Below are positions 1-64,000 of a stretch of DNA of 64,000 bases, in pieces. Each line of letters opens with the position of its first letter. Positions within the stretch are counted from its first letter, which is position 1. The notes under the pieces were generated by a model. That model searched no databases. It was not told the origin of the DNA and was given only the letters and a program-made list of their open reading frames with translations. Origin of the DNA: Trametopsis cervina (lineage: Eukaryota > Basidiomycota > Agaricomycetes > Polyporales > Irpicaceae); the NCBI GenBank assembly GCA_022385755.1, contig MU278353.1, positions 358,777-422,776 of the forward strand, written 5' to 3'. Position numbers and translations under genes: made by a program.

Positions 1-34
1 AACATACGTAGTGCTTGCTGAGTTGTTTGATGGC

Positions 35-688
35 TTAGAGGTGGAGGGAGCGTGGCTGGAGCCGCGAGCGGGTATAATCGACAGTTACGAGTCTTCTGTG
101 CTTGACTTGCAATCTACGGGCCTCAGTCAGTGTAGCGGCCTGATCTGCAGCCACTCTCACCTCGGAAAGAATCTTAGACGCATATGACGCAGCCACAACA
201 GGGTCCAGTTCTTCGAGGGGGATATGAACCGGTGACCTAGCACTCGGATTCAAAGTCAACTGCGAGTTCAGAGACGTGGTAAATACGACTGAAACAGATT
301 TGGTCGGTGATGACCCACGGTGATTTCGGCGCCTCTTTCAGAGGACCAGTTTCCGATGAAGAGCTCGCCTTTCTCAATATTGTCGGCTAGGCGTTCGCTG
401 AAGGTCTCGATGAGCTTATGGGGAGCACTGCTATTTCCCTGCATCTTCATCAGCAGCACGCATGGTTGACGTGAGCAGAGGGCGTACCAAGAATTTGAAG
501 ATATCTCTTTCAGCCCATTTACCCTTCCACCATCTGCCTTCAGGTCCCGTCAAGCCCAGATGTAATGTCCAGTACACGCTCTCGACTGCTGAGACGAGAA
601 CAAACTTGTTTGCGCCTTGATATATCAGTTGTACCAGTTCATCTACCGCACCAAAGTGCGTGATCATGTCAAACTCAGATTCCGACAT
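35..688 (-). CDS. Small conserved unknown protein, three exons
   Basis: Product about 181 aa; I do not recognise the family. Exons are 688-488, 438-319 and 259-35. The introns are 49 nt (GTACGC...ATGCAG) and 59 nt (GTGGGT...CTCGCAG), and both joins keep one frame, which supports a real gene. The protein starts MSESEFDMI and has an aromatic stretch (WWKGKW, residues about 53-58), then a GNWSSE motif and a charged helical C-terminus (EELDPVVAASYASKIL). No signal peptide or membrane segment is visible. It is transcribed away from the repeat-protein gene starting at 1691, so the two share a 1 kb upstream region. The gene is complete, since start and stop both lie in the window. Function unknown; the gene model is fairly firm. 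Confidence 0.6.
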
Positions 689-1690
689 TTGTACTTGGTT
701 GTAGTGGCCACAGAACAGAACCTTGCTCGTTGCAGGCGCTGGTGGCTATGTTATGGCGTCAGTCACGCACGCGACCGGGCGTCACATCCGTCAATGCACT
801 GCTCCCATCCCCAAGGTGAATATCGAATTTCGCAACAAATCTTCATCCCACGCTGACCCGTCTCCTGCTAGTCGGCCTTATGGCTTGCGCCAGGCGTGCT
901 ACCCAGCATCCTACCTGGAGATCACAACATAGCTGAAACGCCTGCTTTTGCTATGGTAAGCATGTGCACCTGGACGCGTCGCGAGCTGATGGACAGTCGT
1001 CGACTGTCGACACCATCCCAGCCACAGCGCGGTAAAGCGTAATCCATCAATTCGCCATGATGGTAACAATGCGAGCGGATAATTTACATTCTTGGCAAGC
1101 TGAAACTCGTGCTTAAGCAATAGGGGTAGGAGGTCAGCATCTTCACATCCTTGGTTGAGGACGCGAATGCTGAAGATATTACACAAAATGGGCTCCAATT
1201 ATGCAGTTGAAGAGCTACATGCTAGGCCTGAAGAAAGCGACATGTCGTGCAAAATGCAAGCGCGGATTAGAGAATTCCTACAGGCGGACGGACTCATTTT
1301 ATTTTATGATGGAGGCACCATCATCAAATTAGTTTGCTGTGTTCCAGTTGTGTTCCGCGCAGCTTTCGGACACATCAAACAGCAGCTCGATACGCCCCAT
1401 CCGGCGGCCCTAATCTGCCGTACCGTGCAGGTATAAGAAGACTCCACTCGACGCTTGGATTCCCCAGCTCTGTGGGTTCACTTCGTTCCAACCAACGCAC
1501 ACAAATCAGCACCGGTTGGTGAGTACCTGCAGGGATCCCTCTCTCAATGATACCCCAGCTAACATGCTTGCAGCTTGATTTGTTTTTATTTTTCCTTTCG
1601 CACTTCCTTTTCGTAACGACAAGCTACCACCTACACTCAAACTAATCACCTCACCGACCTTTTCGTCACTCATTCCTTATAGTCTTCATC
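689..1690. promoter_or_regulatory. Shared upstream region with candidate TATA box and 5'-UTR intron
   Basis: No convincing gene lies here. On the + strand a TATAAG box is at 1432-1437, and a good intron in the 5' leader of the next gene runs 1519-1573 (GTGAGT...CTTGCAG, 55 nt). The leader just before the ATG at 1691 is C/T- and A-rich, as in highly expressed fungal genes. The short ORFs here have no protein-like content. Confidence 0.45.
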
Positions 1691-4236
1691 ATGCGCTCCT
1701 CTGCCGTCCTCGCCCTTGCCTTCATCGCCACCGCCGGCCCTGCTCTCGCAGCCCCTATCTCTGCCCGCTCCAGCCATGAGGAATTCATCAACATGCTTGC
1801 TCGCGCAGAAGTCGATGAGAGCGGTGCCCTCCGTCTCCCCACCCTTTCCGAGGCCGCTTCCGCTGCCGGTATCGCTGCCAGCTTGACTGGTGTCTTCAAC
1901 GGTATCGCCCAGCACTTCGGCAACAAGGACAAGCGCGAGATTCTCGAGATGTTGGCTCGCGCAGAAGTCGATGAGAGCGGCGCCCTCCGTCTCCCTACTC
2001 TTGCCGAGGCCGCTTCCGCTGCCGGTATCGCTGCCAGCTTGACTGGTGTCTTCAACGGTATCGCCCAGCACTTCGGCAACAACAATAAGCGCGAGATCCT
2101 CGAGATGTTGGCCCGCGCTGACGTCGATGAGTCCGACGCGCTCAGCTTGAAGAGCATCTCTTCCATCCTTGGTATCGGCAACCTCCTCTCCGGATTCTTC
2201 GGCGGAGGAAACAGCCAGCAGCAGCAACAGCAGCGTCGCGAGTTCATCGAGCTGCTGACCCGCGCTGACGAGAGTGAGGCCTTGAGCATCCCTCCTGGTC
2301 TTGTCTCGGCTGCGAAGAACTTGGGTCACCTCGCAAGCGGTGGTCTGAGTGCCTTCGGTATCTTCCAGAACCTCTTCGGTGGCAACAGCAACCAGCAGCA
2401 GCAGCGCGAGATCCTCGAGCTGTTTGCTCGTGCTGACGTTGACGACGAGTCCGACGCGCTCAGCCTCAAGAGCATCTCGTCCATCCTCGGGATCGGCAAC
2501 CTCCTGTCCGGATTCTTTGGCGGAGGAAACCAGCAGCAGCAACAGCAACGTCGCGAGCTGCTCGACATGCTGACCCGTGCCGATGAGACCGAGGCCCTCA
2601 GTATCCCCTCTGGTCTTGTCAGTGCCGCGAAGAACTTCGGCCATCTTGCTAGCTCCGCCCTCAGCGCGTTCGGTATCTTCAACAACTTGAGCGGCGGGTG
2701 AGTACACATTGAATTTCTCTTCATAGCACCAGATGATCTGACATCTTGCATGATAATAGTGACCAGCAGCAACAGCGCCGTGAAATCGACGAGCTCTTCG
2801 CGCGTGACGATGCCTCCGAGGCTCTCAGCCTCCGCTTGCCTACTCTGGCCGAGGCTGCTTCTGCCGCCGGTATCGCTGCCAGCTTGACCAGCGTGTTCAA
2901 CGGTATCGCCCAACACTTCGGCAACAAGGACAAGCGCGAGATCCTCGAGATCCTCGCCCGCGCCGACGTTGACGAGTCCGACGCCCTTAGCCTGAAGAGC
3001 ATTTCCTCCATCCTCGGCATTGGCAACCTTCTCTCTGGATTCTTCGGCGGAGGCAGCCAGCAGCAACAACAGCAGCGCCGCGAGTTCGTCGAACTCCTGA
3101 CGCGTGCTGATGAGAGCGAGGCCTTGAGCATCCCTCCTGGTCTTGTCTCGGCCGCGAAGAACCTTGGTCACCTCGCCAGCGGTGGCCTGAGCGCGTTCGG
3201 TATCTTCCAGAACCTGTTCGGTGGTAACAACAACCAGCAGCAACAGCGCGAGATCCTCGACCTGTTCACTCGTGCCGATGAGAGCGAGGCCCTGAGCATC
3301 CCTCCGGGTCTTGTCTCGGCTGCGAAGAACTTGGGTCACCTCGCAAGCGGTGGTTTGAGCGCGCTCGGGATCTTCCAGAACCTCTTCGGCAACAACAACC
3401 AGCAGCAGCAGCGTGAGCTCGCTGAGCTGTTCGCCCGCGCGGATGTCGACGAGTCCGATGCTCTCAGCCTGAAGAGCATCTCTTCGATCCTCAACGTCGG
3501 CAACCTCCTGACCAGCTTCTTCGGCGGAGGCAACAGCCAACAGCAGCAGCAACAGCGCCGCGAGCTTGCTGAGCTCCTCGCTCGTGCAGACGACAGCCAG
3601 GCCCTTAGCATCCCTCCCGGCCTTGTCAGCGCCGCCAAGAACCTCGGTCACCTCGCAAGCGGTGGTCTGAGCGCACTCGGCATCTTCCAGAACCTCTTCG
3701 GTAACAACAACCAGCAGCAGCAGCGTGAGCTCGCCGAGCTCTTCGCTCGCGCTGATATCGATGAGTCCGACGCGCTCAGCCTGAAGAGCATTTCCTCGAT
3801 CTTGGGCATTGGCAACCTCATCTCCGGCTTCTTCGGTGGAGGAAACCAGCAGCAGCAACAGAGCCGTGAGCTTGCCGAGCTCCTGGCCCGTGCCGACGAG
3901 AGCGAAGCCCTCAGCATCCCCCCCGGTCTCGTTAGCGCGGCGAAGAACATCGGTCACCTCGCCAGCTCTGGATTGAGCGCGTTTGGCATCTTCCAGAACC
4001 TGTTCGGTGGCAACAACAACCAACAGCAGCAGCGCGAGCTCGTCGAGCTCCTTTCCCGCGCCGACGCGGACGGATCCGAGGCTCTCAGCATTGGCGACAT
4101 CTTCTCCACGCTGCACAACATCTTTAACCTTCGGTATGTTGCCTTTCTCACTCGCTCACTTCAAGCACACGCTGACCGGCTACTCTACAGTGATGACATT
4201 GCGCCCGTAGCGCGCAGCCTTAACGACCTTGACTAA
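1691..4236 (+). CDS. Secreted Kex2-type repeat protein, about 15 units of three peptide types
   Basis: Exons 1691-2697, 2760-4133 and 4191-4236 give 808 aa; the introns are 62 and 57 nt. An N-terminal signal peptide (about 20 residues, ending PALA) is followed by about 15 units of 40-55 aa. Each starts after KR, RR or a single R with an acidic lead such as EILEMLARADVDES and then a hydrophobic, Gly/Ser-rich segment. There are three segment types: A (LPTLAEAASAAGIAAS..., 3 copies), B (LKSISSILGIGNLLSGFF, 5) and C (IPPGLVSAAKNLGHLASG..., 6). The order is A A B C B C A B C C B C B C, plus a short divergent last unit. Glutamine runs (4-6 Q) precede most cleavage sites. Kex2 cleavage in the Golgi would release a peptide set, as in fungal Kex2-processed repeat proteins such as the Ustilago repellent Rep1. 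I infer surface-active, membrane-active or signalling peptides. The exact product is unknown. Confidence 0.85.
1778..4133 (+). repeat. Degenerate tandem coding repeat (three interleaved unit types)
   Basis: About 14 full units of roughly 120-165 bp lie inside the gene and are very similar at the DNA level. For example, the A units at about 1800-1950 and 1960-2100 differ by few bases. CAGCAGCAA-type glutamine tracts mark the unit ends. B and C units mostly alternate, and one C-C neighbour pair (about 3090-3400) points to unequal exchange. Confidence 0.85.
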
Positions 4237-5639
4237 ACGGAAACATGGCGGTGACAGTGGTTATTCACACCCATTATAGTATATAATATCTTGTAGTTCT
4301 TGTGTAGTTGGGGAGGTGCGAATGCGATTGGTTGTGAACACAAATTTGAATGCGTGAGCCTGATTGACCGTCGCTGCTTTCTTAGGCCTTCGATAGCACA
4401 AGTGTAGGGGCAAGTCATTTCAGAGAGAAGCAAGAGTGAAGATGAGCTACGGACGTTCGTGCTATGCAGTGCAGGCTGTATTTATATCATCTCGGCTAAA
4501 CGGTCTCTCGTCTCTCGTTGACACCGAGAGCGAGCTGCTTGCACTTCCGCGAACAATCTCTGAACGTGCGACGGCCCGACGACGTTTCACAGAGAAGCCG
4601 GGGCTATACGGTGAGTTCCTCTGAGTCATGTTTGCGTGCAACCTCTCAATCCCGTCGCCATCGTCTGCCTCTCGCAGGGTCGCAGAGCCTAGGACGTTAA
4701 AACCTACGCTCGTCGTGTTTCACGAGACGTGAAAACATCGAGCAAGGAGGCCATCATGATGGGATGAACACATATGTACGTTTGGCTGTCGAGATCGGCG
4801 AGAACACGGCGGGCGTCTCCTGTGACGTGAGACCGCCACTGACCGCCATCACTGCATTCAGAGGAGCGACTATGGCCACGGCGTACGACTCTGTGTAGCG
4901 TTCACCCGCTGGTGATTGTAAGTTTGCAGCTCAACCCTGCCCTTTCTCTCCCCGCGTTTTACTAACTTGTTCATGGAGCACATCTGTTTCAGGAGACGAA
5001 CCCGAATGGTGCACGTAATGGAAATTACACCAGTACCATGAATTTTGCACGGACTGCTCGTTCTCCCTCGCCCAAGAGGTGCGTAGATACTTCGCGTCAC
5101 TCTCCTTGACGCATCCTAATCTGTCACTCTCGCACAGCTGACCAGGGCCACTGCAGATCAGCTGTTGATGCATCACTGAGCCGTTCCTCAACACAGCAGA
5201 CAGAACCCCGTCCGCGTCCGATTGTCAAATCTGCTCTGTATTCAGTAACCATACCCTGGCCACCACTGGGCTTTGCGGATCTGCCGCGTCTCTCGGACTA
5301 TATCGCGACACTGGATACATGATATCTGGGGATCCGTTGATGTGCGATGAGGTTCGCTACACAGCTCACGGCGATGGGAAGGGCATCTTGGCACACGATG
5401 CGCCACCACGGGGAGAGCATAAAACCATGGACATGCAGGCTGAGAAACCTTAGCTCTGCGAGTTCCCCCTTCCTCTCCTTCGCTCCTTTTCGGCCTGGTG
5501 GTGAGTCCCATGAACAAGTCGCACTTGCGAACGAGATGCTCACGATCGTGCTATCCCTTAGCCCTTTCGTTTTTACGCACAATCCACTACTTCTTCCTAA
5601 CGAACCCGTTCAACACCCCAATCCATCTAACGATACAAG
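4237..5639. other. Intergenic between the two repeat-protein genes; candidate promoter
   Basis: No gene is supported. Near the right end a CATAAAA box lies at about 5418-5424. A possible 5'-leader intron runs 5501-5561 (GTGAGT...CCTTAG, 61 nt), like the leader intron candidate of the first repeat gene. Short ORFs around 4430-5200 look random. Confidence 0.35.
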
Positions 5640-7223
5640 ATGCGCTTCTCTTTCGTCTTCGCTACCGCTCTCGTCGCCACCGCGGCCCCCGCCCTCGCCT
5701 ACCCCACAACCACATACACTAACACAGACGCCGCGCCAGCTGCGGACGCACAAGACGACAGCGGTGCGCTCAATCTCGTCGCGTCGCTCGGGCTCCTCTC
5801 GCAGTTGGTCGATGGGTACGTCCTTGCTTGTATTCTAGTCTCAACTCTCCCTGATCAGTGCAATGTGGCATTCAAAGCAGTGACTCAGATGCATCCCAGC
5901 AGCAGAAACGTGCTCTGGCTGAGCTCCTGACCCGCTCCGAGGGCGCATACGACCTGCGCGCGCGGGGGCTGCTCGCACGGCAGGGAGTGACCAATGAGTC
6001 GGGTGCATTGTCGCTCGGGAACATCGGAAACGCCATTCTGCAAATATTTGGCGGAAAGTGCGTCTCTCTGCGGCCCTGCGTTCTCTACACACATTCTGAC
6101 GGAAGTCTTGCACTGTAGGAAGAAGGGCAGTCACGGCGCTAGCGGTAGCACCCGCCATCGTCGCGCTGACGACTTCGACTTCGAGCAACTTGCGCAGGCC
6201 CTGAGCAACCCCGACGTTTTTCAAACGCTCAACGCACGGCAAGCAGTGACCACGCCCGACTCGGATGAATCAGACGCCCTCTCACTAGGCGGCATCGGGA
6301 GAGCTATACTGCGCATCTTCGGAAAGTACGTCTCGTTCGCTTTCTGCGCCGTTCACGCACCTTCTGACGAGGGGATTTCTCTGTAGGAAGAAGGGCGGCC
6401 AAGGCGCCAGCAGTACCACCGGCGGAGGATCGCAGGCCCCCTTCCGACGCGCGGATGACCTCGACGATGTTACGCATGTTCTGACTAACCCCGCTTTCTT
6501 CGACTTTGTCAACGGCGTCGGCCACGTCGCGCGTCGCGAACTTGAGGCGCGCGAGCCGGGTGTCTTCCAACGCCAAGGAGTGGCGGATGAGTCGGACGCG
6601 CTCTCGCTCGGGAACATCGGAAACGCCATTCTGCAAATATTTGGCGGAAAGTACGTCTCTTTGTTGCTCTGTGTTCTCTAGGCACACTCTGACGGGGATC
6701 TTGTGCTGTAGGAAGAAGGGCAGTCACGGCGCTAGCGGTAGCACTCGCCACCGTCGCGCGGATGACCTCGACGCGGTTACGCATGTCCTACTCAACCCCG
6801 ATTTCTTTCACTTCATCAATGGTGTCGGCCACGCCGCGCGTCGCGAACTTGAGGCGCGCGAGCCCGATGTCTTTGAACGCCAAGACGCGACCGATGAGTC
6901 GGGTGCGCTCTCGCTCGGGAACATCGGAAATGCCATTCTGCAGATCTTCGGCGGAAAGTACGTTTCTTCGTTACTCTGCTTTCTCTAGGCACATTCTGAC
7001 GGAGATCTTGCGCTGTAGGAAGAAGGGCAGCCACGGCGCTAGCGGTAGCACCCGCCATCGTCGCGCGGATGACGTCGACTTTGAGCAACTTACGGAGGTC
7101 CTGAGCAACCCCGCCTTTGTTAACTTTGCCAGCGGCGTCGGTCATGCCGTACGTCGCGAACTCGAGGCGCGGGAGCCCGGCATCTTCCAAACGCTGGAGA
7201 ACCTCTTGATCGGGCTTCACTAG
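5640..7223 (+). CDS. Second secreted Kex2-type repeat protein, one repeat per exon
   Basis: Six exons (5640-5815, 5881-6057, 6119-6325, 6387-6650, 6712-6957, 7019-7223) encode 424 aa. The signal peptide MRFSFVFATALVATAAPALA resembles that of the neighbour. Every intron is phase 2, and the last four are each 61 nt, with GTRCGT starts and CTGTAG ends. Exons 3-6 start GAAGAAG, and the split lysine codon plus this sequence makes a KKK site at every junction. Each repeat has a HRRADD block (VTHVL.NP.F, NGVGH..RRELEAREP), then DESGALSLGNIGNAILQIFGG. The DES-ALSL core also occurs in the B units of the gene at 1691, so the genes are related. Likely Kex2 products are the ALSLGNIGNAIL peptide and the ADD/ELEAREP peptides. 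Function unknown; the exon model is firm because all six joins keep frame. Confidence 0.85.
6058..7018 (+). repeat. Tandem exon-intron duplication units
   Basis: Three direct repeats of about 268, 325 and 307 bp each contain one intron and one exon. Both the introns (TTCTGACGG near the branch point, TGTAG end) and the exons (GAAGAAGGGCAG start, GGCGGAAAG end) match. Whole exon-intron blocks were therefore copied, not only coding sequence. Confidence 0.8.
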
Positions 7224-7593
7224 GAGCGCGTACGCGGGAGGGCAGCTAGCTAGAGTTGGATTTGTGGTTTGAGTTGATGTATACACGTGCCTCGTATCTG
7301 GGAATTCAAGTATGTTTTTGTGCGATAAAAGTATCTCGCGGTAGACCACTACCGGATCTTCATGGGGAATGGGGCGCTGCTTCATTGGGTGGCAGGTAGC
7401 AGTCGAGGCATGTAAATATCGGCGTACATATTTCTTGCCTGCGTACTTTCCAAAGACACTGATTACCGTTGTCATTCAGCTCTTACTTCCTTCACGCCAC
7501 CAACTGTCAGCTTTCCTAACTCCATAGCGTTGTTGTCCGCTATGTCAGAAGGAAGCGTATCAGACTTTGTCAGCGCGACTTTTCTCTTCTCCT
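7224..7593. other. Convergent 3' intergenic region
   Basis: This lies between the ends of the second repeat-protein gene (+) and the orphan gene (-). It presumably holds both 3' UTRs and terminators. No coding signal is seen. Confidence 0.4.
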
Positions 7594-9170
7594 TCACTTT
7601 CTCTGCAACTCAGTCGCCCAATGATCGAGGACGCCTGACCGCAGTCGCTCCTCAAGGGCAGACCGTTTCTCCTCAAACAACCCCCTCAGGCGTGCATTCT
7701 TGACCCTAAGCCGCAACAGGAACGCTGCGAACGAGTATACTTGCAACACATTCGACAGCTCGAACGTCCGCACATTCCGGTCGAACATATGCACCATCTG
7801 ACGTACCAATCAGGAGAGGGTTGAAATGGTACTGTGATGGACGTACCCCTTCGTCGGACATACTTGCCATAAGAATACAGCCTTTCGTGCCTGTTGTGAG
7901 GAAGCCGTAGACTGGCCACTGGCGGATTCCGATCGCAGAAAGGAAATGGACGGATGAGATGCAGTGCATCCGACATTCATTCAGGGCACGTAACCCATCC
8001 GAATCCCAGGGTTTCTTGTAATCGACGAGCAAGGCAGGCAATAACAAGAACTTATTGGACGATGAGACACCGCGAGGTGGCGGAAGAGTTGAGTTGAGAT
8101 TCGCGGTGGTGGGATCTTCATGCTGGTGCGCCGGCGGTGTGATGATGCGATTGTCTAGCAAAGAAGCGGTGGTGGTTGTATCGGGTTCATTCGTAGGTGC
8201 GTTACTTAGATTCCCCGCTTCCTCTGCCTTTACATGATCGAACTCTGACGGCCCAGAGTGAACGATGAGCTGGAACGGACGACCAGTTCGAGACTGGAAC
8301 TTGGAAGGGGCAAAGTCCACTGTCACACAGAGCGCGGCATCAGCTGTGCCTCCAACAGGCTCCTGGCCAGCTTGTTCTGTCAACACGTGCTCGATCCGGC
8401 CTGACGTCTCAAGCTCTTCGAAGGCTTCTTGGGTCCTCGTAGCAGCAGAGAGCGCTTGGCGTGATTGTTCCTCCAAAACACTCAACGATGAGTCGGGGTC
8501 TCGAGATACCTCGTACACAGCACTGCATTGCAGCTCCCAATCATCAAGCATTCCATATAATCCTTCCAATGTGGAGTCCCAGTGATCTGTGCTAAGGGAA
8601 CGCAGGAGGGGATTGGACGAGAACATAATGTCGGGTTGCAGCCTGAGGCGGAGGTTAACAGTATCCATAAGATGCACAACGAGACACTCACAGTAGTTTG
8701 GAAGACGTCGCTCCCGACACGTTCTTGTCAATGATATCATGTATAAGCTCGTTCCAAACACGCTGGGCTTCGGTCTCATTTAATGCTAGTGAGCCTTTGG
8801 AGCGTGCAGATTGTACAGCGTTGAATACGCGAGATAACTTGCCCTCAATCGCTGGTACTAAACCTTCGTCCAGTGGTTTTCGCGCCCAACTCTTGTCTGA
8901 GATTGTCCAGTGGTGGTCAATGAACTCCGTTCGATACACATCTAACGGTTCCGCGACGCTAGGAACATCGTGCTACAGACCCATCAGCATCAACGATGAC
9001 ACAGGGGTTCTAGTTACAAGACCTACCTTGTCTTTCCAGGACGCCGGCCACACAAACTCAGTAGTAGCGTCGTACTCGTTGTTCATACGGTTGACAAAAT
9101 CGCGATGCACAGAGCGATTGCCGTCAGGCAGAGGGACCGCGGAGACCGAAACCGCCGCTCTACTCAGCAT
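7594..9170 (-). CDS. Agaricomycete-restricted orphan protein, possible PD-(D/E)XK-like core
   Basis: Exons 9170-9027, 8972-8692, 8642-7847 and 7797-7594 join in frame to give about 474 aa. The N-terminal start is uncertain and an upstream exon may exist. The C-terminal half is the best preserved: FLLLPALLVDYKKPWDSDGL, then CRMHCISSVHFL, a G-I-x-x-W-P-V-Y-G-F strand, MFDRNVRTFELS and a FLLRLR helix. I have a general memory of such proteins in mushroom genomes, where they are numerous and unnamed. The strand ending in DYKK, followed by a helix, resembles motif II of PD-(D/E)XK nucleases; this is inference only. Residues about 230-310 are low-complexity and Thr/Pro-rich. The neighbour at 9331-11213 is another orphan, and a decayed relative lies at 49.7-49.9 kb. 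Confidence 0.65.
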
Positions 9171-9330
9171 CCAGGAAGAGATCGTAGCCTCCTCCGCTAT
9201 GCTTCCCGGTAGCCGTTGCGCAAATCTGGAGCATACAATGAGGCCCCATTGCCTTGGAGTGAGTCATGGGAAACCTACGCCGATGCGGAGAGGCGTGATG
9301 ACTCTTTGGACAATTCGCTGCCTCCGCTGG

Positions 9331-11213
9331 TCATGACATCGCTAGCCGTGTAATCGCGTACGTTAGTATGTGTGACGTGGTGGCATTCGCAAGCAACACG
9401 CACACCGCAGACGATCTGGGAACAGAAACATAGTGTAAACACGCTGCGCTGCATCCACCCCAAAGGAAACATACCTAGAATGGGGCGCATACATGCTCTG
9501 AAGTGTTTGTAGCTGCTTGCAGGCTTTGTGACTTTGCGGTGAGATGACCTGGAGGTCGCCTGCACTGGTAGGGGTACGAGAACCAGACGGTGAGACACCC
9601 CTCGGGAGCACGACTATATGTATGCTTGCTTTTCTTTTACACACCTTATCGCAGAACCATCATCGGTTGTGCCGCTTAACCACCCCTCTATCCGATCTTG
9701 CTGTGTTTCCCCATCCAGAATAATCGAGTCAGCTCGCCATGGTAGGTACCGGGGCTGTTTGGAAGGGATTATACTCTTCAACGCTAGAAATTGATATCGA
9801 AGGGAGATCAAAAACAGCCCTAGCGCCACCGCAGATTTTGTGTCAGTCATGTCGAATATACCATCACCAGCGTCGATGCTTGTCTGCGCCCTCATAATAT
9901 GTATGCGCTCCTGTCGAGTGAGATGTTAGTGGTGTCGTTAGGTGGAGAGAACATTAGGTCATACCATATCCGCCTCGTCATTCCAAGCAAGCCAGACACG
10001 CGCGACGCTGTTGTATTTCGCCACTTCCAGTCCTACTACGGGCAAGTCGACGTCCCACACCCGACGCTGGCACACAGCACTCGAAAGGATAGAGATGATG
10101 GCGTGAGGTTCTGCAACGCATACGACCGGAAGAACTAGAGTCATCCAAGGACCCGCCCCTGCGAGAATGTGAGCTTCGCGTGGTATGTCCAGAAAGTTGG
10201 AGGGAATCTCTAGGGACGCCACCTCTGGGAACTTCTGATCCTCGCGGCCAAGGAAGGGCTCCAGCGTCCAAGGGCGCGGGCGTGGTGTGCCCCAACCAAA
10301 AATGTGTATCATATCTTCCTTCACATCGCTGAATGCCTCCTGAGACCAATAAGAAGAACCAGGGACAGACTCAGATTTGGATTTGGATTCGTTTTCAGCC
10401 TCGCACTCATATTCATATTCGGATTCGGATTCGGCCTTGGATCCAGATGCGAGCCGGGACTCGGACTCGGACTCGGACCCAGAGCCATGGTCAGCTGGGA
10501 TTGCGGAGCTAGCATACATTTCGACATGTTCGCCAGCTTGTTCATGCGATTCGCCACGGTGGTCGCTGCTCACAGACCCTGGTACTTCCGCAATGCATGA
10601 GGAATTAGTCTCGATACCCAAGATCGCTTCAGATCGCACTTCACCCTGGATAGAGCCCTGGTGCACTACGTTGTTTAATTCTGCGGCGTTGTGTGCCGCC
10701 GATCCTGAGCCACTTTCCAGGCTTTCTTCCTCAGACACCTGCGTCAAGTTCATTTCCTTTGTCACGAATGCCACCAGCGTGGTGGCAGTCTCTTCAACAG
10801 TTGGATAGCCTCTTGGCAGAACGAGATCGACTTCATCACTGAGCATATGAGACTTGAATCTAGTATGCATGGTTGTCTACGTACTATGTCACTGCATCTG
10901 CATACGAGCTATTGCTCAAATCTTGTAAGAACTTACGCCACAGCAACACAACATTGGGCGCCATGTAGGGGTAAGCTGCGGCCATTTGGAAGGACGCAGA
11001 GAGTCGGCTCATCATATCCGTTACATCACATACATGATGTTCAACGAACGTGTTCGGGCCTTCATCCTGCCCTCCTGCTTCAAGAAGTGTATTTGTGGTT
11101 TGGGGCACTGAAGAGTTGATAAGATTGCTTGCCTCTGCCACTGCGGTGGCCAGCTGATCAAGTATATATGTCACCCCTTCTGGTATCTCTCGCAGGTCCT
11201 TAACGTCATGCAA
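9331..11213 (-). CDS. Second Agaricomycete orphan protein with Ser/Glu-rich spacer
   Basis: Exons 11213-10885, 10838-9965, 9910-9645, 9564-9475 and 9415-9331 keep one frame and give about 547 aa. The first three are well supported; the last two are less sure. The N-terminus is helical. The middle has an acidic Ser/Glu tract (GSESESESR..., about residues 250-280). A globular part follows: TLVLPVVCVAEPHAI, then CQRRVWDVDLPVVGLEV, ARVWLAWND, and a helix ALGLFLISLRYQF. The order of strand-E, strand, D/N-rich loop and LR helix parallels the neighbour at 7594, so both may share a fold (inference). No catalytic family is recognised. The 5' part has a decayed copy immediately upstream. Confidence 0.6.
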
Positions 11214-11359
11214 GACTGGCTACATCACTGCGGGAGGGCGACGAGATGGCGGTTTGATCAAAGCAGGTAGACGCCGACCATCGAATTTCGTCATGTGCCA
11301 AACCGAGCTGTATCATCCTACGACGCGGCCTGCAGATGTGGAATGGGAACGAACGATGT

Positions 11360-11800
11360 CAGCCTCGGTGGTCCACTAGTAGTCCGCAACGCAGCAGAGA
11401 TGCGCGCATCACCACCACCACTACCTTCTGCAGAGCTCTGGCTCTGGTATGCTGAGCTGTCTGGCCCACATACGCGGCGGTCTGTTCGAGGCAGAACGAG
11501 ATCGACGTCGCATGTGAGCCGTACACGCACTCATCCAGGACAGGACTGTCCCCACGTACTATACTATGTCGCCGCACCCGCATCCGCGTACGCACACCCG
11601 CCGACGAGCTGGAAGAACGTGCGCCACAGCAGCGGGCGATACGTCTCGGGGCGTCTGGAAGGACGCACAGAGAGAGTCGGGCGACCACACCGCGTAGGTC
11701 ATCTTCGTCCTCATGTCCAGTTTCAGTTTCGACGAACGCGTGCGTGCTGATGAGTCGCCTGCATGTATGGCGGTAATAGTGTAACTTAATTCTAGAAATT
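11360..11800 (-). pseudogene. Decayed duplicate of the 5' part of the orphan gene at 9331-11213
   Basis: The stretch aligns by eye with 10800-11070. Shared blocks are GGCAGAACGAGATCGAC, a GCGTACGCA/GCATACGA segment, the LLW-R-F helix codons, GGAAGGACGCA-AGAGAGTCGG and TCGACGAACG. In translation the copy keeps LLWR-FFQLV and YADAG, but the reading frame is broken and there is no start. The copy is clearly diverged, so the duplication is not recent. Confidence 0.6.
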
Positions 11801-13035
11801 TCGCACGTTATCTCAACGCTGCAGATTTCGATGCAAGTGTAGCGATTTGGAAGACAAAAAGGCGTAAGTATGCTCAACTTGACGGATAAGTTTCACATCC
11901 CCTCGGAAACCAAAGAGTATTTGTCGATAATCCACAATGAGGCATGATTCTTACTCAACCACAGATCACACAAAAGACACAACCCCATGTTGAGAAAATA
12001 TGCACAAGTACGTGTATATATGTCGAAGCTGTTTACTGAATCGAGTCACACTACTGCTGCTATTGGAGCCGTAGCAGACAGGGATCAGGGATATTACATT
12101 CTCGCTGAACTGCAACAGATCCAGGGGAGGGACTTGCAATTTTCGAGTATGATGACCAACTGACAGGCCCCTTCAGGTTCAAGAATAAGCGTACCAAATA
12201 GGCTTTCCGGTATGTTCATCTTGTAGTATTGCTGACATACGTACCACTGTGTCCTGAAAGTCAAATAATAGACTTGAGTTCTGAGGAAATGGGCGTCCCA
12301 CTAGCAATCTCACTTAGTGCTCATATATTATCCGTCCAACCTGAGCGACACAATCTTGCGAGGACGAAAAGGCTGTGTCATTTTTGAGGTAGCTAAAAAC
12401 CACACGAGTGATATTTCATGTGCACGTTTTGTGAAGTTGCGAGTTTTACAGAATTAAGTTGCACTATTACCGCCATATGCATGTGCTGCGGTTCAGTAAA
12501 ACTGACACGCCTTGCCGTACATGGCGTAGGTCTTTCGGATCGTGCACGACTGGCTGCATCGTTTCGAGGTGGCGGGACTGAACAAGGACGAGGTGGGCAG
12601 ACGCGACCGACCACCACGCCATTTAATGAGTCACGAGAGGTCACGCCGTGACGCACCGCGTTTCGTTTCGTCCGATTCGCGTTCTGGTGTGAGTCCGTTT
12701 CCGCAACATTCGGTGCATGCAGAGATGGCAACAACCCCGCTGCACAGCTTCGGCTCTCAGAACAAACCGTAAATCCGCGCAAATCAAAATCATCGAAGAC
12801 GAAGACGAGAAGAAGGACAAAAGGCGTTCGCGAAGCATATCATAAATTACCATCGGCAGAAGACACACAGCACAGCACAGACGGGAAGGGTGAGTACATG
12901 ACGTCAAACACACACACAACATAGGGTATAGCCTTCCTCCTCCTCCTCCTCCTTTTCCGCCTACGTCTGCACACGCAGCACAGTAGAGAACGCCTACGCT
13001 CGCGATTCCGCCTACCCCAACGTCGGCTACGCCTC
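11801..13035. other. Intergenic, no gene seen
   Basis: About 1.2 kb with only short, random ORFs. The right end is presumably the 3' UTR of the oxidoreductase gene. The Arg-rich minus-strand ORFs near 12.9-13.1 kb are shadows of simple CT-rich sequence. Confidence 0.4.
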
Positions 13036-14704
13036 CTACGCCTCCGCCACCGCGAGCTTAAACCCCGACGGGGGCCTAACCCCCAACCCCGACTGTTCAT
13101 ACACCTTCTCGACCCACTCCATCGTCGCGATCGACTCTTCCTCGCTCACCCAGCGCTCGGGCTCGCGGCCGCGCACTTTGTCGATGAAGGCCTCGAGTTG
13201 GTAGCGGTATCTGTTGGGGGGTGCGTTAGCAACACATTCACTCAACAACAAAAAGCGAGGAGGCAAAAAAAAGGGAGAAAGATGGTGAGGAGGAGAAAAG
13301 AAAGAAAAGAACGCACGTAGTCCACCACTCCTCGCCCTTCCCCCCATCCGTGGGCCTATACACCTTCTCCACCCTGCTCCTCCTCCCCTTCCCCTCCTTC
13401 CCACTCTTGACACTAACAGTGACACTATGATAAAGCGTCGCCATCACATAATTGAAAATCTCCAGTTCCCCGTTCTCGCACACCACCTTCAATCTGATCT
13501 CGGGGACGATGGGGAGGAAGCCGAAGCGGGGGGGCGCGGCGAGGTGGGTGACGAAGGAGCCGAGGATGTTGGAGGGGTAGGAGAGGGTTGCGTCCATTCC
13601 TGCGTCGATTTGTGAGGGCGCGGGGGGAGAAGAGGAGGAGGAGGTGGGGGGGACGAAGACGTCGGGGGTTACGGAGACTATGGAGAGTGGGTCTGAGCCG
13701 GTGTAGTACCGCAATGTGTTGATGCAGTAGCCTGTCATACGCATAATCAGTGTCAGTACACGATCCAACGCGGTAGCGGAATGGAGGATTGGGATGGAGA
13801 GATGTAATGGGATGGAGAACGTACACCCAAAGTCCATCATCGCCCCTCCCCCGAGGGCATGGTTGAAGCGGATGTCGGTGGGCGGCACCATCCCCTTCGC
13901 GAGGCGCGCACGCGCCTCGATGCTCTTGATCGCACCGAGCTCGCCGCTGTCCAGGATAGCCTTGGCACGTACGTTCACTGGGTGGAATCTGCGACGCAGT
14001 CAGGCTCGGTCATCGAAAACAAGCGAAAACCAAAACGGGAAGACGGAGAAAGGAGAAAGAAGAGCGGAAGGAAGCGAAACGGAAGAACACACCGATAATG
14101 AAACGCCTCCATGAGCACCACCCCCTGCTTCCTCGCAAACTCGAACATCTCGCGCGTCTCCGCAACAGTGTCCGCCGTCGGCTTCTCGAGCAACACATGC
14201 TTCTTCGCCGCGAGCGCCTTCATCGTCCACTCGTAGTGCAGCGCGTTCGGGAGCGGGTTGTACACGACGTCCACCGAGGGGTCGTCCAGCAAATCTGTAC
14301 ACACACGCGGTGAGCGTCCACATCCGTGCAAGTTTCGCATACACGCGAGTTGAAATGGAGGCGCACCTTGATACGCATTAGCCCCGCCATACGCCTTCTC
14401 GATCCCGTGCGTCTTCGCGAACGCCTGTGCGCGCGTGAGGTCGCGCGCTGCGACGGCGTACACTACTGCGTCGGGGTGGCTGATGACTGGGCGGATGAGG
14501 GCCTCGGGCGCGATGGCTGCTGCACCGAGGATGCCGAAGCGTAGCGGGTTGGCGGTTTTCTCGGCTTTGGGCGGGTGGCCGACCTATGTGCGCACCACGA
14601 AGTGAATGAGGTCAGGTTAGCACGACTCCTATTCGCTACGAATGTGAAGGGGGAGAATGACGTACGGTGTATAACCTCTTCAGCAGACCGATGAACGATG
14701 CCAT
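13036..14704 (-). CDS. Gfo/Idh/MocA family NAD(P)-dependent oxidoreductase (dihydrodiol/D-xylose dehydrogenase-like), copy 1
   Basis: Six exons (14704-14666, 14583-14367, 14294-14093, 13988-13825, 13731-13317, 13210-13036) give 403 aa, close to family size. The N-terminal Rossmann domain has the strand-loop FGILGAAAIA at about residue 28. The family EKP motif follows (HVLLEKPTADT), which supplies the lysine used in catalysis and cofactor binding. The C-terminal domain has GGGAMMDFGCY and the substrate-side segment WVSEEESIATMEWVEKVYE. Likely reaction: NADP-linked oxidation of an aldose or a trans-dihydrodiol; the substrate cannot be read from sequence. A second copy in the same orientation starts 2.6 kb upstream (at 17311). 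The fourth donor had a choice of GTGTAC or GTACGT; only GTACGT restores frame to the following GCY codons. Confidence 0.88.
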
Positions 14705-15915
14705 TTTCTTACTTGTGCAGAGGAGGATAGGAGGACTGGGAGGAGGGTGGTGGGTTTAGGGAGCACAACGACGGACGGACAGACAGGAGTTGGTTGGAGT
14801 GCGTAGACATCGCTATATAGGCGGAGAGTGGGTGGATTAGAAAGCAGGGCTGTCAAGAGCAGTGATGGCTGCGCAATAGACTTACCCAACGGTGGCCGGT
14901 GTCCGAGGCTCTGCACTGAATAGGACATGTAAGCTTCTGCCACCGGCGTCTGGCCCAGTCCCTATTCGCGTCAGTCTAGATGTCCACTTGGCAGGTGTTC
15001 AGCTGGTGGTCGAGTGGGTTGTTGTCAGGGGTGGAACGCGGCGCATGAAAATGCTTCATCATGATTGTGGACAAGTCTTCCATCGTACGCTGTCAGTGAG
15101 GTACAGAACAGCCGTTGCGCTACGTGGTGAATCATGTGAAAAAACGCGCTTCGTCACAGCGCACGCAAGGCTCGGTCACGTCAATCCTCAGCTCTCCTCG
15201 CAGCAGCACCTTCTTTTTGTGCGATCGGCTTTTATTCCACGAGGTGAACGACTTGCATGAAGCCATGAGGAAACCGATCGACCAGAACAACGCGGCGTAC
15301 CCTCACGCAGGAGCCCACATTGCACAGTAAAATGGAGAACTGCGTGGCGAGCGACCCGGTGTCAAAAAACCCCTACCCCGCTGATCTCGGAGTCCAAGCC
15401 TGTGTCTGTAGCTGATGTAGCAGCCACATCCGTACGCGATGACAGCTGAACATCTGCTGCATCCGAAGGTGGCGGCATGTATGCGCCAGCTCCGGTCTTC
15501 TGCGGCAAGCGGTGCTTACCTCGAGAATGCAGCACGGTCACACTTACTTGAAGGATGGATGTAACTCGGATTATCCAGCACACGCAGACGCCACAAAGAC
15601 TGATACTGCCGGTATCGTACTAGTGTCGAGGGACATGCTAATGCTAATAGTCAAACCCGGTTCAGCCGTTATCGCCGTGTGTTGTGCATCGCTGTTAGAC
15701 GTTTGTGCGCCCTAGAGAGTCTGTTTTGGATCGCGGAGACGGTAGCTGGCTATATGCGTCGCAATTTATGATGGATGCGGCTCTCTATGTGAGAGCTGCT
15801 ACGCGCGATAAACCTTCCATGCACGCTCATTGATCTGCTAACTTGAAGTTCGACGCAGGCCGCGCACCAAGCCCAGACTAAACGAATCCCATCCATCAAC
15901 ATCCCCAACCCCGTC
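14705..15915. other. Intergenic between the oxidoreductase copies
   Basis: Holds the promoter of copy 1 and the 3' region of copy 2. No ORF has protein-like composition. Confidence 0.4.
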
Positions 15916-17311
15916 TCATAAAACACAAACACTCACCTTCTCATACACCCTCTCAACCCACTCCATCGTATTCACCGAATCCTCAGGCGTCACCCAACAC
16001 GCAGGCTCCCGTCCCCTCACCCGATCCACGAACGCCTCTAGCTGGTAGCGATACCTACATCCCCATCCCCATCCTCATCAGCACACCTCCACAACTCTCG
16101 AAAAAGCAGGTATACGCACGTAGACCACCACTCCTCGCCCCTCCCCTCCTTTGGCTTATACACCCTCTCCACCCTCTTCCCCTCCCTCTTCCCTCCCTCG
16201 AAGCGAGTGACACTGATAGAATGATACACACTCGGCATAACATGATTGAACAACTCCATCTCGCCCTCTTCGCCCGTCACGACCACCGACATCTCAGGTA
16301 CGATCGGCACGAACCCGAGACGCGGTGGCGCGCCGAGGTGTGTCGTCAGACTTGCTGTTACGGAGTTAGGGAAGAGGAGGGTTGCGTGCATCCCTGCGTC
16401 CACCAACCCTGCATCCATGTCCGGCGAGCGGGAGCGGGGGACGAAGACGTCCGCCGTAGCAGACGTAACACACACCGGGCTCGTGCCGGCAAAGTACAGC
16501 AAGACGTTCATCGCATAACATCCCAGATCCATCATCGCGCCTCCCCCAAGGCTATACACATACCGGATATCCCCCTCCCCGAACATCCCCCTCGGCAGGC
16601 GCATCCGTACGTCCATGTGCTTTATCCGTCCGAGCGAGCCGCTGGAGAGGAGCGATTTGGCGTGCGTGAGTGCAGGATGGAATCTGCGACGTCGAGTTGA
16701 GAAAGAGGTGGGAAGGAAGAAGACAAGGACACACCGATAATGCATCCCCTCAAGCAACACCACCCCCCTCCTCCTCGCCTCCCCAAACATCATCCGCGTC
16801 TCGTCCGCCCGATGCGCAGACGGCTTCTCGAGCAAAACATGCTTCCCCGCGCCGAGCGCCTTCAGTGTCCATTCGTGGTGCAGCGCGTTTGGGAGCTAGC
16901 CTCCCCATTTTTCTTTTGTTCAGCTCCGTCTGTTCCGTTCCGTTCTACGCAGAGGAAGAGAGACGCACGGGGTTGTAGATGACGTCCACTAGCGGATCAT
17001 CCAGCATCTCTACACCCCCCTTTCATCAACACCCCTTCCCTCCTCAACACACAAAGCGAGAACGCACCCTGATACCCCCCAACCCTCTCGACCCCCCACT
17101 TCCGCGCAAACCTCTCTGCCCTGGCCAAATTACGGGAGGCGACGCCGTATACTACGACTTCGGGGTGGGAGAGCGAGGGGAGGATGAGTGCGTGGGGGGC
17201 GATGGTTGATGTGCCGAGGAGGGCGAGGTGGAGGGGGTGGGGGTGTTTTGGGGGGGTTGGGGGGTGGTGCATGAGGTAGTTGCGTTTCAGTAGGCCAACC
17301 AGGGACGACAT
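15916..17311 (-). CDS. Gfo/Idh/MocA family oxidoreductase, copy 2
   Basis: Exons 17311-17068, 17009-16969, 16895-16735, 16683-16120 and 16054-15916 give 382 aa. It is a paralogue of the gene at 13036: same start (MSSLVGLLKR versus MASFIGLLKR), EKP motif (LLEKPSAHR), GGGAMMDLGCY, FGLPIV-type strand (LGFVPIVPE) and shared final exon. The intron pattern differs. Copy 2 lacks the first intron and the GCY intron of copy 1 but has an extra intron splitting YNP from LPNALH. The C-terminus is shorter: after VYEK the frame reads VSVCVL and stops. A sequence encoding ETGLGML in another frame lies just beyond and resembles the longer tail of copy 1, so a small indel may have cut the tail. Confidence 0.85.
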
Positions 17312-17575
17312 GTTCGCGTATTCGAGAGGGGGAATATGTGTGAGGGAATGAAGGCACTGTGTAACCGCGGTGTGCGGAGGGTTTGGCGCGTCATGGGAGT
17401 TCAGAGCAGCGGACAGTGGCGGGCGTTGACGTTTATTGTGATGGACAGATGATGTCCGAGTCCGAGACGGATCAGCAAGTACGCGGGTCTCCTCGAAACC
17501 CCAAGCCCGCTCACACTCTCCATCTCACACTCTCTCACGTTTCGCAAAAACAAATTAACAACACAACTGAGCACA

Positions 17576-20102
17576 TTACACAACCCAATAATACACCCTC
17601 CAAAGCCCCCCCGCCCGTCCCCCCACCCTCCTCTCCCGGATCTCATCATCCTTCCTATCCTCAGGCTCGTCCTCATATTCGTCCCGATACAGGTCTACGC
17701 GTAAGGTATCGACGAGGTCGAACCAGCGGACGCGTTTTGGAATCCCCGTGCCTTCCTGTCCACTCTCCACGCCTTCGCCAGGGATGACAGGGGAGATGGA
17801 CGTGGATGGAGGGGAGAGGCTCTTGCGGCGGTGTTGGGGCCGGAAGAGGGATAACCGGTGCAGGGAGAGCCAGATGAGGTACATGAGTATCATGACTGGG
17901 ATCTCGATGTAGAACGACACAAAGTCTACTGCTGTGAATTTTGGGATCACGGAGGACCAGCCTTGGACTATTCCGTGCGTTAGCACCAGTGCATGCATTC
18001 TTACGGACGAGGAACGAGAAGGGGAAGAGGAGGGGAGAGGGAAGGAGGGGGGGACTCACTGATGATGAGCGCAGAGGTGGCGATGACGACGAAGGGCGGG
18101 CCCCAGGGCCATGTCCACCCCGCGCGGAACTTGAGGTCGGCGAGTGAGCGTCCTTGGCGCACCCATGCTGTGCGGAATCGCCAGCTCGCGAGTCCGATCG
18201 AGACCCACGCGATCTATGTGACCGTTCAGTCAAACCCGAAAACGACCAACAAGGAGGATACGTCAAGAGGAAGTGAAAGAGGACTCAGACAGACCTGGTT
18301 CGACACGCCCACAATATTCTGCAACCACCCCCACAACTCCCCACTCCCAATAAAGCTGCTCCCAAAGCACAAAATACTAACGCTGCTCGTCGCAAGCAGC
18401 GCGGGCAGCGGGATCCCGCTCTTTGTCGTCCAGCTGAAGACGCGCGGGGCTTGGGCTGTGGGTTGGGTGACGGAGAGGCCGTACAGGACGCGCGTGCCGG
18501 CGAAGAGCGCGTGGTTCCCTGCGGAGAGGACGGAGGTTAGGATGACGGTGTTCATGAAGGAGGCGGCTGCGTCTGTGGTGGTGTGAGTGTGAGTGGGGGT
18601 TTGGGAAAGAGAGGGAGAGGATGGGAGAGGGACGTACTGGAGCCGACTTCTTTGAAGACGATGGTGAAGGGCGAGGTAGTTGTGCTTTTGTTGGATAGGT
18701 TGGGGTAATCCCAGGGCACTGAGCGAAGAGACGTCAGTTGGGTCCCTGTTGCGCTTGAAGGGTCAGCTTACCGTTTAGACCGATTAGAAGGATGCTGAGC
18801 AGGTAAAAGAGGATTATACTGTCATGAATCTCTTCAGTGGGGACGTCTGGGAATATAGCGTTTCTCGAGCGTACCGCCAGAATACGAATTTCACGACGCG
18901 AGGCATGTTTCGAGACGGGTTCTTCGTCTCTCCAGCTGTGATACCGAGCGATTCTGTTCCTCCAACTGCATTGTGAAGAGCTATAAGAAAACCCGCACTA
19001 CCTCTGTGTGAGACAGATCACTTACACGCAAAACTGGCGGTAACGAACACCCTGGCAAATCCGCCAAAGCCGCCCACGAAGGGCGCACCGGCGATATGCC
19101 AGTACCTCGCACCAATATACTGGTGGTCGGTGTTTACGCCGACGTTGACGAGTATGCCGATGATGATGAATATGATGATAGTGACTACTTTGAGTGACGA
19201 TAGCCAATATTCTGATCACCGTTAATTCGGTTAGCAGAACTAATTGCCAGCGACAAGAGATTGCGCTGACCTAGCTCGCCGTATGCACGGACGTGGATGG
19301 AGTTCACTCCGACGAGGAACACCCAGAACAGCAGGCTGATCACCCACGAGTGCCACGGCGTCCAGAACTGCAGCACGAGTTGCGCCGCTGTCAGGTCTGA
19401 AGCCACGGAGACGGCATCGTTGAACCAGTAATTCCAGGAGAGCGCGAACCCGTAGGAAGGCGAGAAGAACCGCGTCGCATACGCGTTGAAAGATCCTATA
19501 ACTAGCGTCAGCATGTACAGTACAGTAAGCCTAGGTCGCGTGCGGCTTCGCCACAACCGCGCGCGGGAAAAAAACGCAGAGGCGCACTCACCCGCAACGG
19601 GATACTGCGTGGCCATCTCTCCGAGCAGGAGAAGCGTGACATACACGATGAACCCCACAAGAGCATAGCAAATGAGCATGCTAGCGGGCCCGCCCTGCGC
19701 AAGGGACCTCCCGGTGCCCAGAAACAGGCCCGTGCCAATCGTGCCGGCTATAGCGATCATAGACACCTGTCTTGCGGACAGACCGCGGTGCAGCCCGTGG
19801 TGCGTGTCAGCTGGAGGCACAGGTAGTGCTCCTGCAGGCTGTTCGTGCTCCTCTGGCCATGCTTCATGATCGACGTCTGCGTTCTTGAGCGTCGGGGTGT
19901 GGTGAGAAGTTGTATAGGAGGCCTGGTCAGCCATGCCCGTGCCCGGGTCCGCGTCTGCGTCTGCGTCTGACCTGCTGTGCGAGGCTAGAGGTTCTGCTGG
20001 ACTATGAGCCAACAGCGGGGTAGTTTCCGACAATTTGGAGCTGCTCTGATTTACGGCGGGCATGCATGCTGCTTGCTTTAAACCAAGCTCGGGTTTTTGC
20101 AA
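17576..20102 (-). CDS. Amino acid permease (APC superfamily, yeast AAP type)
   Basis: About nine exons and about 640 aa; the first exon is 20102-19592. A 95-residue hydrophilic N-terminus leads into TM1 with GTIGTGLFLGTGRSLAQGGP, the hallmark of fungal amino acid permeases. Later landmarks are EMATQYPVAG, SWNYWFNDAV, the substrate-domain motif FGGTESLGITAGETKNP, FAGTRVLYG and SGIPLPALL, with about 12 membrane spans in all. The C-terminal tail is charged. It should import one or more amino acids across the plasma membrane by proton symport; specificity cannot be told. The start could also be the second Met at about 20064. Lysines in the N-terminal tail could be ubiquitylation sites (family knowledge). 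Each exon join I tested keeps frame. Confidence 0.9.
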
Positions 20103-20357
20103 AATGGCAGATGGATTTGCTTGCGCGCTCTCTTTGGCGTTATTTGGCAGCAGGATCGCGCAATTTAGACGCCAAGACTAAGACCAAGACCCGCTTCTCC
20201 TGCAATATGATGATGACGACGAGACTCCCTATTGCGGGATTGATGGGCATCTTTGCTATACATACGTCTCAGTTGCTGCCAGGCCATATTGGCCGATTTA
20301 CGAGGTACATATACAACAATGTAAAGATGCAGTATCAGAAGAAAAGCGAATGGACTG

Positions 20358-22054
20358 CTAGTCGTCATCCGGGAATGGTATGAGGCTATAGTTTGCACAC
20401 AGCATCTCCGACAGCGCATCGCTGATTTCCCGCCACTCGATAGCCCAACGGTGGTCTATCCTGGAGTTCCAACAGAACCCCAGTCTGTACAATTTTGGGA
20501 AGACGGCTTTCAGGAAGTGGACGACCTTCTCCGGCTCGCGCACAGGGGACAGTACTGTGTGAATTTCTAGCGACACTAAATTCTCTGCAATGGGTCCAAC
20601 ACTGATGGCTGTGTCTAGCATATTTTCGTTGATAGTGGAATCAAACCCGATCGTAAGCATTTTCAGGTTCTTGCAGTTCTCCACGAGATGCAGGAGGCCG
20701 GCGGGCGTCAGGTGAGCACGTGCGTCGTACTCACGGCTTGACTCAGGACGCGCGACGAACTGAAGGTTCTGGAGAGATGGCCATGCCTTTGAAAGCGCGA
20801 GCGCGTCGTGGTCGTATAAGTCGACTTCGATGTGTTGTTCTATAGCAAGGCTTTGGAGCTCCGCGAGAGGGTATAGCAGCGCAAGCGTGCTGCCTGGTAT
20901 CAAGCATATATCAGCAGCCTTGTAGAGGTATTCCGGAAATGCAGAAATCCGACGCAAGGAGCGGTGTTCTCGCAGTGCTCCAAAGCACCGTCTGATGTCC
21001 TCCGGTGTACAATGTCCGTGTGCTTGGATAATTACTTCCTTGAGTGTCCCCGGCTGAATTGAAGATATGAATTCCGAGCAAGTATCCAGCTCCTGAGCAA
21101 AGACTTTCACTTTTTCAAGAGACCCAAGAGCGTCCACGTCCACATGCGAGAAACTGGCCGGAAGTTCTATGGTGATCGACGTTAGATGGCGCATGGATAA
21201 TAACTGCAAAACGGCGGATGGGGTGACGGGGATATCGCTCAAAAACGCGCGTAAATTTGATGTGCCACATATAACGTCTGAAAGCGTAGCAAGATACGGT
21301 CGCTCTGAGTAAGACAATACGGTAAGGTCTTGGATATGAGGATAAGATTGGAAGACCGTTGAAAGAAATGACGCCAAAAGCTTTGTCTGTAGACGGCCTG
21401 GCCTTGCGATGCCAGAAGCCGTCACCTTTTTCAAAAATGATCCTGCAATGTGTGGGATGCAAGGGATGATTCCGTCTATGTTGTCTGTGGAGCGTGCGCC
21501 AGTGAGTGATTTTATAGGGTCGGAAAATTGGCACGAAAGGGACACGAGGTTAGGAAATAATGGTACGTTGTGTTCCTCTACGATGCGTTCGCGAAGGCAC
21601 TTGAATACAGCCATTGTGACTGTTGTACAGTAAGAGAGAGAGTTGGGGAATCGGGGCGCAGGTGGGAAGCCCATTCTAAGTCTTATTGCTTGGACGCGAT
21701 GGGAGTGCTTGAATATGCTCTCCCATTCAGAAGACGTCGGTTCCCGAGTGAAGCACTTGCATAGTCATCATATTATTTACTACACAAGCATAATGCAGTA
21801 GGACATACCACTTCTTTGAGCTCAGGTCGCTCATCATATTTGTGAAGCGGATCCCTCTCACTCAACAACTCGGACGGCATGCATTCAAGTAAAGGGCCCA
21901 AGCCGTCCAGTTTGCGCCACAAGGCATCCATTGCTGGGTCGTAGAACGCTTTGCATGTACAGGCCATCGCGGCTACTGATCTACGGCCCCGGCGGGCAAG
22001 CAGTACGGAAATGATTTTGCGCACGAGATCTTCTACTTCGAGACATCGATGCAT
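20358..22054 (-). CDS. F-box protein with LRR-like C-terminus
   Basis: Two exons (22054-21809 and 21755-20358) give 547 aa. The N-terminus MHRCLEVEDLVRKIISVL...AMACTCKAFYDPAMDALWRKL is a clear F-box of the kind abundant in Agaricomycetes. It is followed by KCFTREPTSSEWESIFKHSHRVQAIRL, another recurrent feature of these proteins. The rest is a run of irregular leucine-rich stretches (LVSLSC, LQDLTVLS, LTSITIELP, LQNLQFVARP, LKMLTIGFD). Such proteins are expected to bind Skp1 and act as SCF substrate receptors; the target is unknown. Only the acceptor AAG/TGC restores frame at the intron. It is divergent from WDR24, sharing a 381-bp promoter region. Confidence 0.85.
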
Positions 22055-22435
22055 CCTAAACGGTGAAGGTCGGCCTGAAGATGAACACTACTTCGCTCAG
22101 AGATGAGGCTGGAGGATAAGACAATTGTAGACGAGGATATCGTGTAAAGGAGCTCGGAGAAAGCCGTGCAGTAGTGGCGTTTATATCGAAAGATTCAAGC
22201 CCGATTACCCCTACTTACATTCGCCGGACCGCGAACATACTCATCACGTATGGCCTCTTGTCTCTGCTTTCTATTGTGACATAAACTGGAGCTCATGCTT
22301 TACTGCCTTGAAGCTGGAAACAAGTGGCGAAACACATAGGCGGTGCATTCATGAAATCGGCACCCTCCTGACTGTCCGAAGGTCCAGTGCGCTCAGTCAA
22401 TCGCATACCGCCGATCTATACTGGTTGTACACTCG
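22055..22435. promoter_or_regulatory. Bidirectional promoter region
   Basis: 381 bp between the divergent F-box gene (-) and WDR24-like gene (+). No TATA-like box stands out. Confidence 0.4.
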
Positions 22436-25400
22436 ATGCCAATGTCTCGCCGCCCGTCTCTGCAGTCTCCTTTTGCCCCGCCTGTCGTCGAAATTTATTC
22501 TGACTCTCGGTCGCACGGTCCCCAAGGGCCTGCTCGCCATGTCCGTATTCCCCAGGTGACATCTCACGGAGGAGGGGCAATAGCGAAAAGCGAGGACGGA
22601 CTGAGATGCGTTGTGGCAGGGAAAGACTGTACGTCTGCCCTCCCTCTTGTAGCCTTACTTTCCTCGACTTGTATCCACAGCGTTGCGCATATTGCGAGTC
22701 TCAGAGCCCGGTGTCAGCCATTCTACGGACCACAAATCCTCTGTGGGGAGGGAAGGCTATCGTATCGACGCGTCGCGTAACTTGTGGAACGGAAGCGGCC
22801 TCAAGATTGACAGCGCGAGTACGGACGTAGTCTGGGGCCATGGCAGTATGTGCTGTTTCGTGTGTGCGCGATGCACAATATTGAAATCGAAATCGAATTT
22901 GAGACTTCAGCAACAAGATCCTAACGAGTGCACGAAATGGCGAGCTGATCATGTGGGATTTGAACAAGTCTGGCCCGACTAAGTTTGGTGAGTCTGCTCA
23001 CCAAGCTCTACCCTTGAATTGTGAAAAGAGAATCTCACGGCGATGGTGTTAGAACGTCGTGTTCGACAGCATGTTCGCTCTATACACCAGATAGCATATT
23101 CTGCTATCCTCCGTGACTACTGTATGACGGGGTCTGCAGATGGCGACATCCGTGTGTGGGTTCGTCCTACCGATCATACTCCGTAGATGTGTCTTGTGCT
23201 TAGTGCCACCTCCAGGACCTCCGGGTTCTTACAGATTCCGTGATGAAAATTCGACACCCTGCGGCTGTTCGCTCAGTCGTCTTCTCACCTGTTCAATGGC
23301 AGCCTCGACACGCGATTACAGGGCTGGAGAACGGGAATATATACCGGTATATTACTTTGGGTATCCGCCTAAAATCTCTCCCTTATGAGATCCTTTGTAC
23401 CGCAGGTGGGATCTACACATGGGTCAGCGCGGTCAACTCGACCGCATGCCTTTGGCCCATTCCGGCCCCATTCTGGCGCTGGACTGGACTCTTCCTCCGA
23501 CGTTCTCATCGACATCTAGCGGACGAATGGGCGGTTCCATAGGTCCAGCCCAAGGCAATAACTGGTACAGCAATGTTGGCTCTGGTCTCTTCGATGATAT
23601 CAGTGGCAATATACCCCCAACAACCCGAGGGGAAGGAGCGGGTATGGGTTGGCTCGCAAGTGGAGGGCTGGATGGCTGTGTCAAGGTGCGTTCCGTCCCA
23701 TATGAATCATATTCGAGCACTGAGACGTTGTACAGGTATGGGACATGACGCCGCCCAGCGGTGACGCTCATATCTCCCGTAAAGCGTTGTACACCATGCA
23801 TACCTCGTCTCCTGTTCGTCGCGTCGCGTGGCGTCCCGGATACGAGTGTGAGCTTGCGGTGACATCCTACCACGAAGGAGCCACCGCTCAATCCAGTCAG
23901 GCCTTTGATTCTACAACGGGCGGCTTGGGGCTTTCTAGCAGTCCCAGAAACAGTTTTATCAGCCATCTAGGCGCTGCTGAAGAAGCCAAGGACGATGATA
24001 AACTGCCAGCGGGCTTCGATGGGGCGGGTCAACCGATTGAGATATGGGACGTTAGGAGGGGGTTTGTTGCCAAATGGACCGTGCGCGGCTCGGCCGTCGA
24101 AGGTGGCGTTACAGGTGAAAGCTTCTACTTTTTCTTCTCATGATATTATATGCTAACGCTCTGCGTGAGATGTAACGTTTGTCAACTCGCATACCCTATG
24201 GGCACAACATTTCTCTGGCACATTCTCGCAGTTGGACCTCCGTTATAGTATGCGAACTCTCGATGCGATTCCTCGTTTAGCGGCCACTTGGGACCCTACT
24301 GGAGGATTATTGTTTGTGGCAGACCGTCCCAAACGTTGGGAGGTTCCCTACGATGATATGTAAGCAGATTTCCGATTGATCTATGCGACTTGAAGTTGAC
24401 AGAACATTGCCACCACGGTAGTAATCCTGAGAAGCGGCTCAAGCGGAGGACGAAAGCCCTTGGGAACAAACCATACGTCCCGGCCTCTCAGACTATGGGA
24501 ATTATGACGGGACACGGGCTGACGGAGGACCTTGAAATTTTTGCGAACCTCGCCCACGGTTATGTGTATGAAGGCGATGAGAAAGTTGCGATATGCACGC
24601 GAAATGCAGAGGTAGCTATCAATACACTACGTACTACAATAAATACTCAATTGTGCTGTCCAGATCGCTTTTCATGCTGGCAAACATGACGCCGCACAAA
24701 TGTGGCTTGTTCTCGCTTCACTGCTTACCGACATTGCCCCCCAAGTCATCAACACCCCGGCTATCACGCTTTCTCCGTTGCCAATAATGAACCCCAAACT
24801 GCCTCATTCTACGTCCGCTCCCGCATCTATCCCCACCATCACCCACGTTGCTGGTCCTACTAACCCTGTACGAGCTCAATCAGAAGACTATCGTACAGCG
24901 GGCAAGGAGTACACAAGTCCTGGTGCCAGGTCTGCTTCGGGTTCTCTAGCGCAGTCTCGACGAGGAAGCGAGAAGAGCAGAACGAAAAGTACCTCGAGCG
25001 CTGGGACAGGGTTCCTCTCACCTTTGAGAACTACACCAGTGTCATCCACAACCCCTTCTCCACATAAACCCTCCACCCCCTTGCCTCCCTTGCCTGGCCC
25101 GCTGTCAGCGTCGATGTTCGGCCGGAGAGGATCGTCTGCTGGTACTCCACAGACAATTGGACCTATGCCCCCTCCACCTTTACGCTCGCGCCTAGCATCG
25201 TCTTATCGGAGGCCATCGTTCAAAGCTGCAGGCTCGTATAATATAGGCACAGAGGGCGAATCGAGAAGCTACAGCCATTCTAGTCTCAAACACGTCGGTG
25301 AAGGAGCCCTGGACGACTCTGACTCTGACAGCAGTGGGAGCGAGCACCACTTCCCTTCTTCTGCAGTAAGCGAGACCGAGATTCCATTCGAGGGAGACGA

Positions 25401-27165
25401 AGACCTCAATGCATACGTTCTACCGCGTAGATCGAGACCTTCATTCTCCAATGCGTCGTCTTCGAGCAACGTACATCCCTGGAATAGTCGCGCCTCAAGT
25501 GTGCAGCCGTCGCCACTCTCGAGAGTTGCCGTGCAGGAGTCATGGACCGAGGATGATAGAGAGGAAGACGACTCTCCGTCGCCCGCCTCGACAGATTCTG
25601 AAGCGTCCTCGGGTGGGTTTGAGGATCACACGCCATCAGCTTTTATGCCCCCACATCCGCTTTCCCGAAGGGACAGCTCGAACAGAGCAAGACGGAACAG
25701 CATGCGTGCGTCGAGAAAGAGTCGCAGCCGAAGCTCTACGGTCGCATCATTGAGCGTGTCACTCCCGCCCTCTGCCAACACCCAGCCAAGGCTCATCAAA
25801 CACCAAGAATCGCATAGTAGCATCAGGACCGTCACTGCCACTCCTACTCCCACATCTATGCACGCTCCTGACAGAATGCATAGCGGCGAACGTGAAAATA
25901 GCTCGGGACTCTATCGGGACGCCACCATACGTGATCTCTCGGGGGCAGCGCAGTCGAGTATTCGCAGTGATGCCGTGAGCCTGAGGTCGAACTCATATCA
26001 CCCTCGTAGCCGGCCGCGTTCTGAAGCATATTCAATTGACGAGTTCGATTTCGACAGAGGCATAGCTGGGCCTTCTGCGACTACTGCTGCCACCATAGCG
26101 TCCGAGAGTCTTGCCCGTGAAGCGATACTGCTCACTGAGTCTCGTCTGAGAGACGCGGGTTGGGAGGCAATGAGGGAGACGGTTGAGATACTCGTTGATG
26201 AGGTGCGTTCGACTCTCATCTTGTGATAATCCTGGATAGTGAACCGATGCACTGTTGCAGGGCGACGTGCAAATGTGTGCTATGCTGGCTCTCGTTGCAT
26301 CGAAAGAGCTTCGCATTTCGAAGGGCCGAGTGCTGAGATTCGTTGAGAATTATATCGGTAAGACCCCCATTGTATCATGCTACAAGCCCAATTAACGGAC
26401 GGTGTTTGTATCAGATATGCTTACACGGTTGAGGTTGCATGGGCCTGCTGCATACATCCGCAAACATGCACCCGCTGATACCATTCGTGCGAAGACCGAG
26501 GTATATCTTGCAGAAAGTCTTCTCCGTTCCTCGCATACTAATAACCAGAGTAGACAGGGACGACCTTCGAATCTGTATGTGCCAGGTGCCGCAAGCCTCT
26601 TCTCCAACCAGTTCCCAAAGTAGCCAACACCACCAAGCCTTCTGGGAGCTTTGCGTTTTGTCTGAAATGCAAGGCTACCACGACCAAGTGTGCGATTTGG
26701 TGAGCAGTTCCATTCTGCTGCAGTGTATACAACTCATTTCTTGCTCGCAGCCACCTCCCTGTGCGGGCTCTAGCGTTCACCTGTCCGGTGTGCATGCACG
26801 GCGGACACTTGGACTGTTACCAGCAGTACCATTCGCGTCGGCCGCCCGTGCTGATCTCGTCCTTCGCTCCCGTACTAAGCGGTATCGCCGAGCCTTCTTC
26901 CGGGCTATTGCCAAATCCCGCGCCTCGCAACCACCGCAGATCGGAGTCGGGTCTGCGAGGGCGCGCTTCGCCCGTTACAAAAGAAGACGGGTCGGACGAC
27001 GGGACCAGTGTCCGCGAGGCGGAAGAACCGGCGGGTGGCTCGAGGATTAGCGAGCCGAATGTAGAGGGGGGCGCTGTGCAAGTCGCGATTCAGGGACATC
27101 CCTGCGCTGCAGGGTGTGGACACCATTGTTGGGCTACAAACGAAGTCCCGCATGTGGCTGCATGA
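22436..27165 (+). CDS. RTC1: WDR24/Rtc1 homologue, SEA (GATOR2) complex subunit
   Basis: Fourteen exons join in frame to give about 1333 aa: 22436-22628, 22681-22845, 22904-22987, 23053-23159, 23216-23346, 23406-23685, 23736-24114, 24170-24359, 24422-24611, 24664-26202, 26261-26357, 26415-26500, 26554-26699, 26751-27165. The N-terminal WD40 propeller shows SNKILTSARNGELIMWDL, YCMTGSADGDIRVWDL, LASGGLDGCVKVWDM and PIEIWDVRRG. About 400 Ser-rich, disordered residues follow, then a helical part. The C-terminal zinc/RING-like module is C-x2-C (VCARCRKP), CLKC, CAIC-HLP, CPVCMHGGHLDCY and CAAGCGHHC. This order is diagnostic for WDR24/Rtc1. It regulates TORC1 at the vacuole in response to amino acids (family knowledge). 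Confidence 0.92.
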
Positions 27166-27454
27166 GCTCATTCTGCTGTGTAGGCTACTTTTGACAGCCA
27201 GTGCACCAGGCTTGCTCGGGATTCATGGAGGCTCAGACGTTTTCATACTCGGTGTATTTTGAAATATCCTATTGTAATATTTACTTCCGTTCTTCGCAAG
27301 TTAGAATGTCTATTACATGTGTATCTGCTGGCACTAGGAATGACATCGTATGATATTTCTCTGACACAAGCGAATTATCGTGCGGGTTGACGTATACGTC
27401 CAACACTCGACAATTACACATAACAGCAGACGAGAAATACAGAATATAGAGAGA

Positions 27455-28579
27455 TCACATGATAACACAACGGTCTTCGCGGCTTTCGATCCCACGAGCG
27501 ATGTCGTCCGGCTGGACGACTTGACCGGTGCCCTTGTCCTTGCCATCGAGGCTGACAATGAGTACGCCGGCGTTGTGCGGGTCCAGTTCCGCCACGAGCT
27601 GGTATCTAATTCATAAGTATGAATGAGCCGGGATAAACGAGGGAATGTGGATTAGAAGACGCACTTGACCATGAGCTCTTCAACCGCAGGCTTGATTTTG
27701 GCTTTTTGGCCCTCGGAGTGAAGACCCTTGCCTGGGACATTTGTGAGTATATACAATACATTGGACTGGAAGCTTCATGGTGCGAACGTACCCACGATGA
27801 GGTGGATCTCCGGGTCGCCACGACGCTGCGCATCCTGCAGAGCACGCTCCGTAAACTCTAGAGCCTCTTTCACTTGTAGTCCATGCAAATCAACTTCATT
27901 GGCCGCGCTGTCCTACAGGTGCGCGTGCAAGTCAACACCCAGACCAATCAAACAGCAGAACTCGCAGTTCACACACCTTGTTATTCTCTGCAACGAGCAC
28001 CGTAAGCAACCCTGCGAAGTAAGACCACAAACAGGACGAGACAAACCAATGAAGATCCACTCCGCCGCCTCCTTATTCAACCTGTCCATCTCCGCGCGTC
28101 GCTCTTTGCATTTATTCGACAGCTCCTTCGCCAGCGCGCCCTCGCCCCTCTTGTACGCTGCCTGACTCTGCTCCGAGAGCCGGTGCCCCTCGTCGCCCGC
28201 CGCGCTCGCGCGTGCACGCAGGGACGTATAGTGCTCGTTCTGTTGGTTGACCTGGTTCTGGTCCTACAGGCGCGCATATACCCGTCACCTCCACGCTTTA
28301 CATGTTGAGAAAAAGGGGACGTACGACGCGTGGACCATGAGGCGGACTGGGTCTGTGCTGTGGCGGACGCGGATGCGGTTGTGGGATAGCATGCGGGGGC
28401 TGCTGGTTGTTATACGACGGAGGGCTGCTCGGTGGCGGTCTCCCTTGGTGCGGCGGCTTCGGTTTGTGCGGGACCGACGGCGGGACGTAGACGTCGTCTT
28501 CGGGCTCCGGTAGGTAGGGTGCTTTGGGCCCGCAAAGGAACCAGGTGAGGCCGCGGACGATTCTATCGAGCAGGCCCAT
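27455..28579 (-). CDS. DUF1771-Smr domain protein
   Basis: About six exons; the first is 28579-28325. The N-terminus (MGLLDRIVRGLTWFLCGPKAPYLPEPEDD) is followed by a proline-rich stretch of about 50 residues. Then comes the DUF1771 helical pair (HYTSLRARARAAGDEGHRLSEQSQAAYKRGEG... EWIFIENNK). The Smr domain follows, with DLHGLQVKEAL and HLIVGKGLHSEGQKAKIKPAV, the DxH and GxGxHS motifs that define Smr endonuclease-like domains. The C-terminus ends in CVIM. That fits a CaaX box (C-V-I-M), so the protein may be prenylated. Fungal Smr proteins of this type are linked to RNA cleavage or surveillance; the exact role here is not known. Confidence 0.85.
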
Positions 28580-29129
28580 CGTCGTCGTCGTTCGCGATCA
28601 AGAGTTGGAGTGGGAGGAAATGAGTGCTGCGAGCTCTGTATGTGGCTCCATTATCCTTGTATAGAACACGAGGCAACGCGCCTTTATTCGCCAGGAGCGT
28701 CGTCTTGATTCAAGTGTCGGTGTACCCATCGTGAGAGATAGCGTAGACGAGAGTGAAGTGGCTACCTCGAGTAATCTTACCGACTCTCATGTGCTCGCAA
28801 ACCCAAACCACCAGCTAAGTGGCGCGGCGGCAAAGCACCCGTGGCTGGAGCGAGAAACATGCTTTGGAGTTTCAGGAACAAGCGTTCGATAGAGCAAAGT
28901 ATGACTTGATAATACGGGTCATATGTATGTACAGAAAGACGAGCGACCCCTCCGAGGTCACGAGCAAGTAGAATCACCATGCACCGAAGGGGAACACACT
29001 AAAAACGTTCAAATAGCATCTGACTTCAGAGATTCCAACATATCGCCACTCTCCTTTTACTTTCTTCGTTCCTCTCGAGATGGTGTGTCCATGTGGCCCA
29101 ATGTGCTCTGCAGTTATGTGTGTGCGTGC
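28580..29129. other. Intergenic: Smr-gene promoter and antizyme 3' region
   Basis: No gene is supported. Both flanking genes run on the minus strand, so this holds the 3' UTR of antizyme and the 5' region of the Smr gene. Confidence 0.4.
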
Positions 29130-30204
29130 TTAGATCTCCATGCCGACGAGGACGTAGGCCGGGTCCACTGGGAATGGAGGAGCAGTGACGACCGTGCCGC
29201 CAACGTACATGAAGGCGTGAAGCAAATCACTTAAGAGCGGAGAAGACTTTTCAAGCGCAAGGACCAAGGCCGAGCATTCAAGACGTTCGTCCGCGAGATC
29301 AAGCAGAGCGACGATGCTACAGCGCCTGTTAGTTTCGGCGCAATGTCAAAAACAAACTGAGTGTTTACCTCTCGCGTAAGTTGACATGAGCAGCGCTCTT
29401 GCCGTCCACGTACAGGGTCTTAGGTTTGCCGGGAAGGCTGAGCACTATGCCATCAAAGGAAGCTCCCAACTCAGGAGCGTCGATCGTGACACGCTTGGCA
29501 TGGGGAAGAGCACCGAGCGCATTCCTCGGGAAAAGGGTGCTGAGGAAGTCAAGCGCCTCGTTGTTGGCGCTGATCGCAGAAATGCTGCCTCCACCCTCGT
29601 CAAGATCGTCGGGGGTGAGAGGAGGCGTTTCGGCGTCAGCCGGTGGGACGGAGGAGCGCCTGTTGAGAATGTCTCGTGGGGGCGTAGCGAATGGGAGGCC
29701 GCGGAGCGCACCACCCGAGGGCGAATCGAGCGGAGGAGTAGGGGGATATACACTGGAATCTTTGAAGCTTTCTGAACCGAATGAAGATAGCGTGGAGCGG
29801 TCGGATGGGGATGAGGAGGGGTAGATCGACGCCAGACTGTCTGTCACCCAGTCTGACGACCCTCTGTCAGGAGGGCATTTTGCGTTAGGGATGTCAAAAA
29901 CGCCACTTTATGGTGCGTCAGAGGATAAGAAGGGAGAAACAGATGCGATAGGTGACTCACCCCAGGCCCGCCAGAGAACGTAGTAGAGTAGTAGTACATG
30001 GAGTCGTTGCCCTGGAGGTGGCAGACAGCAAGCACGCTAGGAGTCATGTCGGAAGAGAAAGCCCCATCCCCAACGGTTCGACGGCCGTTGCTGGAAATAA
30101 TGATATCAGTAAGCTCTCTACATGTGTGAAAGAGCAAACTCGACGTACGCGGGGCAAATACTAGATGAGATTGGTGATTGATTTATCATGGTAAAATTCG
30201 ACAT
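29130..30204 (-). CDS. OAZ1: Ornithine decarboxylase antizyme, +1 programmed frameshift
   Basis: Exons 30204-30149, 30090-29961, 29905-29369 and 29316-29130. Frame 0 (from MSNFTMINQ) runs through VLAVCHLQGNDSMYYYS and FSGGPG, then W-R-F and a TGA at 29896-29894. Skipping one base (29896) opens a second frame that runs to the end, giving about 302 aa. That frame starts DIPNAKCPPDRG, passes a Ser/Pro-rich linker (about 100 aa) and ends in the antizyme core. The core carries ALLDLADERLECSALVLAL, LLHAFMYVGGTVVTAPPF and a terminal YVLVGMEI. Antizyme binds ornithine decarboxylase monomers and directs them to the proteasome; polyamines raise frameshifting, closing a feedback loop (family knowledge). 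The 55-nt intron (29960-29906) just before the site must be spliced for frame 0 to reach WRF-stop. Confidence 0.88.
29893..29905 (-). promoter_or_regulatory. +1 ribosomal frameshift site TGG CGT TTT TGA C
   Basis: Frame-0 codons are TGG, CGT, TTT, TGA, and the +1 frame resumes at GAC. A slow UGA with TTT in the P site fits antizyme shift sites, usually written NNN-UGA. The tryptophan codon three before the stop is also found in animal antizymes. The site sits at the start of exon 3. Confidence 0.8.
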
Positions 30205-31484
30205 TGGTTGCCAATTTGAAGCTGCACACACATTGCGAGCAGAATCGAAGCATCGTGAGCAAGCCGCACGGAATTGCAGCAGTTCGAGAGACTTACAACT
30301 AGGGTGGAATGTGCAGAGCAAGAGTTTGGAGAGATCACTGAAGCGTTGTGGTCAAGGCAAAAGAGTGGGACGCGCTATTGAGGTCAGCCCCATGCTTATG
30401 TAAAGCTTAAGTAGACCCCGATCACCCCTTCAGGGCGAAATCACGCGAGGTTGCTGCCATCCGAAGGCGCGCGTTCTAAAGCTCTCGCATCGTCGTTCTT
30501 CCGTTAGGCGTTTCACCTTCTCCTCTTTGGCTTCCAACGTGGCTTGCGCCGTTCGTGCAGTAACTCTCTTTTTCTGCCGTCATGGAGAGTAGAGATATCG
30601 TCTGGTACCCGAGTAATCGCGTAAGTTGAACCACTCTACCCACAAATTCAAAGCACAATCGCCATAGCTCCCCACGACCGTGGAGGGTTTTCGCTTCGAC
30701 AGGAGCTTATCTGCAACTCGTTGCCCACATGCGTCTCTCAGGTGCTCCGACTGGTTCTAACTAGGCGAATCGTCCCTCAACCTAGTTGTTCCGTTGACGG
30801 CCGCACCTCGGTCTTCATGAGTACGAAAAGAAGCGCATCTCGCAGACAATCGGTTCATCTTCGTCGCCCTTCAAGCTCTGAACAGGGAAGCTCGAAAAGC
30901 TTTTCTACGATGAGCCTCTCGTTCTGGCAAGTTTCGCCGTGTGGCTGGTGCATCACGCCCGTTGGACGTTACGGCAGCGCAGGGGGACGTATTCACTCGG
31001 GGCCGTGCGAGAACGGGTCAGCTGCTCGAAGCCGTTCGATATTCCTGGCATCTCCGCGACACGTTGTGCAGACGTCATGGACGGCAGGCGTAGACATTCA
31101 TCGGCCGTGCGCTGGGCGTTCTTGTCGTACGCGTTTATCCATCTGCGCTACTGGTTTAGAGTTCGCCAGCATTCTCACCACGGCTTCTGTGAAAAGCACT
31201 CGACTTTCTCGACTTGGGTGAATACCGTAATTGAGTTTGTGCCTTGCGGTCGACAATGTACTACCTTGACTGAAATGAAAGTATTTTACCCAATGACAGC
31301 CCTCGATGGCAGCTTCCCCTTCCTCACATCATCCTGAGAGATACTATGCGGACTCATAAATGACTAAGGATGGTACACGCAAAGCATGTACATTCGCCAC
31401 CACCTACTCATACACAACACAACCTACAACAGGACTACCGCAATCCATACCCGAAGACGTTACACTTCCCGCACGCTCACTGTC
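30205..31484. other. Intergenic, antizyme upstream region
   Basis: 1.28 kb with no supported gene. The + strand ORF at 30721-31221 is Ser/Arg-rich and lacks any recognisable motif or splice support. Confidence 0.4.
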
Positions 31485-33931
31485 TTAGAACGGCACAGGG
31501 CTGAACACCCCGCTATCGCGGAACGCCGACTTCAGCGGCGGGTTGCGTCCGCCCGGGGACATCTCCTCATGCGGCACCCCGCTCTGCGGGTAACGCATCG
31601 GGCTCGCCGTACTAGCCGGGAACTCTACGCGCGCCGAATGGGGGGTCAGCCCGGTAGGCTCCTCCCATGTATCTGAGAAACGACTCGATGAGAGGGGGGG
31701 AGGGGGTGCCTTGCGTGGTCCGGAGAAAGACTCGGTGCGGTAGTTCTCCACGACATCGAAGTAGTCTTCATCCTCCATACGCTCTGCTGGTTCATGGACA
31801 TCGACGCTGGACTCAGTGTGAGTGTCATACACGGACTCCTCGTGCGGTTGCTGCGGCTCGTATTCGGGGGACACCTGTTGGGGTGCATATGCCTGTTGGT
31901 AGTCCATTTGGGGCTCGGGGAACGACACATTTGAGTTATGGTCCTGCTGATACGGGTACGAGTCCAGGCCATCCATCCGCGGCTCGGGGAACGACACGAT
32001 GGAATGGTCGTCCCGCTGGTACGGGTACGAGTCTGGGCTGTCCACACGCTGGAACATGTTGACGCCCTTTTCGTTCGTGAGGCCGACGGTGGACTCTCTG
32101 TCTGTCTTCTCCCGTGTGTCTTCGGCCGTCTGGCCGATGAACGAGAACCGACCCACCTCCTCGGTCTCGGGGCTAAACCTCTTTGTGATTACGCTGTGGC
32201 GGGGAAGGACACGGCGGGTGAGGAAGAAGAGCAATACGTTGATGGTACCTGTTCATATTTAGTTTGAATGGTCCCACAATGGTTTGGCGATGGAAGCTTA
32301 CCAGACAGGAGATAAACAACATCGCTGAGACAGGTGTAAGCAAGAATTTTTCGCGTGGTAAGTAGAGAACCCTCACGAGAAGATGGTTGCAGCGAAAGGG
32401 ATCGGACGTCCGCTCCAGTCCATGAATCGACACACAGCGATAGGGAGAATAATGATTGTGTATGCCACCTAAAACCCGCAACGTGAGTGAGATTCCGCTT
32501 GTGAGCAGGAGGTCAGTAGGACATACCGGATAACTAGACAGCATAACGCTATGAGTATTTCGTTCAGGAAAAACTAGCGAATCTCACTCACAGCAACATG
32601 GTCTTTGCGACAGAGACGATCTGACTATCTGCAGCGAGTCCTCTGGATGTATCGTTGCTGCGATGCATCCGGAAACGCATACGACTTCCAACAGTGACAA
32701 TGTTGCCGCGCAGCTTGAAATAAACTAAACTGTAGAGAACGAAGGAGAGGAACGCTGATGCGAACATCTATGGGGAAGAGTCGCGGGTTCACAGCTGTTG
32801 TTGCACTTAGCGACTGGGTACTCACAAACATGTAATCCAGACTAGATGAAACCAATGAAATTGCGTAAGTGCGGGGCGGATGTAAGAACAGAGCAAAACA
32901 CGAACGTGTAGCGGGAGATGCTGTACTCTTCAGATATCCAGCACCAATACCCGGTAATGGCATCTGACGGTGAGTATTTACCATCAGCCAGAGCATCAAA
33001 TTTTCATTTCGCTCTAGTACTCACAGAAGGGTCCATTCTTTTTCGTGTCCAAAGCAGCAGGGCCAGCGATGACGAGCGTGCCGATGGCTGCCCACAATGC
33101 GACCAGCAAAGCAATCATGACACTACGTCGGGACTGGAAACGCAAGAATAGCACCCAGAATGTATGCCAGGCGATCGTCTTTTGCACGCCATTAGTATGA
33201 TGTTCGAAAAACGCATATATCCACTTCACTCACAAAGGACCTATCAAGTGAAGACGATGTGTGAGCAAACTGTGGACGCGAAAAGATGAAGCATGCGCAC
33301 CAAAGCGCGGTACCAACATCCGCGATCTGCTTAACGGCCCCTACGTAGCACGATATGTTCAGAAATTTGACCTCATCGATATATTCAACTTCGAGCTCAC
33401 CTTGTGCCTCGCAGAATGGCTCAAATTCCACAGCACGGTTGATATACCATTTGGCATTCATTATCGACCCGACAGCTATATATCTTTAGAGACCATCTCT
33501 TCACAAACGACAATATTCTCAAAAATACCTTGTAGCAAATCACATAGCAGCAACGATATCAAGTATGCAGCCGCATGACTGCGTACAAACAGGTTGGGGT
33601 TGTCCACTTTGCGGGTATTCCATGCAGAGACCTACGAAAACACCGCCCGTCAGTTCTTCTGCTTTCTGGCAGTCAAAACAACATAGAACGACATACAAGA
33701 AGCACCGTCAACAGTGACAGGACAGCGAACGCGGAGATTGATGACGTGATCACCAGAACCTGTAAATCAAGAAGCACAAGAAGCGCAAATTAGAGCCGCG
33801 AACTGCCTGATATGTAGCCGCGAGTAAGTTGGGTTGATACGCACAAGAACACCGGACGCCTGAGCCTCAGTAATATCCAACGCGAGCCAGAATTCGTGTC
33901 CGTTAGGCAGGATAGCGGTAGCGTTCGTCAT
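31485..33931 (-). CDS. Git3-like seven-transmembrane GPCR
   Basis: About 13 short exons, about 560 aa; the first is 33931-33845 (MTNATAILPNGHEFWLALD, extracellular N-terminus). The seven spans read: VLVITSSISAFAVLSLLTVLL; AAYLISLLLCDLLQAVGSIM; the GAVKQIADVGTALW / TIAWHTFWVLFLR region; ALLVALWAAIGTLVIAGP; LDYMF plus FASAFLSFVLYSLVYF; VMLSSYPVAYTIIILPIAV; and DVVYLLSGTINVLLFFLTRRVLP. CEAQG-AVKQ and YWCWI are typical of fungal Git3/glucose-sensor-type receptors. A long cytoplasmic tail (about 250 aa) is Pro/Ser-rich and contains a duplicated 24-residue unit. Likely signals through a G-alpha protein and cAMP; ligand unknown. Most splice joins were tested and keep frame. Confidence 0.85.
31909..32042 (-). 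repeat. In-frame 72-bp tandem repeat in the GPCR tail
   Basis: Two copies of about 72 bp encode DSYPYQ-x-D-x2-S-x-VSFPEP-x-MD. The blocks GGCTCGGGGAACGACAC and TACGGGTACGAGTC recur at the same spacing on the + strand. Confidence 0.75.
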
Positions 33932-34600
33932 CTTTTGTCTCGGAGGCGAGCAGTGCAGATGAGGAGTCGTGCGTTAAAGTGGGGTCTACAGCACCGGGCT
34001 GGAAAATAAAAATGGAATAAGTTTACAAAAGAAGCCTACGAATCAACGCAGGTAAAGAAACAAAGGGCTCAGCCCTGCGGAAGAGAAAGAAGAACGAAGG
34101 AGGTGGTGGTCGGGAGAGAGGAGGGGAGCACACTGAGTCGCCGATTTGACGTACCGCCATACTACTGCCATCGCCACTGCCAGAGGTACTGCTCCTCCGT
34201 TATCTCCTGCTAGTGTGCGGGTGCGGCTGAGGATCAACAACTCCCATCAGTGTATCCGCTCACAGCCTCCCGTTTCCAAGTTTCATAACGGTACGGGCGC
34301 TCTGCAATCTTCCGAGGTTCACAATCCGACATGAGGTCACTGCCTTCTGTCTATCGCTTATAATTAATCAATTATATGTGCTTCACCTCACGAACAATCA
34401 GGCACTGCGGGGGTGTTGGAGTCGGTACCGTGTCCTCTTACGAAAGAAAGCAACCTGGCCGTCGGCAGCGACTGTATGTCTGCCGACCGAGCCAGTAAAC
34501 AACATGTATAATATAGTGTAATGTACACAATGCGAGCACACAATTAACATCGACCCAGCGTACAATAAATTACAGACAACAGAATAGCGGGCCGAAACCT
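33932..34600. other. Intergenic: GPCR promoter and 3' region of the DUF6533 gene
   Basis: 669 bp without a supported gene. Confidence 0.4.
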
Positions 34601-36076
34601 TCATCGGGAGTTTGACCTCATCGTCCCCAGGTGGAGCCACGAAGCCTCAGCGTCCATGACATGCAAATCACTGCTGATCATGTTGAACGGCGAAGCCCGC
34701 CCACTGATCGTGTACCGGTCCGACATGAGCTCTTTCTTGCGGATATGCAGTAGTGCCCGGCTCAAGACCGTCGTAGTAGCTGCCCACGCGAAGCTGAAAG
34801 GGGAGATGCGAGCATATCAGCACAGCACAATTGATCATTCGGTGGAATTTACACTCACAAGACCATTAGCATCGTCGTTGACGGTCGGCCTAGCGTGGCA
34901 AACACGAGGTTAAGTGTACGGAAGCAGGTCACGGCCTATCAGACGTGCCGTATGGTCAGCCTCTTTGCAGTAGAGTAACGTGCGATAGAGGACATACGCA
35001 GAAGTAAATGATGCCATCGCGGTATAGAGCCTTGGCAACGGGGACCTCTGCCTGATGCGGTCTGTCAAAGGCGTTCAATACAGTCGAGAAGAGCACGAGA
35101 ACTTCGAAGAGCATCTGTGTGAACCTCATTAGCACGCGTCATTTGTATCGCACGCGGGTTAGTCAACTTACGGGGCAGGCCCAAACGCCGATCAGCTTGG
35201 GAGAGTTTGTCGTGGTAACGCACATCGACAGAGGTGCAGGGGCCCAGTGGACACCGGCTACAAGCAGATCAGACGTCAAATGAGGTTTGAAGGTTTACGT
35301 AGGAGACGGAGACTTACGAATCATCTCCATGAGCGTAATAATCATTAGGGCAGCTTGAATCGAGAAGCTTATGAGGAAACCACCTGTCATGAGTCGGAAG
35401 ATGATCTATGTGCAAGGTGATATGAACAAGGGGGGTGCGACGCGTGTAGAGGGGTAGGCTCACCGGTCTGTGATCCCAGAGTAGGACGACTCGCAATAGG
35501 ACTAGGACATTACCAAGTCCAATAGATATGAGACTTAAACATGAAATACTAAATAGGAGACGTTGGCATCTTAAGACCGATCGTTAAGTTGAGTATAGTC
35601 ACAGCAGGGCTGTCTCTGGCTTACGCCTATCGTATATATTAGACCCCATGTTAAATTTCGCAAGAGGCGGAAATGAGCACTCACAGCGTCTGAATACGAC
35701 TCCATAGCGAAACCACACATTTCTGCACCGGATCGTCAGACCGTGCGCACCAGAGCGACTGTGCGGGAAGGTGCTCACCGTGTGTGACCACTAGCATACA
35801 AACCATGACTAAGTATCGGTTGAACAGATACGCATATTTTGCAAATGAGCGTGGGGCTCCCCAGACCAGGTGGACTTCGTCACCGAACATCAAGACATAG
35901 TCGTAGAGCAGAATGACCAAGCCAGCCGCTGCATACCGGACCATATTCCCTTAGTGAAACAGCTGCGATTAGATGTGAAATTTGCACGCACCACTGAGAT
36001 ACCTCGTAGTCTGCGCGTCCTGAAGTGCCTGCACTAGTTGTGGGATGGTGAGAGAATGAAATATCGACGCGGACAT
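34601..36076 (-). CDS. DUF6533-type multispan membrane protein
   Basis: About eight short exons, roughly 330-360 aa. The N-terminus MSASIFHSLTIPQLVQALQDAQ leads to the DUF6533 signature: AAAGLVILLYDYVLMFGDEVHLVW, then FAKYAYLFNRYL. Further hydrophobic segments follow: LISIGLGNVLVLLRVVLLWDH, GGFLISFSIQAALMIITLMEM, MLFEVLVLFSTVLNAFDRP and AVTCFRTLNLVFATLGRPS. The C-terminus is hydrophilic (LHIRKKELMSDRY...). The family is common and expanded in Agaricomycetes; its biochemical role is unknown to me. One exon boundary near 35.5-35.7 kb could not be settled, so the exact sequence there is uncertain. It lies next to the GPCR in the same orientation. Confidence 0.75.
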
Positions 36077-38096
36077 CCCGGCAGCCGGGTGGTGAACTAG
36101 AAAGGTGCCAGCACGAAGTCAGTTTCGAAGAGACAAAACGAGCCGGTCGTTTTGGAGAAAGGGAGAGGAGACTCTGAGGTCGTGCCGCAATATGTAAAAA
36201 CCCATCAAGCGTACCCAGAATCAGCAAGTGGCGTGGTGTACCTGATCGTGGGCTATACAGATATTTTTGGTAGAGGGTACGGGTTGCCTTGCGAGATCAT
36301 GCAGCGGCCTCACACTTAGTGCGACGACCAGGGACCTCCGAGAGGCGGCCAATGATAGAAGACGCACTTACCGGCGGGGAATACAAACCGGGAGGCAAAG
36401 CGTCGTCAGACCAATCGAGGAAGGGCTTATAAGCCCTCCACCCCGCCCTAGGGCAATACTTCTTATGGGGGCCTTAGCGGGTCAAACGCAGCGCGCGGAA
36501 AGAAAGGCAATCAGGATTGATGGACACATCTGGGAGCTGTGCCACTCTGGATACGCACCTCGTCAGAGCCTGATCGCGCAGGGTCGCACGACGCCGTTCA
36601 CCTGCGGGACTCCTCCGATTCGTCGGGGACCCGATGCCTGTCGAGCGTCCAGTTTATTCGTTTGCAGACCCTGATGAAACGTCCCCCGCCAAACGGCCGC
36701 TGCTGTCCGCGATGCATTGCGGGCGGGACGACGCAGTAACGCATCATGCCTTGGACGTTTGGGACTTGAAACGGACCCACGGTATTGAGGTGTGATGCCA
36801 GCCATACGTTCCCATCAATGAGCGATCCGGCCAATGGCCCGGATCGGCTGGTGCACTGTATACGGCGGGCTTGGAAGAGCATCTTGTCGGCGAAATTTGG
36901 TGATCTCTGGTGATCAACCAGAGAGCCTTGGTATCGTGTAGAACTGAATCATGGATCGCTTCCGACGTGGTCGTGAAAAACTCGCGAGCTGGAACTCCTA
37001 CAACTGGGGGTGCATGAATAAGCTTTGTCCCTGCAATGAAGCGGTGCAACAAGTGAACACAACCGTCATGACTGTCATACCGGGGAACATCTGTCGTGTC
37101 GGGCAAAGCCAAACTGAACGCACCTCGGGCAAAGGACAGATCTTCGCGTACATCACCACTTCTCCGTCCCAATCAGTCAGCCGCAATAACGGTCGCTACG
37201 TTCGCTCGTTTCTCGTTGTCACCACGCGTACAAGTACAACGTGACGTGCGTGTTTGTCCCACATATGTGCTTGATGTCGGCGGATGGGTATCGTGCTCGA
37301 TGATTGAATAGAGATACGCTGAAATGACGGATCTGAGTGGCCTGTTTGTCCGGAGTTGCACAGCTCGGAGCCAATATCCTGGATTGTATGCAACGTTCGT
37401 GATCAGTAGACTCCAGCGATAACATAGCTAAAAGTATGGTACTTACGTTGGGCTACCTTTCAGAATGATGATGCTAAGTAGCACAATCACTCTCGCCGTT
37501 GTATGATACATACATACGTCTGTGTAGCTGTCATGCATTGGACAGGATATCTGTGGTAAGGCATGTAAAGCTATGATCAACGATGTCCCTCGTGTGCAAC
37601 ATAATATTCAACTAGTTGTGACAGGACCGAAACATCCGAGTCTGCACCCGACGGAACGCTCAGTGCTTGTGAAACGGAAGTAAGCAGCATACATGAAGTG
37701 GTTGAAGCAGGCTCGGCGCGCAAACACCAGAAGTCTTCCGCATCAGAAGCCAAACAAACAGTATGCACGGACCCACCATGGATTCCAGCTCCAAGCTCGT
37801 CACTGCGCAACACACCACGTCTCTACTCATGTCGCCATATTGTGAGGCATTGATGATCAAATACTAAAAGATATTGAATAGATGGGTAGCTAGGTTTACA
37901 TACGATAGCAGAGGTACACTAGTAACAGTTCATTTCGAGACGTGAGGTAACGTTACAATGAATACGAGCGGGAATGGGGATATGGGTGGGGAATCGTGCA
38001 TGTTGTGAAGGGAAAACAATAGAAAGAAAAGCTAACACGGGCTTGCCACGCCGTTACAATGGAGGTGGCTCGCACACACTTCGTGTCCAAGGGTCT
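36077..38096. other. 2-kb gene-free stretch
   Basis: Only short ORFs with no motif and no consistent splice structure. No transposon ends or tRNA-like element were recognised by eye. Confidence 0.35.
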
Positions 38097-39080
38097 TTAA
38101 TTTCCGCCAACGAGGGGAGCACGCTCCTCGTCCAAGGAGATCGCGTTTCCGCCGCGCGAGATCCTGAGGCCGATCGCGATGATGGCTTTACCCACGAAGA
38201 TGGTAGCGAGGATGGCGAACGCCAAGGCAGACCAGTGCACGAATGCGCTGGAGGTCTGCTCGGTGAAGACAAACCAGAGGTACCAGGCGATGGCGAAGCC
38301 TGCGGGAAGATCACCCTCAGGGGAGGAGAACGCGTAGGTGGCTGCGGTCGCCTCGAGGAAGAAGAGCGCGAGGAACACGAAGACCTTGGTCCAGATTCCA
38401 GCGTGGTGAGTGAAGCTGTTCACGCCGAACGCAGCGAACGCGCTAAGGATGACGAGGACCGTGGTCCAGCCGTGGTAGAGCGAGAAGGGGAGGTGGACGA
38501 AGAGCTCGTCTGCGGCATCTGCGGGCTCGTGATACTTCTTCACAACATAGTAGATGTGTGTGACAGTGGAAGATACGAGTAGGGAGAAGATGAAGGCTGT
38601 GCGAAAGTGGATGAGAAAATGCGACAACAGAGGTAATTTATCAACTTACCGACGATGTAGTGGTGAGTGGTCCACAGGTTGATGTAGACGGCGTTAAGCA
38701 CCGCAAGCAAGGCAAATCTCCATGAAATGCCCTCAATGATAGTGCGGTGACCCTTCTCTGTGAACTGGTAGATGATGGTGCCGAGTAACAGAAGGTGCAC
38801 TACCGACCTGCATAACATATTGTCAGAAAAAAGTGAATATTCCAAACTTTTGGACGCACCAAATCGCAAATGCAGCAGGCGCGGGGGTAATGTAGGTGTG
38901 CTTTCCACCAAGGTACCCAGCGTTAGGACCAACGACGGTGTAAATGTTGGAGCCCAAGAAGAAGAAATAAACGATAATGTTGACGATCTACAGGGGCTGT
39001 CATTAAGGTCGCCCGCCCAGAACGTTGTTGTCGCGTCGACGAACCTTGAGCAAGATGCCATCTTTCCAGCTGTAACCCAT
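38097..39080 (-). CDS. Multispan membrane protein, family not recognised
   Basis: Four exons give about 270 aa: 39080-39045, about 38992-38860, about 38817-38652, about 38596-38097. It starts [28 protein letters not shown]. Hydrophobic segments follow: [99 protein letters not shown] and [20 protein letters not shown]. The ITPAP..FAIW...H...LG..IY segment recalls the Trp-rich, TspO-like or DUF-type membrane proteins, but I cannot place it. The C-terminus is short and charged ([11 protein letters not shown]). Complete, with a clear start and stop. Confidence 0.75.
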
Positions 39081-40468
39081 CTTTGTGTTGTCTTCAGGCG
39101 TGCGCCGTTGGTAGAAGTAGGTGCGAAGGAGGGGAGCGGGCAATGCGCCCACTCCGCACCCTGACCACAGTTTTATACCGACCTATGACGCGTGACGTGA
39201 CCCCGCTCGTGATCGTTTTAGCGCTGATACGTCATTCCGGCTCCGCTCTCCTTGGTTTGAACATCCGCCACAGGCCACCGATGGTACCTTGGCAGTCGGC
39301 GTTTACACTGTGCCATTGCTGCCTGTCAATTCCTGCTCTCACTTGAACAGCCAAGTGCGCCGCTCTCCGTCCAGACGACTTCAGCCTGCTTGCTGTTCTG
39401 TTTTTTCTCCCTTAAACCCGAGATGAGAAACTCACGTAAAGGAAGCAGGAGCAATTAGTGGCACACGACCAGTCGTGAGTGGGGCACCACTGCGTACGTA
39501 TCGCGTCATGCCACCAGGCCGTGACTGCGCCGTCGGACCTTGCATGCTTGGTCTGTTCAGTCAGGTCCAGGCTGCGAACGCACCCAGGTTCTTCCTCACT
39601 CACGCCTGATTGATGTATTAGACACTGCTCAATTGCAGGCCAGCGCAGAACTTTCTAGGTGCATCACGCCATGTATCTGCGAGAGCTTGTCGAAAGCCGC
39701 AGCCCACGGTCCTCTTCGCAATATGACATATCCTTGCATAGACCAATTGTCTGACTTGACGACTGGGAACGTTCCAGGCACGTCATTATCTAGCCTCGAA
39801 TGCTGTGCTTGATATCGCAGTCCATTGATCAAACTTATCTCTAGCACGAATGATACCCCATCGACTTCTCCACTGCGCCTGCGGTGGGTGGTCTGATTTT
39901 CCAATGAAGGTAGAGTTCATAGACTCCCAAGCAACAGCGCGGGCCGACACTAGACCCAGCGATCTGCGTACGCTAGATTTGTTCAACATCTTTCAATGCA
40001 ATGAGTACGCACGTGCAATAGTCCAGTTTACAATTCGGCAATACGCATGCAATCTAAATAGTCTACCGCGGGTTTCCATGCTGGCCGGTCAGCAATCCTT
40101 CCTATTCGCTGTACGTATTCTCACAGAGCTATCGACTATCTTACAAGGCTTACCACTCGTTTGCGCATCTGTGTGAGTCTTGTGTCAATACGATAAAGAC
40201 TGACAACTCAAGCCACAGGTGAGATATGTTCAGCAGTGTTCAAGCAGCATCGGGGAAGACGCTGTGATCTATGGTGAGTCACTGCATCGTTTGCTGATTC
40301 CTGGCCATCACCAGTCTATGTAATCAATCTAAGGTATCATACGAGTAGATATCATGCGTAAGGCTATTTGCTACATTAGTGGTCATACAACTCATTCTAT
40401 CAATCTCCAGTGTCCATAATTTCCATTAGTAAGCATAATCCTGAACGTCCGAAATAACGCGAGGAAGA
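39081..40468. other. Intergenic, no gene supported
   Basis: 1.4 kb. A 91-codon minus ORF (39629-39904) is open but has no recognisable domain or splice partners. Confidence 0.35.
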
Positions 40469-42130
40469 TCACTGTGTCGGGATGCTGGTACGTTGTGCAG
40501 GCCACGGCCACCCTCTTTCCGGTTGATGCTGCACAGACACGGGCCTCGACAGCGCCAAAGACTCCGCCAACGCCCTCACCTGCCCCGGCGTAGTCAGTTT
40601 GTAGTTCTCTTTCGACCACTCCCCGCTCGGGCGGTACGCAAACACGCTCTCTTCAAGAGTCTGCTCGATGTCCGCGGAGAGCGACGTAGGCGAGGGGACG
40701 ATCGGGCTGAGCGAGGGCGGCGGGGACGAGAAGCCAGACTGCGGCGCGTTCGTCCTGTGTTGCGCGTCGAGGAGCATTGGCGCAGAGCGAGACGGCGGCA
40801 ACATGTTCCGGAAGTCCATTGAGACCAGCATGCCGCGTTTGATCTCCATGCTGCGAGCCTGCGCCATACGCACGATGACCGCTTTCTCGATCTCGTCGTT
40901 GTCTCCCTCTGTGAAGGAGGACCCTCCGGATGTGCTGGGCGACACTAGAGACGTGTCGGTCTTCTCCGCGGTGGGGCTCGTCGGCGGGCTAGGCAGACGC
41001 ACGACCTTGCCGCCTTTATCGATGTGGAACAGGCTGGTGAGCGGGATCGTCGGCGTCATGGGATCCACAACGATAGAATATCTCTCCAGCGCCGACAGCG
41101 CCGTGCTCGAAATGTCCTCCTCCTGCCCATGCTCTTCCTGGACAGCCCCGAGACCATTGGAATTGTTCGAAATCCGGGAAGCGCGTTTGTCGACCATGCT
41201 CAGGTCGGGGCAGGATGTCGCCTTGTGGACGGGCATCGCCTCCTGCACGATGCGCATGCGCACAATTTGCGCGAGTTCGAATGCCTTCTGGCGCTGGATC
41301 CACATCGAGGTGTCGCGGTCGATGGGGCTCGAGAGGTCCGGGCTCGCAGGGGCCGATATCGACGCCGGGAAGCCCCTCGTGTCGACGGGCATCGCCGCCT
41401 TTGCGTCTCGGAGGACTTCAGGGGATGAGTGGCTGCGCAGTAACGTCGGCGGGAGGTCTTGGGGGTGCAGGCTATCTCGCGTCGAGCGTACGCGTTCCGA
41501 GCGGTCGTCGTCGTCACCCTTGTTCTGCCACCGGTACACATCCATGTCCCCGTCCGAGTTACTGATGTATACGAACTGCCCGAACTCCGTCTCCGCATAC
41601 CCTTTCACCGACCCCTTCGCCTTCTCCTCCGCGTGCTCGCCATCCTTGACCTTGGGCAACCACATCGAGAAGCGCGGGTGCTCATTGCGGATCTTCCTCG
41701 CCTTGCGGTGCACGACGTACCGCGCAAGACCCGCGAGGAGGAACACGGCGACGACGCCGGCGAGGACGGTGCCCACCAGCAACCCCACGTTTATACCGTG
41801 CGGCGACGGCGTGGACAGGGCAGAAGGGTCACCTGCGATCGGTGTGATGATGCCTGGGACAAGGGTTGAGGTTGGTGCTGAGGAAGGCGCCGCTTTGGAG
41901 TCAAAGGGTATGATGCTGGCGTGTAGGGGTATTGTGGGTATGTATGGCGGTGGTGGACCTGGTACCGAGACGTCTGTGCGTCCGGCCCTCTTCACGGGTG
42001 GCATAGCACGAGGGGCAGAAGGTGAGTGGTCGAATCCGTGGTGCGACGTAGATCTTTGGAGCTCGGAGTTGTTTCCATCCTGGTTCTTGTGCTGTTCGCG
42101 CTCCTGTCTGCTGATGTTCGCGGGTGCCAT
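40469..42130 (-). CDS. Single-pass membrane protein with long cytoplasmic tail
   Basis: One long frame; I take the Met at 42130 (MAPANISRQ), giving about 553 aa, because the 42 residues before it look like leader sequence. There is no obvious signal peptide. A Pro/Ser/Thr-rich extracellular-type region (about 120 aa) is followed by one membrane span, VGLLVGTVLAGVVAVFLLAGLARYVV. Next are the stop-transfer residues HRKARKIR and about 370 mostly disordered residues with acidic and Ser/Pro stretches. The layout resembles fungal wall-sensor or SKG6/MID2-like proteins, but there is no WSC or Cys-rich domain, so function is unknown. A GTGAGG near the 3' end (about 40590) could be a splice donor. The 494-codon ORF on the other strand is a GC-rich shadow. 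Confidence 0.7.
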   Translation of the reverse strand: MAPANISRQEREQHKNQDGNNSELQRSTSHHGFDHSPSAPRAMPPVKRAGRTDVSVPGPPPPYIPTIPLHASIIPFDSKAAPSSAPTSTLVPGIITPIAGDPSALSTPSPHGINVGLLVGTVLAGVVAVFLLAGLARYVVHRKARKIRNEHPRFSMWLPKVKDGEHAEEKAKGSVKGYAETEFGQFVYISNSDGDMDVYRWQNKGDDDDRSERVRSTRDSLHPQDLPPTLLRSHSSPEVLRDAKAAMPVDTRGFPASISAPASPDLSSPIDRDTSMWIQRQKAFELAQIVRMRIVQEAMPVHKATSCPDLSMVDKRASRISNNSNGLGAVQEEHGQEEDISSTALSALERYSIVVDPMTPTIPLTSLFHIDKGGKVVRLPSPPTSPTAEKTDTSLVSPSTSGGSSFTEGDNDEIEKAVIVRMAQARSMEIKRGMLVSMDFRNMLPPSRSAPMLLDAQHRTNAPQSGFSSPPPSLSPIVPSPTSLSADIEQTLEESVFAYRPSGEWSKENYKLTTPGQVRALAESLALSRPVSVQHQPERGWPWPAQRTSIPTQ

Positions 42131-43851
42131 GGTGTTGCTGTTGTCCGAATGAACGGGATGGAATAGACAATAGAGCGTGCGCAATAGTTCGTCAGTGAGG
42201 TACGGGTCCAAGTCGAGCCTGCGTGGGTGTTGCTGGCTCTTCATCTTCATCTTCATTGCGGCTGGCTGGCTTCCAGATGTCAGCCTCCGCGGTACGGAGG
42301 CCTGAGGGTGTGGTCAGGATCGAAATGTGTCTTCAGTTGGGGGGCTCATGCATAACAGTATATGAATGGATAGCCCATGCTCATGAGCGTTCTAGCCCCT
42401 GTTAGTTGCGTACATAGCCAGGTCATCGCATGGCGATACTGCTCGTAAAATGAAACCTTGTTGAACAGCCTACCAGCCGTTCATGGGACTGACTGGAAAC
42501 GCCACACCAGACGCCCGCAGGACGACCGAAACGCGTGTCACGTGCTGGGAATATTGGGTACACTTGGCCAGGACCAACCAGGAAGTCGCGGTACGTTTAG
42601 AGCCTGGCTGCGCCTACGACTTGAGACGCGTCCCTGCTGGTTACTTGCATACTACTGTGGCCAATGTTTACGCCGACTTGCCTATGCCTTGTATCTAATG
42701 CTGTCCCCAGTGATTGCAGCGGACCCCTATTGTTTGACATCCTGAAGAACTTCTGTCACCACGTCTTTCTTGTTTTCCGCGTCGGCGGAAACCTCCTACA
42801 CCATCTGACGCCTTTCTCAGCTGCTCAACCGCTGAACGTGCTTGTAACGCGTGCACCTGGACCCATTCAATTCGTACTCGTGGAGGGCAGCGGGCTGTGG
42901 AACATCACGAGGCGGTGCTTTGTCTGGCTGGATGTTCTGGATCTCCCTACGCGCAATCTCATGTTAAACTGGTGTTAGACTCTGAGAACGACGAATAAAA
43001 TGGCCTGATTACTTCTGTCCACGTAAACGACAACACCCGCTGTTGCCTCCCGCTCCGTCCTTCGATGACTCATGGTCGTGGCGATAAAACGACGCGCTGG
43101 GCTGACGATTCGAGCGTTCATCACTATCAACCTTAAGAAATCAGCATGTAGGCCTACATTGCCCGAGGGCATGTTGATGAATACCGTGTCAATAGAGAAC
43201 ATGTGCGCCTCGTCGCAGCTTATTTATGCCTTCCATTCGACGGTCGCTTCGACGGTTGAAAAAACGCGTCCGCTTGCTTCACAACCACCGTCCGCATTGA
43301 CGTGTTGCTGCAGAACAACCGGAGTTTGGCATGGAGTACGGTCACAGGGCGTGGTCGCAGGTACGTCGGATAGCAGAGACACTGAACAGTAGAGGATATA
43401 ACATATATTGTGAGTTTCTCTCTGCCGTTGCTTTGTCGGCGTATTAGTCTCACTGTCTAGACCTCGCAGATCTGCCCCTGAGGACATACGGAGATGAGCT
43501 GCCTCGCGCAGGCCCGATCGCGCATTCCGCCGGCGAACAGACGCGCCGGCCACGGAGGCTCACGCTTGATACCACGCTCGCCGTGCCATTCAGGCCGCGG
43601 CGAAGGCGTGCAGCGGAATGTTGCTTCTGCTGTAGTCTCTGGTGTGCACCGTGGATCGTCTCCTAGCCGTCGTTCTCCACTGACCATCGCGATAGGTGGG
43701 GGATCACCTGGAAGGCACTCGGCGTCATCTGCCTGCTGTTTATCGCATGGCGGATGCTGACGATTGTTTTATGGACGACAAAAGTTTGTACCGTTATGTT
43801 TTTCCCTGCAAACCTTCCCTCAACGCGGTCGGCTAGCCCGCTTTCATCGCG
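42131..43851. other. Intergenic between divergent genes
   Basis: 1.7 kb. Several ORFs of 60-110 codons on both strands show no motif or splice agreement. Presumably holds two promoters. Confidence 0.35.
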
Positions 43852-44817
43852 ATGGAGAACATGCCCGAGTTCAGCACTTCGCTGCGATGCGAGGACGCCT
43901 CGCACATCTACAACCCTGATCAGCCCACCTACACTATTCCTGTGAACTCAAGATCGCTTTCACACTTCCTCGAGCTGCATGGGGGAGCCGTTGGGACACT
44001 TATCCTGGCGAACGGCCTGCCTGAAGCAGCCGATATCGAACTGGACCTCACGCTGCGGACGAACGACCAATCACTTCTCGAGGACGTCACATTCCAGCAT
44101 CCGACGCAAGACGAGGTCGACCAACGGCTCACGAAAAGCTACGCGCGCCTCACCACGCCCATGCCCGGTCAGACGTCCTGCATGCGCTACGACATGGTCC
44201 TCCGGATCCCTCCGCAGCTGCGATCCCTCGACATCCAATCCCAGTCCATCGCCCAGGTGCAGTTCGCTCCCGACGTAGAGCTCGATCTCGACAGCCTCTC
44301 CATCACGCTCAACGCCACGTCCAACCGCAACATGCTGCTCCCAACCGCGGCCGTGCGTGCGAAGCGCCTCACGCTATCGATGCTCAAGGGCTGGCTTGTC
44401 GGCGAGGCGAGCATCGTGCACCGCACGGTCGTCGACACGAAGGGCGGCGACGCCGTCACACGTCTTGGCCTCTTCCCCGCCCCGGACCCGCTGTATGACG
44501 AACCATCCGCGGCCGTGCTGAAGACGTACACTGGTGCAGGCCGCTCCGAGTTCTTCTACGTGCTCGACCGCACGTCCTCTGAGCGCACGATCTCGAGCAA
44601 ACACGTCGCGCCGGGCAAGGGCGACCTGCACCTCACGTACCGCGAGGCCGCATTCTCGGGGAAACTGCAGCTCCGCGCGCAATCGCATACGCTTACTGGC
44701 AATTTGCACCAGCCGACTGAGAATCCAGACGGGTCGTTGACTGCTTGGGTAGGCGATGGGGATGGAGAGGACGAGATGAGCATTCGGACTCAGGGATGGG
44801 TCGGATTGCGCCTTTGA
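43852..44817 (+). CDS. DUF7330-like protein
   Basis: A single-exon gene of 321 aa (MENMPEFST start). Mostly beta-strand-like: alternating hydrophobic residues, such as LDSLSITLNATSNRNML and GDLHLTYREAAFSGKLQL, ending RTQGWVGLRL. There is no signal peptide or membrane span. The layout recalls DUF7330 proteins of mushroom fungi, with a repeated strand domain and a terminal GWVGL motif. I place it there with moderate confidence, from memory of the family. Function unknown. Codon use is GC-rich and smooth across the whole frame, which supports real coding; the antisense ORFs are shadows. Confidence 0.7.
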   Translation: MENMPEFSTSLRCEDASHIYNPDQPTYTIPVNSRSLSHFLELHGGAVGTLILANGLPEAADIELDLTLRTNDQSLLEDVTFQHPTQDEVDQRLTKSYARLTTPMPGQTSCMRYDMVLRIPPQLRSLDIQSQSIAQVQFAPDVELDLDSLSITLNATSNRNMLLPTAAVRAKRLTLSMLKGWLVGEASIVHRTVVDTKGGDAVTRLGLFPAPDPLYDEPSAAVLKTYTGAGRSEFFYVLDRTSSERTISSKHVAPGKGDLHLTYREAAFSGKLQLRAQSHTLTGNLHQPTENPDGSLTAWVGDGDGEDEMSIRTQGWVGLRL

Positions 44818-45281
44818 CTCTCTACTGCATGCCAAATAATCGTTCACATTGCTGTACCACTAAATGTTCTTCGTGCTATACAGCATTGTGTCTCTCAGCC
44901 TGTATCTTCCTTTGCCAGCGTTCGTTTATTCACTGTAGGGACTACATGGAACTATCCTGCCACCGTCAGCTTCGCCGAAGATGGATGCATGTTTCAATAA
45001 AAACACACAAAATATTTTTCAATACAAGCATGGTTCAGGCCAAGTCGTGCTCCACAACATCAGGTAGCAAACTGGACCGTGTCTCCTCAAACAGCTCAAC
45101 TGGTCAAACCGCCAACTGGTCACATGACTCGGACCCCGACTAATCTCCACGTGATTATCCTGAGTTACACCTTCGCATTTACAATCTCGTTCTCTGACAA
45201 GACTGTCGTGTACAAGGCCATTATAATCATTGACGGCCTCTCTTACAAGAATCTGCTTAGTGCAAGAACTGTGTGCACTTC
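44818..45281. other. Intergenic, SSL1 promoter side
   Basis: 464 bp; no gene seen. Confidence 0.35.
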
Positions 45282-46943
45282 ATGCCTCCACGACGGATTA
45301 ATAACGACTACATGGATGTCGATTCTGACTCAGAGGGTTCTTTGCTCGATGATGAACCTAGTATACGGCGGGGGAAGGGTAAGGGCAAAGCAATAGATAG
45401 GGGGAAAGCGGACAAAGGAAAAAGCAAAGTGAAAGAGGTTTGAGTTACTTTCCCTCGTTCAGTCACGTTTATACTTACAGCTAGCGAGCAGCAACCGTAT
45501 GCATGGGAGGCGTCGTACGTGCGCTCTTGGGACACCGTTCAAGAAGATGAGAGTGGAAGCTTGCAAGGGGCTGTTGAAGACCTAATAGCCAGGGGCAGGC
45601 GGAAACGGTTTGTGCTTGAGCTCTGCAATGGTTGACGGACATTCATTTTCCATGCAGTCTACTCGCTCCTGCAGCTGCTATTCGCAGAACAATCATCAGA
45701 CACCTCATCCTCCTCCTGGATCTCTCCTCAGCAATGATGGATCGTGACATGAGACCCACTCGTTTTGACTTGACGCTGCAATATGCGCGCGAGTTCATAA
45801 CCGAATGGTTCGACCAGAATCCGTTAGGTCAGATCGGTGTTGTCGGTATGAGAAGTGGTATTGGAGAGCGCATAGGAGAGATGTCAGGTATTTTTGTTCT
45901 TGCGTCATCCTCGTGCATCTTGAACATCTGTCTTAGGGAACCCTCAGGATGTGCTGAGAGCAATATCCGAAAGGCATAAGCTTGAGCCAAGCGGAGACCC
46001 CAGTCTACAGAACGCTATAGAAATGGCGCGTAGTAGTATGAGGTAAGAGTTGGTGTTCTTTGTGGCGTCCTTGTTACTAAAGACAAGCAGCCACCTACCC
46101 ACACACTCTTCTCGTGAGATCATTGTTATTTTTGGTTCCCTTACAACATGCGATCCAGGAAACATCCATGACACCCTGGAAGATTGTGTAAAGGACCGCA
46201 TTCGAATTTCTGTGGTAGCGTTAGCTGCTGAAATGAAAATTTGTCGTGAGCTATGTGACAAGACAGGAGGTGCGTCCGTCGTTCGTAGCTCGTCTCACTG
46301 ACGCAGTGTGAACATCATAGGATAGGTCAATTTGGAGTCGCTCTTAACGAAGGCCATTTCAAGGACATACTGTTTGAGCTCATCCCGCCTCCGGCCCAAC
46401 GTGCGATCGCACGCGCAGGCGGACCAGGGGCGAACCCTGCGGCTGACCTCATGATGATGGGCTTCCCCACCCGGCTTCCCGTTACTTCTGCCCCGAGCCT
46501 TTGCGTCTGCCATTCTGAACTCAAAAGTGCGGGGTTCTTGTGCCCTCGGTGCTCCGCGAAGATCTGCGATGTACCCACGGATTGCGATATTTGCGGTCTG
46601 ATGATAGTCAGCTCACCCCATTTGGCACGAAGCTATCACCACTTATTTCCGGTTCAGACATACCAACCGGTGTACGTACTCTTCGAATAAGCCTCACCCC
46701 CTTCTGACGCTTCATATTCTTCTTTACAGTAAGACGCTTGACGGCGTTGCAACCCCGATCACAACCTGCCACGCTTGTGCTGTTCCTTTCAAGGAGATGG
46801 CTGCTGCCCTAGGGTCAGTCATGGCAGAAGGCATGAGTCCCCTAGGTAGATACAGATGTCCGACCTGCCAGAACGACTTCTGCGGTGACTGCGATGTATT
46901 CGTGCATGACGTCGTACATTGCTGCCCCGGATGTGGCAAGTAG
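45282..46943 (+). CDS. SSL1: TFIIH core subunit SSL1/GTF2H2 (p44)
   Basis: Several exons; the first is 45282-45437 ([20 protein letters not shown], acidic then Lys/Gly-rich). A vWA-like domain follows: [61 protein letters not shown] and [17 protein letters not shown]. Two C-terminal zinc modules come next. One is a C4 finger, [15 protein letters not shown]...CDICGL. The other is a C4C4 RING-like finger: [29 protein letters not shown]. This architecture is specific to SSL1/p44, which works in TFIIH in nucleotide excision repair and RNA polymerase II initiation by controlling the XPD helicase. The acceptor before [14 protein letters not shown] is not certain (45.48-45.49 kb). Start and stop are in the window. 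Confidence 0.92.
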
Positions 46944-47127
46944 AGGAGCAGTCCCGTATTATACAGTTAACAACTCTGTTTTTAAATCACATCCGGCTGT
47001 TATACATACAGACTACGATCTGCTTTGCAGTTCACCCGGGCGCAAGTGCATTATGACACGGCGTGGGGCGAATGTTAAAGGGAGCAGTTCTAAGAAACAC
47101 ATAACGATTGGAGCGCGACTAACAGGC

Positions 47128-48706
47128 TCAGCTCTTTTGCAGAGCCTCAACTTGAACTGTGCCACTTTCTATGCTTGAACCGGAACCAGCACCGGAGACC
47201 TGGTTTTTATTCACGACATGTTCGGCATGAGCTGCATGGGCCGCTATAAAGTCCATATGTATGGGAGTCACGACTGAGGGAAAATTTATAAGCGAGGCAG
47301 ATAACGCAGAAGAGAAGCACATACCTCTGGAAGTATCCCCAAGCCAGAACTCGTAGAAGGCGGCGGCGCTGATTGTGGCCGGAATATTAGTCAATGCTGA
47401 GATAGCAGCGTAACGTCCTCCTGCGGCTCCACGACCCCAAATCGTCAAAGCGGTGAGACGGCCCCCGAGATCACGAGCGGCATTGGCAGATACTGGGATT
47501 ATGCTTGTCAGACTGGAGGGCCAGGGCATAAAAACGATTAAAAAACACATACTGCTGACGGGCGAATAGCCCCAAATGACCAAAGCGCTGGAGATGCATG
47601 GTTCGGGAGAAGCACTTCAATGAAGAATGAATAACGTACTAAGTCATTCCAATAATCCAGGGCGCCGCAGCGGGAGGGCTGAAGAAATTTGTAGGGTCGA
47701 GACAAGTCCAGATTACTACTCCAAGAACGAAGTCCTATGGGATCACGGGATCAGCCTACTTCTTCATCAAACGCGTAGACAAACAAAGCAATACTCACGC
47801 AGACGAACTCGTTGACAAAAACTTGACCCAAACTAGCCCCCGGTGTGAGATACAGAGCGAAGATACCTGCGGGACCTGTTGGGCTGAACAGCGTGTCTGT
47901 CGTTCCGGCGTCGACTAATGCTGCCTCCGCTAGCTGCAATATGTGAATATCTCTGGGAAGGTAGTGTATGGGACCTTTCGCACCTTAATCATATGATGGT
48001 ATTGTAGATAGATGAGCAGGCAAGCGATGTAACCGCCGAGGAGTTGTGCGACAATATACCTGAAAGTAATGTAAGGATGTGTTTTAAGAGATAGAACAAC
48101 GCACAACTTACCTGGCAGCTTTCCGCTTGGGCATGCCCTTGAAAAGCACAAACGTGATGCTAACCGCTGGGTTGAAATGCCCACCAGACGTCCCACTACT
48201 GACCTGAATGCGCCATCTTAGATATCACCGCCCCATCAGTGGAAGGCAGATTCTGTAGCACTCACGATTAAAGCGAGTGCAATGCCAAGCGCGTAGGCGA
48301 AACCTACGGTGAAGAGACCTAAAACAACACTTCAATCGATGTTCATGATCACGAACAGCTCAACTCTTACTGCCAAGATCCGGTCGACCAAGGATGTTTC
48401 CCAAGACATAAGGTGCCTGAGATCCGACACCTACGGAAGTAGCAGGCTTGCATCAGACATTACACCTCACGGTATGTTATCTTCCCACAAACCTGCATAG
48501 ACATACAGGAAGACTCCCAGCTTTGTAACACGTCAGCCTCTGGGTGGGCAACCTCTTTTATCGTCACTCACCGTCTCAGCCACGCACTCGGCCATCCAAT
48601 GCGCCTGCCGATGCCGCACTCGTTCCCATCTGGTGAGAAAAGGACCACGGGGTGCAACGTCTGCACGATGAGTGATTTCGCGTGAGGGGATGGGATGTGC
48701 AACCAT
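47128..48706 (-). CDS. Aquaporin (MIP family)
   Basis: About seven exons, about 320 aa, starting MVAHPIPSREITHRADVAPRG. TM1 is LGVFLYVYAGVG. The first selectivity half-helix is HFNPAVSITFVLF, with canonical NPA; the second is SANAARDLGGRL, where NPA is NAA. Spans include YIVAQLLGGYIACLLIYL, VNEFV plus DLVLGVVIWTCLD, and WIIGMTYALVIWGYSPVS. The C-terminal tail is hydrophilic (VVTPIHMDFIAAHAAHAEHVV...). Likely a water or small-solute channel of the fungal XIP/other MIP group; whether it carries glycerol cannot be told. The changed second motif is common in fungal MIPs and need not mean loss of function. It is convergent with SSL1 (184 bp gap). Confidence 0.85.
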
Positions 48707-50386
48707 GGCTGTATCAGTGAAGGATGGTCGGGGGACCGAGTAGCAAGAACTCTGCAGGCCTATCAAAGAGCTTTTGTATCTTGGCTTGAGCGGCGTTAAT
48801 GTCATTTTGGCACTGAGTATCTTGACAGTACAGTACTGTCGTGTACAGCATGTCAATCTGACGTGAGATCGGAGCGCATGAAAGAAGTGAGGATCTGTGC
48901 TGACATTTGAGAAATTGCGCTACTAATGGTGGATCCCATTGTAACTCCAGTATTGTACATACCTCGGCCTATGACCAGAGATCATTGAAAAGTAGCTTGA
49001 CTGGGCGGCATTGACCGTCGCGAATCCTTATAACTTTCGGAAGCTATAACCAAAGAACCCGTCGGATGAACAGCAGATAACCGCTTAGCAAACCGGCACA
49101 TTGAGAAGTCCGCTAGAATACGGAGAGATGGGGATTGGGTGATTGATGCTCCAATTGCAATAGCCATGGGATCATCAGCACCGAGTACGGTACTTGCTTG
49201 CTGAGGCAAGCGTTTACATGTTGAACATCTATACTCCTTACGGTCACTGGCGTGCCAATATCATGCTACAACCTCAGATGCATGGTACAGGTTAGATGAG
49301 AGTACTCCTGCATATTGAATCTGCGGCAAGAAATTTCGCCCTCTGAGCACAGAAACAGTTATCGGTAGTGGTGTATAGTACTTACAGACTCAAGAGAGAC
49401 CAGAGGTAGGGTGGTGACCGTTCTTTGAAGCGCGCGGGAGTAGCCTGGGGTCCTTGCCTCATTGCCTTATTGTTTCTGAGTCATGTGACCACTACACGGT
49501 CACGTTCACCCTTGAACAGTTGCAATTGCTCGCCATTAGCATTTGTACAACCGCCAGTCTATGCAGCCATTATTTCACGACATCCAGTCTCATACCAGTC
49601 TTCCTTTCAAGCTCATATATCACTCTCCGCTGTTCAAACCCCAACAGGCAGTGAGAATGTGTAACGTAAGCGATTTCTCGCTCCACAACCTCGTCAGCGT
49701 TGAGTCGCGAAAATAAGAACAGAGCTCCCACTACTTCCTCTGCCTCTTCGCGACGCCTCACTGTCTTACTAATATCTCCATTAATTTTCTTGGTCATTGG
49801 GCACAAGAAACCCTCAGATTCGGGCACGTTGCGTGCGCAGAACCGGTGTCGGATGCACCGTATCTCATCTGTCCACTGCTTTTGAGCAATCGATATCCGC
49901 GAGTGACCCGTCTACGACTTTGCCACGGACGGCAGTTTGTGCGATTGGGGTAATGAGCTCCTTCCTGGAATTATAGAATAAATCGCTTGTTACTCGTCAT
50001 GCCAGTTGTATGTAGAGATGATGGTGGTGAAAGAGGGGTCGTGCGTTCACGCGCACTGGAGTCGCTCTGCCTCAGCTCCCTGGTAGCCATGACTCAATGA
50101 TGAGAGTGGCGAGTACATTGCTCTTCGGCACTATGAGTATCGAATAATAGCGACTACTAATCTATTGTGCTCTCACTGCTTGCAAAACCACTCCTCAGCG
50201 TATTCCTAGGGACAAGCTTGTCGAACGCTAGGGGGGATCATCGGAGGAGAGTGAAACTTCAGCTGTACTTGTGCCGTGACCCTCACGACCAGCGTTGCGC
50301 GCTTTCTGCTGGGCTGAGCGTTCGCGCTGCGCTTGCAGGGCTTCACGGCGCGTGAAGTAAGTTTGCCCCGCAAAGATAGCTATCGT
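48707..50386. other. Intergenic with a relic gene fragment
   Basis: 1.7 kb; the aquaporin promoter and the 3' side of the J-protein gene. It contains a decayed orphan-family fragment (listed separately) and otherwise short random ORFs. Confidence 0.35.
49700..49890 (+). pseudogene. Relic fragment of the orphan family seen at 7594-9170
   Basis: The translation LIFLVIGHKKPSDSG followed by NRCRMHRISSVHCF matches the orphan protein segment LLPALLVDYKKPWDSDG, then ECRMHCISSVHFL, in order and spacing. Flanking sequence shows no intact frame, so only about 60 codons of the conserved core survive. Confidence 0.6.
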
Positions 50387-50950
50387 CTAGATAACGGGGT
50401 TCACCCAGGGGTAATATAAATAAGCAAGAAGAATAAAGCTTACTACAACGACTGCGCTCATCATAGCTGCATCCTTCCACCTGTCGTCCAACCCAACTCG
50501 CAGTTCCGCGCGTCTCTGCTGTCTAGCCTTCCACATCGCAGTATTCAGGTTGTGGAAGTTCTTTTTTGCTTGTTCAGCCTGTGAACCTTCAGGTAGGTTT
50601 GTGGACTTTCCCCGTAGGCTGTCGTAAGCGGCTGTAATGGATTGGAACCGTGCCTGGGCTGTCGGTGACGGCAGTGCACGGCTGACAGGAGAGTCCGGGT
50701 GGTATATTCGCACCAAGTCATAGTCTGCGAAACCAGTAAGATAACTGCTTAATTGAGAAAACATACCCACATACGTACACCTTGCTTTCACATCGGCTTG
50801 TGTTGCAGTCCGCGGGAGATGAAAGATCTGGTGTGGTGTAGGATTGGTATGTAGAGGATAGGGATACGGATTCGCGCTTGTCGAAGCCATTCTGGACAGA
50901 AATGTCCTTGTCACACTTGATTTCAGCCCATTGCGAGAAAGCATCTTCAA
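50387..50950 (-). CDS. J-domain (DnaJ-like) protein with C-terminal membrane span
   Basis: Two exons (50950-50779 and 50724-50387) give 169 aa. The N-terminus MKMLSRNGLKSSVTRTFLSRMASTSANP is basic and lacks acidic residues, like a mitochondrial presequence. The J domain follows: YPLHTNPTPHQIFHLPRTATQADVKAR, LVRIYHPDSPVSR (with the HPD motif) and FQSITAAYDSLRG. The end is a membrane span, AAMMSAVVVVSFILLAYLYY. Small mitochondrial or ER J-proteins of this layout act as co-chaperones for Hsp70 through HPD. The location is inference from the presequence and span. The donor T/GTACGT gives the only frame-keeping join. Start could be at Met 50950 or the later Met in the leader. Confidence 0.85.
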   Translation of the reverse strand: MKMLSRNGLKSSVTRTFLSRMASTSANPYPYPLHTNPTPHQIFHLPRTATQADVKARCTYVGMFSQLSSYLTGFADYDLVRIYHPDSPVSRALPSPTAQARFQSITAAYDSLRGKSTNLPEGSQAEQAKKNFHNLNTAMWKARQQRRAELRVGLDDRWKDAAMMSAVVVVSFILLAYLYYPWVNPVI

Positions 50951-51378
50951 AAGTGCTGCGTGAGTGGACGAAAACAGCGGCAGCCTTACAGTATCGCGCT
51001 GTGGATGTCATTAGAAATGTTCGTGCCGGTCAGACGCCGGACTGAGGAACGCAACCTCCGCCCGGATCAATTCTGATGGCGGGCACATCCATATTAGGAA
51101 CATTCAAGTTCGAAGTGTTGGTACAACTGCTCAAGCTGGGCTGTCGACCTTGAGAACGTTCTTTTATCCCGCTACTTACACTCTGACAACTTGCAAGCTT
51201 TCAGGTTCAGAGTCAAGTCTCCAGCACTCATGCGAATTTGGTTTTCATTCGTCAGCCAGTGGACTGGAGCGAATGGCACATCGGTTCCATGCTGGCTAGT
51301 TTGGAGGATATAACAGCGTCCCCAAGCTGCCCTTACTCTCAACTTCACACTTCCCTGTAGATATAAACCTCCACAAAT

Positions 51379-51850
51379 GTTCTCTAGGCTCACCACTGTT
51401 ATTCTTCTTACTCTCTCTCCCCTTGCCGTCACCACGCCCACCGTCACTGCGACGACAATCGCCGCCGGACACCACTCCGATCAGCACGAGCAGCTGCGAC
51501 CCTGGCCTTATCCAGTGTTGTGCGAGTTTCCAGAGCGTATGTTAATTGGGTCTCCAGCGCAGACTTCATTGACATATCGGGTCATACAGTCTAGTTCCGG
51601 GGCAGTAACCTATCTTCTTGAATCGCTGGGTGTCGTGCTGAGCGAAGTCAACGTCCCCGTGGGATTAGATTGCTCCCCCATCTCTGTTGCGGTTCCGAGC
51701 CTATATGCAACGGCCTTGAACCAGCCCGTTGCGCAAACGACTTCGTAAGTTAACTGAGATAAAACCGCCGACAAAATCGAAGGCTTACTCTGCTTCCACT
51801 ACAGAAAGACCTCATCGCTATTGGTTACGTTCCTGTTACCCTTTAAACAA
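51379..51850 (+). pseudogene. Decayed class I hydrophobin
   Basis: Starts [21 protein letters not shown], nearly the signal peptide of the intact gene at 52843. The downstream DNA also aligns: intron 1 (GTATGTTAATT), the SSGAVTYLLESLGVVLSEVNV segment and LDCSPISV. Frames shift between the N-terminus and the CC region, where SCDPGLIQCCASFQS is in another frame. They shift again before the distal cysteines; CNGLEPARCAND is off frame and the CC pair is lost. The Kex2 KR site after the signal peptide is also missing. The intact neighbour lies about 1.4 kb downstream, so this is a decayed tandem duplicate. Confidence 0.8.
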
Positions 51851-52754
51851 GAAATCTCAAGGTCAGCGGAGTGAAATGCAACCCAACCCAAAGTCACTCA
51901 GCCTTGTTCAAATCCCTGTAGTCAAGGAAAAGTAACGAGTCAGATGTGACGTCTGCCTGCACTGTGAGACTTTTGGGAGCAGGTCGAAAGAGTGTACAAA
52001 ACATCAAGGCCACATATTGTCACTTGCGCTTATCATCAGCTGACATGTCAAATTATTGAATGCTATGTCTGTGACTCCACTAAACGCCTGTAATAACGGA
52101 TGTTTTGCATCAACATGCTGAAATACATCCTATTAACTTACAACGTGAACAGCGTTTACGGCTTACCCAGTGCTTACCGTTGTTATTCGAAGGGTGACTT
52201 GGGTAGTAAACTACAACCAGATGACGTTTTCCCCATTCATCTATGACAGTCCACGACTCACGTACTGTCAACATATCAGAGTTACGCACAAACGGTGGAG
52301 CACCATTTGTCTCTAGACGCTGCGCACAGGACCATTTTCCGAACTCTGGGAGGTTCTTTCTACGCGTTTTGTCGTACACAGAGCCGCAAGTCATAGAACA
52401 CGATTTGATTATCACCGAAAATTTCGTCACGCGTACCAATTTATCTCAATGTAACGTCAAACCCATGCAGCTGCCATGCAGAGCCTGAGCCCTTGCATTC
52501 AGTTATCGGTTACATTGAGTGAGCGGTTTTACCACGTACCGTCAACCATAGCGACCCGTGCCAGCATGGCCAATGTGATACGGCACCGTAACAGCTTCCT
52601 GCTGCAGAGCCTTCCATTCACGGAGCTAAATTGTCAACATCTGTCAGGGATGAGTGACGTCGGGTCGTGAACAATGCAGCAGCCATATCTTTTTCTCGTC
52701 ACCGGTACCGTGCGTCTCCAGCAGAAGCTGGCCGTCGTCCTTGGCGGGGTTTCC

Positions 52755-52762
52755 TATAAATA
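52755..52762 (+). promoter_or_regulatory. TATA box (TATAAATA) of the hydrophobin gene
   Basis: TATAAATA lies 88 bp before the ATG at 52843. The other two hydrophobin genes also have a box at this distance. Confidence 0.6.
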
Positions 52763-52842
52763 CAGCCCTGCAAGCTGCTCAATCCCTCAGTCTCTCAGCT
52801 TCAGACTTCCCTTCAGTTCTCGAACCCCAGAAACTTCCAAAG

Positions 52843-53365
52843 ATGTTCTCTCGTCTCACCACCGTCACGCTTCTCGCTCTCTCTACCCTTGCGGTCGCCA
52901 CACCAGCCCCGGCTGATAAACGCTGGGGTACGCCTACCACCACGCCCGCCGTCACGAAGACGATCACTGTGACTGCGCCGGCCACGGCTGCGACCGACGC
53001 GGGCAGCTGCAACACTGGTCCTATCCAGTGCTGCCAGAGCGTCGAGAGCGTAAGTTAATTCGGTGTTCAGCACAGATTTCATTCGACGTAATCGGTCATA
53101 TAGGCGAGCTCCCAGTCCGCAAGCGCTATTCTGGGGTTGCTCGGTGTTGTGCTGAGCGACCTCAACGTCCTCGTTGGGTTGACTTGCTCCCCCATCTCTG
53201 CCGTCGGCGTCGGAAGCGGCTCTACGTGCAATGCCCACCCCGTCTGCTGCGAGAACAACAGCTTGGTAAGTGTACCAGAATTGAACCGCTGAAATATCGA
53301 GACCTACATACCTCATGTTACAGGGAAGCCTCATTTCTATTGGCTGCGTCCCCATTTCCCTTTAA
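52843..53365 (+). CDS. Class I hydrophobin 1
   Basis: Exons 52843-53049, 53104-53265 and 53324-53365 give 136 aa, typical length. A signal peptide ([21 protein letters not shown]) is followed by PADKR, a Kex2-type site, then a Thr-rich spacer. Eight cysteines show the hydrophobin order: [25 protein letters not shown] and SIGC. Conserved landmarks are [18 protein letters not shown] and the last exon [13 protein letters not shown]. Class I spacing puts many residues between C3 and C4, as here. It should self-assemble at air-water interfaces into amphipathic rodlets on aerial hyphae or fruiting bodies (family knowledge). The three-exon layout, with a 13-residue last exon, is shared by all three intact genes in the window. 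Confidence 0.93.
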
Positions 53366-53884
53366 GTGGGATAAATATCGAGGTCAGCATAAATCTATAT
53401 AATACGAGATAAAGTGACTCAACTATGTTTAGACTCCGTAGTCGTGCACGAATAGCGAGTTTGTGATGGGCGATAAATAGTCAGAAAATTGTTGTTTGGT
53501 TTCAAGGAATATATTGCATGCCCATGAGATTGTCTTTCATTTCTGTGTGCCTGAGTTCTTGCGGAAATCCTGAAGTAGGACAAGAAGCCATTGAATGACT
53601 CTGCGTGACTATGAACAGGACGGTTATGTCAAAACAGCGTCCCATAGATATTACCATACAATCACAGAACGGCCGAAGAGGTATAAAGGAGCACTCAACG
53701 TGGCAAATAGAAAACACATGGTTTGGTTTGCTGAAGTCCGACAGAGATGAGAGAAGTCCTGAATAATGGGAGTAGGGTACCGATAAAAAAGGTCCGGGTG
53801 TAATAAGGATACAGCGAATGACGAGGTATGACGAGGGCTCAACAAAGGTACGTAGGACGACAAATGGGGAAGGACTACAGATGA
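53366..53884. other. Intergenic, convergent
   Basis: 519 bp between the hydrophobin (+) and the NPF-tailed gene (-). Minus-strand short ORFs here are not supported. Confidence 0.35.
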
Positions 53885-54897
53885 TCACTCGAACGGGTTC
53901 GTGCGGCCAGTCTGCGCAGTCATGGCTCGTCAAGAACAGCAGAAGACGTTGGACTCGAGTAAGAAGCATACCTGATTGTCTCCACGTTCTCGGCAACCGC
54001 ATAACCAGTCAGTCCACCATCGTTTGTCTGGCAATTCCTCTTCCTGCACTTCTGCGGGGATAGTCGGTGGTGGTATGGGCTCCGGAGGACGGCTGGCATG
54101 CGGCGTTCCGGTGCGTGGGGGTGGCGATCTCGGTTCTGGAAGGCCCAGTGGCTGCGGAGGAGGATGAGAACGAGATTTCGACTTGTCGTGACTGCTTGCA
54201 GTGGGGACCGTTAACGAGCCTGAGATGTCTTTGCCGGTGCTGTCTGAGGCTTCGGTCATGATCGCAGAGTCTCCCGGCGTGTTTAGCGAGACTGTTGATG
54301 CGTTGGGCGTCGCGAACGGATTCTCAGGGTTTGCAGACACAGACACGGCAGTGTCGTTCTCAAAATCGTCCATGGGCACACCGTCTTCCGACGATGGTAC
54401 AATGTGATGCTGCCCAGCACCCTGCACAGGAGGTCTTGATCGCTTCCCTGACCATAGTAGACTAGCCCTCCGGGTGACGTCTGTTACGAGCGATGCAGAT
54501 GCCACAGTCGACGATGAGTCTCTGGCAGCTTTCCGACGTTGCCTCTCCGCGACCTCCCATTGCCGCAGATTCTATGTGGTACTGTTAGGCTATGGCAGGA
54601 TGTAGGCAGCAGACGTCAAACAGTTGAACGCACCTCCTCTATTCTTCTAGACTCTTCTACTTCATCATTTGGCGGTGGGTAGCTCCCTCTCCTGTCGTCT
54701 GTCTCGTCCGCCGTATCGTCATCCTCCTCGTCCGCAAAGGGCCCCTCATCTCTCTGCTTTTGCCGCTGTCTGTCTGTTTTCGCAACCCTGGTTGTCGGAG
54801 AGGCGCTTGTGTCCGAATCTGTGTAAACGTCTGCTTTGCTGATGTCCTCTTCCACCGGCAACTGCAACGGTAGGTGCTGTGTGGGTGGAGAGCTCAT
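53885..54897 (-). CDS. Disordered protein ending in an NPF motif
   Basis: Exons 54897-54634, 54571-53972 and 53911-53885 give 296 aa. It is highly charged and rich in Asp, Glu, Ser and Pro (FADEEDDDTADETDD; PPPRTGTPHASRPPEPIPPPT). There is no membrane span. A helical stretch NLRQWEVAERQRRKAARD lies near residue 90. The last coding exon is only 27 nt and encodes TGRTNPFE; another NPF occurs inside (ENPFATPN). NPF is the ligand of EH domains of endocytic proteins, so a role in endocytosis or vesicle sorting is plausible, as inference. No family is recognised. If the tiny last exon were skipped the C-terminal NPF would be lost. Confidence 0.7.
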
Positions 54898-55306
54898 CGC
54901 TCTCCGTAAAGCTGATAACTAAGCTTGAGAAGTTGGGTGAGGACGCGGAAGATCGGGTCCAGTAATGGTAACAGGCAAGTTGCAGACTCCATATTTAGCT
55001 CACACTGGTAAGTGAGTGTATTAGACGCTCGATAATTACGTTGATCTCCAACATCCGATTTTCGATGCACCGCTATTGGAACATGGCCAACTGGGAGACG
55101 GCAGGATACATGGACCAGACTGATGCTCTATTTGCGAATTTACAGATGCAGCAGTTGTAGGAGGGTGTATATTAACTAAAATTGATGATAGTCCGGGCAG
55201 GCAACATAAAACAAACAGATCGACGGATAGAAGAGAATGAGTGCAACTCCGGGATAAGAGAGAGTCCGTAGCTCCAGGGAGAGGTGCATCCAGAGAATCG
55301 TGCCGT
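54898..55306. other. Intergenic
   Basis: About 410 bp; upstream of the NPF gene and downstream of the Cys-rich gene. No gene seen. Confidence 0.35.
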
Positions 55307-56673
55307 TTAGAACTTGCCGCCGTATTGTCTGTCGCTGCGGTCGGCGACGAGGCTTTCATGGCTAGCGTCGAACCCGTCGTCGGAGAAATGATGACGCAAT
55401 GCGCTTGACTTTTTGGTCGAGTTGAGCATCGGGATCTGTGAATCCTCAGATTGTACTCCGTCACGGCTGTACATCGTGCTCCTCGGGCTACTGCCCTGGA
55501 CACCGTTATGGGACAAGGACATAAGAGAGTGGCGGGCGGATTCCTGCATCTGCATGATGTTCTGACGGAAAGCGTTTTGCTCGCGCCAGTACTGCATGCG
55601 CTTCTCACGTTCTGAGTTACGATGGCCTCGGTGCAAGTAGTACAGGCCGATCAAGGTAGCCACCATTCCTGATATGATCTTCTCAGTAAATGTACACCTT
55701 TAGACAGACAGGACACACCTCCGAAAATGCAGAGCGCCACGACAACATATACCCATGTAGCTACATGCTCAGGAGTGTTGGCGGTCTTGCCGCATGTTCC
55801 ATTATCAAGGCAGTTGAATGTGAGGCACCTACGAACAAACAAACAATCAGACTGATAATCAAGCTGTCATGCAGTGAAGGTACGTACTCTTTGTCCGCAT
55901 CACAGCTCTCTCCCAGGTCCTTTTGTTGTATGCACTGTTTCTGCTGCACGTCACAGTACAGACCAACACGACAGTTGCCACTGTACCCCAATGAGATGAA
56001 TAACACCATAGCTGTATTATGAAGGCGCACCGTGACACGACTTCTACCTGCTCATCTGTTCCAGAGTAGATGATGTAACCGGTGTTCTCGATCTCGCACG
56101 CTTCACCGACGGTCACATTGGCCCATCTGCACACCTGAGTTTAACACACAGGACCGTCGAGAGGAGGAACTGCACTCACTGGCAGACGTTATTGAGACAT
56201 ACCGACCCGTTCACATTGAGCCCAAAGCCGGTGTGGTCTGCAAGATCCTTGAAGTTCGGAGGACCCTCGCATTCATCTATAATGTCTTAGAAGCTTTGCA
56301 ACAACTTTTCACACAGGCACTCACCATCTCGGTTGAACTGGCAAGGACTGCCTACGGGAAGCAATGGCTGGCACTTATCCTCCTCATCGGGACAGAAGAG
56401 ACCAGGATCACATCTATTTGGTATGGTAGCTGGGTTGCTGTATCCAAAGGGAAACTCGTCTCTCCTGCATCCCTTGTGGTCGCAAAGGGCAGAGGAGTTA
56501 CAGAAGGTCACTGAGTTGCAGTCGCCAACGAATTGGTAGGTTCCTATTTGGAGTCGCTGGTTATTTACGCTGCATGGCTCGCCATAGTTCGCATCTCCAG
56601 CTTGAACGACTTGTGGGTGGAAGTAGGGACCCAGCGAGAATAAAACGAGCGTGAGGGGCAGTAGTAGAATCAT
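55307..56673 (-). CDS. Cysteine-rich extracellular domain, single-pass membrane protein
   Basis: About six exons; the best start is the Met at 56673 (MILLLPLTLVLFSLGPYF, a signal peptide). About 250 residues follow with many spaced cysteines: GEPCSVNNQRL, NSVTFCNSSALCDHKGCRRDEF, RCDPGLFCPDEEDKC, PVGSPCQFNRDGEC, NCRVGLYCDVQQKQCIQQ and CLDNGTCGKT. A membrane span WVYVVVALCIFGG...MVATLIGLYYLH then leads to a cytoplasmic tail of about 110 aa (REKRMQYWREQNAFRQNIMQ...). The repeating C-x(n)-C layout suggests small disulphide-bonded modules like those of wall or matrix proteins. It lies between two hydrophobin genes, which fits a surface role but is no proof. Family not recognised; likely conserved in Agaricomycetes. 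Confidence 0.75.
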
Positions 56674-57117
56674 GGTCGGCCAAGAAGCGATGGCGAGGTT
56701 CAATCGCCTTCGTTGTCGTCGTCGTAGTCGGAAACAAGGGTATGTGTGACATGTGAGGCGTGACACCTGCGATACATCATTCGCGTGCTGCGGTGACATA
56801 AATAGCGCTAGTATTCACTTGCCATCGGCTCTCAATCTGATACTGAGTTTGCCACCGGTCCATTTGGTGGATAACGTTCGCAAGCAATCATAATCTCACT
56901 ATCATACACAAGGCATTGTTTCATAGCATAATCTGACACTTATACATGCGATGGTACTACACGATCAAACTCGTTCTTTACATGAGGATCTCCAGCTTCC
57001 CACATCCACGGCAACGATGCGGTGCGTGTACATTCTCGCAATTGTTCCTGACATGAGGATTAGTCGCGTTAGACGATTATGTACGAAATACCACTTACTG
57101 GCCAACGGAGACGATAT
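56674..57117. promoter_or_regulatory. Intergenic: promoter of Cys-rich gene and 3' end of hydrophobin 2
   Basis: 444 bp; no gene seen. Both flanking genes are on the minus strand. Confidence 0.35.
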
Positions 57118-57629
57118 TTACAACTGGATGGGGACGCAGCCGATAGAAATAAGGCCGCCCTGCATAGATACGTTAGTACTATGCTGCGAGTGGCCATATT
57201 CGACTTACGATCGCGTTGTTCTCGCAGCAGACAGGCGAGGCGTCACAAGTACCACCGCTCCCAATGCCGACGACGGAGATTGGGGAGCAATTGACGCCGA
57301 GCAAGACGTTAAGGTCGCTCACAACGATACCGAGCAAGCCGAGGAGGGCGTTACCGGCGGCGGAGCTGGCCTGCACAATATTGTGTTGCATGAGTATTAA
57401 TTCCGCTCCCCGTGGTAGACGATGTACTCACGGACTCGGTGCTCTGGCAGCACTGGATAGGGCCGGTGTTGCAGCTGCCAGCACTGGTGGGGGTGCTGGC
57501 AGGAGCGGTCACCGTGATGGTAGTCTTGGCCGTGGTGGGCTGGCCGCCACGCTTCTCAGCGGGGGCCGGTGTGGCGGTCGCAAGGACGGAGAGGGCAAGC
57601 ACTGCGTAGACTGAGATGCGAGAGAACAT
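57118..57629 (-). CDS. Class I hydrophobin 2
   Basis: Exons 57629-57432, 57370-57209 and 57159-57118 give 133 aa. The signal peptide [19 protein letters not shown] is followed by PAEKR-GG (Kex2-type site) and then a Thr-rich spacer. The cysteine pattern is [25 protein letters not shown] and SIGC, eight in all. It is close to hydrophobin 1 (52843), especially in [11 protein letters not shown] and CVPI, so the two are recent duplicates in opposite orientation. A TATA box (TATAAATA, complement at 57710-57717) lies about 85 bp upstream. Expected role: surface rodlet layer. Confidence 0.93.
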
Positions 57630-59358
57630 GGCTGTTGAAGGCTTTGGTCTCGAAGGAATTCGATGTGTAGTAGCTGAGCTGCTGAGGATCTACGGTTAGG
57701 TGTGTCGTGTATTTATACTCTGCACCTTGTGCGTCCCTGTTTGTTTTGCTTGAATAATATCTTGTGCTGTGTACAGCGTACTGTGCTCGTTTGCAGACAC
57801 ATGTCGAAATCGTCACCACAGTGCAGTTGTCCCAGCTGATTTCTGTGACTCCACATTGGAAATACTGCAAGAATGACGGCGACGACGTCTAGAGGGCTTC
57901 AAGGCCTGCAGAGTTCCCCTTTGTCTCAGGTACTGAACGTGGCCAATTAATTTCGGTGTAAAAACAAACAATCTGATCAGTACGGTGACGTCGATTTGAA
58001 AAATTCACGAACATGCAGCTACCAGCGGAGCGCAGAATGCGAGTTCTGCTCGTCACGAACACCGAATCGGATGTATGCCGACGGAGATGCTGCTGAGACG
58101 CACGCCGTCCCCGTCTAAGTAATGCCAGAAAGGAGCGCTGCCGAGGCTTCAGTGAATAGGAACATGTATCTCACCGTAATAAATTGTGTGAACACATCGA
58201 CATCCTCACGAGTAAGTGGAGTTGTGCACACTTCCTTCGGTCGTCATCTTTGCCAGTGCTTGACCTCCTTAGGCTCACCGTCTTCCGCAAGTTGTCATGG
58301 CGGAGTAGTCAGACATGGCCCGAATGCGTACGCTATGAGGCCAGAGGTTGGCTGACGTCGTAGGGGCTTTATTTGTACGGTGTAAGACAAAATCACAAAT
58401 CCTTCGAGTGGTTTTTCGAGTGGTTCAATGGGTCCTCAATGGTTTCCCTTGGTATTCTTGAGTGTGTAGCGCAGGGTAACGCTTATCGGTAGGTGCCGGA
58501 CGCGAGTCTTCACCCAATTGGTACTTTGTATCGGTGCCGTTACAGGGATGCAGTGGGCAGTGCGCTCAGTACCATACGACCAATGCGTGTGGGGCACAGC
58601 GAGCATGATTACAGCCTGTTGCCACCTGCATTGGTCGAATCAGCCGAACACCAATAAGCAAGCGTTGTCGTCGTGGCCTACTCTATCGGGACTTCTACAC
58701 TCACGCTGGGCGAGCAGCGCTCTTATTGGCGGCTCCAGCGTACGGTTCATCAAGCTGTTAGGCGCAGAAAACATCTCTGTCAAGTCCGTGAGAGGATGGA
58801 TGTGATTTTTGCCTTTAAACGCACCTACACGTGGACAGCGGCCACAACAAATCTTTGACGGGACGAAATGAGCGGGGATGCGCGAGGTCGACACGACGTT
58901 TAGGCCGTTATCTGCTCCCATTCGAGCAAATACTGCACCTCAGTCCAAGGTTGCAACGTCGGGCACCCGTAGGTCGACTGACACATCGCTGTGGTTCCAA
59001 TGACTTCGTTTCCATACGGACTTCTCGTAGACGGTGGTCTCTGGCCGAGGGGACATTCCTCGGCTGGTCAGAGGATACCACGGGCTCTCGCCCCACCAAC
59101 AGAGGACCGATACCTACTCAATAAAGGCCACCGTCACTGCTGGCCACATTGCCCGCGGGTTATTTGAAACGATCCTAAGATAGCTAGATGTCAAGAATAC
59201 GATGAACATGCCGTGTTGTCATTCCGTACGCCAAGATGCATGCCATGTCATGACTTACGTTGTGCATGCTTGTCCCTCCCGAGTTTGTATAAAATCCTCC
59301 CATGCACCGTAGAGCGGAGAATACAAACGGCACAGACATCGCAGCATAACTCCACAAC
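57630..59358. promoter_or_regulatory. Divergent upstream region between hydrophobins 2 and 3
   Basis: 1.7 kb. TATA boxes lie at both ends: complement at 57710-57717, and TATAAAA at 59288-59294 before hydrophobin 3. Short ORFs near 58.6-59.1 kb show no motif. Confidence 0.45.
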
Positions 59359-59895
59359 ATGAGGGCCCGAGCTATCACATCGGTCGTGTCCATTCTGTTT
59401 TCTTCAGCCATACTTGCGGCCGCCACAACTGAATTCGACAAACGAGGGGGCTCACCCACAACCAGTCCGCCATCTGTCACGACCACTCTGACAGTGTCGG
59501 CGCCCGCCTCCACCATCACATCGGCGAGCCAGTGCAAAGGCACAGCATCTCTTCAATGCTGCGAAGATGCTGTCGCTGTAAGTGATCATCTTGTTAACGA
59601 GCCTCGACGCATGCAATTGAACTAGCACTATCATACAGGGCAACTCCATACTCGGCCGTGCCCTACTCGGCTTGCTCGGACTGGCAGTCACCGAAGTTGA
59701 TATTCTGCTGGGTTTGAACTGCTCTCCTCTCCCAGCCCTCTCGGTAGGCTCAGGAGACACATGCTCCGCCACACCCGTGTGCTGCGAGAACAACAGTGTG
59801 GTAAGTTTGTTATTATGAATATACAGCGAGCATGGCACTGACCAGCAACACAGGATGTCCCGATCTCGATTGGTTGTGTCGTCATTACGTTGTAA
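59359..59895 (+). CDS. Class I hydrophobin 3
   Basis: Exons 59359-59577, 59639-59800 and 59854-59895 give 140 aa. The signal peptide MRARAITSVVSILFSSAILAA is followed by FDKR-GG (Kex2-type site) and a Ser/Thr-rich spacer. Cysteines are QCKGTASLQCC, LNCSP, DTCSATPVCC and SIGC, eight in class I order. It is more diverged than hydrophobins 1 and 2 but keeps the 162-nt middle exon and the 42-nt last exon. Hydrophobic runs such as LLGLLGLAVTEVDILLGL lie between C3 and C4. Expected to coat hyphae or spores. Confidence 0.92.
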
Positions 59896-60401
59896 ACGCT
59901 GTCTATTGTAGTCATAAAATGTGCATATGATAAAGACGCACGCGTTGTTTCAATATGATTCGACCCGCACGTTCCGAGATTCGTTGCATTCGGAAGTGCC
60001 TCCAAGTAACATATCGTAAGAGGATTGGTTGCGAGGAGAGGCATGGCCATATTATACATTACGTTTATTTGCAGCGCGCATTTGCATATGCACATGCTCA
60101 CCAACAGTGCTTGATACGTGTGTGTGGCTCAACGAAGCAAGACTGCCACCGACAAGTAGCATATATAGAGCATTTCCGTCATTACAACGGCTCACGAGCA
60201 AACGATACATTCTATACAGATACGAAGGAAGTCAGTATACCTGCTGAAGGGCAGACGTATACACCTACCAGCACCCACATGAGCCATCAAGTCGGCATCT
60301 AGCAGACGGCCGTACGAGAGTGGCATCTCGTTCGCCTAAGCTTTGTTATTCCTAGAGTAAGTATCTTTCATGGCTGGTGACAAGAAAGTGGTGCTCACAT
60401 C
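59896..60401. other. Convergent 3' intergenic region
   Basis: About 500 bp between hydrophobin 3 (+) and the TCP11 gene (-); no gene supported. Confidence 0.35.
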
Positions 60402-62086
60402 TCACGTATGGCTGTCGGGGAGCAGCAAATCCTCCCACATACCTTCTATCCAATTGATACATCCTTGCAACATGGTCACCGCCTGAGAAACAGCGGCAAC
60501 AAAAATGGGATGGTCATATCCGTTGACTATCAACTTCGCGCTATCCTGCTCGTTTTGCGGGACCTTCACATCTGAATATTTGGCTTTGAGAGGTCGCGTG
60601 ACCCCAGGGCCTCGTCGGCCACTCTGCAAATATTTCGGGACAGACGGAGTCTGGGGACCTTCTGGGGCACGAGGCGTCTTTGATAGGCGGGCTTGGATGG
60701 CGTTCATGAGTCGGTTTTGCAGAAGCATGAACACTGGATCGTTGGGCTTGAGCGTACGATCTACTGCCGTTCGCAGACGAGCTTCCTCTGCCGAATCCAG
60801 GCCGTCCTTACCCAAGCGGCTAACACGCACAACTTCGTCTGCAAGGTTGATAATCTTTGCTCCATCTCCTGAGGGTTCGCCATCGATATCGGCCTTGAGC
60901 AATAGCCATACACGTTCTTCGAACGGCCTGTCTGGTAGGTCATCCTTCGAAATGCCATTGTTCGTCGTTTGCGAAGATGGTATCCGCACGAGCGCTCGGA
61001 GGGATGCAGCTATGACAAGTGCCTGCAGATAGTTTTGCAGATACAGCAAAGTAGGTGTCACGAAAAGTAGTGGTGGCGGTAGCGAGTTGACAGGAGCGGG
61101 AGGTGGTGTTCCACTTGCATCGGCGCCAGTGTCTGCTGGTACAGTAATTGCCGGCAATTTGCACGAGACTGCGTGATTCGTGCTCAGAGCGTAGATCAAC
61201 CGACGAACAAAGCGACTGCGTGGGGAGGTCTGCTCTGAGGCGGAGGATTGTGTCGAAGGGGCGCGCGGTATGTCCTGAATCCAATGGTCCCATAGTTCAT
61301 GTACTCTTGTCGTTCCCCATAACTGTAGGACGAACTCTCGCTCCCTCATCGCTGCTTCGCGGACCACGGCTTCTTGGAGCTCTTCTTCTCCCATGGTCCC
61401 CAGAACGAACTGCGATAGGTCCTCCTTCATCTGGTCGCATAGTTGCAACATGGATCGTGTGACATCGATTATTGTTTTCGGTAAGCCTGTATCTGGAGGA
61501 TCCTCAAGCGCACGAAGGAGATCTTCGAGCTGTTGGTCATGGACTGGTGCGCAACGCGTGCCTAGGGCGCGGAGAGTATCTTGCAAGGGACCAAGGACTG
61601 CGCGAACCAGATTTGACGTTGGGGGAAGCGGAAGAGATAGCGTGACAAGCACTGGATGCTTTTCTGGAAGTAGGGGAAGCACTGCTTCCCTAATATCTGC
61701 AAGCAGTTGCTTCAGCCGAGGCAACTGCACAGAAGGATCCGGGCTTCCTATTAGCTCTAAAGCCTGAAAAGTTATCTCCGTCAATTAACGCAGTGCGAAT
61801 AGTAACACGGTCGAACCTCGTCCCAGAATGCCTTGTGCACAATGGTCTCTACTCGTTTGTGCAAGTCTGAGTTTTTCGAGGCGTGATCATGCGTGTACGG
61901 CCGCGATAGGACGGACAGCAGCGATTTTCCAGGAGGAAGAACGCTATCTGGCGTCACGGCCAACGAGTGGAGGAAATAGACGTAGTTGAGAGTTTCGTAT
62001 AATTCGGTAGGCAGCACAAGCGAAGGCTCAAGAGGGAACGATGCAGGGCGATAACCCGACGATGCAGACTGAGCATTCACACTCAT
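60402..62086 (-). CDS. TCP11/Sok1-family protein
   Basis: Two exons (62086-61817 and 61763-60402) give 543 aa. Helical throughout, with no membrane span. The TCP11-type core shows KRVETIVHKAFWDEALELIGSP, PRLKQLLADIREAVLPLLP, FVLQLWG and FVRRLIYALSTNH. At the C-terminus are GYDHPIFVAAVSQAVTMLQGCINWIEGMW and a Pro/Ser-rich linker with SVPKYLQSGRRGPGV. In yeast the relative Sok1 acts in the protein kinase A pathway as a multicopy suppressor (family knowledge); the function here is inferred only. The joint FWDE-ALELIG is well supported by the acceptor TTTTCAG and by frame. Confidence 0.85.
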
Positions 62087-62633
62087 ACTCGGACGTGGGG
62101 GCTATGAAATTTCGTGGTGGGGGGAGCACGCAGATACGGTTGTCTGCGGTGCGTTATTACTGAAAATATAGCGTTTGGAATGTTGGTTGTACGATGGACG
62201 TTTATGAGAGAAAACCACATATGGCTGACTGAGCCGTTTCGCGCTCAGACGCGCAATGACGCCAACGTGACATAGGTGAACGCGGTAACGTGACATTGAC
62301 ACTTGAAAGTGACCGAAACCCTGCACATTGGGATGTGGAAGATATGCACAGTAGACCGTTGCGATCTCAAAGAGGAGAGGATTGTGCTAATGATGTTCTT
62401 GAATATCTCATGCATTTTTAGTGACTGTCAAGCAGACGGTCGTGTAAGCAAAAATGCGTTTACGCACGATATGTGTGACTGGTATTGGCCAGGATATGCT
62501 GCCAGATCGCAGGTCACTCATGAGGTATTGATATCGATTAGTTCTATGCATTAAACGCTCCGTCGTGCCTCCACACTTACGATACAGGATAAATACAACC
62601 AAAAGCTCCTCAGGAATCCCAGCAGTCGTTTCC
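62087..62633. other. Intergenic: TCP11 promoter and 3' region of the NIPA gene
   Basis: About 550 bp, no gene seen. Confidence 0.35.
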
Positions 62634-63957
62634 CTAAGGCTTCGGACTATTCCAGTCTCCAAATTCATCGTCCACATAACCGGTCCCTTCAATCTCCGGC
62701 CGCGCCAAGGTAGCATCCGATGAAGTCGATTCTCGATGCTCCTCGTCGGCAGCGTGTCCCGCCATTATAGGTGCGTGCTCGCCCCCAACGTGCCCAACGG
62801 CACCCCTGCGAACAGATGTCGGGAAGTCATTGGCAGACGATGGTCCGTCCTCATCGTCACTAGCTTCGCCCAGCTGCCACAGAACTGGGTCGTCGCCGTC
62901 TGCTTCGTCGTCGTCACGCAAACCCTCTTCTTCGTCCGCCAACTTCCCCTTCGCGCGGGAGCGACGACGACGCGCCCGTGGTGGCAGTGAGACCTGCGAA
63001 CCGGCCCCGCTTTCGCTCTGGGACTTTGGTTCGGGTTTCTTGTTGGTCAGGAGGACCACGCCAGATACGAGGATCAGGATAGCACAGAATATGAGGAAGA
63101 GTGTCCACGACTGGTAGGCATCGACTTCATCATTAAAGATCTAGAGTCGAACGTAAGCACCATAATACACGTAGCCATTGAACTTATTCACCAATGAGTT
63201 GAGGAACCTGGAAGCAAAACACATCAGCGACTAGATATAGCCAACTTCAGTGAGGAAGTCTCACCCTACTGCAGTATAAACACCATAGAATACTGGGACT
63301 ACGAGGGTGGAGTCGTACACCTTCAACCCGCGGTTGAGACATATTATCTGGAACACTGCTGTGACCCCTAAAAATATGAATGTGAAAATGGACGATGCGT
63401 GGCCAAATTGGTTTCCGGTATTTTCGTGTGACAAGCTGCCAGATATCAGTTTGACGCTAGCCATGAGAACATTCCATTGAGTAAAAGCTGTGCAATGAAG
63501 ACGGAATTACTGACGCTGCCTTCGCGAACACTAGACAGCCTCCAGCCAGTCCGCCGCCACAGCACGCCCAACCAATGCCCAACGTCCAAGCTATTCTCTT
63601 GTCATCGTGGGAGCCGGTCCAAGATTCAAGAAATATGCGAACACGCAACATCAGAGAATTCCAAGTGTTCCTGATTTTGCCAAAAATACTGCGCGGAGGG
63701 GATATTGTCGCGTGCATATCAACGCTTCCGAAAGGTAGCGAGCTAAGGTCCGAGCGAGCATTGAGTACTGCTTCGAGCTGCGCCGTGAATTGGAACAGGA
63801 AGATGAGGGCAAAGGCCATAGCAAAGAAGTATGCGAGCCAGTTTCCACGAGTCCAAAGATATGTAAGGTGTTTCGCGTCCGTTTCCTGAGCGAGGCCGCT
63901 ATTAATGGAGCCGAAGGCGACTATACCTATCACGCCTATGATAACCACAATCGTTCC
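62634..63957 (-). CDS. NIPA-like (DUF803) magnesium transporter, 5' end outside the window
   Basis: Partial: the first visible exon starts after an acceptor (CAG at 63960-63958), so N-terminal exons lie to the right. Membrane segments seen: TIVVIIGVIGIVAFGSI; WLAYFFAMAFALIFLFQF; AWTLGIGWACCGGGLAGGCLVFAKA; FTFIFLGVTAVFQIICLNRGL; STLVVPVFYGVYTAVGF; and SWTLFLIFCAILILVSGVVLL. The long C-terminal tail (about 140 aa) is acidic and Arg-rich in turn, ending EFGDWNSPKP. LNRGLKVYDSTLVVPVFYGVYTAVG is characteristic of NIPA/DUF803 transporters, which move Mg2+ across the plasma membrane or endosomes (family knowledge). The exact exon edges between membrane segments were only partly checked. Confidence 0.8.
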
Positions 63958-64000
63958 CTGCACAACATGGTTATGACGTATGCCAAAGTTAAAACGATAT

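Follow-up and report, generated by a model that had tools for sequence, protein, structure and literature searches.

A putative kexin-processed repeat precursor with three interleaved core classes in the polypore Trametopsis cervina

The window, by which we mean the whole stretch of 64,000 nucleotides analysed here, lies on contig C6 of the 29.4 Mb assembly of Trametopsis cervina, a polypore of the family Irpicaceae (Polyporales). Near its start lies a gene, hereafter gene A (Table 1), whose model, built from the sequence, comprises three exons (1691-2697, 2760-4133 and 4191-4236, stop included) separated by two phase 2 introns of 62 (2698-2759) and 57 bases (4134-4190), and encodes a repeat protein of 808 residues. 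A database search returned the hypothetical protein BDW22DRAFT_1427234 of the same species (P0001), with 100% identity over 100% of the 808 residues. The protein opens with a putative signal peptide that is convincing by eye, its relatives starting alike, and is built of 15 units, which, the first excepted, are 47-56 residues long. An antisense open frame of 609 codons (2329-4155, reverse strand) overlaps gene A and probably arises from codon bias and the repeats. Of ten large open frames examined in the rest of the window, three gave Pfam matches (Tcp11 and two GFO/IDH/MocA), none of them to a peptide-modifying enzyme; the two GFO/IDH/MocA oxidoreductase stretches lie close together on the reverse strand (13241-13999 and 16041-16895).

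Table 1. Gene A, its units and further KEP-type genes of Trametopsis cervina. Positions are those of the window unless a contig is named.
Feature	Position	Strand	Remarks
Gene A, KEP-type precursor, 808 aa	1691..4236	+	gene model and identical public protein P0001
Putative signal peptide MRSSAVLALAFIATAGPALA	1691..1750	+	by eye; similar start in relatives
Unit 1, class A, with signal peptide and N-terminal stretch	1691..1936	+	end KR
Unit 2, class A	1937..2092	+	end KR
Unit 3, class B	2093..2239	+	end RR
Unit 4, class C	2240..2407	+	end QR
Unit 5, class B	2408..2554	+	end RR
Unit 6, class C	2555..2781	+	end RR; intron 2698-2759 inside
Unit 7, class A	2782..2937	+	end KR
Unit 8, class B	2938..3081	+	end RR
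Unit 9, class C	3082..3249	+	end QR
Unit 10, class C	3250..3414	+	end QR
Unit 11, class B	3415..3561	+	end RR
Unit 12, class C	3562..3726	+	end QR
Unit 13, class B	3727..3867	+	end SR
Unit 14, class C	3868..4035	+	end QR
Unit 15, short divergent core D	4036..4236	+	C-terminal tail RSLNDLD; intron 4134-4190 inside
Gene B, KEP-type, six exons, 424 aa, core LSLGNIGNAILQIFGG	5640..7223	+	identical public protein P0012
Gene C, KEP-type	C1, near 2,677,700-2,679,679	-	full spacer EFHELLARADDES, cores SIFSFFGKLLTGLIG and SIFSTLGDIFKNILG, tail RSLNELD
Gene D, KEP-type	C11, from 773,929	-	cores such as SGALSFGSLFKFAASALGSLFGG, NNQRR ends, spacer different

The units follow the order A A B C B C A B C C B C B C and close with a short, divergent unit D, exactly as a sequence-only reading of the locus had listed them; its three alternating classes, encoded by one transcript in a set proportion, likewise stand, at a copy ratio A:B:C of 3:5:6 plus one D. 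At the DNA level the repeats stand far above chance: they fall into three families, 239-300 nt in length, whose 3-6 copies are 62-88% identical to the reference copy. Among the 14 internal unit ends, KR occurs 3 times, RR 5, QR 5 and SR once, so that eight are dibasic and six carry a single Arg, and they follow class: KR closes all three A units, RR four of the five B units (SR the fifth) and QR five of the six C units (RR the sixth). The same reading had proposed a Kex2-type repeat architecture, which the 15 units and eight dibasic ends bear out, with units ending in KR, RR or R after a glutamine run; class A units, however, close with GNKDKR or GNNNKR and have no glutamine run.

By its sequence architecture, the gene A product is a KEX2-processed repeat protein (KEP), a known kind of precursor. 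Like the KEPs presented in the pertinent sections of three studies (PMC6339444; PMC7329392; PMC9769878), it is a putatively secreted precursor of repeated units with kexin sites between them, and it carries three to six copies of each main class where at least three repeated units, separated by dibasic sites, define a KEP. According to the same sections, KEPs occur in Agaricomycetes, where peptide release has been shown. Other identities fell away on inspection. A Pfam match to DinB_2, above the cut-off at E 2.9e-18, covers only profile positions 3-52 of 128, across a unit boundary, and is considered repeat-driven. The remaining Pfam matches to the spliced protein stay below their cut-offs (V_ATPase_I_N passes narrowly with exon 2 alone), NCBIfam matches to encapsulin and Tim17 lie far below theirs, and the comparison with solved structures gave no match to the gene A protein.

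Two database searches, each scoring the roughly 8,000 candidates that shared most words with the query, matched 9 and 11 proteins, gene A itself included. Their named sources are Trametopsis cervina, Irpex rosettiformis (two proteins), Hermanssonia centrifuga and Phlebiopsis gigantea, all Polyporales, and no smut protein is among these 9 and 11 matches. The comparisons below use 13 precursors, namely P0001-P0012 and a draft of gene C. In seven of them (gene A, at window positions 4191-4233, P0002, P0004-P0007 and gene C) the protein closes with the tail [RK]S[IL]N[DE]LD, which is more constant than the cores; five others stop at a core, their last exon being perhaps absent from the model, and the end of gene B differs from both. 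The passages searched in the Phlebiopsis gigantea transcriptome paper (PMC4256170) do not mention a gene A homolog.

The Trametopsis cervina genome holds at least three further KEP-type genes with related core motifs, one of them adjacent to gene A. Gene B lies 1.4 kb downstream; its product is BDW22DRAFT_1058962, for which the search gave only one further match, gene A's relative in Hermanssonia (E 3.7e-7). Its introns recur after cores and its unit plan is different, with ADDxD... and ELEAREP... stretches between RR sites. Gene C has about one unit per exon and shares both spacer and tail with gene A; we take its short cores to be temporin-like, and its draft splice is rough, with the first two units wrongly joined. 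In gene D, which is unspliced and stands outside all counts, S-x-A-x-x-FGS(L/I)FK cores alternate with VLKQILEASGNLQRR-like stretches. A pattern search of the species' own genome returned 10 matches, 8 of them in genes A and B, against 2 for the reversed control pattern; those at C1:1568822 and C18:459520 are taken as chance matches, with stops in the frame nearby or the spacer missing. One kexin gene was found, on contig C5, with one P-domain match and an S8 domain in the same gene region; introns may hide others, and three kexins are given for Coprinopsis in the relevant part of PMC9769878. Serine carboxypeptidase matches number 44 at the level of the S10 family. Fourteen of these fall within C6:3435-54845, in the first 55 kb of gene A's contig, which suggests a local gene cluster.

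The units of gene A open with a spacer, for example EILEMLAR or ELAELLAR, that is near-constant as ExxELLAR across the subfamily and places a second kexin-type site, LxxR, ahead of the cores. A fixed expression found 98 spacers in the 13 precursors, 70 of them eight residues long, 76 ending in AR and 60 following a dibasic pair; the expression itself constrains one position of the first site (P1') and two of the second (P3 and P4), omits unit 6 of gene A and overlaps in P0007. The second site was also counted from the core side, independently of the spacer expression, which gave 120 cores, 115 of them with an Arg at most 14 residues upstream. At P4 of the nearest such Arg, Leu occurs in 74 of 115 cases, whereas the remaining 268 Arg residues of these proteins have it in 29; counting Leu, Ile, Val and Ala together raises the figure to 97 of 115. 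All 15 gene A sites have one of three residues at P4, with Leu at 10, Met at 4 and Ile at 1. LxxR is listed, in the sections consulted of a review, as an extended Kex2 motif with Leu or another aliphatic residue at P4, Arg at P1 and a variable P2 (PMC8528282).

Yeast kexins favour acidic residues at P1', P2' and P4', as set out in part of PMC2515848. Two of these three preferences are seen at the LxxR site, where acidic residues occupy P2' in 86, P4' in 82, P5' in 71, P3' in 27 and P1' in only 15 of 115 cases. Two of the three are also seen at the unit end, P1' there being partly built in by the search expression; in the spacer-expression count, P4' is acidic in 75 of 98 and P2' in 7 of 98. 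Ala fills P2 of the LxxR site in 91 of 115 cases and is absent from the five best Lys alternatives given in the review's section on this point (PMC8528282), which counts against a kexin cut there. Because Q, S and T at P2 score zero in the matrix rows of PMC2515848, cutting at QR, SR and LTR is disfavoured. Single-Arg cleavage was observed for Coprinopsis KEPs produced in Pichia, and Gln ends of Coprinopsis KEP peptides occur as pyroglutamate, according to portions of PMC9769878; Gln directly follows the LxxR site in 27 of the 98 spacers.

That the three cores are unrelated, and that having them in one precursor is unusual, were further claims of the sequence-only reading. The core set behind the within-gene scores, the constraint and periodicity run and the 60% clusters used 14 of the 15 gene A units, unit 6 lacking the S-x-A motif employed; ten entries were removed as mis-cut and four restored by hand. 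Compared directly within gene A, the cores do look unrelated: against shuffles, neither A-C (z 1.2) nor B-C (z 1.5) stands out, and A-B is weak (z 3.3, with 2 of 200 shuffles as high). The corresponding classes of Irpex P0002 are, in contrast, interlinked (z 5.9-11.5 among a, b and c), a fourth core of that protein having no clear link to b or c. Each gene A class scores best with its counterpart there: class A with a (z 15.1; b 5.7 and 7.1; c 5.5), class B with b (4.7 and 6.7; a 3.6; c 1.0) and class C with c (5.6; a 1.5; b 0.2 and 0.4). The metagenome protein P0003 gives a better match than Irpex to class C (z 7.8) and a nearly equal one to class B (z 6.1). Because the Irpex P0002 cores link all three classes, A, B and C are most likely divergent descendants of one repeat, and their split may be older than the divergence of Trametopsis and Irpex. 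A tree of 17 cores over 28 columns agrees with such an early split without proving it: for each of the three classes, the Trametopsis cores fall together with those of Irpex rosettiformis P0002 and of P0004 (support 64/92, 56/85 and 93/91 for A, B and C), on few columns and long branches and with groups named after the pairwise scores were known, and the AU test does not reject one shared origin for all cores of Trametopsis (p-AU 0.084). Nor, within this family, is the mixture unusual: with cores clustered at 60% identity, 6 of the 13 precursors hold more than one multi-copy class, and three form a single cluster. Between genera the cores diverge strongly while the frame stays.

Within gene A the copies are strongly constrained, silent-site divergence far exceeding that of the protein. 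Synonymous and nonsynonymous differences per site are 0.327 and 0.029 for A, 0.469 and 0.069 for B and 0.469 and 0.095 for C, for between-copy dN/dS values of 0.069, 0.099 and 0.138 (3, 5 and 6 copies, gene conversion being outside the model). The family cores, sampled as 52 out of 101 distinct cores thinned at 70% identity and thus related rather than independent, have a hydrophobicity spectrum that peaks between 100 degrees (z 11.2) and 110 degrees (z 12.7), with 0 of 1000 shuffles as high, falls below the null at 170 degrees and shows a lesser, unexplained peak at 130 degrees (z 3.4). This pattern points to the periodicity of an α-helix, not of β-structure. Taken singly, the cores of gene A reach p 0.22 (A) and 0.17 (B), both not significant, 0.03 (C) and 0.05 (D), and the strongest single-core periodicity belongs to gene C cores such as SIFSTLGDIFKNILG (p 0.0015). 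AlphaFold places many helices along the whole protein (mean pLDDT 41, pTM 0.27, only 9 aligned sequences), and neither this model nor that of units 8-9 (mean pLDDT 47), both of low confidence, contains a strand of three or more residues or a compact fold. By hand count, peptides of all three main classes have a negative charge, about -2 to -3.

Gene A differs from KEPs at large in its spacer with a second LxxR-type site, its interleaved multi-copy core classes and its long amphipathic cores; the sections at hand describe peptides from Coprinopsis, Lentinula and Pleurotus that are short and mostly hydrophilic (PMC6339444; PMC7329392; PMC9769878). The lead to Rep1 that the sequence-only reading had given is supported. 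In the portions of PMC4617103 dealing with them, Rep1 and Hum3 of Ustilago maydis, set beside gene A here by description, are likewise basidiomycete proteins with imperfect amphipathic repeats and Kex2 sites; they are comparable to gene A in length, at 652 and 828 residues, and in repeat size, at 34-55 and 31-36 residues, respectively. The units of gene A match the amphipathic repeats of about 35-55 residues with Kex2 sites that characterise the Rep1 type, their amphipathic periodicity being apparent at family level. Rep1 peptides, however, form amyloid-like fibrils, whereas the family cores of gene A appear helical without β periodicity, and Hum3, unlike gene A, has a hydrophobin domain (PMC4617103). 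Ece1p of Candida albicans, also compared by description, resembles what is predicted for gene A in being one secreted precursor that gives several peptides, through seven KR sites, Kex2 cutting and Kex1 trimming, but has 271 residues, repeats less conserved than those of Rep1 and, in the passages concerned, no recurring classes (PMC5784256; PMC2515848). Gene A may work most like the smut amphipathic repellents, with helical rather than amyloid-type cores.

The reading we favour, with moderate confidence, is that gene A encodes a secreted KEP polyprotein that kexin cuts into anionic amphipathic peptides, most likely acting at interfaces rather than as receptor ligands. After removal of the signal peptide, Golgi kexin would cut each unit boundary at up to two places, one behind the basic pair or lone Arg closing a unit and the other behind the LxxR that closes the acidic, eight-residue spacer; a KEX1-type carboxypeptidase would then trim the basic ends. 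We infer cleavage, trimming and helix formation alike; the predicted products are peptides of about 38-47 residues with an acidic head, a hydrophobic helix and a short N/Q-rich or polar tail, released as three classes in the ratio of their copies together with one short D. It is the shape of these peptides that suggests a role at interfaces, be it the hyphal surface, the air-water interface or the membranes of other organisms. Six Coprinopsis kep knockouts described in part of PMC9769878 had no phenotype, which counts against this reading.

An offensive form of the interfacial reading, possible though rather unlikely, would have the peptides secreted against competitors or grazers, the classes jointly disrupting target membranes. 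The helical periodicity of the family cores, strongest singly in gene C, speaks for it, as do the diversity of cores inside a conserved frame, which fits an arms race, and the derivation of the cytolytic candidalysin from a KEP (PMC9769878, in part); yet the A, B and C peptides are anionic, while classical antimicrobials are cationic, synthetic Coprinopsis KEP peptides of other families had no antibacterial activity in the section reporting them (PMC9769878), and the copies of gene A are strongly constrained. A further reading, speculative and unlikely, is that the mixture itself is the conserved trait, the three helical classes, distinct before Trametopsis and Irpex split, being kept in one precursor for delivery in set proportion and joint assembly at an interface. 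Their C-termini would then differ by class, as A units close with KR, B units mostly with RR and C units mostly with QR, and class C would retain the spacer as an additional helix.

That the peptides are signals or hormones, each class recognised by a separate receptor, either in the fungus itself or in a partner, seems decidedly unlikely. α-Pheromones derive from KEPs (PMC9769878, in part) and the cores are under purifying constraint, but the XA/XP (STE13) dipeptide ladder expected after dibasic sites is absent from all 14 gene A unit starts, which read EI, EF or EL, the cores change strongly between genera inside a constant frame, and their size and hydrophobicity would suit interfaces better. 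Still more doubtful is an uncut protein working whole as a repetitive, helical component of wall or matrix: the six non-dibasic ends and the many helices modelled along the chain would suit it, but the combination of a near-constant spacer with two kexin-type motifs around it is repeated across relatives, and the model, at its low confidence, has no compact fold. To our knowledge, known dikaritins are cyclised through Tyr. A precursor of a cyclised RiPP of this type is very improbable here: the precursor architecture is alike, UstYa (DUF3328) has five matches in the genome and such genes neighbour 22% of KEP genes in the survey section consulted (PMC7329392), but C1, C11 and C18 account for all five and C6 has none, and the A, B and C cores contain no Tyr. 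Scarcely credible is a calcium-binding EF-hand protein, after the database name of the Hermanssonia relative: the spacer-core junction D-x-D-x-S-G resembles half an EF-hand loop, P0003 and P0005 carry public EF-hand assignments and gene A has sub-cut-off EF-hand matches, but loop position 12 is acidic in only 2 of 44 loops in the 12 database proteins.

What appears new here is a subfamily marked by the near-constant ExxELLAR spacer, the second LxxR site and a mixture of core classes that recurs in Irpex. Among the papers listed by full-text searches of open-licence literature, none was recognised as describing it; its Phlebiopsis and Hermanssonia members may stand in the supplementary tables of KEP surveys. 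KEPs are widespread in fungi and their functions largely unknown, as stated in the part of PMC9769878 concerned. The subfamily offers a handle on them, with a conserved frame around changing cores and a core-class mixture found again in a relative, and its two predicted cuts per boundary can be checked by mass spectrometry. If the LxxR cuts are real, surveys that consider only KR, RR and KK would draw the wrong peptide ends in such proteins.
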